This document shows, piece after piece, positions 1 through 53,020 of a stretch of DNA of 53,020 bases. The notes beneath the pieces are model-generated. The model made no database searches. It had not been told where the DNA came from and saw only the letters and a program-made list of their open reading frames with translations. The first letter of the stretch is position 1; every line of letters begins with the position of its first letter. Source of the DNA: a virus. A program made the position numbers and the translations under genes. The stretch covers positions 1 to 53,020 of IMG/VR virus record IMGVR_UViG_3300025101_000033. One strand, given 5' to 3'.

Positions 1-1188
1 AATGCGATGCTTCTTTTCAATCATCTCAACTTCAGTTGCAGCACCAACTCTAATGACAGCGACTCCAGAGGCAAGACGAGTAATTCTTTCTTGTAACCTT
101 TCGCACTCATGGAGATTTTCTGTCTGCTGGATTTCATTTTTGATCGCAGTAATCCTCGTATCAATTTCTTCCCAATCACCTTTACCTCCAACGATTGTTG
201 TCCATGTCTTTGTAAGAGTCAGAGACTTTGCTTGACCGAAATCGTTTAGCTTTACTTCTCGTAATGCTAGGCCGGATTCTCGTGAAACAAATGTCGCTCC
301 AACAGAAGCAGCCAAGTCTTTTAGAATGTTTCTTCTTTCTTCTCCATACTTTGGTGCACGGACTGCTGCTATTTTCATCGTACCGCGTACAGAATTAGCA
401 ATGAGAGCAGCAAGAGCTTGACCTTCAACATCTGGAGCGACGATAAGCAGGGGCCTTGAGTCTCTCGACGCGATTTCAAGCGTTGGCATGATCTGATCGA
501 CGACTTCAATCTTCTCGTCTGTGATAAGAATGAGTGGATTATCATAGTCTACCGTCCCGTTTCTTTGATTGTTAATAAATTGACTGCTAAGGTATCCAGA
601 ATCAAATCTGAAGCCTTCTATAAGGTCAAGAGTGGTTTGCATGCTTCGAGCTTCTTCAACAAGCACAGAGCCATCCTTGCCCGCTTTGTCGACTGCTGTA
701 GAAATAAGAGTTCCAATCGTTGTATCGTTATTCGCTGAGATTGTGGCAATGTGCCTTATGTCTTCAACGGTCTCGATCGGACGAGACAACTCGTCAAGCT
801 TTTCAACAATTGCATCAACCGCTTTGTTGATTCCTCTCTGAAGCTCCACAGGTGAAACACCGGAGGTCAGATAGCGTTGTCCTTCGGTTAAGATTGCTCT
901 TGCTAGAACTGTGGAAGTAGTCGTACCATCACCGGCAGTTTCCACGGTTTGCTTTGCCGCTTGCTTGATGACTTGCGCTCCAAGGTTTTGAAACGGTCCG
1001 TCAAGCTCAACAAAGTCAGCAATGGTCACACCGTCTTTTGTTAGGACGGGAACGCCTTGTTCTTTGTGAAACAATGCGACGGTTCGCCCTCGAGGTCCAA
1101 GGGTTGCCGATACATTGTCCGCCAAAATGTTGACTCCCTCAACAATCTCTTGATTGAGAGGGGAGCCTTGTTTATAATGTTTTTGCAT
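1..1188 (-). CDS. groEL: GroEL-type chaperonin, C-terminal part beyond left edge
   Basis: The frame stays open for 396 codons from ATG 1188 (GGAGG 6 nt upstream) to base 1, so the C-terminal quarter is missing from the window. It is a group I (Hsp60) chaperonin: the equatorial signature AGDGTTT falls at residues 85-91, with Asp87 at the E. coli ATP-hydrolysis position, and LTKDGVTIA at 50-58 holds the Asp52 equivalent. The second equatorial segment begins near SGVAVIRVGAATEVEM (374-389). Numbering is nearly collinear with bacterial GroEL, so no apical deletion is apparent. A consensus sigma-70 promoter lies at 1216-1244. A GroES-like gene lies at 22892-23182. Its likely role is folding of virion or replication proteins in the infected cell. 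The Asp398 region is off the edge, so ATPase integrity cannot be fully judged. Confidence 0.95.
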   Translation of the reverse strand, partial: MQKHYKQGSPLNQEIVEGVNILADNVSATLGPRGRTVALFHKEQGVPVLTKDGVTIADFVELDGPFQNLGAQVIKQAAKQTVETAGDGTTTSTVLARAILTEGQRYLTSGVSPVELQRGINKAVDAIVEKLDELSRPIETVEDIRHIATISANNDTTIGTLISTAVDKAGKDGSVLVEEARSMQTTLDLIEGFRFDSGYLSSQFINNQRNGTVDYDNPLILITDEKIEVVDQIMPTLEIASRDSRPLLIVAPDVEGQALAALIANSVRGTMKIAAVRAPKYGEERRNILKDLAASVGATFVSRESGLALREVKLNDFGQAKSLTLTKTWTTIVGGKGDWEEIDTRITAIKNEIQQTENLHECERLQERITRLASGVAVIRVGAATEVEMIEKKHRI

Positions 1189-1215
1189 TAAGCCTCCATT
1201 TATGTGTTATAGTAT

Positions 1216-1244
1216 ATTATAACATCAAATGGACGGTTTGTCAA
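1216..1244 (-). promoter_or_regulatory. sigma-70 consensus promoter for groEL
   Basis: On the minus strand, TTGACA (1244-1239), a 17-bp spacer and TATAAT (1221-1216), preceded by TG in the extended -10 position. It sits two bases after the stop codon of the 516-aa gene and 28 nt before the groEL start. Confidence 0.85.
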
Positions 1245-1245
1245 G

Positions 1246-2796
1246 TCATCTCTTGAATTTTTCTTGAATTAATTTTTTAATAAAGTCTTCGGTTATTTTA
1301 TGTTCATTAGTAGATTGAACAGTCTCGTCTTTTTCTTTCTTGAAGGCTGCCATCAAGTTGTTGACTTCGCCTTTGGCGCCATTTAGCTGAGTGATTGTGT
1401 TTGTTCCATCTTCTACAGCTCCGGTGCTCGAATAAATCCTTGCTTGCTCCTCGGCGGATGTCAAAAATTCAAAATACTTTTTGAAAGCATCAAAGGCACT
1501 GACCATAGATTGTTTTTCGTTGTTTATTTTATTTGTAACACCTGCTCTGAACGTTTCCGTTCGTATTCTCGCTAGTCTCAAAAATGTCGATGGGGTGTTG
1601 GCTTGAATCCAGTTGTGAAGGTAGATATCGCTGTCGGACCGGTGGAGTGGCTTAGTCCCTTCCCATTCTACGCCATCTATTTTAAAAGTATCATTGCCTG
1701 GGTCATATGTAACCAATGGAGTGTAGATTTGTAACGCAATTATCTTTCTTGGATCTGAAGATCCCCTTAGCTTGTTGTCGCGTTGCTCTTCGTCTTGTTT
1801 TTTCAAAGCAATTACATATCGCACCCTGACCTCTTGGTTTGCATTCTCTGCTGCCAAAGCCTTAAATCCTGAGATTGCTTGCTTTAGTTCTGCGTTTGCT
1901 GTTGTAAAATACTTTGCAGATCCATAATTGTTATCCACATCTATGAAGTCATAGGCGCCAGCTTTTCCAGCATCCGTCAACTTCTTGCCGGTAGATTGCC
2001 CACCAGATAGTAAAGCCAAAATAGCTTCAAAAAAGTATGCTCCACTGCCGGCATCAAGTTCTTTGACAACGTGATTAAACAAATCTAGAATCATTATTTC
2101 AGTCAGAGTCTGGCTTATTGATTGCCCTTCTGGTAACTCTCCGGAGTCTTTTGCAAAATATTTATCAGAGACTTCAGAGATCTTTTCAAGTCTTGAGACT
2201 ATGTCGGTCTCTGCACCCAAGAAACTTTTTATAATTTGGACGTAATCTTCTGGGAGATCTCCCAGTTCAATTCTTGATGGATCTAAATCTGGAGAAGAAA
2301 CGGATTGAATTCCTTTTGTTCCCTCTTTTCTAAATTCTTCAAAGTTCTTCAAGACCTCTCGAGCCTTTCTTCCTAACTCTTTGATTTTTTTCTCTGCTCC
2401 TTTGGAGTTTAGGAAAATGTATGTAACTTTTGCGTGATCTTTTTTTGCATTGGAGATGCCTCTGCCCCCTTTGCTATTCCTTTCGGCTTTGTCTTTCACT
2501 TTTTTCAAGTTGGCTGGAGACATTTGACCCAATTTAGTAAAATAAATCAAAGCATGCTGCACATCAGCTGAGACTCTTTCCGGATCTTTGATGAGTTCCT
2601 GTAGATCGTTTACATCAATCTCATCAATTTCTTTTGCTTGGCCTGCTATGAGATTCATACCGTTCATAAACGATGATGTGGTCACTGCTTTTGTTTCCGG
2701 GGCGTCTTCGGTACCTCTGAAGAAGTCCAATGCCGAAGGTTTTAACGCATTTTCAATCAACTTCTTTAAATCTTCTTTTTTAACTTTCTTAGTCAT
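1246..2796 (-). CDS. 516-aa protein with capsid-targeting-like N-terminus
   Basis: No family recognised. I start it at ATG 2796 (GGAGAG 10 nt upstream) rather than at an in-frame TTG two codons earlier. Residues 1-18 (MTKKVKKEDLKKLIENAL) are a basic amphipathic helix with LIE, matching the N-terminal peptide shared by other proteins here that I read as a head-targeting/prohead cleavage signal. The rest is soluble, mixed and Lys/Glu-rich, with no membrane segment. The C-terminal residues (ITEDFIKKLIQEKFKR) again resemble the signal helix. It overlaps the upstream endolysin by 8 bp and precedes the groEL promoter. A large internal head protein, comparable in concept to T4 Alt, is possible, but I see no ADP-ribosyltransferase motif. 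Confidence 0.8.
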   Translation of the reverse strand: MTKKVKKEDLKKLIENALKPSALDFFRGTEDAPETKAVTTSSFMNGMNLIAGQAKEIDEIDVNDLQELIKDPERVSADVQHALIYFTKLGQMSPANLKKVKDKAERNSKGGRGISNAKKDHAKVTYIFLNSKGAEKKIKELGRKAREVLKNFEEFRKEGTKGIQSVSSPDLDPSRIELGDLPEDYVQIIKSFLGAETDIVSRLEKISEVSDKYFAKDSGELPEGQSISQTLTEIMILDLFNHVVKELDAGSGAYFFEAILALLSGGQSTGKKLTDAGKAGAYDFIDVDNNYGSAKYFTTANAELKQAISGFKALAAENANQEVRVRYVIALKKQDEEQRDNKLRGSSDPRKIIALQIYTPLVTYDPGNDTFKIDGVEWEGTKPLHRSDSDIYLHNWIQANTPSTFLRLARIRTETFRAGVTNKINNEKQSMVSAFDAFKKYFEFLTSAEEQARIYSSTGAVEDGTNTITQLNGAKGEVNNLMAAFKKEKDETVQSTNEHKITEDFIKKLIQEKFKR

Positions 2797-3685
2797 TTTC
2801 AATGCTCTCCAAAATTGCTTTTAAATCAAGACCGGCACAATCGATCTTTCCTTTCTTTAAATGATAGTGGCTTATAAAGCCTTCAAATTTGCCATCAGCG
2901 CATTTTTTGCTTACGGTAGTGTTTGTATCCCCCGAACGACCCAAGGGAGCTTTAAGAGGTATTCCCGTGGCTTTATGGACGGCTTTCATGAGGGCCTTCA
3001 AGGCTTCGATCTGTACAGGGTAGAATCCCGTAAATGGATCAAGAGTTTTACCATGAACAACAGCATCGTCAACAATCGGTCGTTCATCTAATCCGTTCTT
3101 TGTGTACCAGTTCTGGTACTTTGGGTAGTAAGCGTTGGCAATCTCAACTCCAACAGACTTATCGTTCCACATTTTACCGCCGGCATGCCATGCAATATCG
3201 TTCATGTCCATGAATTGATAGATCGTTCCGTCGTTGTCAATTGCAAAGTGCACAGAGATTCCTCGCTTTTGAAGAACCTTGTGACATGACTTCGAGGACA
3301 AACATACATCCCAATGACAAACAAAAAAAGACGGGTTCCGCTCTCCGGTATGCTTTCTAAAGCCTTTCGAGAGTTTCAATCCGTCTCCTTCAAAGAACAA
3401 CTTGACCTTAGGCCAGTCGATCTCAAAGTAATCTCCGTTAGAGATAATAAACTTTTGACCCGGTGTTGCATCTGTTGGACGAAAGTCTTCCAAGTCAGCC
3501 ATTCTTTCATTGTAGATTACACGGAAAGTGCCCGGACCACAAAGTCCGTCGGCACCCATTCCGTTTTTCTTTTGATATTTCATAATTGCTTCAGCGAGGT
3601 CATCATCAAATTCCTCACAGCCAAACCAGTGCGGTTCCCAGCCCAGCCTCATCGCTGAGTTTTCATTATAAAAATCTTTATCCAT
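2789..3685 (-). CDS. endolysin: N-acetylmuramoyl-L-alanine amidase with N-terminal cell-wall-binding domain
   Basis: 298 aa. Residues about 10-60 form a PG_binding_1-like repeat (DDDLAEAIMKYQKKNGMGADGLCGPGTF). Residues about 115-285 are an Amidase_2 (T7-lysozyme-like) domain: FVCHWD with zinc ligand His124, IAWHAGG at 165-170, GVEIANAYYP at 179-188, and SHYHLKKGKIDC with His273 and Cys283 as probable remaining ligands. It cleaves the amide bond between N-acetylmuramic acid and L-alanine in the host wall to release progeny. There is no signal peptide, so a holin is needed; membrane-protein candidates lie far away near 14-15 kb. The start has GAGG 6 nt upstream, and the 5' end overlaps clpP by 8 bp. 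Confidence 0.93.
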   Translation of the reverse strand: MDKDFYNENSAMRLGWEPHWFGCEEFDDDLAEAIMKYQKKNGMGADGLCGPGTFRVIYNERMADLEDFRPTDATPGQKFIISNGDYFEIDWPKVKLFFEGDGLKLSKGFRKHTGERNPSFFVCHWDVCLSSKSCHKVLQKRGISVHFAIDNDGTIYQFMDMNDIAWHAGGKMWNDKSVGVEIANAYYPKYQNWYTKNGLDERPIVDDAVVHGKTLDPFTGFYPVQIEALKALMKAVHKATGIPLKAPLGRSGDTNTTVSKKCADGKFEGFISHYHLKKGKIDCAGLDLKAILESIEND

Positions 3686-4340
3686 TCCAAACCTCGTCTG
3701 CTAGGCCCTTCTCTATTGCTTCTTCTGAAGACAAATAGACGTTAACTTTCCTGTTAATTAGTGTCTGTATTTGTCTTTTTGTCATTGAAGTTTCGTCAGA
3801 CATAGCCTGAATGTATGATTCTTGTAAGCCGGCCATTTGTTCCATCTCGTTTTGCAGATTGTGAAGCTCTCCAACGTGACCTCCATTAACCGCATGAAGC
3901 ATTACTCGCGAGTGTTTTCCTAAAAATCTCTTACCCTTTGTACCGGCTGAGAGCAAAAGCGTTCCGGCAGACATAACTTTGCCGAGACCGATTGTTTGAA
4001 TGTCGCAATGTTGCTTGCAGAAATTCATTACATCATAGATGGCAAACATTTCATCTGCTGATCCACCATAGGTATTGATGTACAACTTAATGTCTTCAGC
4101 TTTTTCTTCATCTTCTTCTTTTGTTTGAGCTAGCACCAAAAGAGCAGAGATTAAGTCTGCCGTCTTTTCTTCGTTAACATCACCTACGAACATGATGGAG
4201 CGTTCTTCTGGCCCTCCAGCGCCGGCACCGCCTCCTAAGAGGTCCGCCAAGGACATTTGTTTTGATTCTTCTTCTGATTCGCATACTTCCTCTTCTTTGC
4301 TTTTTTTTGTTTTCTTTTTATCTTTTCCAAGTCTGAACAT
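3678..4340 (-). CDS. clpP: ClpP-like serine peptidase (S14) with Asp-to-Asn change in the apparent triad
   Basis: 220 aa. After a charged, Lys/Glu-rich N-terminal extension of about 45 residues comes a ClpP fold: INTYGGSADEMFAIYD (88-103), nucleophile Ser124 in GKVMSAGTLLLSAG, and His149 in RVMLHAVNGG. The Ser-His spacing of 25 equals that of E. coli ClpP. The third member should fall near the ERDRFLS segment; here it reads KVNVYLS, so the aligned residue is Asn200. No ClpX-type ATPase is seen in the window. Roles to consider are head-maturation protease (S14-type prohead proteases exist), degradation of host factors, or an inactive scaffold. Its neighbours are the endolysin and an acidic structural-type protein. 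The start has GGGAG 5 nt upstream. Confidence 0.9.
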   Translation of the reverse strand: MFRLGKDKKKTKKSKEEEVCESEEESKQMSLADLLGGGAGAGGPEERSIMFVGDVNEEKTADLISALLVLAQTKEEDEEKAEDIKLYINTYGGSADEMFAIYDVMNFCKQHCDIQTIGLGKVMSAGTLLLSAGTKGKRFLGKHSRVMLHAVNGGHVGELHNLQNEMEQMAGLQESYIQAMSDETSMTKRQIQTLINRKVNVYLSSEEAIEKGLADEVWNG

Positions 4341-4360
4341 ACTTTCTCCCGTGTTCTAAT

Positions 4361-4386
4361 AAAAAAGGAGAGGACTAAGCCTCTCC
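4361..4386 (-). terminator. Rho-independent terminator or 5' leader hairpin before clpP
   Basis: Read on the minus strand: GGAGAGG, a 6-nt loop, CCTCTCC, then six T. It lies only about 4 nt downstream of the -10 box at 4390-4395, so it is either the terminator of the upstream 176-aa gene or the very 5' end of the clpP transcript. Confidence 0.7.
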
Positions 4387-4389
4387 ATT

Positions 4390-4418
4390 AATATAACATG
4401 ATTTGCATCAATTGTCAA
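4390..4418 (-). promoter_or_regulatory. sigma-70 promoter for clpP and endolysin
   Basis: TTGACA (4418-4413), 17-bp spacer, TATATT (4395-4390) with TG one base before it. It overlaps no coding region and points at clpP. Confidence 0.75.
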
Positions 4419-4427
4419 GAAAATTTA

Positions 4428-4958
4428 TTATCTTCTTCGACCCAAAGCACGATTCAATTTTGCTTCGTGCAGTTTTGCTTCTTTTAATCGACGAGCAACG
4501 CGAGTTGCAACCTCTTCAACAATCTCGGTGTTTGAAGGAACATAAGAGATTCCAGCAAGAGCTTCCATAATGTCTTCTTCGTCTAGAACTTCACCGCCTT
4601 CTTCGGGCATTCCGCCTTCTTCTGGTGGCATTTCACCTTCTTCGTCAGCCATTCCGCCCATTTCAGCTTCAAGTCTTTTACCAAGTTCAATGAGAACCTC
4701 GGCTTCTTCTTCTGTGAGTTGCATGCCTTCGCCCATGTCGCCTTCCATGTCTTCCATGTCAGACTCAGGAGGCATTTCTTCTTCACCTTCTTGCTCGCTC
4801 ATGTACTCTTTCATTTCGTCCTCTTCAGTTTCGTAGAGGCCTTCTTCCATCTTATCTTCTTCTTTTTCTTCCTTGTAGGACATTTCATTGATCGGACTGA
4901 TGTTCGCAAGAGATTGGAATCGGCGAACAGCGGCCTCGTTTAAAAGTTTTTTAGCCAT
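4428..4958 (-). CDS. highly acidic 176-aa protein with head-targeting-like N-terminus
   Basis: Starts MAKKLLNEAAVRRFQSLA; two N-terminal x-x-E sites (LLNE, PINE at about 21-24) suit prohead protease cleavage. Residues 27-130 are strongly acidic and Met/Gly/Pro-rich (EEGEMPPEEGGMPEEGGE). The last 40 residues are a basic helical tail (VATRVARRLKEAKLHEAKLNRALGRRR). An acidic body with a basic C-terminal helix is typical of phage scaffold or prohead-core components, and similar N-termini occur in marine T4-like phages as far as I recall. An overlapping acidic reading frame exists only because of the repetitive GAA/GAG codons. The start has AAGGAG 9 nt upstream. Confidence 0.82.
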   Translation of the reverse strand: MAKKLLNEAAVRRFQSLANISPINEMSYKEEKEEDKMEEGLYETEEDEMKEYMSEQEGEEEMPPESDMEDMEGDMGEGMQLTEEEAEVLIELGKRLEAEMGGMADEEGEMPPEEGGMPEEGGEVLDEEDIMEALAGISYVPSNTEIVEEVATRVARRLKEAKLHEAKLNRALGRRR

Positions 4959-5002
4959 AGTTTTGATCTCCTTAATAAAAAACGTTTTTTACCTTTTAAA
5001 TA

Positions 5003-5025
5003 GGCTCTTAATTCATAAAAGAGCC
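5003..5025 (-). terminator. possible weak terminator or processing hairpin
   Basis: GGCTCTT, 9-nt loop, AAGAGCC on the minus strand, 8 nt after the stop of the ribbon-helix-helix gene; it is followed by TATTTAAAAGG rather than a clean T tract. A 14-nt palindrome of six A, CG and six T lies at about 4979-4990. Confidence 0.4.
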
Positions 5026-5033
5026 CATGAAAT

Positions 5034-5366
5034 TTAAATTTCTGGATGGTCTTCTTCAATGATGTCGAAAATGTTTTGAATGTCGTCAAAGTCAATACCA
5101 AGATCTTCCATGGTTTTATCGGATTCTTCTCGATCTTTTTTTGCTGTTTTAACATCCTTTTTCGAAAACTTATCAGATGTTTCGCGGTAATGATCCATGA
5201 ATTGCTCCATCGTTGGATGCCCTTCGAGCAAACCATTCGCACAGGCCCTTACAAACTCTGACATTGAAATCTTCAAATAATCAAGTCTTACTTTTAATTG
5301 AACATGTTGTTGATCGTTCATGTATACATAAACGCGTTTTGCGTTCTCGAGATTTTTTTTCGACAT
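5034..5366 (-). CDS. putative ribbon-helix-helix DNA-binding protein
   Basis: 110 aa from ATG 5366, chosen because GGAAGG lies 5 nt upstream; longer in-frame starts run into the dUTPase gene. Residues about 10-45 (RVYVYMNDQQHVQLKVRL, then DYLKISMSEFVRACANGLL) give a beta strand followed by two helices, the pattern of MetJ/Arc-type repressors. The C-terminal half is charged and ends in an acidic helix (DFDDIQNIFDIIEEDHPEI). It could be a phage transcriptional regulator. It is adjacent to dut and separated from it by one base. Confidence 0.7.
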   Translation of the reverse strand: MSKKNLENAKRVYVYMNDQQHVQLKVRLDYLKISMSEFVRACANGLLEGHPTMEQFMDHYRETSDKFSKKDVKTAKKDREESDKTMEDLGIDFDDIQNIFDIIEEDHPEI

Positions 5367-5367
5367 T

Positions 5368-5784
5368 TTACCTTCCTGTTGATCCATACCCTCCGGATCC
5401 ACGTTCTGTTGGAGTAAGATCTTCAACTTCAACAAAATGAATTTTAGGGTGGGGCATGATAATTAGTTGCCCAACTCTATCTCCAATCTCATATTCTTTT
5501 TGATAAGGCGATAAGGTATACTTAAGCATTATCTCGCCGCGATAGCCTGAATCGATAACGCCAACACAATTTGTCAACCTTTGCCCGGTTTTGTATACTG
5601 ACGATCTTGGAAACAAAAGCCCAACGTGCCATGGTGGAATCTCAATTGCCAAACCAGTCTTGTAAGTAAGTGTGCCGTTGTCGGCAACAACTTCAACCGC
5701 AGTAAGGTCCAGTCCGGCGTCTCCACTCTTTGCGTATTTTGGAATAATCGCGTCCGCATGTAGTCTTTTAATTTTCACGTTCAT
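5368..5784 (-). CDS. dut: dUTPase (deoxyuridine 5'-triphosphate nucleotidohydrolase)
   Basis: 138 aa, normal length for the trimeric family, with all five motifs in order: SGDAGLDL (I), PRSSVYKTG (II), GVIDSGYRGEI with the catalytic Asp (III), RVGQLIIMP (IV) and the C-terminal RGSGGYGSTG that closes over the active site (V). It converts dUTP to dUMP and pyrophosphate, keeping uracil out of phage DNA and feeding the flavin-dependent thymidylate synthase encoded at 21449-22150. Start is ATG 5784 with AAAGGAGA upstream; it shares one base (TAATG) with the stop of the upstream gene. Confidence 0.96.
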   Translation of the reverse strand: MNVKIKRLHADAIIPKYAKSGDAGLDLTAVEVVADNGTLTYKTGLAIEIPPWHVGLLFPRSSVYKTGQRLTNCVGVIDSGYRGEIMLKYTLSPYQKEYEIGDRVGQLIIMPHPKIHFVEVEDLTPTERGSGGYGSTGR

Positions 5785-6278
5785 TATATTTCTCCTTTGC
5801 ATCTTCCGCATTTTGTTTCTTGCCAGCCTTTATTCGATGTGGAGGCTGGTGATCCACATTTATCACATGTACATCCGGACATTTCTTCTGCAAAATCAAT
5901 TATAGCATCCACAACATCATCATGGCGATTTACATAAAATCGAAGAGTTCCGTATTTTTCTTTTACTTGTACTGCTTCGATTTGCGGTCTTCGTTTGATT
6001 TTTTCTTTTGTTTTTTGAACTTGCCTTTCCCAATATGTAATGTTATCTATTTCGTTTTTGGCTCTTGATTCTTCTAGGAATCTTTGAAATCGTATTAAAT
6101 TCTCTCTTGGTGAGTCTACATGGGACTGGATTTGGGCACAAAGAGTGTCGAGAATGTTAAACCATCCATCGCCACAGGCAATACCCCAACACATTGAAGT
6201 CTGGGTCATGTCCAAATCTTTTTGTACAAAAATTTTCGGATACTTCTCGAACAGTTTATTCTGCAGCGCTGCTTTCAT
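5784..6278 (-). CDS. phage protein with C-terminal zinc ribbon
   Basis: 164 aa. I use ATG 6278 (AAGGAG 8 nt upstream); the ATG two codons before is too close to the Shine-Dalgarno. The N-terminal half holds GDGWFNILDTLCAQIQSHV followed by a charged helix; then comes VQVKEKYGTLRFYVNRHDD and finally CTCDKCGSPAS...ETKCGRCKGE, a four-Cys zinc ribbon. This architecture recurs in hypothetical proteins of many phages, with no function known to me. Confidence 0.8.
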   Translation of the reverse strand: MKAALQNKLFEKYPKIFVQKDLDMTQTSMCWGIACGDGWFNILDTLCAQIQSHVDSPRENLIRFQRFLEESRAKNEIDNITYWERQVQKTKEKIKRRPQIEAVQVKEKYGTLRFYVNRHDDVVDAIIDFAEEMSGCTCDKCGSPASTSNKGWQETKCGRCKGEI

Positions 6279-6516
6279 TCTCATTCTCCTTGGAGAGGGT
6301 CGTGGCAAGAGCATCCAATTTTACAAATGTTGCTCTAAGTTTGTTCATTGCTTCTTCGATCTGTTCTTTGCTAAGGTCTCCGTACTCTTCTTGTTCATAG
6401 CCTTCCAACATGTAATTAAACAATTCAGAGCATGCCCAAGCGGCAACGCCTAAATCTGCTATTGTTAATCTAGCAGTTTCTTCGGTTTGTTCGTTACTTA
6501 TTTCCATTGCTGTCAT
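6256..6516 (-). CDS. small acidic hypothetical protein
   Basis: 86 aa, helical and Glu-rich, with no membrane segment or recognisable motif. GGAG precedes ATG 6516, which overlaps the upstream stop by 4 nt (ATGA), so translation is probably coupled. The downstream gene starts inside its 3' end. Confidence 0.7.
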   Translation of the reverse strand: MTAMEISNEQTEETARLTIADLGVAAWACSELFNYMLEGYEQEEYGDLSKEQIEEAMNKLRATFVKLDALATTLSKENENESSAAE

Positions 6517-6716
6517 GCCGCATCTCCTAAGGACACAGAGGGTGCCCTTTGAACGTAATCAACAGCATGTTCAATGTCGGTGAATTGTGTCACAATTGGC
6601 TTGTCGCCGCCGGTATAAATTAAGACAGAATCGTTCCCCATCCTAATGCTAGCTATGTTGTTTACATTAATTGCAACGGGCTCTCCCCATTTAGTTTGTA
6701 TGTTTATAAATCTCAT
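6513..6716 (-). CDS. small beta-rich protein, FlbD-like in outline
   Basis: 67 aa. The pattern INVNNIASIRMGNDSVLIYTG, then a polar segment and TDIEHAVDYVQRA, resembles the short strand-helix layout of FlbD/LytTR-like small proteins, but similarity is weak. GGGAG lies upstream of ATG 6716. It is part of a chain of tightly spaced small genes transcribed from the promoter at 7053-7081. Confidence 0.7.
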   Translation of the reverse strand: MRFINIQTKWGEPVAINVNNIASIRMGNDSVLIYTGGDKPIVTQFTDIEHAVDYVQRAPSVSLGDAA

Positions 6717-6717
6717 T

Positions 6718-7023
6718 TTATACTCCCTTTTCTTTTAGTGCTTCGACCATGTCAATCAACGCTGACATGTCTGTATCATCTTTTGCTAAGCGATAAGCCT
6801 TGACAGCTAGCGAGATCTCTTGTTTTGTAAGCCAGCCGTTCTCAACATAGTTTGCTTTTAGGTCTCGCTTTTGTTCTTTGAAAGGCTCCATGGCATCCTC
6901 GAGTGCTTTCATACTATCAAGGTAATCAGCCATGTGCTCTTCTTTTGTTTTTGCATCGTCAGCTTTCTCGACGATTGCGATTGGTGTTGTGGCATTTATG
7001 CCTGATACGAATTCAAAACTCAT
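6718..7023 (-). CDS. small helical hypothetical protein
   Basis: 101 aa. A helical hairpin (EEHMADYLDSMKALEDAMEP to KEQKRDLKANYVENG) is followed by LTKQEISLAVKAYRLAKDD. The layout is reminiscent of small T4-type dsDNA-binding proteins such as DsbA, but I would not assign it on this basis. First gene behind a consensus sigma-70 promoter, with CGGAGG before ATG 7023. Confidence 0.7.
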   Translation of the reverse strand: MSFEFVSGINATTPIAIVEKADDAKTKEEHMADYLDSMKALEDAMEPFKEQKRDLKANYVENGWLTKQEISLAVKAYRLAKDDTDMSALIDMVEALKEKGV

Positions 7024-7052
7024 AATCCCTCCGTTGTTTTGAGTATAGTTAT

Positions 7053-7081
7053 ATTATAACATGTTTTGTTTAATTTGTCAA
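7053..7081 (-). promoter_or_regulatory. sigma-70 consensus promoter
   Basis: TTGACA (7081-7076), 17-bp spacer, TATAAT (7058-7053), extended TG before the -10. Drives the small-gene/dUTPase chain starting at 7023. Confidence 0.85.
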
Positions 7082-7082
7082 G

Positions 7083-8087
7083 TTAAAAGACAAAGTTTTT
7101 TAAGCCAAAGTGTTTGTTAAGTTCGTAATTAATCTCTTCCATGGATAGAGCCTCAACGTATGCAACGTTCTTGTAGTATCCAGAAAAGTCATGGTTTCTT
7201 AGAAAGTCTTTCACATCTTCTCTGTCAATGTTTAGATACATTGTCGTCGTCTTCGCTTCGTACCTTTCGTTTGGATCTAGGTCTTTGCATTTTCCACATG
7301 AGTGACCAAAGACAATAATTTCAAAGTTTGCTCCTTTGATCTTGTCAGGTCTTTTCTGGATGTCTTTGGTGTAATACTGTTCCTTGACTTCTTGGATCTT
7401 GTTGTCGACAACCTCGTAGAGGACTCTGTCTTTTGTTTTTCTATAGACTGCGACTTCTTTCTTGGAAGGTTGAACTTTCTTAACAAGTTTGTGATTAGGT
7501 ATCTTGATCTTCTTTCTCTTTGTTTTTCTTTTCTCCCAGATTTGGAAGACTGTGTTTAAAACATCCTTTTCGTTTCTTTCGCCGTCTGGCAAATAAAAAC
7601 AGTTCTTTGGCATGTCGATGTCTGCAATCAAGTGAAAGTTTTCATGAAGAGAGTTTTGTGTCGACCACTTCCTCCAAGATCTTGGAATCAGATAGCAAAT
7701 GTAATCTGAATGCTCTGCAGCATGCTTAAAGAATTCTTTCGCTAACTGTGATGCTCTACCAAATGGAGGGTTCGTAATTGAGATGTAATTTTTGTGTTCG
7801 AATTCAGTCTTCAAGTAGTCGCCCAACTGCACCATTTTATGTTTGGGGTCAATGTCGTATGATTCAATGTTGCTCTCGGGTATACCTATTCGAAAAAATC
7901 CTTCGATAAACTCTCCGGTGCCACCACAAGGTTCAAGGATCATCTTTCCTTCTAGATCGATGTGCTTCTGTACTTCTGCAAGACACAGATCAACAACATC
8001 CGGATCAGTATAATACTGTTCGTCTCCCGAAGTTCTAGTGTTTGCATAAGATTGTTTGTTCTTGTGCCCAGCTTTGACATTATTCAT
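7083..8087 (-). CDS. putative N6-adenine DNA methyltransferase
   Basis: 334 aa. Motif I for S-adenosylmethionine binding is LEPCGGTGEF (51-60), an acidic residue in SYDID (77-80) follows, and the catalytic motif IV is NPPF (106-109), as in adenine methyltransferases. A C-terminal third (about 225-334) contains GHSCGKCKDLDPNERYE and may be the target-recognition part. It overlaps the upstream nuclease-like gene by 4 nt, so the two are translationally coupled. It may protect phage DNA from the partner nuclease or from host restriction. GGGAG lies upstream of ATG 8087. Confidence 0.87.
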   Translation of the reverse strand: MNNVKAGHKNKQSYANTRTSGDEQYYTDPDVVDLCLAEVQKHIDLEGKMILEPCGGTGEFIEGFFRIGIPESNIESYDIDPKHKMVQLGDYLKTEFEHKNYISITNPPFGRASQLAKEFFKHAAEHSDYICYLIPRSWRKWSTQNSLHENFHLIADIDMPKNCFYLPDGERNEKDVLNTVFQIWEKRKTKRKKIKIPNHKLVKKVQPSKKEVAVYRKTKDRVLYEVVDNKIQEVKEQYYTKDIQKRPDKIKGANFEIIVFGHSCGKCKDLDPNERYEAKTTTMYLNIDREDVKDFLRNHDFSGYYKNVAYVEALSMEEINYELNKHFGLKNFVF

Positions 8088-8623
8088 AATAAATCTCCCT
8101 GTTGATTATTGTAGATGCAGTTCCATTCTGATTCATTTTCGTCGGTCAGGTTTGCACCCGCTAAGTCATCAGTGCCATAGTGAGTCAAGCACTTTCTTGT
8201 ACTTTCCATGATAGAAATGTTGTCAACAAAATCCTCTCTAGATTTTTTGTAGATTCTTATGTGATTTGGAAAAACAGATACTAGCCAGACTTCTCGCCAC
8301 GACTCTTGATTTGGTCTGATTTGATTAAACCAAGCATTCCATTTGCCATCCATGTTGACACCAGCAGTTTTCACTTCGACCTTTGTCCATTCGTCACTGT
8401 CTGACTCGCGATACTTTAGGTCACCTTCATCATTTATCATTTCGGCTTGATAGCCATTATTTTGAAGCAACTCTTGGATCAAAACAACCCCAAACTTTCC
8501 TTTCTTCTGATTTGTCAATTTTTTATAAGATTCGTTTTTTGATCCAAGCCACGCCTTGTTTGTTTTAGGTTGAAGCTTGACAAGTTGTGCGTCAATGTTT
8601 AAATTTGTATTTGTGATAATCAT
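8084..8623 (-). CDS. putative PD-(D/E)xK restriction-like endonuclease
   Basis: 179 aa. The core GVVLIQELLQNNGYQAE, GDLKY, then KVEVKTAG gives Glu51, Asp68 and Glu83-x-Lys85, the order and spacing of the PD-(D/E)xK nuclease fold; the strand WLVSVFPNHIRIYKK follows. Nearest neighbour is an adenine methyltransferase overlapping by 4 nt, so this reads as a type II restriction-modification-like pair carried by a phage. Nuclease activity and specificity are inference; it could instead degrade host DNA that lacks the phage methylation. First gene after a consensus promoter; GGAGGAC precedes ATG 8623. Confidence 0.72.
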   Translation of the reverse strand: MIITNTNLNIDAQLVKLQPKTNKAWLGSKNESYKKLTNQKKGKFGVVLIQELLQNNGYQAEMINDEGDLKYRESDSDEWTKVEVKTAGVNMDGKWNAWFNQIRPNQESWREVWLVSVFPNHIRIYKKSREDFVDNISIMESTRKCLTHYGTDDLAGANLTDENESEWNCIYNNQQGDLL

Positions 8624-8646
8624 TTGTCCTCCGTTGATTATACTGT

Positions 8647-8675
8647 ATTATAACACATTACAATGTGTTTGTCAA
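8647..8675 (-). promoter_or_regulatory. sigma-70 consensus promoter for the nuclease/methyltransferase pair
   Basis: TTGACA (8675-8670), 17-bp spacer, TATAAT (8652-8647). The next gene start is at 8623. Confidence 0.85.
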
Positions 8676-8680
8676 GTAGT

Positions 8681-8902
8681 TTAATAAATTATTTGCTCCA
8701 CGACAATTTTGGATGGTTCTCTGCGGAACACATCCCATAGCCACTCTTTGAGTATCTCGAGATCAATAAAAGTAAACAACAAAATTTGATCGCAATAGTA
8801 GTTCATGAAAATTTCATGAATCTCAGACTGATAGATACTATAGAAAGACATTTGTCTACCATCGTCAGACCAAACAATTGTAACATCAATTTGTAATGGC
8901 AT
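8681..8902 (-). CDS. small hypothetical protein after dnaE
   Basis: 73 aa if started at ATG 8902, two bases after the dnaE stop; a longer frame starting at 8980 would lie inside dnaE and is unlikely. Strands and an aromatic-rich helix (IHEIFMNYYCDQILLFTFI) are visible; no family recognised. Shine-Dalgarno is weak (TGGGG), so coupling to dnaE is likely. Confidence 0.55.
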   Translation of the reverse strand: MPLQIDVTIVWSDDGRQMSFYSIYQSEIHEIFMNYYCDQILLFTFIDLEILKEWLWDVFRREPSKIVVEQIIY

Positions 8903-8904
8903 GT

Positions 8905-11900
8905 TTACCCCAGAAGCTTCCAGTTTCTTGACAGGCCGCCGCGAGTTGAGAATCCCCAAGTCGCGTTGAACTGTGGCCACTCAAGAACATAGAGTTTGTG
9001 TGTATACACAAAGTCTCTTTGAGTATCAATACCCCAACAATTAATGCGCTGTGTTTTCATGTTTGAGTCAATAACAGTTACTTGATAGTATGGCTTTCCC
9101 CCTTTGGTCTTTCGAGTTGTGACGCTTGTGGGGATACACCAACACTTGCCAAGTTCAGGATCATACTCTGAGATTGGCTTGATACCTTGCATGTCAAAGA
9201 ACTTGTATGCTTTCACGGGCACAACCATGTTGATAGGATAGATTCCAGTCAATGCTTGCAAGTGGTTGATACGCTCTCCTTTCGAAAAAGTCCCTTCGTC
9301 TTTGTACTTTTCAATGTTCTCTCCAAGTTTTTTCTTGTTCTTCGGTTTATCTACAACAATGGCTGACCAGAAGTGTTTATCGCCGAAGAACCTCTCATCC
9401 TGTAGAGATTGCATCGCTCCGGCTCGACACATGGCATCTAAGGACTTTTTGTTTACTTTCCGAGCCACGACACCTTTGTCGAACAAAAGGTCCTCTACGG
9501 ACAAAAATGGGCGCTTGAGGAGCACCTCGTCAATAGCTGCTTGCCCTAGTCCCTTGATTGTAGTCAGAGGAGGAACCAAGCATCCATCACGGACTTCCCA
9601 TTGAGTACCAGAAGTGTTGATGTCAAGTGGAGCGACTTTGTATCCGAAAGAGCGAGCGATGTTAATGGCAGCCTCTTTACGAGAGTCTGGTTCATGATCT
9701 AGAAAGGCAGAGATCCATTCGTCTTGATAGTAAGTCTGCAGCCAAGCACATTGATACGAGATGATTGAATACGGGATAGCATGATTCTTTGAGAAACCAT
9801 AGCCAGAGAAATATTCCATCTTACCCCACAATACTTTGGCAGATGCGAACGACATACCTTTCTTCTCGCAACCATTAATAAAACGTTCGTATAGATCTTT
9901 CTTCTTACGCATCTTGGTCTCGGACAAACCTTTCTTTGTCAAGAGCTTACGCAATACGTTAGCATCGGACATTGTGATCTTATCCCCAAGAACATTCACC
10001 AAGTTCATGATGTCTTCTTGAAACACAATAAGTCCGTATGTCTTACCTAGGATGTCCTCAATCAAAGGATGATCATAATCAACATCTTGGATTCCTTCTT
10101 TTGCAGAAACATACATCTTATCTACGTTCGCAGACAAAGGACCCGGTCGATAGATTGCTGATACGGTTGCTATCTCTTCCACCGAAGATACTCTTGCGTT
10201 GCGACCGAGTCGTTGCATGCCAGTATTCATGAACTGAAAGATACCGGCATACTTGCCTTGATGAAATACTTCTTCATAAACAGCAGGGTCTTCAAGATTT
10301 AATACTGATGGGTGTAGATTCTGCATGTACCACTCTTTACATTGTTCGAACGTTGGATTGCGCACACCTTCATTTCTCAAAATTCTCATGATTGCATCCT
10401 CAAATGTCTTGAGAGTTTCAAGGCCAAGGATGTCAAACTTGATGAAACCCAGTGGTTCTAGATGACGAACATTCATACCTTCAGACCATGGAGTTTGCCT
10501 GATGCCTTTCGATGTGATCAGTGGCATTTTGCTTGGGAGATAATCGCCAATGATGGCACCGGCGGCATGACGACCGATTGATCGAGGTTGACCAATCAGT
10601 CCAAAGACTTGCTCTTTAACTTCCGGGAATCTGTGAAAGAAATCTTGAAGAGTCTCAGAAAACTCACAAACTTCAGCAAAAGTCGGCGTGTATACACCAG
10701 CCTTGATGCCATGCTTTTTCTTTGCTCGAGGAGTTGCCTCAAGGAACATTGCTTTTGTTACTTTATTGACTTCGGTGAAATCAATGCCTTCGCGCTTCGA
10801 GATGTCTTTAATGAGAGATGATAACTGTAGAGTGTTGTAGTTCGAAATGAATGCAACAGAGTCTTCACCCCACTCCTCAACCATCTTGTCTTTGATGAGA
10901 GAGTTGTCTCCAAAGTCAATGTCAATGTCAGGAAAGCCATCGGATCCACGAGTCAGGAAGCGTTCAAAAGGTAGCCCCCACTTCATTGGATCGATCTGCG
11001 TAATCTTTAAAAGGAAAGCCAAGAGCGAACCTGCTGCACTACCACGAGCAGGACCAACAAAAGTATAATTCCATGAGAAATCAGTAATTGCTTTGGTCGC
11101 CAAGAAGTATTCACTAAATTTTTGAGACGCGATAACATCGAGTTCCTCCTCTAATCTTTTGCGATAGTGTCGCTTTGTAGTCTTGTCTGTACCTCGGAGA
11201 TAAACCCGTAGAGCTTCTTCTGCAATTTCTTTGAGGTGGTTGTCAGGATTGACACCAGACGGTACGACGAAAGAAGGAAGCTGAACAGAAGTGTCAGGGA
11301 GAAAATCTTCAATTTGCTCAAAAGCGATGTAGGCCGTGTTTGTGATTGACTCAATAACCAAATCATCGTCGTAAGTAAGATTGAGATCATCTGAATATCT
11401 AAGATATGATTCCCACATTTCTTGAGCATTTTTCGGATAAAGTTCATAGCCTATTTCTTCCACTGATTCTGGGATGTTATCGTCCATCCACGCAGGCATC
11501 TTGCCAAGCCAACCAAGTCGCTTGTATACTTCTCTATCTTTCCATGCATCAGGGCGTGGATAGTGAGAGTCACAAGTGGAGATCAGGCGAATACCAAGTT
11601 GCTTCGCTACTTTAATTAGGCAGCGATTTAACAGATGTTGTTCCGGAATATTATTCCATTGTAGTTCAGCATAGAATCTGTCTCCAAAGGTATCATGAAA
11701 CTTAGTAAGGTTAGCGATCATGTCCTCCACGATAGCATCCTCGCCCTCTTCTTGCTTCTTCCACATAGAACCAGCGGCAATACCCCCAAGACACGCTGTT
11801 GCCACAATGACGCCTTCCTGATGCTTCTTGAGAAGCTCCCAATCGATACGTGGTTTGCGATAGAAATAATCACCCGAGTAAGACTTTGAGACCATCTCAT

Positions 11901-12330
11901 AGATGTTCTCGAGACCTTTCTGGTTTTGTGCCAACAGAACGATGTGACGCTTGCGAGATAAGGCTCGCTTATCATTACGTTGCTCATCTTCGACAACCAT
12001 GGCAGAGTCACCACCGTCAACTTCTTTCGCCCGCTTTTTATCTGCAGCGATCTCGTTGCGAAGACTCTGCCACTCTTCCAGTGAATCAATGTAGTATGCT
12101 TCAACACCAAAAATGGGCTTGAAGTCTTTACCTTCAGCCTTCATCTCTTTTGCTCGAAGCAGTTGATAGGACAAACCATTCATAGAGCCATGGTCTGTGA
12201 GTGCAAGTGCACGAGATCCATTCTCATAGGCAAAGTCCATGTGTTCTTGTGGGAATCCAAACCCATCAAATAATGAAAAGCACGAGTGTCCGTGCAAGTT
12301 TACAAATTGTTCTTTTCTTAAGTTAGTCAT
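8905..12330 (-). CDS. dnaE: DNA polymerase III alpha subunit (family C, DnaE type)
   Basis: 1141 aa, close to full bacterial DnaE length. The N-terminal PHP domain has NLHGHSCFSLFDG (His13, His15) and ALTDHGSMNGL (Asp46, His47). The palm carries VGPARGSAAGSLLAF (425-439) and PDIDIDF with Asp468, Asp470 and Asp472; further signatures are GRHAAGAIIGD, YRPGPLSANVD and YGFSKNHAIPYS. A C-terminal OB-fold segment (GGKPYYQVTVIDSN) is present. The start is ATG 12330, 6 nt after GGAGGAC; a longer in-frame start is unneeded. It is presumably the main replicase. A family-A polymerase is also encoded at 34301-35488, an unusual combination. The promoter is at 12392-12420. Confidence 0.96.
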   Translation of the reverse strand: MTNLRKEQFVNLHGHSCFSLFDGFGFPQEHMDFAYENGSRALALTDHGSMNGLSYQLLRAKEMKAEGKDFKPIFGVEAYYIDSLEEWQSLRNEIAADKKRAKEVDGGDSAMVVEDEQRNDKRALSRKRHIVLLAQNQKGLENIYEMVSKSYSGDYFYRKPRIDWELLKKHQEGVIVATACLGGIAAGSMWKKQEEGEDAIVEDMIANLTKFHDTFGDRFYAELQWNNIPEQHLLNRCLIKVAKQLGIRLISTCDSHYPRPDAWKDREVYKRLGWLGKMPAWMDDNIPESVEEIGYELYPKNAQEMWESYLRYSDDLNLTYDDDLVIESITNTAYIAFEQIEDFLPDTSVQLPSFVVPSGVNPDNHLKEIAEEALRVYLRGTDKTTKRHYRKRLEEELDVIASQKFSEYFLATKAITDFSWNYTFVGPARGSAAGSLLAFLLKITQIDPMKWGLPFERFLTRGSDGFPDIDIDFGDNSLIKDKMVEEWGEDSVAFISNYNTLQLSSLIKDISKREGIDFTEVNKVTKAMFLEATPRAKKKHGIKAGVYTPTFAEVCEFSETLQDFFHRFPEVKEQVFGLIGQPRSIGRHAAGAIIGDYLPSKMPLITSKGIRQTPWSEGMNVRHLEPLGFIKFDILGLETLKTFEDAIMRILRNEGVRNPTFEQCKEWYMQNLHPSVLNLEDPAVYEEVFHQGKYAGIFQFMNTGMQRLGRNARVSSVEEIATVSAIYRPGPLSANVDKMYVSAKEGIQDVDYDHPLIEDILGKTYGLIVFQEDIMNLVNVLGDKITMSDANVLRKLLTKKGLSETKMRKKKDLYERFINGCEKKGMSFASAKVLWGKMEYFSGYGFSKNHAIPYSIISYQCAWLQTYYQDEWISAFLDHEPDSRKEAAINIARSFGYKVAPLDINTSGTQWEVRDGCLVPPLTTIKGLGQAAIDEVLLKRPFLSVEDLLFDKGVVARKVNKKSLDAMCRAGAMQSLQDERFFGDKHFWSAIVVDKPKNKKKLGENIEKYKDEGTFSKGERINHLQALTGIYPINMVVPVKAYKFFDMQGIKPISEYDPELGKCWCIPTSVTTRKTKGGKPYYQVTVIDSNMKTQRINCWGIDTQRDFVYTHKLYVLEWPQFNATWGFSTRGGLSRNWKLLG

Positions 12331-12391
12331 TTGTCCTCCGTGATTCACTTAGTGTTCAATATTCTATACTAAACTGTTTGTTTGTGTTTAC

Positions 12392-12420
12392 AATATAACA
12401 CAGTCAAGAAGATTTGTCAA
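12392..12420 (-). promoter_or_regulatory. sigma-70 promoter for dnaE
   Basis: TTGACA (12420-12415), 17-bp spacer, TATATT (12397-12392); leader of about 55 nt to ATG 12330. Confidence 0.75.
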
Positions 12421-12428
12421 GTAGAAAT

Positions 12429-12599
12429 TTAAAGTTTTTCCAAGTCTTCTTCATCAACCCAATATTTTTCGCCTGTTGTAAAGTCATGAACAAGATAGAT
12501 TGAATAATGTATCAAAATGCCCATTGTCCTGACTTCTCTTTCCATGACAAAGCAGACGCTTTCTTCAAGCCATTTGCATTTTACGAGCTCTCCAATCAT
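12429..12599 (-). CDS. 56-aa small protein
   Basis: ATG 12599 overlaps the upstream stop by 4 nt (ATGA). Begins MIGELVKCKWLEESVCFVM and ends TGEKYWVDEEDLEKL. It is beta-rich and looks like another small SH3/Tudor-like barrel related in style to the preceding gene. Function unknown. Confidence 0.6.
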   Translation of the reverse strand: MIGELVKCKWLEESVCFVMEREVRTMGILIHYSIYLVHDFTTGEKYWVDEEDLEKL

Positions 12600-12817
12600 T
12601 CTACACCATTAGCAGGTTCGAGATAAAATTCCATCACTCTTTCTGTTCTTTGCCATGGGAACCACATGACTTCTACCATGTCGTCCCTCTTACCATCATA
12701 CGAATGAAACATGTCTCTCTCTATTTTTATTATTATACCAAATTTTTTTAGTGGATTATATCGAGATCTTACAATGCCACTTGGCTTAAACCTCACAAGA
12801 TCTCCAACTTCAAACAT
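12596..12817 (-). CDS. small SH3-like barrel protein
   Basis: 73 aa. FEVGDLVRFKPSGIVRS, FGIIIKIERDM and VEVMWFPWQRTE form the strand pattern of KOW/SH3-like barrels seen repeatedly in this phage. GGAGGAG precedes ATG 12817, which shares one base with the previous stop (TAATG). Possibly protein- or RNA-binding; function unknown. Confidence 0.72.
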   Translation of the reverse strand: MFEVGDLVRFKPSGIVRSRYNPLKKFGIIIKIERDMFHSYDGKRDDMVEVMWFPWQRTERVMEFYLEPANGVE

Positions 12818-13080
12818 TACTCCTCCAAGAACTTAGTTTTAAATTCTAAACAAAGAAGCTCCCATGTTTGAGGGTTAACAATTAAAGGCTCTACTCCCAA
12901 ATGTTTCATGAATATTGAAGCTCTTGTTCTTGCTTCGCATAGTGAAGGAGCGCGAGGTACATAATAAAATTCTTTTTGTTGATCATAAATGTATACATGT
13001 CTCATGGTGCACACCTCCGGTTCCCAGCCATCATAACAATCACAAGGGTCGCACTCGCAAACTTCGCAGAATTCTGACAT
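12817..13080 (-). CDS. small Cys-rich protein
   Basis: 87 aa from ATG 13080, chosen because AAGGAG lies 8 nt upstream; the ATG two codons earlier abuts the Shine-Dalgarno. The N-terminus CEVCECDPCDC is a likely metal-binding cluster; the rest includes RHVYIYDQQKEFYYVPRA and a helix with SLCEARTRASIFMKHLG. No family recognised. Confidence 0.65.
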   Translation of the reverse strand: MSEFCEVCECDPCDCYDGWEPEVCTMRHVYIYDQQKEFYYVPRAPSLCEARTRASIFMKHLGVEPLIVNPQTWELLCLEFKTKFLEE

Positions 13081-13090
13081 GTCCATCTCC

Positions 13091-14029
13091 TTACTTAGCT
13101 GCGATGCAACCGGGCGCCATTAGCTCCCTCATCTTAAATAGTCCCACCTCTTTGTGTTTACATTCTAGCATGATATCCATGCGGTGGCCAAACGTGTCGA
13201 TAGGCGTCCAATACGAGTCACTGTGGGCTTGTGGACGGATCTTAGGGTTATCATGCTCGATGGCTCGTGACTGGCTGTAATGGACAACAGGGACAACGTC
13301 ACCCCATGTTTTGAGTGCGAGTTCGACTGCTTCCTGCTGTGTTAGTCCGCCAGTGCACAGATGGTGATGGTGATAGTCATGGACAATTGGAATGCCGATG
13401 ACTTTGAACACACCATCGTATAGTTCTTGTGTTGAGTACAAAGACTCCTTGTCATCGTTCTCGACCGTCAGTCGCGTTTTGACTGCGTCTGATAGTCTTT
13501 GGAAATTCTTGCAAAAATTAGCAAGGGCCATAGGTTTATCATTGTATGCTGCTCCTACATGAATGTTAATTTTCGCCCAAGGTGAGCGAGGTTGGCACAA
13601 AAGATCCATCATCTTACCGTTGACTTCAAGGTCTTTGATGGTGTTCTGGACAACCTGCTCATTGGGAGAACATAGTTTGTTAAATGGGCCGGGATGGCAC
13701 GTTAGACGAATGTCATGTTCGTTCGCATAGAGTCCGGCTTCGTACAAGGCTTCTTCGATTGCATCAAAGTCCTTGAGATCTTCAAGATCGTATTCGGAAG
13801 CCCACGGAAAGATTTCCGAAGACATTCTGAAGAAGTGAATGTCGTGCTTCGCATTCCACTCGAGAATGGTCAGCAAGTCTGTGCAGTTTGCAAGGATGAT
13901 CTCCGACACATAGTCGAGACCTTTCTCTTGAAATGTTTTCTTACGCATTGTGCGATTGGTTGATACTTTTACTTTGCGCGATGATAGTTCAGTGTTGATA
14001 CATGCGTACCCTAAATTGTAATTTGTCAT
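13091..14029 (-). CDS. uvsE: UV-damage endonuclease (UvdE/UvsE family)
   Basis: 312 aa, TIM-barrel fold with the family's opening LGYACINTEL, then FFRMSSEIFPWASEYD (84-100), RLTCHPGPFNKLCSP, KINIHVGAAYNDK, LTVENDDK, GIPIVHDYHHHHL, VVHYSQSRAIEHDNPKIRPQAHSD and DIMLECKHKE; these hold the His, Asp and Glu metal ligands. It nicks 5' to cyclobutane dimers and 6-4 photoproducts, allowing alternative excision repair; useful to a phage exposed to sunlight. CCGGAGGAC precedes ATG 14029, and the promoter is at 14051-14079. Confidence 0.95.
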   Translation of the reverse strand: MTNYNLGYACINTELSSRKVKVSTNRTMRKKTFQEKGLDYVSEIILANCTDLLTILEWNAKHDIHFFRMSSEIFPWASEYDLEDLKDFDAIEEALYEAGLYANEHDIRLTCHPGPFNKLCSPNEQVVQNTIKDLEVNGKMMDLLCQPRSPWAKINIHVGAAYNDKPMALANFCKNFQRLSDAVKTRLTVENDDKESLYSTQELYDGVFKVIGIPIVHDYHHHHLCTGGLTQQEAVELALKTWGDVVPVVHYSQSRAIEHDNPKIRPQAHSDSYWTPIDTFGHRMDIMLECKHKEVGLFKMRELMAPGCIAAK

Positions 14030-14050
14030 AATGTCCTCCGGTGTATTTAT

Positions 14051-14079
14051 AATATAACCGATTTACAATTACTTGTCAA
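14051..14079 (-). promoter_or_regulatory. sigma-70 promoter for uvsE
   Basis: TTGACA (14079-14074), 17-bp spacer, TATATT (14056-14051). It overlaps the 3' end of the small membrane-protein gene upstream. TATAAATA, the T4 late-promoter octamer, lies at 14051-14044, but this is probably chance in AT-rich sequence. Confidence 0.75.
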
Positions 14080-14224
14080 GTAGTTTTTCTATCTTTTCTA
14101 AAAATTTTTTTTGTTGTTGGTATGAGAGATAATAAAAACAACAAAAAGCAATGGTGGGAATTATAATCCCAAAGAACATTGCTTTCCAGTAGATTGTCTT
14201 GAACATTAAATCGACTGTTGTCAC
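14069..14224 (-). CDS. 51-aa single-pass membrane protein
   Basis: GTG 14224 with GAAGGA 7 nt upstream is favoured; an internal ATG at 14206 lacks a Shine-Dalgarno. One hydrophobic segment (AMFFGIIIPTIAFCCFYYL) is followed by a basic helix (QQQKKFLEKIEKLLDK). The stop codon sits in the -35 region of the uvsE promoter. It could be part of a lysis or envelope-modifying set with its neighbours at 14.6-15.1 kb. Confidence 0.55.
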   Translation of the reverse strand: MTTVDLMFKTIYWKAMFFGIIIPTIAFCCFYYLSYQQQKKFLEKIEKLLDK

Positions 14225-14228
14225 CTAT

Positions 14229-14657
14229 CTATCCTTCTTCTCCTCTCTCCTGCCACTCATAGGACGTTTTGTCTTCTTTGATTGGCCCACCTTTTGCCCA
14301 CGTTCTACATGATCTTGCGCTGTGGCATTTAAAATGATGCATCCAACAATAGCCTAGGCGACCATCATCATCAGAAGTTACGCCGGGCATACACGCATCC
14401 ATTCTGGGACTTATGTCAAAAGCAACACAATTGCTACAATTTGATTTTTTGGCAGCTTTCTCAGTTGTATTCCAGAAATCTGCTATGTCTTTCCAGTAAT
14501 CACCGGGCTCATCAACATTGAGAGGGCCGTATTGAATGTGCTCAGCTTTAATCGAAGCGTTACGATTTTTAGTATTGAGCTTCAAGTCTTTTGCCGCTGG
14601 TGGGCAAACCATCTCTATTGCTTTTTTAATTGCCTTGACTATTCTAATTCTAATCAT
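14229..14657 (-). CDS. Cys-rich protein, possibly Fe-S binding
   Basis: 142 aa. MVCPPAAKDLKL at 16-27, then SNCSNCVAFDISPRMDAC, LGYCWMHHFKCHSARSCRTW: seven Cys in the C-terminal half, spaced in a way that recalls high-potential iron-sulfur proteins, and a family I remember from marine phages. No export signal. Function not established. The start overlaps the upstream gene by 8 nt; AGGAG is 10 nt upstream. Confidence 0.75.
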   Translation of the reverse strand: MIRIRIVKAIKKAIEMVCPPAAKDLKLNTKNRNASIKAEHIQYGPLNVDEPGDYWKDIADFWNTTEKAAKKSNCSNCVAFDISPRMDACMPGVTSDDDGRLGYCWMHHFKCHSARSCRTWAKGGPIKEDKTSYEWQERGEEG

Positions 14658-14856
14658 TGGTGTCGCACTCCTTTGGAAGTTGAGATTTCAAAGTTTCCTT
14701 ATAAACTTTGATGTCGGGTTGAACCCACTTTAATTTTGGACAATGGGTTTTGTGGTCCTCCTTGTCTTTCAAAAAAAGCTCCAAGGCGATCATGTCCCTT
14801 TTAAGGTCGTCGCACTCTGGTGCTGCGAATGTGAGTGATGCTAATAATAAAACCAT
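14650..14856 (-). CDS. small exported protein
   Basis: 68 aa. The N-terminus MVLLLASLTFAAPEC is a short hydrophobic signal sequence with probable cleavage after FAA and no proper lipobox. The mature part is a charged helix with paired Cys residues. It lies 8 nt downstream of a membrane-anchored coiled-coil protein, an order compatible with an inner/outer spanin pair, but the missing lipobox argues for caution. Confidence 0.6.
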   Translation of the reverse strand: MVLLLASLTFAAPECDDLKRDMIALELFLKDKEDHKTHCPKLKWVQPDIKVYKETLKSQLPKECDTND

Positions 14857-14864
14857 ATCTTTAT

Positions 14865-15134
14865 CTATCTCGTTACCATTTGCTCGATCCGACCTAGAGA
14901 CCCTTTCATGTACTCGATGTCCTTTTCGATTCCAATTATTTGTCTTGCGTTGTCGTCCGAGCCTTGGAGCTTTTTTTCTAAGGTTTCGATAACCTCCTCT
15001 GCATCTCCAAGATCATTTCTCAGTTCAGCAACTTCTACGTTCATGTTCCATACCCATCCGGCAAGAGGGATTACAAGCATCCCAAGTCCCATCTGAATCA
15101 CTTTCCATACGTCATCTTTTGTTAGTGTAGCCAT
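14865..15134 (-). CDS. membrane-anchored coiled-coil protein (XhlA- or i-spanin-like)
   Basis: 89 aa. One transmembrane helix at about 13-31 (IQMGLGMLVIPLAGWVWNM) is followed by heptad-rich coiled coil (VEVAELRNDLGDAEEVIETL) and a final IEKDIEYMKGSLGRIEQMV, the style of phage XhlA haemolysin-like and inner-membrane spanin proteins. Likely a lysis accessory, though the endolysin is 11 kb away. GGAGGAC precedes ATG 15134. Confidence 0.75.
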   Translation of the reverse strand: MATLTKDDVWKVIQMGLGMLVIPLAGWVWNMNVEVAELRNDLGDAEEVIETLEKKLQGSDDNARQIIGIEKDIEYMKGSLGRIEQMVTR

Positions 15135-15144
15135 GGTTGTCCTC

Positions 15145-15966
15145 CTACCATTTCTTGCAAGACCAATATCTTGCCGTCTTCTTATCTTTTGCTGTGTGAC
15201 ACTTGTGTCGTGCTCTGAATGATTTTCTTCGTTTAGGGTTTGACTTTTTGATTTTCATTTTTTTGTCGCCAAAGTTAATCTTCTTTGCTTTGACTCGACC
15301 CTTCTTATCTTTCTTACCTGAGTTAACATATACTTTGAACTTCTTTACGTCACCACGAGTTGGCTTGTTTAGTTGAACGGTTTTGCCTTGATACACGGCT
15401 TCGCCCATAAGATCAGGGCATCCGCAAGATGCTTCTTGTAGTGTCTCAAACAGGCATGCACCGCAGGCATAGCCGCCCTCTTCAAGGGTCGCATCTTCAA
15501 ACATTTCAAGAATTGATTCGTCACCTTCGTACATCAAACCTTCTCTCAAGTCTGGGTATAGATCGTCAACATCGCCGGGATCATCTGGTCCCATGCTAAT
15601 GCCTCGGTCTGCATAACCAGGCTTCATTCCTAGGGCAGACATTCGATCTTGCGTTAGTCGATCTTGTTTTGCTCGTTCTGCTGCATCTTCGGCATCACGT
15701 CTATCTTGGTCGTCGATGTCTCTTTGGGTTCTCTCGGCTTCAAAGCTTGCCAGTTCTTCGGGAGTATAGAACTGAGATTTATCGAGGTTTTTCATGTCCT
15801 CGTATGCCTTCACCAGTTCCTCTTCCGTGGCCTTACCTTGCGATCTGAGCTTCTTAACGCGGAAAAATTCGTCGCGAAGAATCTTCTCTGCTTCCATCTG
15901 TTGCAGAATACCTTCGTCCAAAGTCTCTATAATTATTTTTTTTAATTTTTCTTCTGATAATTTCAT
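15145..15966 (-). CDS. head-targeting-like protein with basic Cys-containing C-terminal module
   Basis: 273 aa. Residues 1-20 (MKLSEEKLKKIIIETLDEGI) match the shared N-terminal signal with I-x-E. A long charged helix (25-110) and an acidic middle follow, with Cys-rich ACGACLFE and ASCGCPD (168-184). Residues about 191-273 form a strongly basic module: KPTRGDVKKFKVYV, KINFGDKKMKIKKSNPKRRK and SFRARHKCHTAKDKKTARYW ending SCKKW. I recall this module from T4-like cyanophage and marine phage proteins. Inference: carried into the head and binds DNA. The start overlaps the previous stop by 4 nt (ATGA). Confidence 0.85.
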   Translation of the reverse strand: MKLSEEKLKKIIIETLDEGILQQMEAEKILRDEFFRVKKLRSQGKATEEELVKAYEDMKNLDKSQFYTPEELASFEAERTQRDIDDQDRRDAEDAAERAKQDRLTQDRMSALGMKPGYADRGISMGPDDPGDVDDLYPDLREGLMYEGDESILEMFEDATLEEGGYACGACLFETLQEASCGCPDLMGEAVYQGKTVQLNKPTRGDVKKFKVYVNSGKKDKKGRVKAKKINFGDKKMKIKKSNPKRRKSFRARHKCHTAKDKKTARYWSCKKW

Positions 15967-16355
15967 TTCTTTTTTCTTCCATCCTTTTGTCGCACATTTT
16001 TAGCCTTACCTTTTCTATTAGGGTTCGGATCCTTCTTTCTCTTTTTGGCAGCTCTTTTATCTCTCTCTTTTTTGCTTAACTTCGCCCTATCATCGGCATC
16101 TCTACAGTATGGCTTGGTCTTTTGACCAGGTTGTTTCGCGCATGGCTTTCCGTCATACTTGCCACCGGTTTGTACCCAGCCGCCACCTTTAAACCAATCT
16201 CTCAAGCTATAACCTTTACTCTTTGCAGATTTACCATCTCGCTTGCCGCCTTTCTTTTTCTTCTTTTTCTTGCGTTTCTTCCTCTTCTTCTCGTCAAGGA
16301 CCGCAGACAGCTCTTCTTTGATGATTTGCTCTAGTTGTTCTCTGGTAATTTCCAT
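15963..16355 (-). CDS. head-targeting-like Lys-rich protein with DUF5872-like motif
   Basis: 130 aa, about one third Lys/Arg. The signal MEITREQLEQIIKEELSAVL (1-20) leads directly into a polybasic run (23-45), then GYSLRDWFKGGGWVQTGGKY and GKPCAKQPGQKTKPYCRD (48-86), which resembles the small DUF5872-type motif as I remember it, followed by another basic tail. Cleavage after the signal would free an almost purely basic protein suited to neutralising packaged DNA. The element ACTATTTA lies 22 nt upstream of ATG 16355, and AGGATT serves as Shine-Dalgarno. Confidence 0.85.
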   Translation of the reverse strand: MEITREQLEQIIKEELSAVLDEKKRKKRKKKKKKKGGKRDGKSAKSKGYSLRDWFKGGGWVQTGGKYDGKPCAKQPGQKTKPYCRDADDRAKLSKKERDKRAAKKRKKDPNPNRKGKAKNVRQKDGRKKK

Positions 16356-16377
16356 TTCAGTAATCCTATCTTGGAAC

Positions 16378-16385
16378 TAAATAGT
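16378..16385 (-). promoter_or_regulatory. putative phage late promoter element ACTATTTA
   Basis: Minus-strand GACTATTTA lies 22 nt before ATG 16355, in the gap after the 390-aa gene. The same octamer precedes other cargo and tail genes in the window; no sigma-70 -35 box accompanies it. Confidence 0.5.
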
Positions 16386-16388
16386 CTT

Positions 16389-17561
16389 TTATTTCTTCTT
16401 TTTGTTCATCGCAGCCGTCTTTCTTTTAGAGGCTTCTTTTCGTTTCTCAGCATACTCGTACGCTTTCTTGAGTCTTGCTTTGGCTTTTGGATCTTTGGCG
16501 TTTTTGTATGCTGCTCTGGATCTCTGATGTATGAGGTTGATAATCTGTGATTGGCGCTTGTGTGACTTGGATTTAAAACTAGCCTTTGAAAGAGTGTCTT
16601 TAACGTCTTGAACTGATGAGAACTTGACGGATACCGTGTCAGTTGGATCTTCGTCGGTGTAAAGTCTACGACCAGAGTCCTTTGGCTTCTTGCCGGTGCC
16701 CTTCTTTGGGTCTCCTTCGACGACTTTCTTTTGCTGTGTTTCCAAGCCCTCTTCTGCTTTCACACAATTACGATAGGTTCGACCAAACATCTTCTTGGTC
16801 TTTCTCTTCTTGTGAGTCTTGTATCCTTTCTGGCATCTTTCTTGTAGAACAACTTCGAGTTCTTCTTTGACAATCTCATCCACCATGGCCGCCTGTTGGT
16901 TTCGAGGCCCCAACCATTCTTCATATTCTTCTAGACAGTTTCCTCTTCGCTGAGGAATTGTGCTTAATCGACCACCGTCGCTATAGCCGGCTATAAATTC
17001 TTCTCCATCTTCGTTGGTGTAAATTCGAAATTGAATAGTGACTGTTAGTAAACCAAACATTTCACCTTCAACCCACTCTTGTCCCGGAACCTGTGCTCCT
17101 TCAGTGTACAAACCTAAGAGTTGTTCATCAGAGAAAACTTTATTTTTAGACCCAATGGTGTGCCTTATGTTCCAAATGTCAGCTGTGATTGGCACATTCA
17201 TTATTATAATCTTGAGTATCTCACTGTCATCTTCGACAAAGATTGAATCACTTCCAAAAACCGGTTGCGACATGAATTCATAGAGCTTAACCGGTTCTTC
17301 TGTCCATGCGTCTGGATCGTCCAGTGAAGGAATAAACTGAGGATTTTGAATGCATTCTGGTGCCGGCATGCCTTCTTCGTTTTGACCCAAAGAATGTAAT
17401 AAATTATAATCAGAACCACATCCAGTAGCCAGTGCTCCGCCTGTGGCTGCCATCATTTGACAAAACTTTCGCCTTGTTATTTCTTTAATGGCACTCTCTA
17501 GTTTGACATTATGGATCTCTTCTAGAATAATTCGACTCAATTCCTCTCGGGTTAGTTCCAT
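16389..17561 (-). CDS. chimera: two head-targeting-like signals, Tat/lipobox-like stretch and basic module
   Basis: 390 aa. Residues 1-15 (MELTREELSRIILEE) are the shared signal. Residues 28-48 read ITRRKFCQMMAATGGALATG then Cys48: twin arginines, hydrophobic core and a Cys, as in a Tat lipoprotein signal. An unassigned, mostly beta domain follows (about 60-210). At 226-241 (MVDEIVKEELEVVLQE) a second copy of the targeting-type peptide appears, followed by RCQKGYKTHKKRKTKKMFGR and YRNCVKAE, another small Cys/Lys module. The C-terminus is Lys-rich. It looks like two cargo proteins fused. It is 4 nt downstream of the 208-aa gene. Confidence 0.85.
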   Translation of the reverse strand: MELTREELSRIILEEIHNVKLESAIKEITRRKFCQMMAATGGALATGCGSDYNLLHSLGQNEEGMPAPECIQNPQFIPSLDDPDAWTEEPVKLYEFMSQPVFGSDSIFVEDDSEILKIIIMNVPITADIWNIRHTIGSKNKVFSDEQLLGLYTEGAQVPGQEWVEGEMFGLLTVTIQFRIYTNEDGEEFIAGYSDGGRLSTIPQRRGNCLEEYEEWLGPRNQQAAMVDEIVKEELEVVLQERCQKGYKTHKKRKTKKMFGRTYRNCVKAEEGLETQQKKVVEGDPKKGTGKKPKDSGRRLYTDEDPTDTVSVKFSSVQDVKDTLSKASFKSKSHKRQSQIINLIHQRSRAAYKNAKDPKAKARLKKAYEYAEKRKEASKRKTAAMNKKKK

Positions 17562-17565
17562 ACCA

Positions 17566-18192
17566 TTATCTTCCGTAAGTTTTGCAAGGGTTCATGCCAC
17601 ATCCGCAGTTTTTGACCTCTTTGACTATCTTAATCGTTTTTTTATCTGATAAGATGTAGTCACCATCCTTATGTTGACCTACGTTTGGCATTCCATCTAG
17701 AGCTTTTACGATCTCGTCTTTCATTTCTTCTCCAAACTCTTTCAAAAATGGATCCATACCGGCAGCGCCACCTTCGTCGCGAAGAATCTTTTCAATCTTC
17801 TTTGGGTCAACATGAACAAAGCCTTTCTTCGCCATGTCTGTATGGTCTTTTTTGACATTGGCAACATGCTTCTTGCCAGTCTTAGGGTCAAACATGTCGT
17901 GCTTAGAAAACTCTTCGTTTAGTGACTCGTTTTTCTTTGACTTGTTGCCCCAGTTGGCAGCACCAACCTTGCGACATTTGACAAGCGCACCGGAAGCATA
18001 AGCGGAAGGCCAGACGTCATAGCGAGACTTTACCTTGTGATAACAAGCGTCTTTCTTCTTAGCTTTTGCCTTCTTTTTCTTCTTGCGTCTCTTCTTTTTG
18101 GCGGCTTTTCGCTTCTTGCCTTTTTTCTCATCAATGACGGCATCAACCTCTTCTTTGATGATTTTGCGTAATTCTTCATTCGAAATTTTCAT
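17566..18192 (-). CDS. head-targeting-like Lys-rich protein with Cys module
   Basis: 208 aa from ATG 18192, chosen by AAGGAG 8 nt upstream and by the family signal MKISNEELRKIIKEEVDAVI; a longer frame adds only 11 unrelated residues. A polybasic run (23-47) leads into DACYHKVKSRYDVWPSAYAS and GALVKCRKVGAANWGNKSKK (48-87), a motif I recall from marine phage proteins. The remainder is mixed, with a conserved-looking tail (EVKNCGCGMNPCKTYGR). ACTATTTA lies 21 nt upstream. It heads the four-gene basic-cargo cluster. Confidence 0.85.
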   Translation of the reverse strand: MKISNEELRKIIKEEVDAVIDEKKGKKRKAAKKKRRKKKKKAKAKKKDACYHKVKSRYDVWPSAYASGALVKCRKVGAANWGNKSKKNESLNEEFSKHDMFDPKTGKKHVANVKKDHTDMAKKGFVHVDPKKIEKILRDEGGAAGMDPFLKEFGEEMKDEIVKALDGMPNVGQHKDGDYILSDKKTIKIVKEVKNCGCGMNPCKTYGR

Positions 18193-18212
18193 GTCAAAGT
18201 CTCCTTCTGACA

Positions 18213-18220
18213 TAAATAGT
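18213..18220 (-). promoter_or_regulatory. putative phage late promoter element ACTATTTA
   Basis: Minus-strand TTACTATTTATG, 21 nt before ATG 18192, lying between the J-domain gene and the 208-aa cargo gene. Confidence 0.5.
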
Positions 18221-18236
18221 AACAAATGAATAAGAA

Positions 18237-18848
18237 TTATAGGTTTAAGCCAAACAGTTGCCTTAAAAATCTTTTTATAACATTATCTTTTTGTTCTTTT
18301 GTTTGGGCTTCATGGAAGGCCCAAGAGTATGAAGATTTTTCTTTTTTAATTTCCTCATCGACCCTTTTGATTTCCAACAACAAGCAGTCGATAGCCTCAC
18401 TATATTCTCCAATGAAAATGTTGTGCTTGTCTACGATGTCAAACAAGTCTCCCCACTTCCCTTCTTCTTTCGCTAAAGTTGCTTTTTTAAACGATTCTGT
18501 GTATTCGTACTTTCTCGGGTCACCGTCCTTAAGTAAGTCGGGGTGCAACTTTCTGGCGACTTGTCTGTAGATTTTTTTGAAATCATGGATCTTGTCTCTC
18601 TTCTCTTCTTCGATTACAGATTTTCTTAATTTGGTAGTTTGATTATCAATGAACATCATGTCAACTTTTCTAGAGTTTTTTTCGTTTAATTTGTGGAGGT
18701 CGACATTATTTTCTGCGCACCATTTCCTGTGGTAAATGTCAAACTCTAAATGAACATCTTTCAAAGTTTCTCTAACGATTTGTAATTCAAACTTTTTGCT
18801 GCGAAAGTTATTTAAGTGTTTTAAGAATTGCAACCTAGACTTCATCAT
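18237..18848 (-). CDS. J-domain (DnaJ-like) protein
   Basis: 203 aa. The J-domain core is DFKKIYRQVARKLHPDLLKD with the Hsp70-stimulating HPD at residues 102-104, followed by YTESFKKATLAKEEGKWGDL as helices III-IV. A charged helical N-terminal region (about 1-85) precedes it and a basic helix ends the protein. It probably recruits host DnaK to a phage process such as assembly or replication-complex remodelling. There is no Gly/Phe or zinc-finger region. Two adjacent ATGs (18848, 18845) follow GAGGAT; the second has better spacing. The start overlaps the upstream gene by 14 nt. Confidence 0.82.
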   Translation of the reverse strand: MMKSRLQFLKHLNNFRSKKFELQIVRETLKDVHLEFDIYHRKWCAENNVDLHKLNEKNSRKVDMMFIDNQTTKLRKSVIEEEKRDKIHDFKKIYRQVARKLHPDLLKDGDPRKYEYTESFKKATLAKEEGKWGDLFDIVDKHNIFIGEYSEAIDCLLLEIKRVDEEIKKEKSSYSWAFHEAQTKEQKDNVIKRFLRQLFGLNL

Positions 18849-19740
18849 TATCCTCTGCTACTTTATTATAAGTAGTCCCAGTCAGTATGGATTTCGTCGG
18901 TCTTTGAATTGTCATTCTCCTAGAACTAGAAATAAATGTGGTATACTCTTCCCACGACCTTATGTTGAAAAAGTTATCTATTTTTAATTCATAAGCGTCA
19001 TCTAGATTCAAGGGAGAAAATACCTTGTCAACTCCAAACCAGCGAGCAGACCATCTATCGGAGGGATTTAGATTAATGTTTTGCTCTGGTGTCGTACCTG
19101 GAACTCTAATCCCTGTTCCTGTTCTTATTACACGACGGAACTCAAGCCAATCATTTTTATCAAAAGTGAATGATGTAAAGTACCCATCTTTGACATTCAT
19201 TCCGTGCGAGGAAACAAAGAAATTCTTTTCACTTACGATGCTTTTCCTGTGTCCTCTCAACAACGTTGGGTCAAAATAGGACTGAGGGAACGACACATAA
19301 TATTTTGAGGGTGTTGCCCACTTAGTCAAATTACTTGTAAGCTTGAAAGCAGTCAGTGCACCGTGTATGACAGACCATGACAGGCAGTCTATTTTATCTC
19401 TATGCTTCAGAGGAACAGGTACGTAGAAAATAGGTATTCTTCTGCGAGATTCGTAAGCATTAGGTGATAGATTTCTATTGTTCCAAACAGGATCCCATGC
19501 CCAGTCGCCTATTTTCTTCCTGATTATAGGGGCTAGATCATCGTTTGCAACGATCCAAATAGATTTGCAACCTGCCCATGCACACTCCACGACAGACGCC
19601 TCTATGAGGCTGTATCCGCTTGCTATGGGCATCAAGCAATCAGGCCACGGTTGATTGAAATCATAGTCTTCGTGTCCAGCTACTGGTATCAATCCAACCA
19701 AGTTTTTTCTTTCGACATGAGTTTCTTCCACATTGTCCAC
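18835..19740 (-). CDS. putative nucleotidyltransferase-like (GT-A fold) protein
   Basis: 301 aa. The opening LVGLIPVAGHEDYD, then PWPDCLMPIASGYSLIEASV and AGCKSIWIVANDDLAPIIRK, follows the order of NTP_transferase-type enzymes (substrate loop, PxxLxPI, strand ending in a nucleotide-contact acidic pair). The Gly-rich loop is degenerate. Start: ATG 19770 has no Shine-Dalgarno, whereas GTG 19740 has AAGGAG 5 nt upstream, so I prefer GTG; either way it overlaps the upstream gene by more than 50 nt. Substrate unknown; it might modify nucleotides or sugars. Confidence 0.7.
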   Translation of the reverse strand: MDNVEETHVERKNLVGLIPVAGHEDYDFNQPWPDCLMPIASGYSLIEASVVECAWAGCKSIWIVANDDLAPIIRKKIGDWAWDPVWNNRNLSPNAYESRRRIPIFYVPVPLKHRDKIDCLSWSVIHGALTAFKLTSNLTKWATPSKYYVSFPQSYFDPTLLRGHRKSIVSEKNFFVSSHGMNVKDGYFTSFTFDKNDWLEFRRVIRTGTGIRVPGTTPEQNINLNPSDRWSARWFGVDKVFSPLNLDDAYELKIDNFFNIRSWEEYTTFISSSRRMTIQRPTKSILTGTTYNKVAEDNDEV

Positions 19741-20444
19741 GGCTTCTCCTTTTTTTGCTCGAGATTCCATGCTTGCTCAAAAGTCATCTTCTGGTTCAGC
19801 TCTGGTAGTACGAATCTCTTTTCAAAATCAAATTTAACTTTTTTATAGTATCTCTTATCTCCACGTTGCCATGAAAACTCACCTTTTATGTCATTTTTCT
19901 TAAACATTCTTTGAGTTTTTATTCTAACAATTCCATTGCCATACGATGGATCTAGTAACTCATCATCGGACATTCTCGAGATAACAGTGAAGTCTTTGAC
20001 TATCTTGGACACATTGCTTCTTCTTGTCTCGTAAAAAAAGATTCTTTTACAAAAGTCCTCTTCTGATTCAATGATCATAGTGTCATGAGGTTTACCAGCC
20101 CTCCAATAAAAATCATCAAAAATCTGATTCATACCTGTCGGTTCGCCATCAAAAATTTCAAGCTTTTCATCGATAACAATTTTTGTATTACCCTTCGTTA
20201 TCAACTCTTTGTTGTCTATTCTAAAAGATGAAACATTGCCACCATGTAACAAAAGAGACGTGAGGCTCATGGCAAAAATTAAGTTTGGAATTAGTTCTCG
20301 AGCACTCTGCACATTAAACTCCGAAAAGTCAATGTTATCAAACTCGTCGGAAAGGTGATGGAAAACAAAATCGTCAAGCAGTATGCATTTTTGTTGTGTT
20401 CTCCATGCATACATTAGCGAAGCGGCAGATTTGCCGATTATCAC
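19689..20444 (-). CDS. hypothetical protein coupled to the nucleotidyltransferase-like gene
   Basis: 251 aa, GTG start at 20444 overlapping the upstream stop by 4 nt (GTGA). The N-terminus MIIGKSAASLMYAWRTQQKC could open a nucleotide-binding fold; FDDFYWRAGKPHDTMIIESE and FFYETRRSNVSKIVKDF are distinctive but unrecognised. Its 3' end overlaps the nucleotidyltransferase-like gene, suggesting a joint function. Confidence 0.75.
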   Translation of the reverse strand: MIIGKSAASLMYAWRTQQKCILLDDFVFHHLSDEFDNIDFSEFNVQSARELIPNLIFAMSLTSLLLHGGNVSSFRIDNKELITKGNTKIVIDEKLEIFDGEPTGMNQIFDDFYWRAGKPHDTMIIESEEDFCKRIFFYETRRSNVSKIVKDFTVISRMSDDELLDPSYGNGIVRIKTQRMFKKNDIKGEFSWQRGDKRYYKKVKFDFEKRFVLPELNQKMTFEQAWNLEQKKEKPWTMWKKLMSKEKTWLD

Positions 20445-21226
20445 TTATTACTCTCTGGTCCAAATCTAGAAAAGAAGTCACTGATGTCTGCAGCAGAAGG
20501 TAGTCTATCGTTTTGGGGGACAAAGTCTTCTGGTGGTTCCGGTAATTCTTCTGGTAATTCGTCAAATTTAATTTTCGGATTTAATGCAATGGAATCTAAA
20601 CCAATTTGACGCGTGTTTGTTATGGCACTTTCTAATTCGTTTGACTTTTCATTTCCCAAAAACCAATCATCCATTTGACCGAAAAAAGCAGCACCAACAC
20701 CCGGATTACCTAAGTATCCAGTGTTGTTCATCGACCCTTGAGAGATAAATCTTTTGAAAAATTCGCCAATATTTTCTTTCATCAAGTGTAATTCTCTGAT
20801 TGCATTTTGTTGCACAGCGCTTAGGTTTTCTAGGTCTTTGTTGCCCCGCAGAGATGAATAGCCGGCAGAGTCAACGATAGATTTTAAGTCTTTTAGGTAT
20901 AACTCTGCTTTTATTTTTACAATTTCATTTTCTAATTTAGGGAGATGTCTGCGCCAATGAATCAAGTACCCTCTGCGTAGTTTATTGTAAATTTCTGATT
21001 GTTCATCTTCTGGTAGTGTAGAGACTGCTTTTGAGATTAGTTCGCCAAATTTTTCTTCGATGATGTCTTTTGTTTCGTTAGCGACAATGTCATCGCCTAC
21101 AAAGTGTTTTATAAAAACATCCACAGAACCTGGTTCAACACCTGTCAAGAGGTCGTAAAGTCCGGCAAATCTTCCTTCGTTTAATGTGAACTTTTTCCAT
21201 TCATTCAGAATCTTCTTCATCGACAT
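20441..21226 (-). CDS. 261-aa protein with head-targeting-like N-terminus
   Basis: Begins MSMKKILNEWKKFTLNEGR: a short amphipathic peptide with LNE sites, closer in style to the T4 internal-protein leader MKTYQEFIAE than to the K-L-T-x-E-x-L group. The body is helical (IVDSAGYSSLRGNKDLENLS) and the C-terminus Pro/Glu-rich (DELPEELPEPPEDFVP). No known domain. GGAG lies 8 nt before ATG 21226. It overlaps the upstream SH3-like gene by 26 nt. Confidence 0.75.
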   Translation of the reverse strand: MSMKKILNEWKKFTLNEGRFAGLYDLLTGVEPGSVDVFIKHFVGDDIVANETKDIIEEKFGELISKAVSTLPEDEQSEIYNKLRRGYLIHWRRHLPKLENEIVKIKAELYLKDLKSIVDSAGYSSLRGNKDLENLSAVQQNAIRELHLMKENIGEFFKRFISQGSMNNTGYLGNPGVGAAFFGQMDDWFLGNEKSNELESAITNTRQIGLDSIALNPKIKFDELPEELPEPPEDFVPQNDRLPSAADISDFFSRFGPESNK

Positions 21227-21452
21227 TTTTTAAACTCCTAAGTCCCTCTTCCGGAACGTTTTCAAATCTTTGACCATTAACGTATACTTCGTAAGCCCAA
21301 AACTCTATAAGAATTTTATCAGATGTAGAAAGATGAACATACATCAGTCTGGCCTTGTCTGAAATAATTCCTACGATGGGCTTTGTTGGAAATATACTAT
21401 AAATAGGCGATTGTGAGTTGACTAACACAAGATCGCCTAAATTAAACTTCAT
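21201..21452 (-). CDS. small SH3-like barrel protein
   Basis: 83 aa from ATG 21452, whose ATGA overlaps the thyX stop; a longer frame would lie within thyX. FNLGDLVLVNSQSPIYSIF, VGIISDKARLMYVHL and ILIEFWAYEVYVNG give the barrel strand pattern found in four other small proteins of this phage. The tail is acidic. Confidence 0.7.
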   Translation of the reverse strand: MKFNLGDLVLVNSQSPIYSIFPTKPIVGIISDKARLMYVHLSTSDKILIEFWAYEVYVNGQRFENVPEEGLRSLKNVDEEDSE

Positions 21453-22150
21453 TCGCGAAGTTCTCGGTATGCTCCCACAGAGAAAGGCCAAATCTCTGCT
21501 GCAATGTCTAGACATGCTCTAGCAACCTGCTGTATTTCCCATTGTGCTCCTTCGTGCAGTCTGAGATCAATAAACTTCAAAAGGTTGGATAGGTTGACTG
21601 TTCCATAGTATTTTGCGTACAAGTTTTGTGGCAAGACTCCTCTAGCCTGCTCTCGACAAACACCAGCCTCTATCAACTTGTCAAATAAATCTAAAGACAT
21701 GTCATGCCACTTTGCTACTGCCTCAGTTGATTTAGAATAGGTATCCAAGAACAAAGGGGTAATAGTTGGATCTTGTTGATCTTCTAAGTTCGACGCTTGT
21801 CTATTGCTCTTGTGTTGGGTTCTGTATGTCGGTGGCTCATAGAATCTCAAGTGGACCTCAGTGTATCGTCTAGAAATTTCATTGTAAGCCCATGTTCTAT
21901 GTCTCATGTGTTGTGAGCGTACAAACATAGGCACCTCGAACAAAAACGTGATCGAATTGTGCTCAAATGGTGACGTATGCTTGTGTTGTATAAGATACTT
22001 AATTAGTTTTTTGTCCCTTGGAGTCAATGGTTTTGTATTGTCTTGGCCAAAAGAAACACGCGCAGCATTAGCAATCATTTTATCATCGCCTACGTGCTGT
22101 ACATAGGAAACTTTACCAATACCATCTCCGTATAACTCTACTTCTTTCAT
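21449..22150 (-). CDS. thyX: flavin-dependent thymidylate synthase ThyX
   Basis: 233 aa, typical length. The ThyX signature RHR-x7-S is at residues 83-93 (RHRTWAYNEIS), followed by RRYTEV; KHTSPFEH (57-64), REQARGVLP and DLRLHEGAQWEIQQVA are further family segments. It uses N5,N10-methylene-THF and reduced FAD to convert dUMP to dTMP, and works with the phage dUTPase and ribonucleotide reductase. The start overlaps the upstream stop by 4 nt (ATGA). Confidence 0.97.
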   Translation of the reverse strand: MKEVELYGDGIGKVSYVQHVGDDKMIANAARVSFGQDNTKPLTPRDKKLIKYLIQHKHTSPFEHNSITFLFEVPMFVRSQHMRHRTWAYNEISRRYTEVHLRFYEPPTYRTQHKSNRQASNLEDQQDPTITPLFLDTYSKSTEAVAKWHDMSLDLFDKLIEAGVCREQARGVLPQNLYAKYYGTVNLSNLLKFIDLRLHEGAQWEIQQVARACLDIAAEIWPFSVGAYRELRE

Positions 22151-22908
22151 CTATCCGCCTTTCGATGTACAAAAAATTCACCCCTACGAGACCTAGCCTC
22201 AGTTGCATTTTTGGGAGGAACTGGTACCATCATTGATTCCATAATTGCAGAGAATCGTTTTTCTGGTTGTTTTCTCTCCGGACCTTTAGCTAACTGTGTA
22301 TAGAATTCTTGCTCAAGATCACCAAACTTAAAGTTATGGAAAGTCATGTCAACAGAGCCATCTCTCTTGAGATAAAAAGCATCAGTCGATTCTGCATCTG
22401 GTGGTTTAAAAAAGAAACTATCTTGATTGTACTTTGCAGCAAGTTCCATACCTAGATTTTTTAATTCTTCAATTCCTAATCCGGGTCGACCTGGTTGCGC
22501 CATAACTAGAAATCCGGCCTCTGGTTCATTGGTGTCAACTCTAGATTCTTCTCCAGTGTCAGGATTAACTAATTTTTCTTTGTAGCCGCCCATCACTGGT
22601 GTGAAACCAAATCCGGCTGCTCTTATCTCTTGTTTCATTGATTCTCGATTTTGTTCGTTTCTTCCTGCTTGCTCTTCGGCTGCTCCAGGAGGGCAGGGTT
22701 CTCCATAAGCCAATCCAAGCTCCGCTTGGCATGTTCTATCAGGTGTAATTACAATAAAACCTGCTTCCATGTATTTTCCTTGAAGCGCTGTCATGGTCGT
22801 CTCATCTAAACGATGCATCTTGTAAGAAGACTTTGAAGTTTTGAAGATTGTTTTCTCTTCGATAACTTCTAAAATAATTTTTTTTAATTTTTCACTTGTC
22901 AGTTTCAT
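22147..22908 (-). CDS. head-targeting-like protein with DUF3293-like domain
   Basis: 253 aa from ATG 22908, where the family signal MKLTSEKLKKIILEVIEEK begins (GGGAG 9 nt upstream); an ATG seven codons earlier lacks a Shine-Dalgarno. The middle (AGFIVITPDR, then NRESMKQEIRAAGFGFTPVM, EPEAGFLVMAQPG and AAKYNQDSFFFKPPD) resembles DUF3293, a small domain of unknown function. ACTATTTA occurs 39 nt before this ATG. Candidate virion-packaged protein. Confidence 0.75.
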   Translation of the reverse strand: MKLTSEKLKKIILEVIEEKTIFKTSKSSYKMHRLDETTMTALQGKYMEAGFIVITPDRTCQAELGLAYGEPCPPGAAEEQAGRNEQNRESMKQEIRAAGFGFTPVMGGYKEKLVNPDTGEESRVDTNEPEAGFLVMAQPGRPGLGIEELKNLGMELAAKYNQDSFFFKPPDAESTDAFYLKRDGSVDMTFHNFKFGDLEQEFYTQLAKGPERKQPEKRFSAIMESMMVPVPPKNATEARSRRGEFFVHRKADR

Positions 22909-23182
22909 CGTTGATTCTCCCGTAGACATAGTTTTCTTTAACGACGTAAATAGTCTCGAAATCTCCTTTTATTTCCTGAATTGTGCTTCTTTCGACCACA
23001 ATAGTATCTCCTGGGAGCAAGTCTATCGTGCAATCTTCAGACATGTCTAAGATCTCTCCTATTACATAAGGGGATTTTGGCGGTTGATATTCGTCGGGCA
23101 TAATGAACAAAGGATCTTCTTTGTTTTGCTCTTCTTCTTGTGGCTTTATCCACAAATGTTTATTAAACGGTTTAAATTCCAT
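22892..23182 (-). CDS. GroES-like co-chaperonin (gp31-type)
   Basis: 96 aa from ATG 23182 (GGAG 5 nt upstream). FKPFNKHLWIKP (3-14) matches the first barrel strand of GroES; a polar mobile-loop-like segment contains the hydrophobic LFIM (25-28), the place where GroES has IVL and T4 gp31 III; then PYVIGEILDMS, LLPGDTIVVERSTIQEI (56-71) and IYVVKENYVYGRI. Length equals GroES. It probably pairs with the phage GroEL at the left edge or replaces host GroES on host GroEL. It has its own promoter at 23218-23246. Confidence 0.75.
   Translation of the reverse strand: MEFKPFNKHLWIKPQEEEQNKEDPLFIMPDEYQPPKSPYVIGEILDMSEDCTIDLLPGDTIVVERSTIQEIKGDFETIYVVKENYVYGRINDETDK
22947..22954 (-). promoter_or_regulatory. 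putative phage late promoter element ACTATTTA
   Basis: Minus-strand GAGACTATTTACG inside the 3' end of the GroES-like gene, 39 nt before the DUF3293-like cargo gene's ATG 22908. It is coding here, so weaker evidence than the intergenic copies. Confidence 0.35.
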
Positions 23183-23199
23183 GTTGTCTCCATAATAAA

Positions 23200-23232
23200 A
23201 AAACGTGTTACACATATAGTATAACACGTTTT
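23200..23232 (-). promoter_or_regulatory. 33-bp perfect inverted repeat over the groES-like promoter
   Basis: Arms AAAACGTGTTA (23200-23210) and TAACACGTTTT (23222-23232) are perfectly complementary around an 11-nt spacer. It covers the -10 box and start region of the promoter. On the minus strand the downstream arm runs into seven T, so it could be a terminator for the upstream gene; alternatively it is an operator. Confidence 0.6.
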
Positions 23233-23246
23233 GTAGTCAATGTCAA
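23218..23246 (-). promoter_or_regulatory. sigma-70 promoter for the groES-like gene
   Basis: TTGACA (23246-23241), 17-bp spacer, TATACT (23223-23218), extended TG; 36 nt before ATG 23182. Confidence 0.78.
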
Positions 23247-23251
23247 GTAAA

Positions 23252-23446
23252 TTAGTTTTGTTCGTGAGATTTTTTAACTTCTTGAACTTGTGTCCGGACA
23301 TCCTTGATTTGCTTTGACGCCTCCATAAGAACCTTTCTCGCTCGAGGTGCAGCAGACTTATAGCCATAAGAACCATTGTCAACCTTGTCAAGATCATCGA
23401 GTGCATTTTGCAAAGCTTCAATTACTTTTTCAATTTCTTCTCTCAT
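23252..23446 (-). CDS. small helical protein resembling histone H1-like Hc1
   Basis: 64 aa. EEIEKVIEALQNALDDLDKV, then SAAPRARKVLMEASKQIKDV and RTQVQEVKK, repeats the two-helix layout of the Hc1-like family (acidic helix, loop with Gly/Ala, then ARxxRKxLxE). Possible DNA-binding or architectural role. AGGAG precedes ATG 23446. The last gene before the GroES-like promoter. Confidence 0.65.
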   Translation of the reverse strand: MREEIEKVIEALQNALDDLDKVDNGSYGYKSAAPRARKVLMEASKQIKDVRTQVQEVKKSHEQN

Positions 23447-23454
23447 AATTTCTC

Positions 23455-25383
23455 CTAAAATATTTCACAGGCTCCGCCGGCACATGCGACTTCGCCACTT
23501 AAGTCAGTTTCATCTGTAACTTCTGTAATTAGATCTAAATCAACGTTTTTTACCAATTCAAGCATTCTTTCGTAAGTTTCCTTGTCGCAATCTTCAAAAG
23601 GTGCCTGCACATATGTGCCACCGTCATAAGGTAAAACTGATAATCCGTTGTATACACCTCTGTTGTTCCACATCCAATCACCAACAGTATCCCATTCATC
23701 ATCTTTGATTGTAACGGTTGCCGAGACATTGTGGGTATTGTTTCCGTTTTTGTGTCCGGACTTGATCCATTCATTTGAAACCTTTTTTACTCTCTCGAGC
23801 AAATCTAGGGCTGTTTCGTGGCGCGTTATTGCCCCTTCAGGAGCTTTTTGAGGAACAGATAGGATAGCAGTATCATGTGGTCGGAAACGGCAGTCCTCGA
23901 CCAACTCAGGCAGGTTCTGAGCGAGATAGTGATAGATCGCCTCATTCTTTCCTACGCGTAATCTGCGTATATAATAGTCGTTATGCCACGCATGAATACC
24001 ACTTGATGTACCAAGAGTCAGAGATGTAGTTCCTGCTGGTTTAACACATGTTTGTCGTGCTGCTTGGTTAATACCTATTTGCATTGCAACTTGGCGATTC
24101 ATCTTTGATACTTCCAAAGAGGCCTCGGTCATGTCTAACTCAAGAACACCGCCGGAGGCAATACCAGTCATTGAAACACCTATTAAAGCATCCTTTTCCG
24201 TAGTGCGTTGCCATACAGGTCTGAGATAATGGAAATCTGTGTATGATGCTTGAAGTGTGCCAATAAAAGAGGCGGCTCGAGATCGGGCATTTAAATCTTC
24301 TTGATCTTTTACATCCGAGACATTAATCTCAACTAAGTTACAAAATTGAAATGGACGAAGACCAATTTCACAGCAAGGGTTACAGCCCCATTCTTTATCA
24401 TTGGAAAAATAAAATCCGGGTTCACCTGACCGTGATTCCTCGACTCGTTTCCAAATGTTTTTGAATGTTGCTTTATCAATCCTGTGTCTCATAATAACTA
24501 CAGAGTTGTTTGCTCTTCCTCGTTGAGGGTTGAGTTCCCACCACGATCCTGCTTTCGCTCCGAGCATCTCTTCGTCATCAGCCGAGAATAAAGAAATAAG
24601 GGCAGCGCGGCGAATACCTCCAGCGAGAACCGCATCCGCAATGTGGCAGATGATGTCATGCACCTCAATAGGAGTGAGTTTGTCACCATTTTCTTTAGCA
24701 TCTAAAATTCCCTCTACTTTAACTAAACATTCTCTCAGTGGTTGTGGTCCCGGCGCCTTTCCGCCGGATGTAACTAGTCTTGCGCCTTTCGGACGGATGT
24801 CCGAGAAATCAAATCGTAATTTGGAGGTACCTTTGAAATAAGACTGGATCAATGCTTTCACTGCATCTGCCCATCCCTCAATTGAATCTCCAATTAAAAA
24901 TCTTCGAGTTCTTTTCGAAGAAGGTCTGTGAATCTCGGGAAGTTTTTCAACGTGATGATGTTGAACAGAATAGCCAACACCTGTTCCGCCTAATAGCAAA
25001 AACATGATCTCGCCAAATACTCGTGGGTCATCAGCAGGTGCGAACGCACAATTAAAGATACGATTCGGAGACACCTCGATTGGTTTTCCTCCAAACTGCA
25101 TGCTTCGCATCGATGGTAGCACCTTCTTGTCAAACACAAACTTGTAGTTCTCACGAATCTCTTGCTCGAGTTGTGGAAACTTTTTGATGTGCATTTCCAT
25201 GTTACGAGTTACCAATTCGTACCAGTTTTCTCTTCGTTGCTTATCCTCTAAGTAACGAGCGTATTTCATGTGAACGGTTATGTCCGACAAGATTTCCTTT
25301 TCTAGATCCATTTTTCTGTTCCTGTGTAGTAAATTTTTCATGTATTGCTTTTCTTCTAAAGTATAAATTTGCGATAATTCCAT
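23455..25383 (-). CDS. nrdJ: class II (adenosylcobalamin-dependent) ribonucleotide reductase
   Basis: 642 aa from ATG 25383; an in-frame TTG four codons earlier is not needed. It is monomeric NrdJ/RTPR-like: SMRSMQFGG, FNCAFAPADD (first redox Cys), GGTGVGYSVQ, NPCCEIGLRPFQFCNLVEIN (radical finger-loop Cys and NxE), CVKPAGTTS and a C-terminal redox pair CAGGACEIF. It reduces ribonucleotides without oxygen dependence or a separate radical subunit, but needs B12 from the host. The gene follows the helicase after a 1-nt gap and supplies dNTPs for replication together with dut and thyX. Confidence 0.94.
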   Translation of the reverse strand: MELSQIYTLEEKQYMKNLLHRNRKMDLEKEILSDITVHMKYARYLEDKQRRENWYELVTRNMEMHIKKFPQLEQEIRENYKFVFDKKVLPSMRSMQFGGKPIEVSPNRIFNCAFAPADDPRVFGEIMFLLLGGTGVGYSVQHHHVEKLPEIHRPSSKRTRRFLIGDSIEGWADAVKALIQSYFKGTSKLRFDFSDIRPKGARLVTSGGKAPGPQPLRECLVKVEGILDAKENGDKLTPIEVHDIICHIADAVLAGGIRRAALISLFSADDEEMLGAKAGSWWELNPQRGRANNSVVIMRHRIDKATFKNIWKRVEESRSGEPGFYFSNDKEWGCNPCCEIGLRPFQFCNLVEINVSDVKDQEDLNARSRAASFIGTLQASYTDFHYLRPVWQRTTEKDALIGVSMTGIASGGVLELDMTEASLEVSKMNRQVAMQIGINQAARQTCVKPAGTTSLTLGTSSGIHAWHNDYYIRRLRVGKNEAIYHYLAQNLPELVEDCRFRPHDTAILSVPQKAPEGAITRHETALDLLERVKKVSNEWIKSGHKNGNNTHNVSATVTIKDDEWDTVGDWMWNNRGVYNGLSVLPYDGGTYVQAPFEDCDKETYERMLELVKNVDLDLITEVTDETDLSGEVACAGGACEIF

Positions 25384-25384
25384 T

Positions 25385-26740
25385 TTATTTTCCAACCTTT
25401 GCGTATTTGTCTCTTAACATTTGAAAGGCATCTGCTGTGGATTGCATTTTTTCTGCTGTTTCATCTCGATCTAAAATAGAAATAGAGACTGTTGACCAAT
25501 CAACAAATGCATCGAATACCAAGCCGTCTGGTCCATTTCGATTCTTGGCTACAAATAGTCTTCCTTTGTTTGCCTGTTTGTCTTGGACTGTTCGAGAGAG
25601 CGAGAAGATGAAGTCTGCGACGAAGCATTTGTTGAACGCTTCTGAGATCGCTTCCATCGTGATGACTTCCGCGTTGAGCCCGCCCCTGTTCGTCTGGGAA
25701 GCGGTCCAAATGGGAAACTCATAGGACTGAGCAAGTCCTCGAAGGCCTTCGTAAGTTTCTTCCAATTCGTGTCGTTTTTCACCTGAACTCCTCACCGGAC
25801 GTAACAAGTCCGCATAATCTACTAGTACCATGTCTGGCTCTATTCCACGCTTTCGTAACTTTTCAATGTGATTCTTAAGCGTTTGAACCGAAGCAGACTT
25901 CGTTGGGTATTCTTTGATAATTAGAGTACCCTCAAGATCTTTCACCTTGGAAACAATTTCTTTTTGCCTCATTCTATGTTCTTGCAAAGGAACGTCGGTA
26001 ATACAGCAATCAAACCTTTGGCCCACCACTGTGTCTTTAAGTTCGAGGGTATAATAGACAACAGTTTTTCCTTGCAACAACGCTTGAGTCGCGAGATGGA
26101 CCATGACCATAGACTTCCCAGCACCGGTAGGAGCAATAACAACACCCAATTCGGATTTTCCAAGACCTCCCTTGAAAATTTCATCCATTCGTGACCAACC
26201 AGTTGAGATTGGATCTCTTGACAATAACTCAAAACGTTTAAGCAGATCTTTGCGAAAATCATGGCCGAAGTTATTGTCTGTACCAAGAACTAGGGCCTCC
26301 TTGATCACTTTCTCGATCTCTTCAAATGATGATGACTTGAGCAATGTTGCTGATTTCATCATAGCCCCTTTCAATGTTTGTTTTCGACAAAAGTCGATTG
26401 CTTTGTCTTTAATGAATGCTGCTTCTTCGATACCATCGGATGATTTTATTCTAGCCCCAAAGTTTCGAACAGCTTGTGCAGTTGCTTTGTCGTGATGATT
26501 TAATTCAGTTCTTAGTAAAGTAAACATTACCTCAAGATTAGGGTGTGTATTATACTTTTCTCTATAGTTAATCAAAGTTTGTGCAAACACTTGCAAGTGT
26601 TTGCTCTCAAAAAAGCTGACGTCCATGACTTCCATGATCTGATCAAAGAATGGCCTGTCCTCCAACATAAGTTGGCAAAGGTTTTCTTGGAAATTTTTTC
26701 CAAACCTTGTAAATGTTTCTTTTGAAGTTAATTCCTTCAT
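25385..26740 (-). CDS. replicative DNA helicase (DnaB/gp41-like)
   Basis: 451 aa from ATG 26740 (AGGAGG upstream); longer frames overlap the promoter. A helical N-terminal domain (1-160) precedes a RecA-fold motor: Walker A VIAPTGAGKSMVM (201-213), TVVYYTLELKD (H1a with catalytic Glu), Walker B MVLVDYADLLRP with Asp308, then PIWTASQTNRGGL (H3) and the C-terminal arginine-finger region (FSLSRTVQDK). It unwinds DNA 5' to 3' ahead of the replicase. No primase gene is seen in the window. Promoter at 26772-26800. Confidence 0.93.
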   Translation of the reverse strand: MKELTSKETFTRFGKNFQENLCQLMLEDRPFFDQIMEVMDVSFFESKHLQVFAQTLINYREKYNTHPNLEVMFTLLRTELNHHDKATAQAVRNFGARIKSSDGIEEAAFIKDKAIDFCRKQTLKGAMMKSATLLKSSSFEEIEKVIKEALVLGTDNNFGHDFRKDLLKRFELLSRDPISTGWSRMDEIFKGGLGKSELGVVIAPTGAGKSMVMVHLATQALLQGKTVVYYTLELKDTVVGQRFDCCITDVPLQEHRMRQKEIVSKVKDLEGTLIIKEYPTKSASVQTLKNHIEKLRKRGIEPDMVLVDYADLLRPVRSSGEKRHELEETYEGLRGLAQSYEFPIWTASQTNRGGLNAEVITMEAISEAFNKCFVADFIFSLSRTVQDKQANKGRLFVAKNRNGPDGLVFDAFVDWSTVSISILDRDETAEKMQSTADAFQMLRDKYAKVGK

Positions 26741-26771
26741 GTGTCCTCCTAATTTTTTTGCTCGTGTTATA

Positions 26772-26800
26772 AGTATAACATTTTGTATCCCAGTTGTCAA
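26772..26800 (-). promoter_or_regulatory. sigma-70 promoter for helicase and nrdJ
   Basis: TTGACA (26800-26795), 17-bp spacer, TATACT (26777-26772); 32 nt before ATG 26740. Confidence 0.75.
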
Positions 26801-26806
26801 ATATTT

Positions 26807-27757
26807 TTATCTTTTTATTTTTCTAAAGACTGTTAGTAAGTCTGTGAAATTGAGACTAGCGGCGTCATCCTCTAAAAGCATTTTTGTAAAATTAATTTTA
26901 TTAAAACTAGGCTCAAAGTTGCTTATAGAATTTTTAATGATCTCTCTATTCATCGCCCTGATATTTGGATGTTGCAATTGCATAATGGCATAGTTGTCTT
27001 TGATAAGTTTCTCGTTGCTTTCGATGTTCTCGTGTATTTTCAACTTTTTTCCTTTCATCGCACAATCTCTAACTATGTCTGCACAAGTATATTCATCTTG
27101 TCTGATCAAGTAAGGGAATCTTTTGGCAATTGTCTTAAGCCCCGCTCCTTTGATACCGGGCAAATTATCTGATGAATCACCGGCAATTGCTCTTGCCAAA
27201 GCAAAGTTGTTTGGATGAATCTTGAATTCTTCGATAACAGACTGTTGTGTGACAATCTTCTTTTGTATTGGGCGATAAATTTCCACATCTTTTCGACACA
27301 ACTGGAAAAAGTCTTTGTCAGAGGAGATTATTGTTTTTTTCCACCCATTGTATCTTGGATGATTGATCACAAGAGCAATAATATCGTCTGCTTCCGTAAA
27401 ATCTGCTATAAGTTGAATGACGGGCATTTCGTTTAAGTATTCCATTAGTCGTACTTGTTGGAAACCTTTGTTGGCTTCTTCTTTGTCTTCAGGTATTTCA
27501 ACCATGCGTCGATTGAACCTAACTGGTTTTCGACCACCTTTGTAGTCTTTATTCATTGAGCGTCGTCTTTGAGAGCCCTCATGGCCATCCCAGGCGATTA
27601 TAATCTCATCAGCGGCAAAGTCCCTAGACACCTTCTGTAGGCTCTTTAAAAAGCCTATAGTGCCTCCTATAGGCCATCCTTTTTTGTTGAGATGAGGCGA
27701 GATTACATAAGATCTCAAAAACATGTTCAATGCATCAATTATTATTACGTTTTTCAT
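26807..27757 (-). CDS. 5'-3' flap exonuclease / RNase H (FEN family)
   Basis: 316 aa. VIIIDALNMFLRSYV (4-18) holds the first metal Asp; EIIIAWDGHEGSQRRRSMNKD is the arch-region segment; IADFTEADDIIALV and TIISSDKDFFQLC are the acidic clusters; AIAGDSSDNLPGIKGAGLKT is the helix-hairpin-helix DNA-binding motif. This is the T4 RNase H / T5 flap exonuclease type, removing RNA primers and flaps. It lies between UvsX and helicase genes, with GGAG before ATG 27757. Confidence 0.93.
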   Translation of the reverse strand: MKNVIIIDALNMFLRSYVISPHLNKKGWPIGGTIGFLKSLQKVSRDFAADEIIIAWDGHEGSQRRRSMNKDYKGGRKPVRFNRRMVEIPEDKEEANKGFQQVRLMEYLNEMPVIQLIADFTEADDIIALVINHPRYNGWKKTIISSDKDFFQLCRKDVEIYRPIQKKIVTQQSVIEEFKIHPNNFALARAIAGDSSDNLPGIKGAGLKTIAKRFPYLIRQDEYTCADIVRDCAMKGKKLKIHENIESNEKLIKDNYAIMQLQHPNIRAMNREIIKNSISNFEPSFNKINFTKMLLEDDAASLNFTDLLTVFRKIKR

Positions 27758-27997
27758 TTATTCTCCAAAATCTTCGGGTCCCCATTTATCCAAGGATCCA
27801 TCATCGTTTATTAAATCAACCGGCAAGACGTTAATCTTGTACGATTTAACACCATAGTCAAACTTTACATCAATAAGACTAAGATAGAAGGCTAAATTAT
27901 CAGCCATTTTTTCTGCTTGAGACCAGTTCAATGCTGTGCCTCTGATTCTGTCTTCTTTATCGCCATCGATGCGATACCATACCAAGTATGTTTTCAT
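27758..27997 (-). CDS. small hypothetical protein
   Basis: 79 aa from ATG 27997 (CGGAGGAC upstream). MKTYLVWYRIDGDKEDRI and KSYKINVLPVDLINDDGS suggest an alpha/beta sandwich; no family recognised. Its stop abuts the FEN exonuclease start. Confidence 0.7.
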   Translation of the reverse strand: MKTYLVWYRIDGDKEDRIRGTALNWSQAEKMADNLAFYLSLIDVKFDYGVKSYKINVLPVDLINDDGSLDKWGPEDFGE

Positions 27998-28019
27998 TTG
28001 TCCTCCGAGTTGTATATTT

Positions 28020-28048
28020 ATTATAACATGTCTCGGAAGGTTTGTCAA
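28020..28048 (-). promoter_or_regulatory. sigma-70 consensus promoter before the 79-aa and exonuclease genes
   Basis: TTGACA (28048-28043), 17-bp spacer, TATAAT (28025-28020), extended TG. Confidence 0.85.
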
Positions 28049-28073
28049 GTTAGTTTTAAACTTTTCCTGACTT

Positions 28074-28526
28074 CTATTTTGAAGCGTACATCAACAGCTG
28101 TTGAGATATTTCTTCTTTTTCTACAGATAGCATGAGGTTATCAGCTAGTTTCAAGTTCTCTTGCGTTAACAGATTTTTGGGATGGTCATTATTTTCGGAA
28201 TTCAATTCGATTTCACCAAAAGCAATTCTAAATCTCTTACCAGATGCCTGACGTCGACGTTTCTTCAGTTGTCTTTTGCTAAATGCCGTGGCTTCATATT
28301 TTAAGGTAGTCCCATTGTTAACAATATTATAACCCAAAGTGAATTGCACCTTCCCATCTTCAGTGAACCAACTACGTGAGTTAAAGGTCTTGTGTAATAC
28401 TGGTTTTTTGAAAAACTTTGCATATTTATAAGGTTTAAAACCACGTTGAGATAAGAGTCCATCCAAAGATTCTTCTTCCAATGCTTCCAAGATCATTTGT
28501 TTTAGTTTTGCTTCTGTTAGTTTCAC
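28074..28526 (-). CDS. 150-aa protein with head-targeting-like N-terminus
   Basis: I start it at GTG 28526 (CGGAG 7 nt upstream), which gives the family peptide MKLTEAKLKQMILEALEEE; a longer TTG-started frame only adds five residues before it. The body includes a beta-rich section (WFTEDGKVQFTLGYNIVNNG), a basic patch (SKRQLKKRRRQASGKRFR) and a helical tail. No known domain. ACTATTTA lies 22 nt upstream. Confidence 0.8.
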   Translation of the reverse strand: MKLTEAKLKQMILEALEEESLDGLLSQRGFKPYKYAKFFKKPVLHKTFNSRSWFTEDGKVQFTLGYNIVNNGTTLKYEATAFSKRQLKKRRRQASGKRFRIAFGEIELNSENNDHPKNLLTQENLKLADNLMLSVEKEEISQQLLMYASK

Positions 28527-28547
28527 AGACGGTCTCCGCAATCATGA

Positions 28548-28555
28548 TAAATAGT
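28548..28555 (-). promoter_or_regulatory. putative phage late promoter element ACTATTTA
   Basis: Minus-strand GACTATTTATC, 22 nt before GTG 28526, just downstream of the recA/uvsX terminator. Confidence 0.5.
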
Positions 28556-28560
28556 CATCT

Positions 28561-28601
28561 AAAAACAAAAAAACCCCGAAGACGAAAATGCCAACGGGGT
28601 T
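28561..28601 (-). terminator. Rho-independent terminator after uvsX
   Basis: Minus strand: AACCCCG, 16-nt loop, CGGGGTT, then a T-rich tract (28571-28561). Confidence 0.85.
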
Positions 28602-28607
28602 CAAAAG

Positions 28608-28680
28608 GAGGTAGTATGAACAAAACAAATGACTGTTACTTTAAATAGTGATTTAATCAAAGATTATTCCAAACTACCTC
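28608..28680 (-). other. structured 3' untranslated region of uvsX
   Basis: Arms GAGGTAGT (28608-28615) and ACTACCTC (28673-28680) can pair across a 57-nt AU-rich interior containing another ACTATTTA (28641-28648). The interval 28602-28700 holds no convincing gene; it could be a stabilising 3' structure or a small RNA. Confidence 0.35.
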
Positions 28681-28700
28681 AAAAAAAGTACCTTCAGGAT

Positions 28701-29804
28701 CTAACCTTCTTCGGTCTCTTTGTCTACTTTAAAGTTTTTACCTTCGGTTTCAAACTTCATAATAATCTCTTGATCCATTATGTCTAGAACACATGCTCTA
28801 AATTCAGGATCTTTAAGTTTATTCATCCAGTTTGCTCTTTGGAACTTAAATTCTTTGCCACTACGGTCATACATTTTGTTCCAAGCTCCAGGCTTAAACC
28901 TTTCAGAACCAGAAGCCCTCAGAGCTTCGAGCCAAGATTCTTCATCTTGAATTCCAACCTTGTCACCCCAAAGAATTTTGAATGTACATTCTCTATTCTC
29001 TGTTCCAAAACGAGATTTTGGAAGTCGGGCTCGCACCTCAGAACCAATTCTAACTCCATTTTGCTCAACGTGAGCTGCTTTTCTATTTCGCTTTGTTAAC
29101 CAAATGCGAAGAGAGTAAGCATAGATCAAAGCTTTGCCACCTGGGGTGAAATAAGGCTCTGCTAGCATTTCCCATGTATTTGTAGAAATGTTAGTTTTTA
29201 GTTGATTAATCATGAGCATTGTACAGTCATGATTTGCAATTGGACCGGCTAATTTCGCTAGCATCTTTGAAAAGATTCTTGGCTTAACTGCCATAGTTGA
29301 TTGAGGATTGAAGTCTCCTTCAAGTTCTTTTTCCGATGCAGTTGCTGCAACAGAATCCCAAATAAACAAGAATTGTACACCTGGGTGGTCTTCCATTAAT
29401 GTCTCAATGGTCTCGAGAATTTTTTCAACTGAGACTGCTTGAACATATAAGAAAGCGCCGTCAATGTCAATCCCACACTTCTGTAAGAATTCAGTATTAA
29501 TTGCACTTTCGGCATCAAAGTAGACAACGCAGTGGCCCAATTTTTGAGCCTGTGCGCCAATCTGTGCAGCCATGAAAGATTTACCAGCGCCAGATAAACC
29601 AGCAAGTTCAGTGAATCTTCCGACAGGAATACCCGCCATTTGGCCACGACAGATTATAGAGTCCAGCCAGCGTGAACCAGTTGGAATCCATTCTTTGACT
29701 TCGGAAGGATTGCTTTCGCTCAGATTATGAGCAATGTCCATGCCAACTTTTTTGTTGATGGCTTTTTTCATTGCTGAAATGTCAATCTTACCTGCCTTTG
29801 TCAT
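28701..29804 (-). CDS. uvsX: RecA/UvsX-like recombinase
   Basis: 367 aa. Walker A is GLSGAGKS (69-76), HCVVYFDAESAINTEFLQ carries the catalytic Glu region, FLFIWDSVAA is Walker B, and CTMLMINQLKTN (about 196-207) the allosteric Q-loop. The C-terminus is acidic (FKVDKETEEG). It catalyses strand exchange for recombination-dependent replication and repair. Start ATG 29804 follows GGAGTAA; the stop of the preceding small lipoprotein gene is immediately adjacent, and the gene ends at a strong terminator. Confidence 0.94.
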   Translation of the reverse strand: MTKAGKIDISAMKKAINKKVGMDIAHNLSESNPSEVKEWIPTGSRWLDSIICRGQMAGIPVGRFTELAGLSGAGKSFMAAQIGAQAQKLGHCVVYFDAESAINTEFLQKCGIDIDGAFLYVQAVSVEKILETIETLMEDHPGVQFLFIWDSVAATASEKELEGDFNPQSTMAVKPRIFSKMLAKLAGPIANHDCTMLMINQLKTNISTNTWEMLAEPYFTPGGKALIYAYSLRIWLTKRNRKAAHVEQNGVRIGSEVRARLPKSRFGTENRECTFKILWGDKVGIQDEESWLEALRASGSERFKPGAWNKMYDRSGKEFKFQRANWMNKLKDPEFRACVLDIMDQEIIMKFETEGKNFKVDKETEEG

Positions 29805-29939
29805 TTACTCCTCCTCGGACACTGCTGTGTCTTCAGCTTCCTCTTCGGTGGATTCTTCGACAACCTCTTCGGTTGCTGAATCTGTTTCTTCTTCTTTATC
29901 TCCGCAAGCGAAGAGAAGAGTTAATAATAATGTAGTCAT
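29805..29939 (-). CDS. 44-aa small acidic lipoprotein
   Basis: MTTLLLTLLFACGDKEEE: a very short signal sequence with lipobox LFAC, then almost only Glu, Thr, Ser, Ala and Val (STEEEAEDTAVSEEE). GGAG lies 7 nt before ATG 29939 and the stop abuts the uvsX start. It could sit in the inner or outer membrane as a superinfection or lysis factor; function unknown. Confidence 0.65.
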   Translation of the reverse strand: MTTLLLTLLFACGDKEEETDSATEEVVEESTEEEAEDTAVSEEE

Positions 29940-29954
29940 AATTTCTCCTATGAT

Positions 29955-31103
29955 TTACTTGGCAACTGCTTCAGTTGCAACTTTTATAAGACCATACAAT
30001 TCAGGATCTTTTTGTATTTCTCTCCAAAGAGAGTTTTGTCTTTGGAAACGATACTGATGGTTCCAGTTTAGCCTCATTTGTTCAAAATAATAAGGAGCAA
30101 CGGAGACTTCTGGATCTTTTAGTTTGTCTTCGACATGTTTTTTCCTAGAAAGATCTTCAAGCTTCTCATCTAACTTAGAAACGTTTTTAACAAATTTTTG
30201 TTCATCATCAATGGAAAATCCGGATTGCACTGAGCTATGTGTTGCAAGTACAAAACATACTTTTCTATTTTTCGGTATAGGTGTTACGCTATTTAGGGAA
30301 GTAAGATTTTTTAGAACCTCTTGGGTGATCTGTTTAGATGTGCCACTATATGCTTCATGCCAAGTTTTTCCTATGCCATTTTGATACAATCGATTTAGAC
30401 TAGAATCTCCAACATCATTTTTGACGTCATCACAATGCAAGTAAAGCTTTGATACAAACTCCTCAGGTTTCATTGATGGGAGTGATTTTTCTCCAAAAAG
30501 AGAAATCATGAGGTTTTGATGTTGTTTGGACATTTTACGTGTCCACCCTGACATCATTGTTTGCAGCGCATTTCTTTTATGTTGATTTGTGAGGGGGGCA
30601 TTGGCATTTAGTGACAAAAAAACTTTAGACAAATCTTTCCTAGACAAGTCAGTATATGTTGTAATACATAATTGACTATTATAGAAACGTTGCTGTTCTT
30701 GATAATTCAAGTCTTTGAAAAGTTTATTTCTTACAAATCTTCGATTGCCCAAAGTATCAAGAACATAACCAGTATAGCCGTGTAAATTTTCCAAAAACAT
30801 AATAATGCATTCTTTTCTGTGTTTACCATCTAAGCTAACAAAGCGTTTACCATCGACAATCAAGTCTGAATAAAATGATTTACTCAAATCATCATTATTT
30901 TCTATTGCGTAATCTCTACAGCTTGTAACTTCTGCTACAACGATTGGAGTGGATGCAATTCCAAAAAATAAATCGTTGATAAAACCATCTCTATTTGTTC
31001 TTTTCCAGCAACCATGAGGTCTCTCAAAAGATTCATCTGTTGCTATTTTTTTAAAAACCCTATTATAAAGATCTTGTACATTGTGTACATTGTAACTGTG
31101 CAT
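29955..31103 (-). CDS. DUF262/ParB-like domain protein
   Basis: 382 aa. RFVSLDGKHRKECIIMFLE (88-106) resembles the DGQQR motif of DUF262/GmrSD and ParB-like domains, and TYTDLSRKDLSKVFLSLNAN then APLTNQHKRNAL resembles the family's ExxxIFxRLNxxxxPLxxxExRNAL segment. The C-terminal half is helical and basic. Roles could be DNA nicking, partition-like DNA binding or counter-defence; none is proven. GAGG lies 9 nt before ATG 31103. No sigma-70 promoter was found in the 150-nt gap upstream. Confidence 0.65.
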   Translation of the reverse strand: MHSYNVHNVQDLYNRVFKKIATDESFERPHGCWKRTNRDGFINDLFFGIASTPIVVAEVTSCRDYAIENNDDLSKSFYSDLIVDGKRFVSLDGKHRKECIIMFLENLHGYTGYVLDTLGNRRFVRNKLFKDLNYQEQQRFYNSQLCITTYTDLSRKDLSKVFLSLNANAPLTNQHKRNALQTMMSGWTRKMSKQHQNLMISLFGEKSLPSMKPEEFVSKLYLHCDDVKNDVGDSSLNRLYQNGIGKTWHEAYSGTSKQITQEVLKNLTSLNSVTPIPKNRKVCFVLATHSSVQSGFSIDDEQKFVKNVSKLDEKLEDLSRKKHVEDKLKDPEVSVAPYYFEQMRLNWNHQYRFQRQNSLWREIQKDPELYGLIKVATEAVAK

Positions 31104-31252
31104 TTTTGCACCTCGCTATTTAAATTTAAATGGGATATCCGATCCCGCTCTCGGTGATTTGCAATCGCAATGTTCACAAATCATAAAAAAGGGGCCGTTT
31201 TTTTAACCAAGGGACAAACGACCAAACCCTTACAACACAGGAGGACCTATAA
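31104..31252 (-). other. gene-free interval with several palindromes
   Basis: Minus strand contains GGGAT-CGGAT-ATCCC, the 14-nt palindrome ATTTAAATTTAAAT, and TGATTTG...CAAATCA enclosing TTGC-N4-GCAA. No promoter with both boxes and no small gene was recognised; it may be the transcript end of the SSB gene or a regulatory leader. Confidence 0.4.
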
Positions 31253-32026
31253 CTATTCTTCGCTCATAAATGCTGCGAAAGCTTGGTCAACATTGGATCC
31301 ATCTTGTTTTTTGTATCGTTGAGTCTCACTAGAAGAAGCCTCAGCAGAATTATCAGACGACAAATAATTGTTTAATAATTCTTGGACTTCTTCCGGAGAC
31401 TTGCGATCAAACAAGTTATCGATTTTAGGAACCGAGTCAAGCAACTCTTGACAATCAGCAATCGCATCGTCACAGAGGACAGAAGGACGTCTGCGAGGCT
31501 GGAGAGCTGTCTTTGGAAAAGCACCGGGACCAGAGGCAAGAGTATAAGTTAATTTTATGTCTGTACCTGTCTGAGGGTCTGTAATGTCTCCATAGTCTGG
31601 ATCTAGAACATAACCTAGTAAAGTCTCATACGCTGTTTTTCCATAAGCCCAGATTTTTACACCTTCGGACTCGGTTCCACGAACCAATACTGGAGAATAA
31701 TAACGCTTTCGAGCAAATAATTTTTTTGCTTCATTCTTAAGATTGGAATCATCACTTTCAACACCTTCTCGCCAAAGTTTTGAGGCGAAATCGCAGATGG
31801 CACACTCTGAGTTGTCATTGCGCTTGTTGCAGTAGATTCCAGGATTTTTTCCCAGATTATAGTGGAAATGGAATTCACGGAACGGATCACCGTCCGCAGT
31901 TGGGAGTATACGGATGTTTTGGTCTCCCGCTTTTGGTCTCCACATTGTGGAAGACTTCCCTGTTGGTTTTGTGCCATTTTTAGATGCATTAAGTTTGGCT
32001 CGCATCGCTTCTATGTTAAGTCCCAT
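31253..32026 (-). CDS. 32: single-stranded DNA-binding protein (gp32-like)
   Basis: 257 aa. The core holds REFHFHYNLGKNPGIYCNKR and SECAICDF, giving His53/His55, Cys66, Cys75 and Cys78 as zinc ligands as in T4 gp32. It includes KLFARKRYYSPVLVRG and VKIWAYGKTAYETLLGYVLD (OB-fold strands). The C-terminal 60 residues are Ser/Asn/Glu-rich and end in FAAFMSEE, the acidic protein-interaction tail. It coats ssDNA and organises the replisome and recombination. A leader of about 90 nt and two tandem promoters precede it. AGGAG precedes ATG 32026. Confidence 0.93.
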   Translation of the reverse strand: MGLNIEAMRAKLNASKNGTKPTGKSSTMWRPKAGDQNIRILPTADGDPFREFHFHYNLGKNPGIYCNKRNDNSECAICDFASKLWREGVESDDSNLKNEAKKLFARKRYYSPVLVRGTESEGVKIWAYGKTAYETLLGYVLDPDYGDITDPQTGTDIKLTYTLASGPGAFPKTALQPRRRPSVLCDDAIADCQELLDSVPKIDNLFDRKSPEEVQELLNNYLSSDNSAEASSSETQRYKKQDGSNVDQAFAAFMSEE

Positions 32027-32118
32027 AAATTTACTCCTATGGTTTAGTTTATTTTTTTGTGTTTTATCACTAAGGTAGTCAGGCTATTTTTTCATCCCGA
32101 CCCCAATGCAATTAGTAT
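32027..32118 (-). promoter_or_regulatory. gp32 leader, candidate autoregulatory operator
   Basis: The transcript leader has GTCGGG pairing with CCTGAC around a 12-nt loop, followed by a long A-rich unstructured stretch up to the Shine-Dalgarno. That is the layout of the T4 gene 32 translational operator (structured nucleation site then unstructured tract). Pseudoknot formation was not tested. Confidence 0.4.
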
Positions 32119-32123
32119 AATGT

Positions 32124-32152
32124 ATTATAACATGAAAAGATTCACTTGTCAA
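32124..32152 (-). promoter_or_regulatory. sigma-70 consensus promoter, proximal, for gp32
   Basis: TTGACA (32152-32147), 17-bp spacer, TATAAT (32129-32124), extended TG. Confidence 0.85.
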
Positions 32153-32206
32153 GTATTTTTTTGTATTTTCACAACTAATTAGTTCATGAAAGCACCTCAT
32201 ACTAAC

Positions 32207-32235
32207 ATTATAGCAGGTTATTTGATGGTTGTCAA
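32207..32235 (-). promoter_or_regulatory. sigma-70 consensus promoter, distal, for gp32
   Basis: TTGACA (32235-32230), 17-bp spacer, TATAAT (32212-32207). It begins 18 nt after the 3' end of tRNA-Arg and lies 83 bp upstream of a second consensus promoter. Confidence 0.82.
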
Positions 32236-32252
32236 GTATTTTTTTTAAAAAG

Positions 32253-32326
32253 TACACTTGACAGGATTCGAACCTGTGACCGTCCGCTTAGAAGGCGGAT
32301 GCTCTATCCAGCTGAGCTACAAGTGC
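32253..32326 (-). tRNA. tRNA-Arg (anticodon UCU)
   Basis: 74 nt cloverleaf: acceptor GCACTTG/CAAGTGT with a G-T first pair, D arm TAGCTCAGCTGGATAGAGC, anticodon stem TCCGC/GCGGA with loop CTTCTAA, and T arm CAGGTTCGAATCCTG. Discriminator A; the CCA end is not encoded. It would read AGA, a codon favoured in AT-rich phage genes. It is the only tRNA in the window. Confidence 0.95.
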
Positions 32327-32331
32327 GTACA

Positions 32332-32352
32332 GCGGTCTTTGTGGCAGACCGC
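32332..32352 (-). other. hairpin just upstream of tRNA-Arg
   Basis: GCGGTCT, 7-nt loop, AGACCGC on the minus strand, 5 nt before the tRNA 5' end and 17 nt after the preceding stop codon; no T tract follows. It may be a processing signal or a leftover of another tRNA-like structure. Confidence 0.5.
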
Positions 32353-32369
32353 GAGCCAATTTGGTGAAC

Positions 32370-32627
32370 TTAAAAAAGATCAACTACTACATCTTTATTT
32401 GTTGACGAAATACTTCCGACTTGAGTTTTCGAATTGAATGTTCGATATGCCTGAAGATCGATGTCATAGACGGTTTCCATGCCTTCGCTTAGCTTTCGTT
32501 CTCTGAAATAGGTTGGGAACGTTCCCTTCGGAGCCTCGTTTGGTCGAATAAAATTCATTGTACGATCCTCGCCTTTTTGTGTCTTAAAAGTTCCAGTGTA
32601 TACTGTGGTATTGATTGAGTTGTTCAT
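32370..32627 (-). CDS. small hypothetical protein
   Basis: 85 aa. TGTFKTQKGEDRTMNFIRPN and TVYDIDLQAYRTFNSKT suggest a small beta barrel that recalls DUF2693-type phage proteins; low confidence in that link. CGGAGG precedes ATG 32627 and its own consensus promoter is upstream. Confidence 0.72.
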   Translation of the reverse strand: MNNSINTTVYTGTFKTQKGEDRTMNFIRPNEAPKGTFPTYFRERKLSEGMETVYDIDLQAYRTFNSKTQVGSISSTNKDVVVDLF

Positions 32628-32657
32628 AATTCCTCCGTTGGTTGATTGAACATTTAT

Positions 32658-32686
32658 ATTATAACATAGTTTTGATACCTTGTCAA
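32658..32686 (-). promoter_or_regulatory. sigma-70 consensus promoter
   Basis: TTGACA (32686-32681), 17-bp spacer, TATAAT (32663-32658). Drives the 85-aa gene and probably tRNA-Arg. Confidence 0.85.
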
Positions 32687-32734
32687 GTATTTTTTGTATT
32701 TTTAATCGAATTTTTTTCGATTATCTACACAATT

Positions 32735-32812
32735 CTAGTAATCTCCTACAAGTTTCAGCCAAAGACATGAAAATGCAAAGATAAAAAGTGTTGTACTAAC
32801 AAATGCTAGCAT
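32735..32812 (-). CDS. 25-aa hydrophobic peptide gene
   Basis: ATG 32812 has GGGAGG 6 nt upstream and a perfect promoter 28 nt before. It encodes MLAFVSTTLFIFAFSCLWLK and five further residues, essentially one membrane helix. Few other coding options exist in this interval, so a membrane peptide is plausible. Confidence 0.5.
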   Translation of the reverse strand: MLAFVSTTLFIFAFSCLWLKLVGDY

Positions 32813-32839
32813 GTTTTCCTCCCTTATTGTTATGTTTAT

Positions 32840-32868
32840 ATTATAACATGTTTGAAAGGGTTTGTCAA
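32840..32868 (-). promoter_or_regulatory. sigma-70 consensus promoter for the 25-aa peptide
   Basis: TTGACA (32868-32863), 17-bp spacer, TATAAT (32845-32840), extended TG. Confidence 0.83.
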
Positions 32869-32869
32869 G

Positions 32870-33100
32870 TTATTTTCTTAACTTTTTTTGACATTCTTTT
32901 ATGTTGTCGGTTAAATGCATGATAAGATTGGAAATTTCAAAAATTTTTTCTGTAACATAAGATTCTGTTTCTATTCCTTCCATGTGATCAATTGCTAATG
33001 TTTGAAGGATTATGGATTCAGCATTCAAAAGTTCTTTTTTATTTTTTAAAAGTTTCCTAAGGGTTTTTGCCGTGCATTCAATTTTTTTTTGATTATTCAT
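32870..33100 (-). CDS. small coiled-coil hypothetical protein
   Basis: 76 aa, Lys/Glu/Leu-rich helices (KTLRKLLKNKKELLNAESII and ISNLIMHLTDNIKECQKKL). AGAGG precedes ATG 33100. It may be transcribed from the promoter inside the upstream tubulin-like gene. Function unknown. Confidence 0.7.
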   Translation of the reverse strand: MNNQKKIECTAKTLRKLLKNKKELLNAESIILQTLAIDHMEGIETESYVTEKIFEISNLIMHLTDNIKECQKKLRK

Positions 33101-33254
33101 AAAGACCTCTGTAACTACTGTATAAAGTGTGTATAGTGCATTGAATAGTAGTGGTTGTCGCCAGAAGACTTCCAGATGGCATAAGAAGTATCTCTATCTT
33201 TTGATTTGTTAAGCCTAACAATTTCTTGACATTGTGGTATAATAGTTTCATCAT
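33093..33254 (-). CDS. possible 53-aa overlapping out-of-frame gene
   Basis: Lies in another frame within the 3' end of the tubulin-like gene. AGAGGAGGA is 8 nt before ATG 33254 and a promoter lies just upstream. The product begins MMKLLYHNVKKLLGLTNQ and ends overlapping the next gene's start codon (ATGAATAA). The Shine-Dalgarno also encodes EEED in the main frame, so it may be coincidental. Confidence 0.3.
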   Translation of the reverse strand: MMKLLYHNVKKLLGLTNQKIEILLMPSGSLLATTTTIQCTIHTLYSSYRGLYE

Positions 33255-33915
33255 TCTGTAAATCCTCCTCTTCTATGTTTATATAATAACATGTTTCGGC
33301 AACGTTGTCAAGTGAAAAAAACATTTTTTCTTCTTGACCTAGTTTAGCCATCCCAATTGTCGAAATCTTAGAGATTTCTTTTTTTTCATGTATCTTCCCA
33401 AACTCAGGCTCAACATGTTTGCAATACATTATGTTCTGAAAGGTGTTGTAGATAAAGTAATTTATTTTTTCATAATATTTAAGAGTTGTACCAGAACCTA
33501 CGTGATCCAACAATGTTTTGTTATCCAAGATTAGCATTTCATGTATCATGCCTGAACGGGTATACTCCTGTAGTACCCCGAAGTGGACTTTGTGCCTTTT
33601 TCTTTCTATCTCGGATGAAAATTCAAGATCAGGCACAATGTAGACGACCGTTGTTTTAAAGCCGCTGAGAGCCTCTAGAACGCGCAAAGAAGAGCCGGCA
33701 ACCTTACCAGACCCACATACAAACAGAATGGCTTCAGAGTAAGATTTGAGGCCTCTGGTGCTGAGTTTTATTGGTTCTTGATCATAATCTTCTACTGAAT
33801 TCTTGGATTCTAAACCTTCGCCCTCATCAAGTACAATAATTTTATAATTTTTTGAATGAGGCTTAAATAGATTGACAATATTTTTTCCTGCTTGTCCGAG
33901 TCCTACTAAAATCAT
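33115..33915 (-). CDS. tubulin/FtsZ-like protein
   Basis: 266 aa. The N-terminus MILVGLGQAGKNIVNLFKP matches the tubulin/FtsZ/TubZ opening strand and GQAG nucleotide loop. ILFVCGSGKVAGSSLRVLEA (63-82) sits where the GGGTGTG phosphate-binding loop belongs, in degenerate form, followed by TTVVYIVPDLEF, a central helix and ILDNKTLLDHVG (FtsZ has PNDKLL). It is shorter than FtsZ or PhuZ and has a reduced C-terminal domain. It may polymerise, or may only keep the GTPase fold. GGAG precedes ATG 33915. Confidence 0.7.
   Translation of the reverse strand: MILVGLGQAGKNIVNLFKPHSKNYKIIVLDEGEGLESKNSVEDYDQEPIKLSTRGLKSYSEAILFVCGSGKVAGSSLRVLEALSGFKTTVVYIVPDLEFSSEIERKRHKVHFGVLQEYTRSGMIHEMLILDNKTLLDHVGSGTTLKYYEKINYFIYNTFQNIMYCKHVEPEFGKIHEKKEISKISTIGMAKLGQEEKMFFSLDNVAETCYYINIEEEDLQNDETIIPQCQEIVRLNKSKDRDTSYAIWKSSGDNHYYSMHYTHFIQ
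33283..33311 (-). promoter_or_regulatory. sigma-70 promoter inside the tubulin-like coding region
   Basis: TTGACA (33311-33306), 17-bp spacer, TATTAT (33288-33283), extended TG. Five of six bases match at -10. It reads towards the 76-aa gene. Confidence 0.7.
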
Positions 33916-33916
33916 T

Positions 33917-34126
33917 TTATTCTCCTGTGGTTGTTATGTATAAAATTGGTATTGTAACTGTTTTATTAGAGGCAAAAACATAAACTATTACTGATGGGAG
34001 TGAAAAATGACTTGGAATTGGATGAAGTTGCAATACCATTGCTACATCTCCATTTTTATATCCAAACAACACTCGACGATCCCATGGACTTTTTGAAATT
34101 GTAATTAAATCACCTACTTCCATCAT
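33917..34126 (-). CDS. small SH3-like barrel protein
   Basis: 69 aa. MEVGDLITISKSPWDRRVLF, then GDVAMVLQLHPI and SVIVYVFASNKTVTIPIL show the recurring barrel pattern. Two adjacent ATGs (34126, 34123). It overlaps the next upstream small barrel gene by 17 nt. Confidence 0.7.
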   Translation of the reverse strand: MMEVGDLITISKSPWDRRVLFGYKNGDVAMVLQLHPIPSHFSLPSVIVYVFASNKTVTIPILYITTTGE

Positions 34127-34307
34127 GGTTACCAGTTAGAATCTCAAACTCTTCAGCCCACATAGGAACTTTGACACCATTTGGCATTGCAATCCAATAA
34201 AGGTTGTATAATCCTAAATTTTCTATTTTTGTTATTATACCAACTTGGCCATCGCTATAGCCAGTTGTTTGACAATTTTTTAAAATTATCAAATCTCCTG
34301 CTACCAT
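34110..34307 (-). CDS. small SH3-like barrel protein
   Basis: 65 aa. MVAGDLIILKNCQTTGYSDG, QVGIITKIENLGLYNLYWIA and VPMWAEEFEILTG. Same fold pattern as its neighbour, suggesting a tandem duplication. GAGGG precedes ATG 34307, which overlaps the polymerase stop. Confidence 0.72.
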   Translation of the reverse strand: MVAGDLIILKNCQTTGYSDGQVGIITKIENLGLYNLYWIAMPNGVKVPMWAEEFEILTGNHDGSR

Positions 34308-35488
34308 TTAAATTCCCTCATAGTCCCTAGGGTTTTTCCTATTGAACAATTGACCTTAAATTGACCAAGTTTTGTATCGCCAAACATCTTGACTAACTCT
34401 GGTATTATTCGTCTGTCATCTTTGTGTAAGTCGATGACAACGCTATCATGAACAACGAAAGCAACATGGGATCTCGTCGCCCTAAGAAAGTTAGAAATCT
34501 TGCAAAAGCGGTCAAGGGTGTTGTCCGAGGAAGATGATTGGAGTAGATAGTTGAGGGCCTTGCGAACGGGAGCCTCAATTGTTCTCCCGAATGGGGTTTG
34601 AACCTTCTCTCCGTCATAATATCTTTCTCTAAGGCTTTTCCTATCGTAGAAATCCGATTGGATTGCGTTTGACTCTTCGTTATAGAGCCAAGCAAATAAT
34701 TTTGTTTTAGCTTTTTCTCGGCTAAGATCTTTCTTAAAAATGTTTTTGATGTTCCACTCATGGATGTCCTCCTCAGGTTGTTTGTGGCCTTGCAGTGCAA
34801 GCATTGTTCGAACCTCAGCAGCATTGAAGTCAAGTTCTATAAACACATCGTTGTTTGGTCTTACGAAGTTCTTCAATTCACTCTTGAGATTCAAAATGGG
34901 AAACGAATTTTTTTTAGTCGTCATCCGACCCGTGATTGTACCGAAAATATTATAGTCAACATACGGGGTGGATTCGCCAAATTGTTCATAAAGATGCTTT
35001 GCTTTCATACAATCAGCGCTGCTTACATAGACACCGAAAGAATTTAAGTTCACAGGATGAGTTTTCAATTCTTTTACTGCCATTTGAACTCTCTTTAGAA
35101 AATTGTAATTTACTGGTTTTTCGATGTTATCAAATACCCACTGGGTTATTTCGTTTTTAACTTCGAAATAATGTTGTAAATGTTTTTTTGGAACAACATC
35201 GTAAAAACATACATCTTCCAGATTAATTTTTGAAGCAAACAAAGCTTTAAAGTGAGATTTAAACAATCTATTTGCTATTGTCCAACGATCCAACAAATGC
35301 TCAGGACATACATCGTTTATCGATTTTCCCCCAATGAGTAGATTGGCGTAATCAACATCCATCCCAAATAAATGATCCGAATAAGCCCATGTTTTTGATA
35401 ATCCTTGTGGGATTTTGTCCCAAACAAACTGTCCACTGACATAGGTACCAGCACAATCTGTTTTATTGTCTAATAGTTGAAATAGCAT
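34301..35488 (-). CDS. family A DNA polymerase, polymerase domain only
   Basis: 395 aa from ATG 35488 (GGAGGAC upstream); the longer frame would run 190 nt into the baseplate gene. Motif A is FIELDFNAAEVR (Asp220, Glu225, Arg227); motif B REKAKTKLFAWLYN has Arg257, Lys261, Phe265 and Tyr269 at exact PolA spacing; motif C is VVHDSV (His347, Asp348), with Ser in place of the usual Glu. TITGRMTTKKNSFPILNLKS is the TGR region. The first 100 residues are too short for a full 3'-5' exonuclease. A gap-filling or repair role beside DnaE is likely. Confidence 0.88.
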   Translation of the reverse strand: MLFQLLDNKTDCAGTYVSGQFVWDKIPQGLSKTWAYSDHLFGMDVDYANLLIGGKSINDVCPEHLLDRWTIANRLFKSHFKALFASKINLEDVCFYDVVPKKHLQHYFEVKNEITQWVFDNIEKPVNYNFLKRVQMAVKELKTHPVNLNSFGVYVSSADCMKAKHLYEQFGESTPYVDYNIFGTITGRMTTKKNSFPILNLKSELKNFVRPNNDVFIELDFNAAEVRTMLALQGHKQPEEDIHEWNIKNIFKKDLSREKAKTKLFAWLYNEESNAIQSDFYDRKSLRERYYDGEKVQTPFGRTIEAPVRKALNYLLQSSSSDNTLDRFCKISNFLRATRSHVAFVVHDSVVIDLHKDDRRIIPELVKMFGDTKLGQFKVNCSIGKTLGTMREFKW

Positions 35489-35498
35489 TTGTCCTCCA

Positions 35499-36785
35499 TT
35501 AATAAGACGAAGAGCCTCCACCCGATACTGAACTTCCGCCACTTGTGCCGGAAGAAGAATCGGCTCCACTACGAGATGCCCCAACATCTCGTCTTGCAGT
35601 TTCAGTTTTCGTCTGTCCTTGTAGCTTTTTGACGCCGTCATCAAAGCCATGGTCCTTGTTCCATACTTGGTCTCGGAACGTATCATTAATATAACTCATT
35701 GCAGAGGGTTTGTCAACTTTTTTAAGGAAATAATTTGCTTTTTTTTCAATTTTCCTCATTTTTGCTGGTCCAAACGGCTTTCCTTCTTCGTGATTTCTAA
35801 TTCTAGCATAATTGATCACCTCCTGCAGGTCATCAAAAGGTCTTTTGTTCAATGGTACGGTTTCTAAAGTTTTAAATTGCGTCACAGGTTTGCCACAATG
35901 AATTTTTGTGATACGCAAAAGTGAGTTTTTGCCAACATATTTATTATAATATAAATTAATAGTATTATATAATAATTCATTATCTATAGTAAATGTTGTA
36001 ATAAAATAAAAATCAAAAAAATCATTTAAAGATAATATTCCTCTTTTTCGTCTTAATTTTTCATTTGCTGGAGATGTAAGGTCATAAATTATAATCTGTG
36101 GGTTATTTTTATCAATTGAAAATCCCATGTTTAAGCAAATGTTTTTGAAATAAGGAAAACAAGAGTTATCAACAATTTGATCAATCTTTGCTTGATCATC
36201 ATTATAGCCAATGTCTGCATATTTTACAGCCATTCCGGAATGTAGGATGTTTGATGAGAATGTTGTATTCCATCTAGACATGGTTATGGGAGATTCGTTT
36301 TTTATGTCAAAAATTAATTTAAAAAAATGCTTGACATAGTCATCATAAGATGCTATACTGGTAGTACCAACTATGTTTGGTATGTGTGTTTCGTTGTAAA
36401 ATGTGAGAATATTCCCCAAGTATTTTCTGTAACTTAACCTAGGATCTTCGTATGCTTCAATCGCAGTTATAGCGCCAAAAATAGCTCCTTCGCGAGGTAT
36501 GTGACCTCTCTGAACGGCATTTTGGAGGTTTGATTTCATTAGCACATAGGAATCGGCAACCAAATCAAAAACACGAACATCATCAATGTATGTGAGTTTG
36601 TCTGAATTCGGAATGATTGAATTATTTTTGTTATCAATCATTCCGTAGTGAGTTCTTTCATAAAAATGTACATTCTTGAGAACTAAGGGATCTGGGTCTT
36701 CAAAAGCTTGGGTGTTCCACTTTGCCCTATAGAACATTTTCGTAGCAATTTTTTGCCCTTCTGTAAATTTAAATTCTCGCGACAT
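35499..36785 (-). CDS. putative baseplate/tail structural protein
   Basis: 428 aa; no family recognised. Soluble alpha/beta body, a basic segment (AKMRKIEKKANYFLKKV) and a disordered Ser/Gly-rich C-terminus (SSSGTSGGSSVSGGGSSSY). TAAATG places its start right after the stop of the 1173-aa tail gene, and GGAG is 10 nt upstream. Position in the tail operon is the main evidence. Confidence 0.72.
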   Translation of the reverse strand: MSREFKFTEGQKIATKMFYRAKWNTQAFEDPDPLVLKNVHFYERTHYGMIDNKNNSIIPNSDKLTYIDDVRVFDLVADSYVLMKSNLQNAVQRGHIPREGAIFGAITAIEAYEDPRLSYRKYLGNILTFYNETHIPNIVGTTSIASYDDYVKHFFKLIFDIKNESPITMSRWNTTFSSNILHSGMAVKYADIGYNDDQAKIDQIVDNSCFPYFKNICLNMGFSIDKNNPQIIIYDLTSPANEKLRRKRGILSLNDFFDFYFITTFTIDNELLYNTINLYYNKYVGKNSLLRITKIHCGKPVTQFKTLETVPLNKRPFDDLQEVINYARIRNHEEGKPFGPAKMRKIEKKANYFLKKVDKPSAMSYINDTFRDQVWNKDHGFDDGVKKLQGQTKTETARRDVGASRSGADSSSGTSGGSSVSGGGSSSY

Positions 36786-39700
36786 TTAATCATTCTCCGT
36801 TTTTTCTTTGATACCAGTAATGTTCCTTAGTTCAGCAAGACATTCTTGATCAGAAATTGATTTAGGTTTATCTTCTACGTTTTGTATTTCTTTACCGTTT
36901 CTCATTAAGACGCTTTCATTTGCGCCGATAAATTTTGAATTAATTGCAATTTCATAATCCTGATTTGTTTCACCTAATCTATAACTTACGCTTTTTACTA
37001 TAAAGTATCCTCCAAAACCAGTGATGTTGGAAATAGTACGTAGTTTGTGAGGATTTGCTGGGCCAAAAACATCATAGCTTGCCGCGGTAAAAGAATTTGT
37101 TTCTTCGTTAAAGGTTAGCGGCACTGCTTTGATCGGAGGAGAGTCGCTCCATTCAGGCCCCCAATCTAAAAGTATAAATTCAAAAATAACACCGGGATAA
37201 AAAACCTTATTACCCATTCGTGAATTGAAAGAAAATGAAAGGTCATACACGTTTGATAATAGAGATAAGTCTCCAAAGTTGTTATTGAAGTATCTTGCCT
37301 CCCTCAGGAAAGGAGCATCGGTTTTTGCAAAAGTAACATTTGAGACAAAATTCCAGCGATTATTTTTCATACCGTAAAAAATTCTTGGAGTGTGTATTAA
37401 ATCATTGTATTTAGTTGTTTCAAATCTAGATTGTGATTGTTGATAAAAAACACAATAGTTTTTTGTATCCTTGATGGTGCTAATTGGCGCCCTTGTTAGG
37501 ATAGGTCGACTAGGATCATCAGTATTGTAATTTATAAAAGGTTGGTCTAGATCTAAATAACCATCTCTTACGTTGATCGGCTGTGTTTCGTCAGTTGTGA
37601 TAAAGGCCATCCTATACTGCGGTGGCTCAGTTTCATTATTTAGACAGAATTTCATTTTTATGTCGACCAACAGTTTTTGCATCATGTCTCTGAAAAAAGT
37701 AGTGACCGGATAAAAGGAAATCTTTTTTGCGACAACTCTTTCTTCAAACCACTTGAGGAATACTGCAACGTCGACAGCATAGTCTAGAGGATTTGACACT
37801 TCGTTCTCGAAGAAGGTGCCATCGCTGTCTTCAGCTATAGAACCAAAAATAAATTCAAGTTGCAACTTTTTCTTTGTTTCTTCATCGTCGTAAAGAACCT
37901 CCAATGCAACATTGAACAAGTCACCTAGAAAAAAACAACTACCAGGTAAGACTGAAGCACCAGACTCGACAGTGATAGTTGTGGCGCTATCGGCTCCAAC
38001 AAGTTCCGCCGCTGGAGCCCACCAAGTCCTCTCTTCCTCAAGATATTCGCCTCTACTCCTACCATAGTTTTCAACATAAAGCTTGTCGTTTATGTCAACG
38101 CTACCTGATGAGCCCACTACTGTTTGAAAATAAGGCGTCTCACCTGCATCTACTTTTAAAAATGATACCAGTGGTTCCTGCTCTGTTTCCACACCATTGA
38201 AGATTTTGCTAGCCGCGGCGGTATCTAGCTTGTAGTCATAAATCAAACCCTTCTCCCAAAGCTCGGTAATAAATCTTGTAGATTTGACTTTTGCAGTATT
38301 TTCTCTATACCATTGAGCTTCTATTTGTTTTGATTCGCGAATAGCCTCAACGCTACATTTCCCTGAATTTCTTATTTCATCTAGGGCGGAATCAATTTGT
38401 CTTCTTTTGTCTCTCTTGTTTTTATTTGCTAAAACATCAGTAAAAGGCATAGTTAAGACTTGCTCAAAATACCCTCTGTATGTTATTTTGAAAGTACAAT
38501 CGCCTGTATCGGAACTTCTATTGATTTCGTGATCGATTGTTGACAGATCAATGATCATAGCAGACCTATCTTCTCTGTCTTCATAGACGACAAGTCTAAC
38601 CCGAGAATAGTCAGGGTCATAACTTGAAATTCCCATTTTTCCTATGTTATCTGAATTAGAAATTTTATCTGTAACAGGCAAGGTAACTAAGTCATAAAGC
38701 TTTATGTGGTCGCCTATTTCTGCGATTTTATTTGAAATAGGCAGTTCTAATGATGCCAGAGAGCTTATGGAAAATTCCATTTCAACAACAACATCTTTTC
38801 TTGCTGTTGATGGATTTGTGCCATCATAATTAATGTTAATTGATTTTAAATAATAATATCCTTTGCGTATGTTTAGGTTTGCAGAGGTCAAACCATGGTT
38901 CTCTTGGAAAACATCATAATCTTCATCTTCTTCAAGATCTGCTTTCCAATAATGTTCAGCCATTTTGTCTTTTGTTAAGAAAAGCTCAGTTTGTTTTAAG
39001 TCTCCGTTCGCATCAGTGTAAATCCAGAACAATTTTTTATTCATAACTTTTCTTTTTTCTTTGAAATCTGCGAACCATTGTCCTTGTTTTGGTGGATTGG
39101 CTAGAAGTTTATTGAACAAGAATCTAGATTCTCTCGCTCTATAGATTCTATTTTTAAACCAGGTGTTAACAAAAGGAACCGTACCTTTTGATTCATCCAA
39201 ACTGGTACTCGTTTGAGAGTTTATCCATTCCGGAGCAAATCCACCACCATCAATTGCAAATTTGTTATTTTTCAACAAGAAGCATTGTCTAATATTTAAA
39301 ATGTCGTTTTCATCTTTTATGCCTGGAACAGTGTCGATGCCATCGATTGATTTTGTTAGTTTTTCTAGGTTTTCAAACAATTGCTTGTTTTCTTCTGACC
39401 TCTCTTGGATTAAAGCCTCAGCCAAAGCATCAGTTGTTCGGTTTGTATCGTAGTCGAAAAATCTCCCAGTAAGAGCATCTCCAGCAAAATCTGCGTCTGC
39501 CAGTTTTTGCGCAAATCCAAAAGCCTCGGTTGGAGTCTGCTGGAAAGTGTACCCGCCACCTGCATTTCCGACGTTACCAAGAGTATCATCAGTACCACTT
39601 ACTAAGTCTCGAAATAAATTGTTTGGATAAATGCTCAGTCCAGCATGTCCATCAAAGATCCAATTAGTAAAAAATTCATTACCAGTAAGAAATCTTTTAG

Positions 39701-40307
39701 CTGTACCAGCCCTAATTGGGTATTTTTCAATCCCGAATTCGTCAATGAGAGTTTTGCATGCCTGATGTATTTCTTTAGTTGAAGCCTCAGATCTGAGCCA
39801 TGCCCCAACATACTCTTGTACTCTTTTTCGCGATTCGGGATCTCCAGACTTTGCAGCTGTGTGGTTTCGATCACCGTATTTGTCGTTCCAAGATATAAGT
39901 TTGGGTTTAAGAAAATTATCTATCAAGTCAGTATAAGAACGCTCATCGGTTTCTTGTGAAATCATGATGACAAGATCCAACGCCTCTCTCTTTCTAGATA
40001 GGGGCTTTTTGTGCTCGTCAGATCTCGTTAATTTGGGCTGATTTACATCTGTATTGTAATAAGGAGTGCCATCTGGTGAAATTCCTTCGTCAAACTTGAA
40101 CCCGAACCTTCTTCTAACTAATCCCCTAATGTATCCATTGTTTTCTGGTGGCGATGTAACTTCCCCAGTGTCCGCATCTGCACCTGTATGATGTCTGTAA
40201 TGGTTTTTCCATTCATTTTCGTTCGTGCCATTTCCGGCAAATGCAGTTTGGAAGAATATTTTGACCTCATTATCTTGGTATGAATAAAACTCTCTTGGTG
40301 TAGTCAT
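36786..40307 (-). CDS. very large baseplate or hub structural protein
   Basis: 1173 aa, acidic, beta-rich, no membrane segment. The C-terminal part (GGYFIVKSVSYRLGETNQDY, EIAINSKFIG) resembles closing segments of phage baseplate hub proteins; the N-terminus (MTTPREFYSYQDNEVKIFFQ) contains ADADTGEVTSPP. It is flanked by a LysM protein and another tail gene. The length suggests fusion of several baseplate functions (for example gp27-like plus others). No lytic glycosidase motif seen. Confidence 0.75.
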   Translation of the reverse strand: MTTPREFYSYQDNEVKIFFQTAFAGNGTNENEWKNHYRHHTGADADTGEVTSPPENNGYIRGLVRRRFGFKFDEGISPDGTPYYNTDVNQPKLTRSDEHKKPLSRKREALDLVIMISQETDERSYTDLIDNFLKPKLISWNDKYGDRNHTAAKSGDPESRKRVQEYVGAWLRSEASTKEIHQACKTLIDEFGIEKYPIRAGTAKRFLTGNEFFTNWIFDGHAGLSIYPNNLFRDLVSGTDDTLGNVGNAGGGYTFQQTPTEAFGFAQKLADADFAGDALTGRFFDYDTNRTTDALAEALIQERSEENKQLFENLEKLTKSIDGIDTVPGIKDENDILNIRQCFLLKNNKFAIDGGGFAPEWINSQTSTSLDESKGTVPFVNTWFKNRIYRARESRFLFNKLLANPPKQGQWFADFKEKRKVMNKKLFWIYTDANGDLKQTELFLTKDKMAEHYWKADLEEDEDYDVFQENHGLTSANLNIRKGYYYLKSININYDGTNPSTARKDVVVEMEFSISSLASLELPISNKIAEIGDHIKLYDLVTLPVTDKISNSDNIGKMGISSYDPDYSRVRLVVYEDREDRSAMIIDLSTIDHEINRSSDTGDCTFKITYRGYFEQVLTMPFTDVLANKNKRDKRRQIDSALDEIRNSGKCSVEAIRESKQIEAQWYRENTAKVKSTRFITELWEKGLIYDYKLDTAAASKIFNGVETEQEPLVSFLKVDAGETPYFQTVVGSSGSVDINDKLYVENYGRSRGEYLEEERTWWAPAAELVGADSATTITVESGASVLPGSCFFLGDLFNVALEVLYDDEETKKKLQLEFIFGSIAEDSDGTFFENEVSNPLDYAVDVAVFLKWFEERVVAKKISFYPVTTFFRDMMQKLLVDIKMKFCLNNETEPPQYRMAFITTDETQPINVRDGYLDLDQPFINYNTDDPSRPILTRAPISTIKDTKNYCVFYQQSQSRFETTKYNDLIHTPRIFYGMKNNRWNFVSNVTFAKTDAPFLREARYFNNNFGDLSLLSNVYDLSFSFNSRMGNKVFYPGVIFEFILLDWGPEWSDSPPIKAVPLTFNEETNSFTAASYDVFGPANPHKLRTISNITGFGGYFIVKSVSYRLGETNQDYEIAINSKFIGANESVLMRNGKEIQNVEDKPKSISDQECLAELRNITGIKEKTEND

Positions 40308-40633
40308 TATCTCATCGCCTCCACAACCTTATAGATGTCTTTTGGAATAAAGATAACGTCACCGATGGAACAATGATTGTCCGTAGGTTTTTTGTTAACA
40401 ATAGCGAGTGCCCACCAAAGCTTTGGATCGTTGTAAAATCTCTGAGCTAGTTTCCAAAAAGAGTCTCCTTGAGACCAATGGTGCTCTTTTTTAATTTTGA
40501 GCTCAAGTCCGCTTAAAGGATAAAAATCTTTTGATCGAATGATTTTGAGAAACTTAACACCTCTCTTTTCAAACATTTCAAAATACAAATCATCGTTAAG
40601 AATTGCCATCAGGTCATTGTGATATTTTGCCAT
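40307..40633 (-). CDS. LysM-domain baseplate protein (gp53-like)
   Basis: 108 aa. The C-terminal half (HHWSQGDSFWKLAQRFYNDP, then LWWALAIVNKKPTD and GDVIFIPK) is a LysM-type module as in phage tail protein X and T4 gp53. AGGAG precedes ATG 40633; the stop shares one base with the next start (TAATG). Confidence 0.82.
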   Translation of the reverse strand: MAKYHNDLMAILNDDLYFEMFEKRGVKFLKIIRSKDFYPLSGLELKIKKEHHWSQGDSFWKLAQRFYNDPKLWWALAIVNKKPTDNHCSIGDVIFIPKDIYKVVEAMR

Positions 40634-40634
40634 G

Positions 40635-42206
40635 TTATTCTCCTATTTTAAATGTTTTTCTGTTGAATGGAAAAAGTTCACTTTCGTGTGACGCTGACCT
40701 ATCGACTTCAACTTTAAAAGGTTTTATTGAAGATTCGTACTTGTGAGAATAATCTGAAACCAGACCGATAGTGACTTTAAAAGCTTTTGGGAATAAGTAT
40801 CCATCAGTCGAATCATCAAAAAAACCCATGTCATGCATCATCTCGATACCTAAATCTTCCATAAATAGATAAATACCTGGAGGCTCGTGTTTGACAGCGG
40901 CGACATCCCTATCATCCTCAACGATTAGAGCAGGAGGTCCCCCTTCTTCTTCATCACCGCCTGCCAGAGCCTCTTCGATTGTGTTAAAACCAGTCAACCT
41001 GAGCGTTTCCTCTACTGACATGGTCGTTTCTGGTGGTGCAGTATTAAGAGCCCCTGGTGCTAAAATGTCTGAAAAAGACTGAGAATCATTAGGACCTTCA
41101 ATGAATCCAGGAATGTAAACTTTAAAGGGATCTCGAGAAATAGCCTCATCGGTTTCTTGAGGTCGATAAAACATACGCATCAACTTAGCAACCTCACTGC
41201 AAAAAATCTTTGATTGCTCAATGTTGGCACATGGAACAGAAAAAACGACTTTGTAAGAAAGTTTTTGAGGCGTACTAAACTTTCCGGTATCAATACCTTT
41301 GCCAATGTATTTTGACTTTGACTCGACAACATTGTTTTCAACTTCAAAGTCGCGAGAAAAATCTTCTATAAATGCAGGAAACAATGCCGTTACATTGTCA
41401 CGAAACAGATATATGTAATAATTTCTTGAGTTATAGTTAATTTCTGATTTTATGGCATTTGCCACATCAGAATACCTGTAGTTCGTGATAACATCAAATG
41501 GAAAATTTCCAAAATCTCCAGCTTGAAGGTCGCCACCTCTTGTAAATCCTTTTAGTGGCAAAGCATCTTCGCTTCTGTTGTTGTTTTCAAATGAAAGTGT
41601 AAGTGTTAAATCCAGTAGTTTTGGATACAAATATTGCTTATCAGGTGAGTCGAATTCAAAAAATCCCATTTTTACATCTGGTTTATAGGAAATTGATTTT
41701 ATCGTGCATGGAAAGCCATGAAAAAAGAGTTCATCGGCCAACTGATCTATCGCTAAGTCGGAACCAATCGGTCCCTGTCCAAAGATTAAATTAACGAAGG
41801 AAACAAAAAATAAGGGCCCAACATGATGTTCTTCGTTGTTATTAATAAATTCACCAATTGCCGAATAGGGTTCTAGCAACATTTTTTGCAGATGTTCAAT
41901 TTTTCCAACATTGTTTCTCGCTTCTTTCGGAGAAGATGCGGGAAGCTTTAAATCAAGGTCAATTGTAAAATCTCCTGTATACTCTTTTATAACTTTTTCC
42001 CACTTGTCTTTATCTGACATGTACTCAAGTTCTTTTGTAAGATTGTACTTTATGTTTTCGACAAAAGGCTTTAAGGCGATTACATGGCTAGTGTTTTCAA
42101 GGCCAATGTAGATAGTGTTTCTTGTTTTTTCTGACCCGTCTAAGCCTGACACGTCAGAACTATTGATCGAACTAAGATCAAACGGGCTTAATTTTGGAAT
42201 TGTCAT
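40635..42206 (-). CDS. baseplate or tail-tube-associated protein
   Basis: 523 aa, no sure family. IYIGLENTSHVIALKPFVEN and ELFFHGFPCTIKSISYKPDV suggest a tube-like beta barrel; the position after the tape measure fits gp48/gp54-type proteins that cap the tape measure and start tube polymerisation. The C-terminal third repeats a second domain (IYLFMEDLGIEMMHDMGFFD, KVTIGLVSDYSHKYESSIKP). The start overlaps the tape-measure stop by 4 nt (ATGA). Confidence 0.72.
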   Translation of the reverse strand: MTIPKLSPFDLSSINSSDVSGLDGSEKTRNTIYIGLENTSHVIALKPFVENIKYNLTKELEYMSDKDKWEKVIKEYTGDFTIDLDLKLPASSPKEARNNVGKIEHLQKMLLEPYSAIGEFINNNEEHHVGPLFFVSFVNLIFGQGPIGSDLAIDQLADELFFHGFPCTIKSISYKPDVKMGFFEFDSPDKQYLYPKLLDLTLTLSFENNNRSEDALPLKGFTRGGDLQAGDFGNFPFDVITNYRYSDVANAIKSEINYNSRNYYIYLFRDNVTALFPAFIEDFSRDFEVENNVVESKSKYIGKGIDTGKFSTPQKLSYKVVFSVPCANIEQSKIFCSEVAKLMRMFYRPQETDEAISRDPFKVYIPGFIEGPNDSQSFSDILAPGALNTAPPETTMSVEETLRLTGFNTIEEALAGGDEEEGGPPALIVEDDRDVAAVKHEPPGIYLFMEDLGIEMMHDMGFFDDSTDGYLFPKAFKVTIGLVSDYSHKYESSIKPFKVEVDRSASHESELFPFNRKTFKIGE

Positions 42207-44629
42207 CCTGAAGCTCCAACAATCTTATAGGTTGAATCTATTTTTGAACCATCTACAAAAACATTAACATTAACGTTCGGAGCTTGGATCTGAGGGATCT
42301 TAACATCGACCGCGACTGTGCCTGCTAGTATGCCTGCAAGACCGTCTCCATTGGCAATTACGGCGCTCCTAGCGCCACCCACTTCTGTGACTGCGATGAA
42401 AGAGTTCGTCACAATACCATCAAGATCTGCTAGCAGAGATCTCACACCAGATAGGTTCTCGAACATGCTAGCAAATCCATCTCCCATCTTTTGTGCGCCC
42501 ATTCCAGCGAGTGCCATTGAGCCTGCTAGACCTAACATGAATAATGTAAAAATAGCCATCCCTGCCTGAATTACAGGATTTGAAAACAATGCACCAATAA
42601 CAGCCAAAGATACACCTAAGGCTATAAATCCGAGACTAAGAGATAGCAAGCTTTCACCAGCTCCCGACATTGAGTCAAAGAAGTATGCAAATGCGCCAAA
42701 CATTAACCCAAGAACAACGGCCGCTATCATAGCTTTTGTTGAAACAAATTGAAATGCTAGTCCAAGAGCCAAAACACCAATTGCCATGAATGCAAAGGCG
42801 TTTATGAACAGAGGATTGATTTTTGTTGCAAACAGTCCAACAATCAAACTACCTACGGTCCACCAGAAGTGTGCTTTTTTGCCTAATGCTGCGAAAGCAA
42901 CTGCAGCCGCACCCACAGCCAATGCTAAAACTTTAAAGCCGCCGTGAAGATCTTCATCTAACATAATTAAAGCAACCAAGCCGGCGACAAGAGCCATTTG
43001 GCCCATTGAAGCATTTAAGAACTGAAATTCAATCGAAAGAAGTGCCACGGCACCTTTTAGTAATTGAAACGCTGCGACCATTTGTTTTATGACAATAAAA
43101 CCAGAAAGCAATAACAAGGTAAAAGCTAGAGTTGGCAGTAGTTTGTTATCAAAGTGTTCATCAACTGCAAAAATTGCATCAAAGAAGTCCATAAAGGCAC
43201 TTACAACGGGTGAAAGCATCAAGGCTGCTTTCTTCATTGAAAGCTGGAATCTTTCCATAACCGGTATCAAGTCTTGTGTGATCTCGGCAATTTGCTCTTG
43301 AGTTTTTGCTGAAGCTTCTGCTCTAGCTCTGAACTCGTCTTGTTCTGCGGCTGACATGTTTATAAATCTTGCTGCTTCTCCAACATCTTTAAAGCCCATT
43401 GCACTAGAAATGAATTGTTGAGTATACATGTCAAGGCTATTGAAATCACCAACGGTCATTTGTATTTGATCTCGAAGATAATCGATTCTTTCGTCTTGTT
43501 TCATTCCCATTATGTCAATTGTGGACATTTGAGTTCCAAGAACGGCATTTAATTTTGCGACGTTGCCGGCGGCATCCTCAAAAGTGTTGAACCTTTGAGC
43601 CATTTCAACCAAAGCAGAAACAGACATCCCAGTGGCTTTTGCTTGAGCAGCAATGTTTTTAAATGTTTGCACCATTTTTGGTCCTTGCATTGCAAGTGTA
43701 CCAGAGACAGATTCGAAGTCCGACATCATTTTTTGACTTGTGACTCCCATTCCATCCGCGAATGTTGCGAGTTCCATGGTCATTCCTGCTGCGGCGGTTC
43801 GAGACATTGACATTGATCTTTCAAAGAAGTCAACAGATTGAGCAGCCGTATCTGCGTTTACGCCAAGTTTTGACAACAATGCAATTTGAGTAGCCATTGT
43901 TTCATTTGATTTTTTTGCAAGAGGATCAAAAGATGACATTTGTTGAGCCATAGCTGAAAATCCAGCACTGACTTCTTGCATTCCCACTCCGGAATCGATT
44001 GTCGCCTTTTGCACTTCCAACATTGAGTCACGAAAATCATTTGAGAATCCGGTTGAGGATTGAAACTTTTTGCCTGTTGTATCAATTTCAAGAGCAAGTT
44101 CTTTAAAAATGCCGGCATTTACACCAAGCGCCTTTCCAATTCTTTCGTGAGTTTTGGCAATGTATTCGGACAATTCTTGGAAGCGCTTCATGCCCTCTTC
44201 TTGATCTTCCATGATTTGAAGCAATTCATTCATTGCTTTTTTTCGATCTTTATCACTTTGAGCCTGATCAGCAGCATCTGCTGCTAGCCTTTGCATCTGC
44301 TCTATTCTTTCGTCATTTGTGTGTTTTACGCGCTTTAGTTTTTCCAAATAGGTATTTATTTCTTCTATACCTTTCTCGCTAAGACCACCTTCTCTTTCGC
44401 GTTGCTGGAGCAATTTTTTTCTAGCATCAGCGATTTCATCGATTATGTCTCTTTGACCTTGTAGGAGTTCGAGTTGTCTTACCAGGGCTTTTTCTTCATT
44501 CTCTAGTCTCTTTTCCTTGTCGGCTGCAGATTCATCATCTGGGATTGTCGACAATTTAAATTTATCACCCTTTGTAATAGCTAGAGTTAGTTGCTTGATT
44601 GCTTTTAGTAATTCTTGATTTTCTGCCAT
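42203..44629 (-). CDS. tail tape measure protein
   Basis: 808 aa. An N-terminal coiled-coil region (1-160) precedes Gln/Met/Ala-rich helices (about 180-460); residues about 490-720 contain seven or eight hydrophobic segments (for example FTLLLLSGFIVIKQMVAAF, VLALAVGAAAVAFAALG, AMIAAVVLGLMFGAFAYFF), typical of tape measures that reach the host membrane. It sets tail length together with the tube proteins. ACTATTTA lies 19 nt upstream of ATG 44629, just after a terminator. Confidence 0.9.
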   Translation of the reverse strand: MAENQELLKAIKQLTLAITKGDKFKLSTIPDDESAADKEKRLENEEKALVRQLELLQGQRDIIDEIADARKKLLQQREREGGLSEKGIEEINTYLEKLKRVKHTNDERIEQMQRLAADAADQAQSDKDRKKAMNELLQIMEDQEEGMKRFQELSEYIAKTHERIGKALGVNAGIFKELALEIDTTGKKFQSSTGFSNDFRDSMLEVQKATIDSGVGMQEVSAGFSAMAQQMSSFDPLAKKSNETMATQIALLSKLGVNADTAAQSVDFFERSMSMSRTAAAGMTMELATFADGMGVTSQKMMSDFESVSGTLAMQGPKMVQTFKNIAAQAKATGMSVSALVEMAQRFNTFEDAAGNVAKLNAVLGTQMSTIDIMGMKQDERIDYLRDQIQMTVGDFNSLDMYTQQFISSAMGFKDVGEAARFINMSAAEQDEFRARAEASAKTQEQIAEITQDLIPVMERFQLSMKKAALMLSPVVSAFMDFFDAIFAVDEHFDNKLLPTLAFTLLLLSGFIVIKQMVAAFQLLKGAVALLSIEFQFLNASMGQMALVAGLVALIMLDEDLHGGFKVLALAVGAAAVAFAALGKKAHFWWTVGSLIVGLFATKINPLFINAFAFMAIGVLALGLAFQFVSTKAMIAAVVLGLMFGAFAYFFDSMSGAGESLLSLSLGFIALGVSLAVIGALFSNPVIQAGMAIFTLFMLGLAGSMALAGMGAQKMGDGFASMFENLSGVRSLLADLDGIVTNSFIAVTEVGGARSAVIANGDGLAGILAGTVAVDVKIPQIQAPNVNVNVFVDGSKIDSTYKIVGASG

Positions 44630-44647
44630 AGTTGATCCTCTTCCAAC

Positions 44648-44655
44648 TAAATAGT
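44648..44655 (-). promoter_or_regulatory. putative phage late promoter element ACTATTTA
   Basis: Minus-strand CAACTATTTAG, 19 nt before ATG 44629 and 8 nt after the terminator T tract, an ideal place for a new transcript. Confidence 0.55.
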
Positions 44656-44662
44656 TGAAAAG

Positions 44663-44686
44663 AAAAAAGGTTGGGAGAACCCAACC
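44663..44686 (-). terminator. Rho-independent terminator before the tape-measure gene
   Basis: Minus strand: GGTTGGG, 4-nt loop, CCCAACC, six T. The stem follows immediately after the stop codon of the gp51-like gene. Confidence 0.88.
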
Positions 44687-44851
44687 TTATTTGCCCCTCG
44701 CTTTCTTTGCAGCATCGGCTTCCTTCTTGTATTCATCCATGGTTCTTTTTAACCACCAGCCTCTCAATCCGATTGGTAGACTATACAATTCCGAAATCGA
44801 CCAGCCACCATAATGTTTAAGGATAAAGAAAGCTTCGTAGACGCTTTCCAT
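44687..44851 (-). CDS. small baseplate hub assembly protein (gp51-like)
   Basis: 54 aa from ATG 44851, four bases after the upstream stop; a longer TTG-started frame would overlap the upstream gene by 77 nt. ESVYEAFFILKHYGGWSISE then LPIGLRGWWLKRTMDEYKKE matches the short LQYYxxxSxxEAYxLPxxxRxWF pattern of gp51-type baseplate assembly proteins in T4-like phages, from memory. No clear Shine-Dalgarno, so translation is probably coupled. Confidence 0.7.
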   Translation of the reverse strand: MESVYEAFFILKHYGGWSISELYSLPIGLRGWWLKRTMDEYKKEADAAKKARGK

Positions 44852-44855
44852 GTAC

Positions 44856-45683
44856 TCATCGTTCAGGCCAAAAAAAGTCAGTCCCGAGTGGAACTCTAAT
44901 AACCTCCTCGTTGCCGCAGTGCTTGCAAACAAAATTGGATTCTAGTTTGATATCTGGAGAGATGAGCTTAAATGCGTCGCGAAGAACTCTCGAATCACCA
45001 GCTGTGAGTTGATCAACGACTTGATCAATTAAAGTTTGTTGATCATAGCCATTGAAAGAAACAACAAAAGACTTCATTTGGTTTGTCAAAATGTTTTCGG
45101 TTGGATCTTTTTTGCCTTTGATCATTGCTAGTTCATCTTTACCTAGAAGAGGGCGAATAATTGTTACGATTTTACTCAAAGGCAATGTTGTCTTGAATGT
45201 TCCATCTCCGAGATCTTGAATGTCTAATCCTTCAATCTCATCTCCATGATAAAATTCATTGTTGCCTAGATTAAACTTGTATGCGCTCTTTTCACCGCAT
45301 GCTGGACATGCAACTTTGGTCTTGTATTCTTCTCCGTAAGCAGATGCTCTAGCGTAGATAATAATTGCGTTTCTATCTCCAACATAAAGTGATCTTGCAT
45401 CAATTGCATTGTCTTTAATTACGTTTTGAATCAAACGATCAATCGCGACACCTTGTTTTAGATAAGAACGATTCGTAAGAATGTCTTCGTCTTTTGCTGT
45501 CATGTATTTAATTTCAATGACATCTTTACCATGAAGCGGATGTCCTTGTGGATATCTACCTTTGGATGGAAGGTCGACAAATTGTGTCGGAGTTACAAAG
45601 TCCAATGGGTTTGCCATTGGCACTTCTTCTGTAGGTTGGGGCTTGTGTCCCTTTAATAAACGTTCTTCGTTGTTTCTTCTCAT
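44856..45683 (-). CDS. baseplate hub protein, gp26-like, with zinc ribbon
   Basis: 275 aa. After a short basic start, NPLDFVTPTQFVDLPSKGRY, DVIEIKYMTAKDEDIL and LKQGVAIDRLIQNVIKD are characteristic of the T4 baseplate family. Two CxxC pairs (ACPACGEKSAY and FVCKHCGNEEVI) probably bind one zinc; it ends GTDFFWPER. It acts in baseplate hub assembly. GAGG precedes ATG 45683. Confidence 0.82.
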   Translation of the reverse strand: MRRNNEERLLKGHKPQPTEEVPMANPLDFVTPTQFVDLPSKGRYPQGHPLHGKDVIEIKYMTAKDEDILTNRSYLKQGVAIDRLIQNVIKDNAIDARSLYVGDRNAIIIYARASAYGEEYKTKVACPACGEKSAYKFNLGNNEFYHGDEIEGLDIQDLGDGTFKTTLPLSKIVTIIRPLLGKDELAMIKGKKDPTENILTNQMKSFVVSFNGYDQQTLIDQVVDQLTAGDSRVLRDAFKLISPDIKLESNFVCKHCGNEEVIRVPLGTDFFWPER

Positions 45684-45700
45684 TGTTACCTCATTATAAT

Positions 45701-46294
45701 TTATCTAAGAATCGCATAGTCATAATCTATTGTTAAAGTGACTTCTACGGGTTCTATAGCGCCATACTCAACGCTTCCCCAATCAATTTTTGTTATGATT
45801 GGATTGTAAAGTTCCCACGTATCAAGGTCATTGCCTTTGTGGTCAATTTTTACCAGTTCAACTTTGCCATCGGCACCATCAGCACCACCAAAAACTCTTC
45901 CTCTAAAAAAATCTTTAACAGGAGTGGTCAAGTCTGCGAATCCACTATTTGTACCAACTGCTTCATCTTCTTTTGGTGGTCTATAGCCACTTTTCTTTAA
46001 CAACTCCCATGCAGCTCTCGTCGCATCAACCATGCTATCTTGAAACCCAGACTTATCATCGGGAACAAAAGTGTCGACAACCGTTACGCTTATTGCGTCC
46101 CACTTAACGACACCTGGATATTTGTAATAATGATTTATAAGTTTGAATTCTTGAGTTTCAACGTTAGCTTTAGGTAAATCGGCTGTCTTAACAGTTATAA
46201 TTGTTTTGCTATTAAATTTTAATTTAAAATTAAACTTTTGTTTAAGCTCTAACGATTTACCAGCGCCACCTAAGTCAGTACCCCACCAAGACAC
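45701..46294 (-). CDS. tail tube protein paralogue 2 (gp19-like)
   Basis: 197 aa, GTG start at 46294 with GAGG upstream. It shares the opening SWWGTDLGGAGKS and the tube core (INHYYKYPGVVKWDAISVTV; ITKIDWGSVEYGAIEPVEVT) with its neighbour, pointing to duplication. It may form a distinct tube ring, such as the tail terminator or baseplate-proximal tube. Confidence 0.85.
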   Translation of the reverse strand: MSWWGTDLGGAGKSLELKQKFNFKLKFNSKTIITVKTADLPKANVETQEFKLINHYYKYPGVVKWDAISVTVVDTFVPDDKSGFQDSMVDATRAAWELLKKSGYRPPKEDEAVGTNSGFADLTTPVKDFFRGRVFGGADGADGKVELVKIDHKGNDLDTWELYNPIITKIDWGSVEYGAIEPVEVTLTIDYDYAILR

Positions 46295-46303
46295 TAGTCA
46301 CCT

Positions 46304-46876
46304 CTATGAAGCTGGATTTGAAGAATCATAAAGAACCGGAGTTGCTTCGCCGTCAATCAAACATGTCGCCCAATCGTATCTGAAAGCAATTTGAACTTCA
46401 ACGAGTCCATCATCACCATACTCTAAAGAGCCAAAATCAGCTTTTGTTAGGATCGGATTCTTAAGAGTCCATTCTTCGATTGTAGTTCCATCGGCGTCAA
46501 TCTGCTTAATCTTAACAAAACCGATTGAATCAACCATTGAATTTTTTGAGAATGATGTCAATTGAGAATTTGGCGACCCGGGTACCTTGTATCCTGCATC
46601 TTCGACAATCTTGGTCAAAGCTCTAACTTGATCTTCATTACCGTCAGGGTCAACAAGAGTCATAGATACTTCTTGCCATTCAACTTTACCTGGAAAGTAA
46701 AATTTATGGTGTAAGAATTGATGTTCTGCTGTTGTGATGTCGTATTTTGGCTTATCGCATGATTTAGCCCACCATACAAAACCCAACTCTCCAATTTCGA
46801 CTTTAAATCTAAATTTTCTTTTAGGATCTCCGAAGTTTGCTCCTTCTGCGCCTAAGTCTGTTCCCCAAAATGCCAT
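46304..46876 (-). CDS. 19: tail tube protein (gp19-like)
   Basis: 190 aa. AFWGTDLGAEGANF, then HQFLHHKFYFPGKVEWQEVS, MTLVDP, and LTKADFGSLEYGDDGLVEVQ: the T4 gp19-type tube fold. It is adjacent to the sheath as in T4. AGGAG precedes ATG 46876. ACTAATTA, a variant of the putative late element, lies 24 nt upstream. Confidence 0.9.
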   Translation of the reverse strand: MAFWGTDLGAEGANFGDPKRKFRFKVEIGELGFVWWAKSCDKPKYDITTAEHQFLHHKFYFPGKVEWQEVSMTLVDPDGNEDQVRALTKIVEDAGYKVPGSPNSQLTSFSKNSMVDSIGFVKIKQIDADGTTIEEWTLKNPILTKADFGSLEYGDDGLVEVQIAFRYDWATCLIDGEATPVLYDSSNPAS

Positions 46877-46899
46877 AATTATGTTCTCCTATTTAACTT

Positions 46900-46907
46900 T
46901 AATTAGT
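46900..46907 (-). promoter_or_regulatory. putative late promoter element, variant ACTAATTA
   Basis: Minus-strand GAGACTAATTAAAG, 24 nt before ATG 46876, between sheath and tube genes. Confidence 0.4.
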
Positions 46908-46910
46908 CTC

Positions 46911-49900
46911 TTAAACGAATTCCGCGCCGGTCTTTGTGATAACAAAATCAACAACGACAAATTCAATAGCACGAGCGGGCTTAACAAAAATCTTAGCGTA
47001 TAAGATGTTTCTATCAATCAAATCTGGTGTGGTAGTTGTCTCATCCAAAACCAATTTGTAATCTGATAATCCGAATCGTGCTCGAGCATCTGAAAGGATT
47101 GGTTCAACTTGTGATTGAAATCTTCCCCATGTAACAGGTAGGTTCGGATCGAACAACAAATTCTTCGCAACAACGTTAACTCGAGACTTCAAGTATAACA
47201 GTAATCTTCGAACATTGATTCTATCGAGAGCAGATGCGTCTGCTTGAAGAGTTTTTTGACCGAACACTACTACACCCTCAGCAGGGAAAGAAGCGATTGG
47301 GTTAACATTTCTTTCGTACAAACGATCTCTTTCTCTAGAGTCAACACGTCGTCTTGCCTGAAGAACCTTAGGACCTCTAGGGCCTCCAAGTGTTCCAAGC
47401 CCACCACGATTAAATCCTGCAGGTGCAAACCATACGTCAGTTTGTGCCTGAGACTTAGCCAATGCTCCAAGAGCAGCAACAGATGGCGGAAGCCATACGT
47501 ATTGTCCACCATTTAAGCTATCGACAGCTTGTACATACGGGAAGTAAGCAGCAGCATAAGAAGAGTTCAAGTTTCTTTGTTTAAGTTGATCAACAACTTC
47601 GTCAACACTACCAATAGAAGTATCTTCTGTTTGAGCAGATGTTCTCTCAGCTTGAGGCAAGTAGTCGCCTTGAAGGTCAATGATTGCCAACACGTCTTGT
47701 CGTGTCTCGGCAACATCAATCAAGCGATTAGTTATAACCGGTTTACGAACACCAGGCATGAGTAGCAAGTTTGCAGGAACAATTTCTGGATCCAAGATTG
47801 AATCGATTGCTTTGTTGATTGTATAATGAGTATAGTCAGCAGCATCATCTCTCGCAGAAGAGATACGTCCGTCACGGAGTGGCTCTTTTTCTGTGATGTC
47901 AAATCCTTCGTGTCCACCCCACATTGGCATCATGAACTGACGCACGTTTTTGTCGAGAAGTTGTCCGAAAGAATTCAATTGAGAATAAGATTTATCAACA
48001 GGCGCATTTGCGTCATAGGCACCAGATACATAAGTTACTACGTTTGTACTAGTGTTAATCTTGATGTCGTCCAAAGTGAACACATAAGAATATTCTAATG
48101 CCGCAGAGTTGGTGCTTGGATCATAAGAGTCAACATCGACAGGAAGTCTTCTCAAGTAATCAACATAATCTGGATCATTTTGATTTGATGTTGTTGAAAG
48201 TTTTGGACGGATTCCCCAGTAAGCACGGTATGGATTTGATGCCCCACCTTCTGTTCCATTTTGTCTCAATGGAATTGATGGGAATTCAAATGATGCAGAG
48301 TAAGCAACAGGTCCGGCAACAAATAGGTTAGATGCACCACCAGCAGCTGGCATAGCGAGATTACCTTTAACAAAAGCCTGAGCAAAGTTTGTGCTGTCGG
48401 TACCATCAGTACCAGTTGCGATTGTTATGCGTGAAAACGTATCGACGGGATCTGTAATTACAACATTGTAATAAGGACCAATCGAGTCAGCTACAATTGT
48501 AACAAGACCAGTTGAAGTTTCAGATGCACTATAGTCATCTATTGAGTTAATCAAAACAGCAACAGCTTGTGCTGTTAGAGTATCTGTGTTTGTTGTCGCT
48601 GGGTGTATTTCAGCTACCTTAGTGGTAGCATTGAAAGTTGTATCAGCTGCCCCCGCTGAAGCAACAAAATTAATTGTGTGAGCCCCTAGGTCTGGGTGAG
48701 TAAATACAATTTGATCACCGACAGCAAGTCCATCAGAAAAATCAATTGTTCTAGTCGCCTTAGCTCCATGACCGGTATCGGTTGCCAAGGCATTAGCACC
48801 GGTTGATCCATCCACAAGAGTAAATCCTTTTGGACGAACAGGGCCACGGAAACCAGCAGGAAGAAGACCTTGTCCACCGTTTTCTTGATCGATTACTGTG
48901 TCGATTTCAACATAAACTAAGTCAGATTGATTTTGGTATTCACCTTTTGTGATGTACCTTCTATCTTCTTCGTCCCATGATAAGAACTGGGTTCCAATTC
49001 TTTTTCCGATGTAATCTACAGAAGACTTGTTCAAGTTAACGCCTGTATATCTTTCGACTGTTTGTCCTGCCATGTTTTTGATGCATACCGTAAAAGATCC
49101 ATAAGGATTAACAACAGGGTTAGGGGATTCAGCAATCTCTTCGATTCCAACCATGTAATTCTTTTGGATGTCATCTCCAACATGTAATGTTTTCAAGCGG
49201 AACAATTGAACTTGATTCTTTTCTTGTTGAGAAACAACCCAACCAGATTGAGCTTCTTTCGCTCCCTCTTTGTGATCAGCCCAGTTAACAGAGCCAGATT
49301 GAAGAGGAAGTAAGATTCCGTATGCCGCACCGGCAACCAATCCATCTAAAGAGCGGTCAACTAGTTCTCTTGTAAAAGATTCACCAAGCCAATAAGTTTT
49401 TCTAGATGAAGCAGCAATTGTGTCTTCATTTACTAATTGAGGATTTGTGTTAAATGCGCCTCTAATGTATTGTGAGTGATTTCTATCAAAATTAAAAGGA
49501 ATTGTTCGTCCAACTTTTGTATTGCTTTCGTCATAGATTGCAAGTTTAAAGCCACAATTATTACCAGCAGACTTTAGGAACTCACCAGTTCTTGTAATAT
49601 CATTAGATCCTGACGTAGAATTTCCAACGAGGCCTAAGTAACCTTTGTTTGCGTAAAAAACAGCAGCCAATGATCCAGTCGTCATTGTGTTGGCCGACGC
49701 TGAAGCGATAACAAAAAGACCGTAAGCTGTACCATTTGTTGCATGGGCAGACCCCAGCGTACCAGAAACTTCCCAACCAGCCTTACCAGTTGTATTGTTG
49801 GAAGGTGTCACAGCTTGCTCTCCTGCAAGTCTAACGATTGTTATTGGTGATTCTTCAGATGCCAACCATGCTTGAGCAGCATAGGATGCATACGTAGGAC

Positions 49901-50138
49901 CAGTTGTGTTTCCATCACGCCACATGTCACCTTGTACACCGCTTCCACCAGGAACGGGTGCGCCAAATACTGTAATAAAGTCATCCAACGTGCGTACTTT
50001 TACGGGCTTATTAGCAGGTCCTTTTCTGGTGCGTCCAATAATAATTGGTCCTTCTGCTTCCACCTCGGCAGGGATGAAACTTTGGTCGATCTCACGGATT
50101 TCAACTCCGGGTGATAGAAAATCAAATTTTTTAGCCAT
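46911..50138 (-). CDS. 18: tail sheath protein (gp18-like), enlarged
   Basis: 1075 aa from ATG 50138 (GGAG upstream; a TTG two codons earlier is not needed). The N-terminus FLSPGVEIREIDQSFIPAEV then GPIIIGRTRKGPANKPVKV and the C-terminal domain (RRLLLYLKSRVNVVAKNLLF ... ARAIEFVVVDFVI) are typical sheath. It is much longer than T4 gp18 (659 aa); residues about 430-620 form an inserted Thr/Ala/Asp-rich beta domain (TINFVASAGAADTTFNATTK), probably displayed on the outside. Contracts to drive the tube through the envelope. Confidence 0.94.
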   Translation of the reverse strand: MAKKFDFLSPGVEIREIDQSFIPAEVEAEGPIIIGRTRKGPANKPVKVRTLDDFITVFGAPVPGGSGVQGDMWRDGNTTGPTYASYAAQAWLASEESPITIVRLAGEQAVTPSNNTTGKAGWEVSGTLGSAHATNGTAYGLFVIASASANTMTTGSLAAVFYANKGYLGLVGNSTSGSNDITRTGEFLKSAGNNCGFKLAIYDESNTKVGRTIPFNFDRNHSQYIRGAFNTNPQLVNEDTIAASSRKTYWLGESFTRELVDRSLDGLVAGAAYGILLPLQSGSVNWADHKEGAKEAQSGWVVSQQEKNQVQLFRLKTLHVGDDIQKNYMVGIEEIAESPNPVVNPYGSFTVCIKNMAGQTVERYTGVNLNKSSVDYIGKRIGTQFLSWDEEDRRYITKGEYQNQSDLVYVEIDTVIDQENGGQGLLPAGFRGPVRPKGFTLVDGSTGANALATDTGHGAKATRTIDFSDGLAVGDQIVFTHPDLGAHTINFVASAGAADTTFNATTKVAEIHPATTNTDTLTAQAVAVLINSIDDYSASETSTGLVTIVADSIGPYYNVVITDPVDTFSRITIATGTDGTDSTNFAQAFVKGNLAMPAAGGASNLFVAGPVAYSASFEFPSIPLRQNGTEGGASNPYRAYWGIRPKLSTTSNQNDPDYVDYLRRLPVDVDSYDPSTNSAALEYSYVFTLDDIKINTSTNVVTYVSGAYDANAPVDKSYSQLNSFGQLLDKNVRQFMMPMWGGHEGFDITEKEPLRDGRISSARDDAADYTHYTINKAIDSILDPEIVPANLLLMPGVRKPVITNRLIDVAETRQDVLAIIDLQGDYLPQAERTSAQTEDTSIGSVDEVVDQLKQRNLNSSYAAAYFPYVQAVDSLNGGQYVWLPPSVAALGALAKSQAQTDVWFAPAGFNRGGLGTLGGPRGPKVLQARRRVDSRERDRLYERNVNPIASFPAEGVVVFGQKTLQADASALDRINVRRLLLYLKSRVNVVAKNLLFDPNLPVTWGRFQSQVEPILSDARARFGLSDYKLVLDETTTTPDLIDRNILYAKIFVKPARAIEFVVVDFVITKTGAEFV

Positions 50139-50173
50139 CGACAAATCTCCTTAAATAAAATTTTATTTCTTAT

Positions 50174-50181
50174 TAAATAGT
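50174..50181 (-). promoter_or_regulatory. putative phage late promoter element ACTATTTA
   Basis: Minus-strand CCACTATTTAATAAG, 36 nt before ATG 50138, between the gp15-like and sheath genes. Confidence 0.5.
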
Positions 50182-50203
50182 GGCTCTAAACTTCAAAGTC
50201 ACT

Positions 50204-51034
50204 TTAAAATTCTCTTGATGTATCTCTTTCCCATGGCTTTTCTTCGCCAACGATTACTCGCTCTCTTGAAATTTTTACATCCACTATACTTTCTTTTTTT
50301 ATAATCTTTGGTGCTTCTTCGTTTTCTCCGTCTCCTAGGAGATAACCAAGCACTCTAAGTTCAATTGTTGTTTTAAATTTTCTCTCTTCTTCCCCAAGGT
50401 TTGAGGAATTGTTTTCTTGCGCCATGCTTCCTTCGATAAATGTTTCGTATCTATGACCATCATATCTAGCAAAGAGGGCATTTAATTGTCCTGTTTTAGT
50501 TGCAAATGGAGTGACGAGGTCGTTCATTTGCTGTTGGTACTCTGTTGACAGAGTGATTGTGTATCCGACCTTCACCCATACCGGTATTGGCATGTATAAC
50601 TCTTCGTACACAACTTTTGGGGATTCGATTGGAGAATGGTGTTCATTTGATTTTAGGTTAGAAATTGTGGAGGAGAACTTTCTTGTAGATCTCTGCATTA
50701 TCCTCTTTGCAACAGGTCTCGGGTGTTTTGTGTAATCTCCTTGTCCTGTTGTCGGGTAATCGTGAGCTTGATACCCTCCTTTGAATGCGAAGTCTTTTTC
50801 AAACGATTTTCTCTGAATGGTAATCAAGGGAAGTTTTAGCTTACCAACAGAATCTCTAATGTCTTTTCTTTTTATGTGGTATGCTCTCTCCGGAGAAATC
50901 CAAAGAACGGGAACTTTTTTGAATCCATCGTTTGCTTTTGTGTGTAAATCAAACTTGTTATCGATTAAATCATAAATGGCAAGATCTATGGTTTCAATTG
51001 TTGAAGGCTTTAATGGAATTATCTTATCTTGCAT
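50204..51034 (-). CDS. 15: tail sheath stabiliser/terminator (gp15-like)
   Basis: 276 aa from ATG 51034; a GTG three codons earlier is an alternative. The core VYEELYMPIPVWVKVGYTIT then STEYQQQMNDLVTPFATKTG, then ARYDGHRYETFIEG and LGEEERKFKTTIELRVLGYL is the gp15 family signature. It caps the sheath and tube and joins tail to neck. It overlaps the upstream neck gene by 11 nt. Confidence 0.88.
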   Translation of the reverse strand: MQDKIIPLKPSTIETIDLAIYDLIDNKFDLHTKANDGFKKVPVLWISPERAYHIKRKDIRDSVGKLKLPLITIQRKSFEKDFAFKGGYQAHDYPTTGQGDYTKHPRPVAKRIMQRSTRKFSSTISNLKSNEHHSPIESPKVVYEELYMPIPVWVKVGYTITLSTEYQQQMNDLVTPFATKTGQLNALFARYDGHRYETFIEGSMAQENNSSNLGEEERKFKTTIELRVLGYLLGDGENEEAPKIIKKESIVDVKISRERVIVGEEKPWERDTSREF

Positions 51035-51509
51035 TGAATACACCGTCTCTTGCTCTAATACATTCGGCAGTTACTTCGAATCTGCTCTCAATTTGTCCAA
51101 ATAATTGTTTTGGTTCATTAATTTTTACTATCTCATAGTAAATACTGCCGTATCGGACGAAATCTCCTTCTCTTACAAACAAATTTTGATCCTCAGTCAA
51201 CCTTCTCTTGTGGAAATTAACTTTTAGACCAGTTTTCTTATCGATACCAACGCCTTCCATGAATTCAGTTTCAACACCCATGTATTCTACAAGAGCAAAT
51301 ACTCTAATTGGGTGTAAAAAGTTTTTTTCAATCGCCTCACCATACAGTGGATGAAAGTTTGTCCTTTCAACATCGATAGGGAAATACAAAATTTGCTGTC
51401 CGACAACTCTTTCGATGATTTCATCATTGACTTGTTTGACGAGGTTCTTTTCTTTTTCTCCAAGAAACATTGGAGCCGGTGGTTGCGTTGGTCTTTCCCA
51501 TTTTGACAT
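51024..51509 (-). CDS. 14: neck protein (gp14-like)
   Basis: 161 aa. VVGQQILYFPIDVERTNFHP, LYGEAIEKNFLHPIRVFALV and FVREGDFVRYGSIYYEIVKI fit neck or head-closure proteins of T4-like phages, and the order gp13-gp14-gp15 is that of T4. AGGAT precedes ATG 51509. Confidence 0.8.
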   Translation of the reverse strand: MSKWERPTQPPAPMFLGEKEKNLVKQVNDEIIERVVGQQILYFPIDVERTNFHPLYGEAIEKNFLHPIRVFALVEYMGVETEFMEGVGIDKKTGLKVNFHKRRLTEDQNLFVREGDFVRYGSIYYEIVKINEPKQLFGQIESRFEVTAECIRARDGVFNAR

Positions 51510-51513
51510 TCAA

Positions 51514-52755
51514 TTATCCTACAAAAATCTTCAATGGCGTCTTCCCAATAATTGCATCAGTGTTGTCAATAAATGATTTGTCGGCTTCCGCAAGTTTAAT
51601 GTAAAGCATTTCGTCAAGTTGTTTATTCAACTCCTCTCGAAGAGCGGTTTGTTCGGCTTGCGCTTGAGACAATAGATCTGAGGCATTAAGGGTAACGTTA
51701 TCTCCCGGAATTGGGACGCTTCCTCCAAACTTACCACGAACCTGTCCAAGAGTTTCCTTTGATAGAGCCAAGGCAAAGCGACGAATCCATTGTTGACCAA
51801 TGGAATTGATTTTGTCGAATGGAATGTTTTCCATTGGCATTGTATTCATGTTATTGACACCGTCAACACCAGAATCGTACGATCCGGTTGCAAAAGCGCC
51901 ACTATCGTTTTCAACTGTAAATCTGAGCCAAAACTTTTCCGGAGACACGGAATCGGGTGTTGGATAAATTTTAAGCTTGTTGTCGTTTATTTCGTATGAG
52001 TAATGCGATGTTCTTGTATAAAGATGATCTTCGTATGCTACAGCTTGTGCTTTATTTTGCCAAGCAGGAATAACATTGAATGTTGAGTCATCGGCATATT
52101 GTCCATAGTTATGAAAATCACCAACAACGTTAAGTCCGCCATAGTACCCATAAAACCTCCACATTTGTCTTGGTGAAACATAGTATATTTGTCTAATTTT
52201 AATTCTTTTATTGCCCATGCCATCGTATGGGGTGTTTGCTTGAGAGGCTGACACTAGCTGTTGAAGATCATAATCTTGTTGATCAGCAACTCTGTCAATG
52301 GAAGCAGAGAATAAAGGTTCTGTTCCACCAACCAAGGCTTCTGAGGAAAACTTATCTCCAACTCTGAAAGCATAATCAAATTGAAACTTGGGATACTTAA
52401 GTGAAAGGTCATCTGTACCAGTTACAGTTCCCTTGTGATCAAAAGACCCCGTAGCGCTTCCTAGGGCGCTTCCTAAGGCGTTTCTAGCTTGATGGAGGTT
52501 CACTATGTAGGAATACTCTAAACAAGCCTCCTCGTAGTGATTATAGACGTTTACAGCCTTGATTTCAATGTCAAGGACGTCTCCACCTAATCTTTTAAAT
52601 GTGTATGCTACTTGCGCAGCGGCTCCAGCTTGAAATGCACTGTTGGCTCCATAGAAACCTATAGCCAATGATGCTTGAACATCTGCGGATGTTCCAGTAG
52701 CAGGTAAGGCAATCGCTGATGTGGTAGAAGTTGGTGTTAAATCGGGAAAAGCCAT
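51514..52755 (-). CDS. 13: neck protein (gp13-like)
   Basis: 413 aa. NHYEEACLEYSYIVNLHQAR then NALGSALGSATGS, and the C-terminal WIRRFALALSKETLGQVRGK, GSVPIPGDNVTLNASDLL and TALREELNKQLDEML are family hallmarks. The N-terminal 30 residues are Thr/Ala/Ser-rich. Connects head portal to tail. GGAGG precedes ATG 52755; the variant late element ACTAATTA is 20 nt upstream. Confidence 0.9.
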   Translation of the reverse strand: MAFPDLTPTSTTSAIALPATGTSADVQASLAIGFYGANSAFQAGAAAQVAYTFKRLGGDVLDIEIKAVNVYNHYEEACLEYSYIVNLHQARNALGSALGSATGSFDHKGTVTGTDDLSLKYPKFQFDYAFRVGDKFSSEALVGGTEPLFSASIDRVADQQDYDLQQLVSASQANTPYDGMGNKRIKIRQIYYVSPRQMWRFYGYYGGLNVVGDFHNYGQYADDSTFNVIPAWQNKAQAVAYEDHLYTRTSHYSYEINDNKLKIYPTPDSVSPEKFWLRFTVENDSGAFATGSYDSGVDGVNNMNTMPMENIPFDKINSIGQQWIRRFALALSKETLGQVRGKFGGSVPIPGDNVTLNASDLLSQAQAEQTALREELNKQLDEMLYIKLAEADKSFIDNTDAIIGKTPLKIFVG

Positions 52756-52774
52756 TTCATATCCTCCGTCTTCT

Positions 52775-52782
52775 TAATTAGT
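52775..52782 (-). promoter_or_regulatory. putative late promoter element, variant ACTAATTA
   Basis: Minus-strand CAGACTAATTAAG, 20 nt before ATG 52755 and just downstream of the hairpin at 52796-52822. Confidence 0.42.
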
Positions 52783-52795
52783 CTGAGTAAAGAGA

Positions 52796-52822
52796 AACCT
52801 CCGACGTAAAACATCGGAGGTT
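52796..52822 (-). terminator. terminator-like hairpin upstream of gp13
   Basis: Minus strand AACCTCCGA, 9-nt loop, TCGGAGGTT, then TCTCTTT; strong 9-bp stem with a poor T tract, after the Lys/Ala-rich gene. Confidence 0.7.
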
Positions 52823-52845
52823 CAAAGGAATGTAATGAAACAATT

Positions 52846-53019
52846 CTATTCTTCTTTTTTAGCTTCAGCTTTTTTCTTTGGTGCTGCTTTCTTTTTAGGA
52901 GCAGCTTTCTTTTTAGCCTCAGCTTCTTTTTTCTTTTTGGCTTGTGCTTTAGCTTCTTCGACAGCTTTCGCCGCTTCTTCAAGCTTTCGCTTTACAGCCA
53001 TTCTTCTTCTACCAGACAT
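52846..53019 (-). CDS. small histone-like Lys/Ala-rich protein (may extend beyond edge)
   Basis: 57 aa from ATG 53019, one base from the window edge, so an earlier start cannot be excluded. MSGRRRMAVKRKLEEAAKAV, then EEAKAQAKKKKEAEAKKKAA and PKKKAAPKKKAEAKKEE: an H1-tail-like repeat of AAPKKK. Likely DNA-binding or a basic head component. An overlapping Lys/Arg frame at 52737-52982 is a shadow of the same AAG/AAA codons. Confidence 0.7.
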   Translation of the reverse strand: MSGRRRMAVKRKLEEAAKAVEEAKAQAKKKKEAEAKKKAAPKKKAAPKKKAEAKKEE

Positions 53020-53020
53020 A

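Follow-up and report, generated by a model that had tools for sequence, protein, structure and literature searches.

Can a protein that is packed into a phage head carry a second, hidden address that would send it through the export system of the next host? This question is raised by a 390-aa open reading frame in a linear 53-kb IMG/VR virus record (IMGVR_UViG_3300025101_000033), the whole 53,020-nucleotide stretch of which was analysed and is referred to here as the window. The window encodes a tail sheath, a tape measure protein, a DnaB-type helicase and a DNA polymerase, and is therefore part of a contractile-tailed phage; none of the isolated phages matches its 10-kb stretch from 15000 to 25000 at the DNA level. 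An earlier note on this locus had described a capsid-targeting peptide followed by a twin-arginine (Tat) signal with a lipoprotein-like cysteine, together with a second copy of the targeting peptide at Met226, and had proposed that proteolysis in the head makes the export signal nearly N-terminal. The open reading frame that it named is present and intact on the minus strand (Table 1), its product is a two-part fusion, and the observation as a whole can be partly confirmed. The gene is accessory, since it is missing entirely from L024, a close relative in which the neighbouring 311-aa gene is 89% identical.

Table 1. Features of the 390-aa protein and of the neighbouring genes (positions are those of the window).
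Feature	Position	Strand	Evidence
390-aa ORF, intact: CTS, Tat-lipoprotein-like N-domain, fusion joint, basic C-terminal module	16392-17561, stop 16389 (16389..17561 with stop)	minus	
Capsid-targeting sequence (CTS), residues 1-19 (MELTREELSRIILEEIHNV), [LI]xE motifs ending at E14 and E15	17505..17561	minus	CTS HMM, 22.3 bits
I-K-E27, predicted site for the prohead protease, separated from RR by two residues	17481..17489	minus	L/I-X-E motif of T4 gp21 (PMC9026906)
Tat-signal-like stretch, residues 28-47 (ITRRKFCQMMAATGGALATG)	17421..17480	minus	TIGR01409 positions 1-20, 17.1 bits, cut-off 16.7
Cys48, end of lipobox ALATGC	17418..17420	minus	pattern match
Acidic N-domain, residues 49-225, without detected homologue	16887..17417	minus	homologue searches
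Fusion joint, residues 226-241, with the remnant of a CTS (second half) and the predicted site L-Q-E241	16839..16886	minus	CTS HMM, 5.6 bits
Basic C-terminal module, residues 242-390 (RCQKGYKTH...), pI ~10.3	16392..16838	minus	related viral loci
Neighbouring CTS protein, YHKVKSRY module	17566..18192	minus	CTS HMM, 35.7 bits; phrog_727
Neighbouring CTS protein, SLRDWF...NPNRKGKAKN module	15963..16355	minus	CTS HMM, 32.9 bits; phrog_727
Neighbouring CTS protein, RRKSFRARH module	15145..15966	minus	CTS HMM, 32.9 bits; phrog_7595
203-aa gene with HPD motif, neighbourhood marker for the CTS-Tat genes of relatives	18237..18848	minus	

In T4, CTS propeptides of 10–19 residues bring proteins into the head, and the gp21 protease cleaves after L/I-X-E (PMC9026906). 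To recognize such propeptides in the window, a CTS HMM of 20 positions was built from 13 N-termini of the window and its relatives, with the 390-aa protein excluded from the seeds. The N-terminus of this protein scores 22.3 bits (E=8.8e-6), as compared to a maximum of 11.3 bits in 1000 shuffled versions, and it is therefore a member of the CTS set, which bears out the capsid-targeting peptide of the earlier note. Five other window proteins reach 29.9–35.7 bits, all five being seeds of the HMM, and the 390-aa protein thus possesses an N-terminal propeptide that is common to otherwise unrelated phage proteins. A second N-terminal type, MKxxxxxW[RK]xF[LI]xE, occurs on a window protein (20441-21226) and on ~25 proteins of differing length and sequence from related loci, and it is probably another capsid-targeting peptide.

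The propeptide is accompanied by candidate end sites, as [LI]xE motifs end at E14, E15 and E27. The predicted site nearest to the Tat-like signal, IKE27, lies just beyond the range of 15–25 residues for which trimming had been proposed earlier. At the DNA level, the pattern [LI]xE-x-T-R-R-x-F is observed once in the window as compared to 0.03 expected occurrences. An S77 prohead protease (PF03420) of the gp21 type is encoded in eight of the ten large related records examined, and its gene was not found within the 53-kb window fragment.

Directly behind E27, the protein matches the Tat-signal model TIGR01409, and the alignment starts at model position 1, which falls on residue 28. This match reaches 17.1 bits in the genome search (cut-off 16.7) and 19.1 bits for an isolated 33-aa peptide, but only 13.2 bits, under the cut-off, for the full-length protein; the full-length E-value of 0.092 refers to a search with 18950 models and amounts to ~5e-6 for one pre-named model. 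The arginines are residues 30–31 and are followed by K32 and an uncharged run from F33 to S50, which provides the expected combination of an arginine pair and a hydrophobic stretch, and Cys34 takes the position usually occupied by Leu. The twin-arginine signal that had been placed at residues 28–48 is thus recovered by the model over residues 28–47, with the reservation that the full-length score falls short. The ALATG motif followed by Cys48 was found again by pattern match, AATGGALATGC48 fitting the lipobox pattern. In lipoprotein precursors, the lipobox cysteine is usually located at residue 15–35. Cys48 would be at position 33 after trimming at E15 and at position 21 after trimming at E27, and by this rule of thumb solely the trimmed forms, not the full-length protein, fall within the range. 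The residue after Cys48 is Gly, with which lipoproteins are usually sorted to the outer membrane in E. coli, and by analogy a lipidated window protein would be directed to this location.

The same arrangement recurs in related phages. A search of TIGR01409 in 106 related phage records, which had partly been picked via CTS-Tat genes and their neighbours and hence do not provide a census of frequency, gave matches in seven records and six distinct proteins, namely the window protein, L039 (identical in two records), L042, L257, L260 and L256. Each of the six has a CTS, and in each an [LI]xE motif precedes RR by 2–3 residues, with the junctions RLEE^ALTRRQFL (L039, L042), RLNE^AISRRQFL (L257), RLEE^ALSRRQFLK (L260), VIEE^MKRRDFLK (L256) and AIKE^ITRRKFC (window), whereas the base rate of [LI]xE at that place before RR pairs is 5.3% in ~1000 proteins from the same loci. 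The surroundings of the gene were readable for the window, L039, L257, L260 and L256, and in each of these the CTS-Tat gene lies downstream of the 203-aa HPD gene, either directly or within ~3 kb; at the L042 locus, the 311-aa neighbour gene is present and the 203-aa gene is absent. No CTS-Tat protein was found in 48 other protease-carrying records, nor did six isolated cyanophages and pelagiphages yield one, and a scan for the CTS-LxE-RRxF DNA pattern yielded, among the matches listed, three in frame, none of which is Tat-like.

Five of the six TIGR01409-positive proteins form a second family that is unrelated to the window protein. L042, L257 and L260 are 48–83% identical to L039, and the four proteins share invariant W8, R9, F11, L24, E26, R30, R31, F33 and L34, with a dN of 0.047 and a dS of 1.7 over codons 1–47 of the closest pair (L039 and L042). 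Their TIGR01409 scores, including that of L256, range from 18.4 to 21.8 bits, and Pfam TAT_signal matches five of five members (best E 1e-6), L039 remaining under the cut-off of that model. The lipobox cysteine is absent from this family and is present in the window protein only. The mature domain of L256 is a distant homologue of the family (hhalign 97%, E 8e-11), and this protein retains the Tat signal and the homologous cargo behind another CTS type than the L039 group, whose own type (MKxxxxxW[RK]xF) is common to some 25 other proteins. Because the window N-domain is unrelated to the second family and L256 has a different CTS, the sequences point to two cargo lineages that are independent of each other and to three combinations of a CTS with a Tat signal. 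The Met that opens the Tat signal of L256 (IEE^MKRRDFLK) seems to be a retained ancestral start Met, and the simplest reading would be that CTSs were added onto proteins that already started with a Tat signal. Homologues of the second family were found neither in bacterial genomes nor in isolated phages, its structure model (pLDDT 63) matched nothing significant in the PDB or BFVD, and a PDB sequence search gave a weak match to MJ1213 (E 0.006).

The acidic N-domain of the window protein has no detected homologue in IMG/VR, GTDB genomes, INPHARED, the PDB or ~60 related records, where two of the contig-collection scans used exact 8-residue words by which only close relatives are detectable. 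RR and Cys48 of the window lineage are accordingly seen in this one sequence, and a single-sequence AlphaFold model was uninformative (pLDDT 32). A Pfam DsbC_N match was rejected as weak (E 0.11–1.5), and shared ancestry of the N-domain with the second CTS-Tat family was rejected as well, since the Tat stretch alone aligns (probability 1.2%).

The second part of the fusion is a basic module, the pI of which was computed on residues 244–390. Relatives of this module are found at 21 viral loci, the long matches being mostly 70–78% identical, and its N-terminal partners there are kinase-like proteins, an HExxH-motif protein, a relative of the ORF at 14229-14657, or none, these domain names being read from the sequence and not from a family search. 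Where the module is encoded by a stand-alone gene, a full CTS may directly precede it, for example MNITKEDLQRIIEEELEAVLDE^KCQKG. At the window joint the second CTS half alone remains (IVKEELEVVL, scored at 5.6 bits by the CTS HMM), and it leads to LQE241^RCQKG. The occurrence of a full CTS before the module in relatives and of a half in the window identifies the Met226 element as a fusion-joint remnant; hence, what had been taken for a second copy of the targeting peptide is a degraded half-CTS, and the clearer feature of this region is the LQE241^RCQKG junction. An internal translation start at Met226 is unlikely, since inspection of the sequence revealed no clear ribosome-binding site. Cleavage at E241 would separate an acidic protein with a pI of ~4.3 from a strongly basic one with a pI of ~10.3 and a net charge of +30. 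In L002, L003, L008, L012 and L009, kinase-like or HExxH-motif proteins are joined to the basic CQKG module via an LxE-type joint, as if these fusions might also be packaged head cargo.

The explanation that we prefer, and to which we would give an even chance, is that the 390-aa protein gives rise to two head-internal proteins and has a Tat signal that is exposed by cleavage. The CTS (residues 1–19) would bring it into the assembling prohead, where a gp21-type protease would cut after the [LI]xE sites. Cleavage behind E27 would place a Tat-lipoprotein signal (ITRRKFC...ALATG-C48) at the N-terminus of an acidic cargo of residues 28–241, and a cut after E241 would release the basic module 242–390, which is probably DNA-associated. 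Upon infection, the mature proteins would reach the new host together with the DNA, and the Tat signal would direct the ready-made, folded cargo into the inner membrane or through it, with possible lipidation of Cys48 there. The Tat system transports folded proteins post-translationally, and it would therefore suit a cargo that arrives complete in the cytoplasm. As to the task of the cargo, superinfection exclusion and an early take-over of the envelope are guesses.

The core idea of the earlier note, that is a CTS, cleavage, a newly N-terminal Tat signal and export after injection, appears to be partly supported and has gained independent backing. It is strengthened because an unrelated second family displays the CTS-[LI]xE-Tat order with conserved RR and LxE, because its distant member L256 pairs a different CTS with a Tat signal and homologous cargo, and because relatives encode the S77 prohead protease. 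Counting against the preferred explanation are the sub-cut-off Tat score of the full-length protein, Cys34 in place of Leu and the N-domain without detected homologues, and also the missing lipobox cysteine of the second family and the absence of the protease gene from the window fragment. These sequences suggest that some phages may inject ready-made proteins that are then exported by the new host to its own envelope. In its general form, which we put forward with slightly less assurance, this would be a two-step address code of marine T4-like phages, in which the CTS loads the head, the protease uncovers the Tat signal and export precedes phage gene expression.

It is also conceivable, although we consider it unlikely, that a Tat signal with an extended n-region makes up the entire N-terminus and is used in the phage-producing cell for late export, the CTS-like part then contributing little or nothing to packaging. 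Tat n-regions of 10–30 residues are known, a signal with such a long n-region could work uncleaved, and the arginine pair at residues 30–31 remains close to the N-terminus. However, residues 1–19 are the same CTS as on five unrelated window proteins, [LI]xE is found closely before RR in six of six proteins, and a mere n-region does not explain why homologous cargo has two CTS types before the Tat signal. A marginally less probable possibility is that the hydrophobic stretch is a membrane-binding or conduit-forming segment, which would serve an ejected protein in DNA entry or the prohead at the membrane. A simple membrane segment would need no RR, yet in the second family neither RR nor FL varies, and this family is matched by two curated Tat models that are independent of each other; nevertheless, no clear signal-peptidase site or lipobox is seen there behind the hydrophobic stretch, and ejected proteins of other phages work at the membrane, as reported for P22 (PMC8402733). 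Finally, a chance resemblance to Tat on an ordinary CTS-bearing internal protein is improbable in view of the ~5e-6 chance for this pre-named model, the lipobox at the right distance and the same arrangement in a second family from the same genomic neighbourhood, even though the window protein is a lone sequence without detected homologues, an under-threshold full-length score and Cys instead of Leu in its motif.

Returning to a precursor with a cleavage-exposed Tat signal, the arrangement would be that of a T4-type packaged protein with a second, hidden address label. The T4 internal proteins IPI-III and Alt similarly have an N-terminal CTS common to unrelated cargo, but PMC9026906 describes them as reaching the host cytoplasm and mentions for none of them an export signal behind the CTS. 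Further likenesses to IPI-III and Alt are the L/I-X-E removal (predicted here), the basic product (the C-terminal module in the window) and the gp21-type protease (here in relatives). With bacterial Tat signals and Tat lipoproteins, the phage proteins share RR-x-F, the uncharged hydrophobic stretch, the matches to curated models and, in the window protein, the lipobox cysteine; unlike those, the signals described here are encoded by phages and follow a capsid-targeting propeptide that bears a predicted site for a phage protease. The ejection proteins of the giant phages SPN3US and phiKZ and of P22 and T7 are likewise head proteins delivered along with DNA, and we know of none that has a Tat signal. 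Those of T7 and P22 differ in that they themselves form the conduit, and those of the giant phages are cut by a gp21 relative (PMC5694885).

A full-text literature search, which left preprints and most subscription papers outside its coverage, returned no paper on twin-arginine signals together with capsid targeting. Superinfection-exclusion lipoproteins, such as T5 Llp, are small phage-encoded envelope lipoproteins that are made in the infected cell or lysogen; they are possible analogues of the cargo, but they are exported by Sec and are not virion-delivered. Some phage head proteins are known to function in the host cytoplasm; to our knowledge, a route by which ready-made proteins reach the periplasm or membrane via the host Tat system has not been described. 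If the proposed mechanism is true, head maturation would be a switch between two targeting signals, and a phage could alter the host envelope very early after entry, for instance against superinfection. The CTS-[LI]xE-RRxF order offers a searchable sequence signature.

The genes around the 390-aa ORF display additional features. The YHKVKSRY...WPSAYASGALVKCRK module of the adjacent CTS protein is found in 365 isolated phage records, mostly of marine cyanophages, and is annotated as hypothetical protein only, among the matches listed. The basic Cys-containing modules of four neighbouring window genes (15145-18225) occur in the same order in one 526-aa ORF of record G018 (L041:13034-14611), where [LI]xE-like sites separate them, and this looks like a head polyprotein in the G018 phage that corresponds to separate CTS genes in the window phage. 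The 203-aa gene has a conserved KLHPD motif that resembles the one of J-domain proteins. A 231-aa CTS protein at the L256 locus, encoded ~1055 bases beyond the 203-aa gene, contains an internal hydrophobic, membrane-like segment (EAGGLLLFAAALAFPKILQWLG), which makes it a possible further envelope-directed head cargo.
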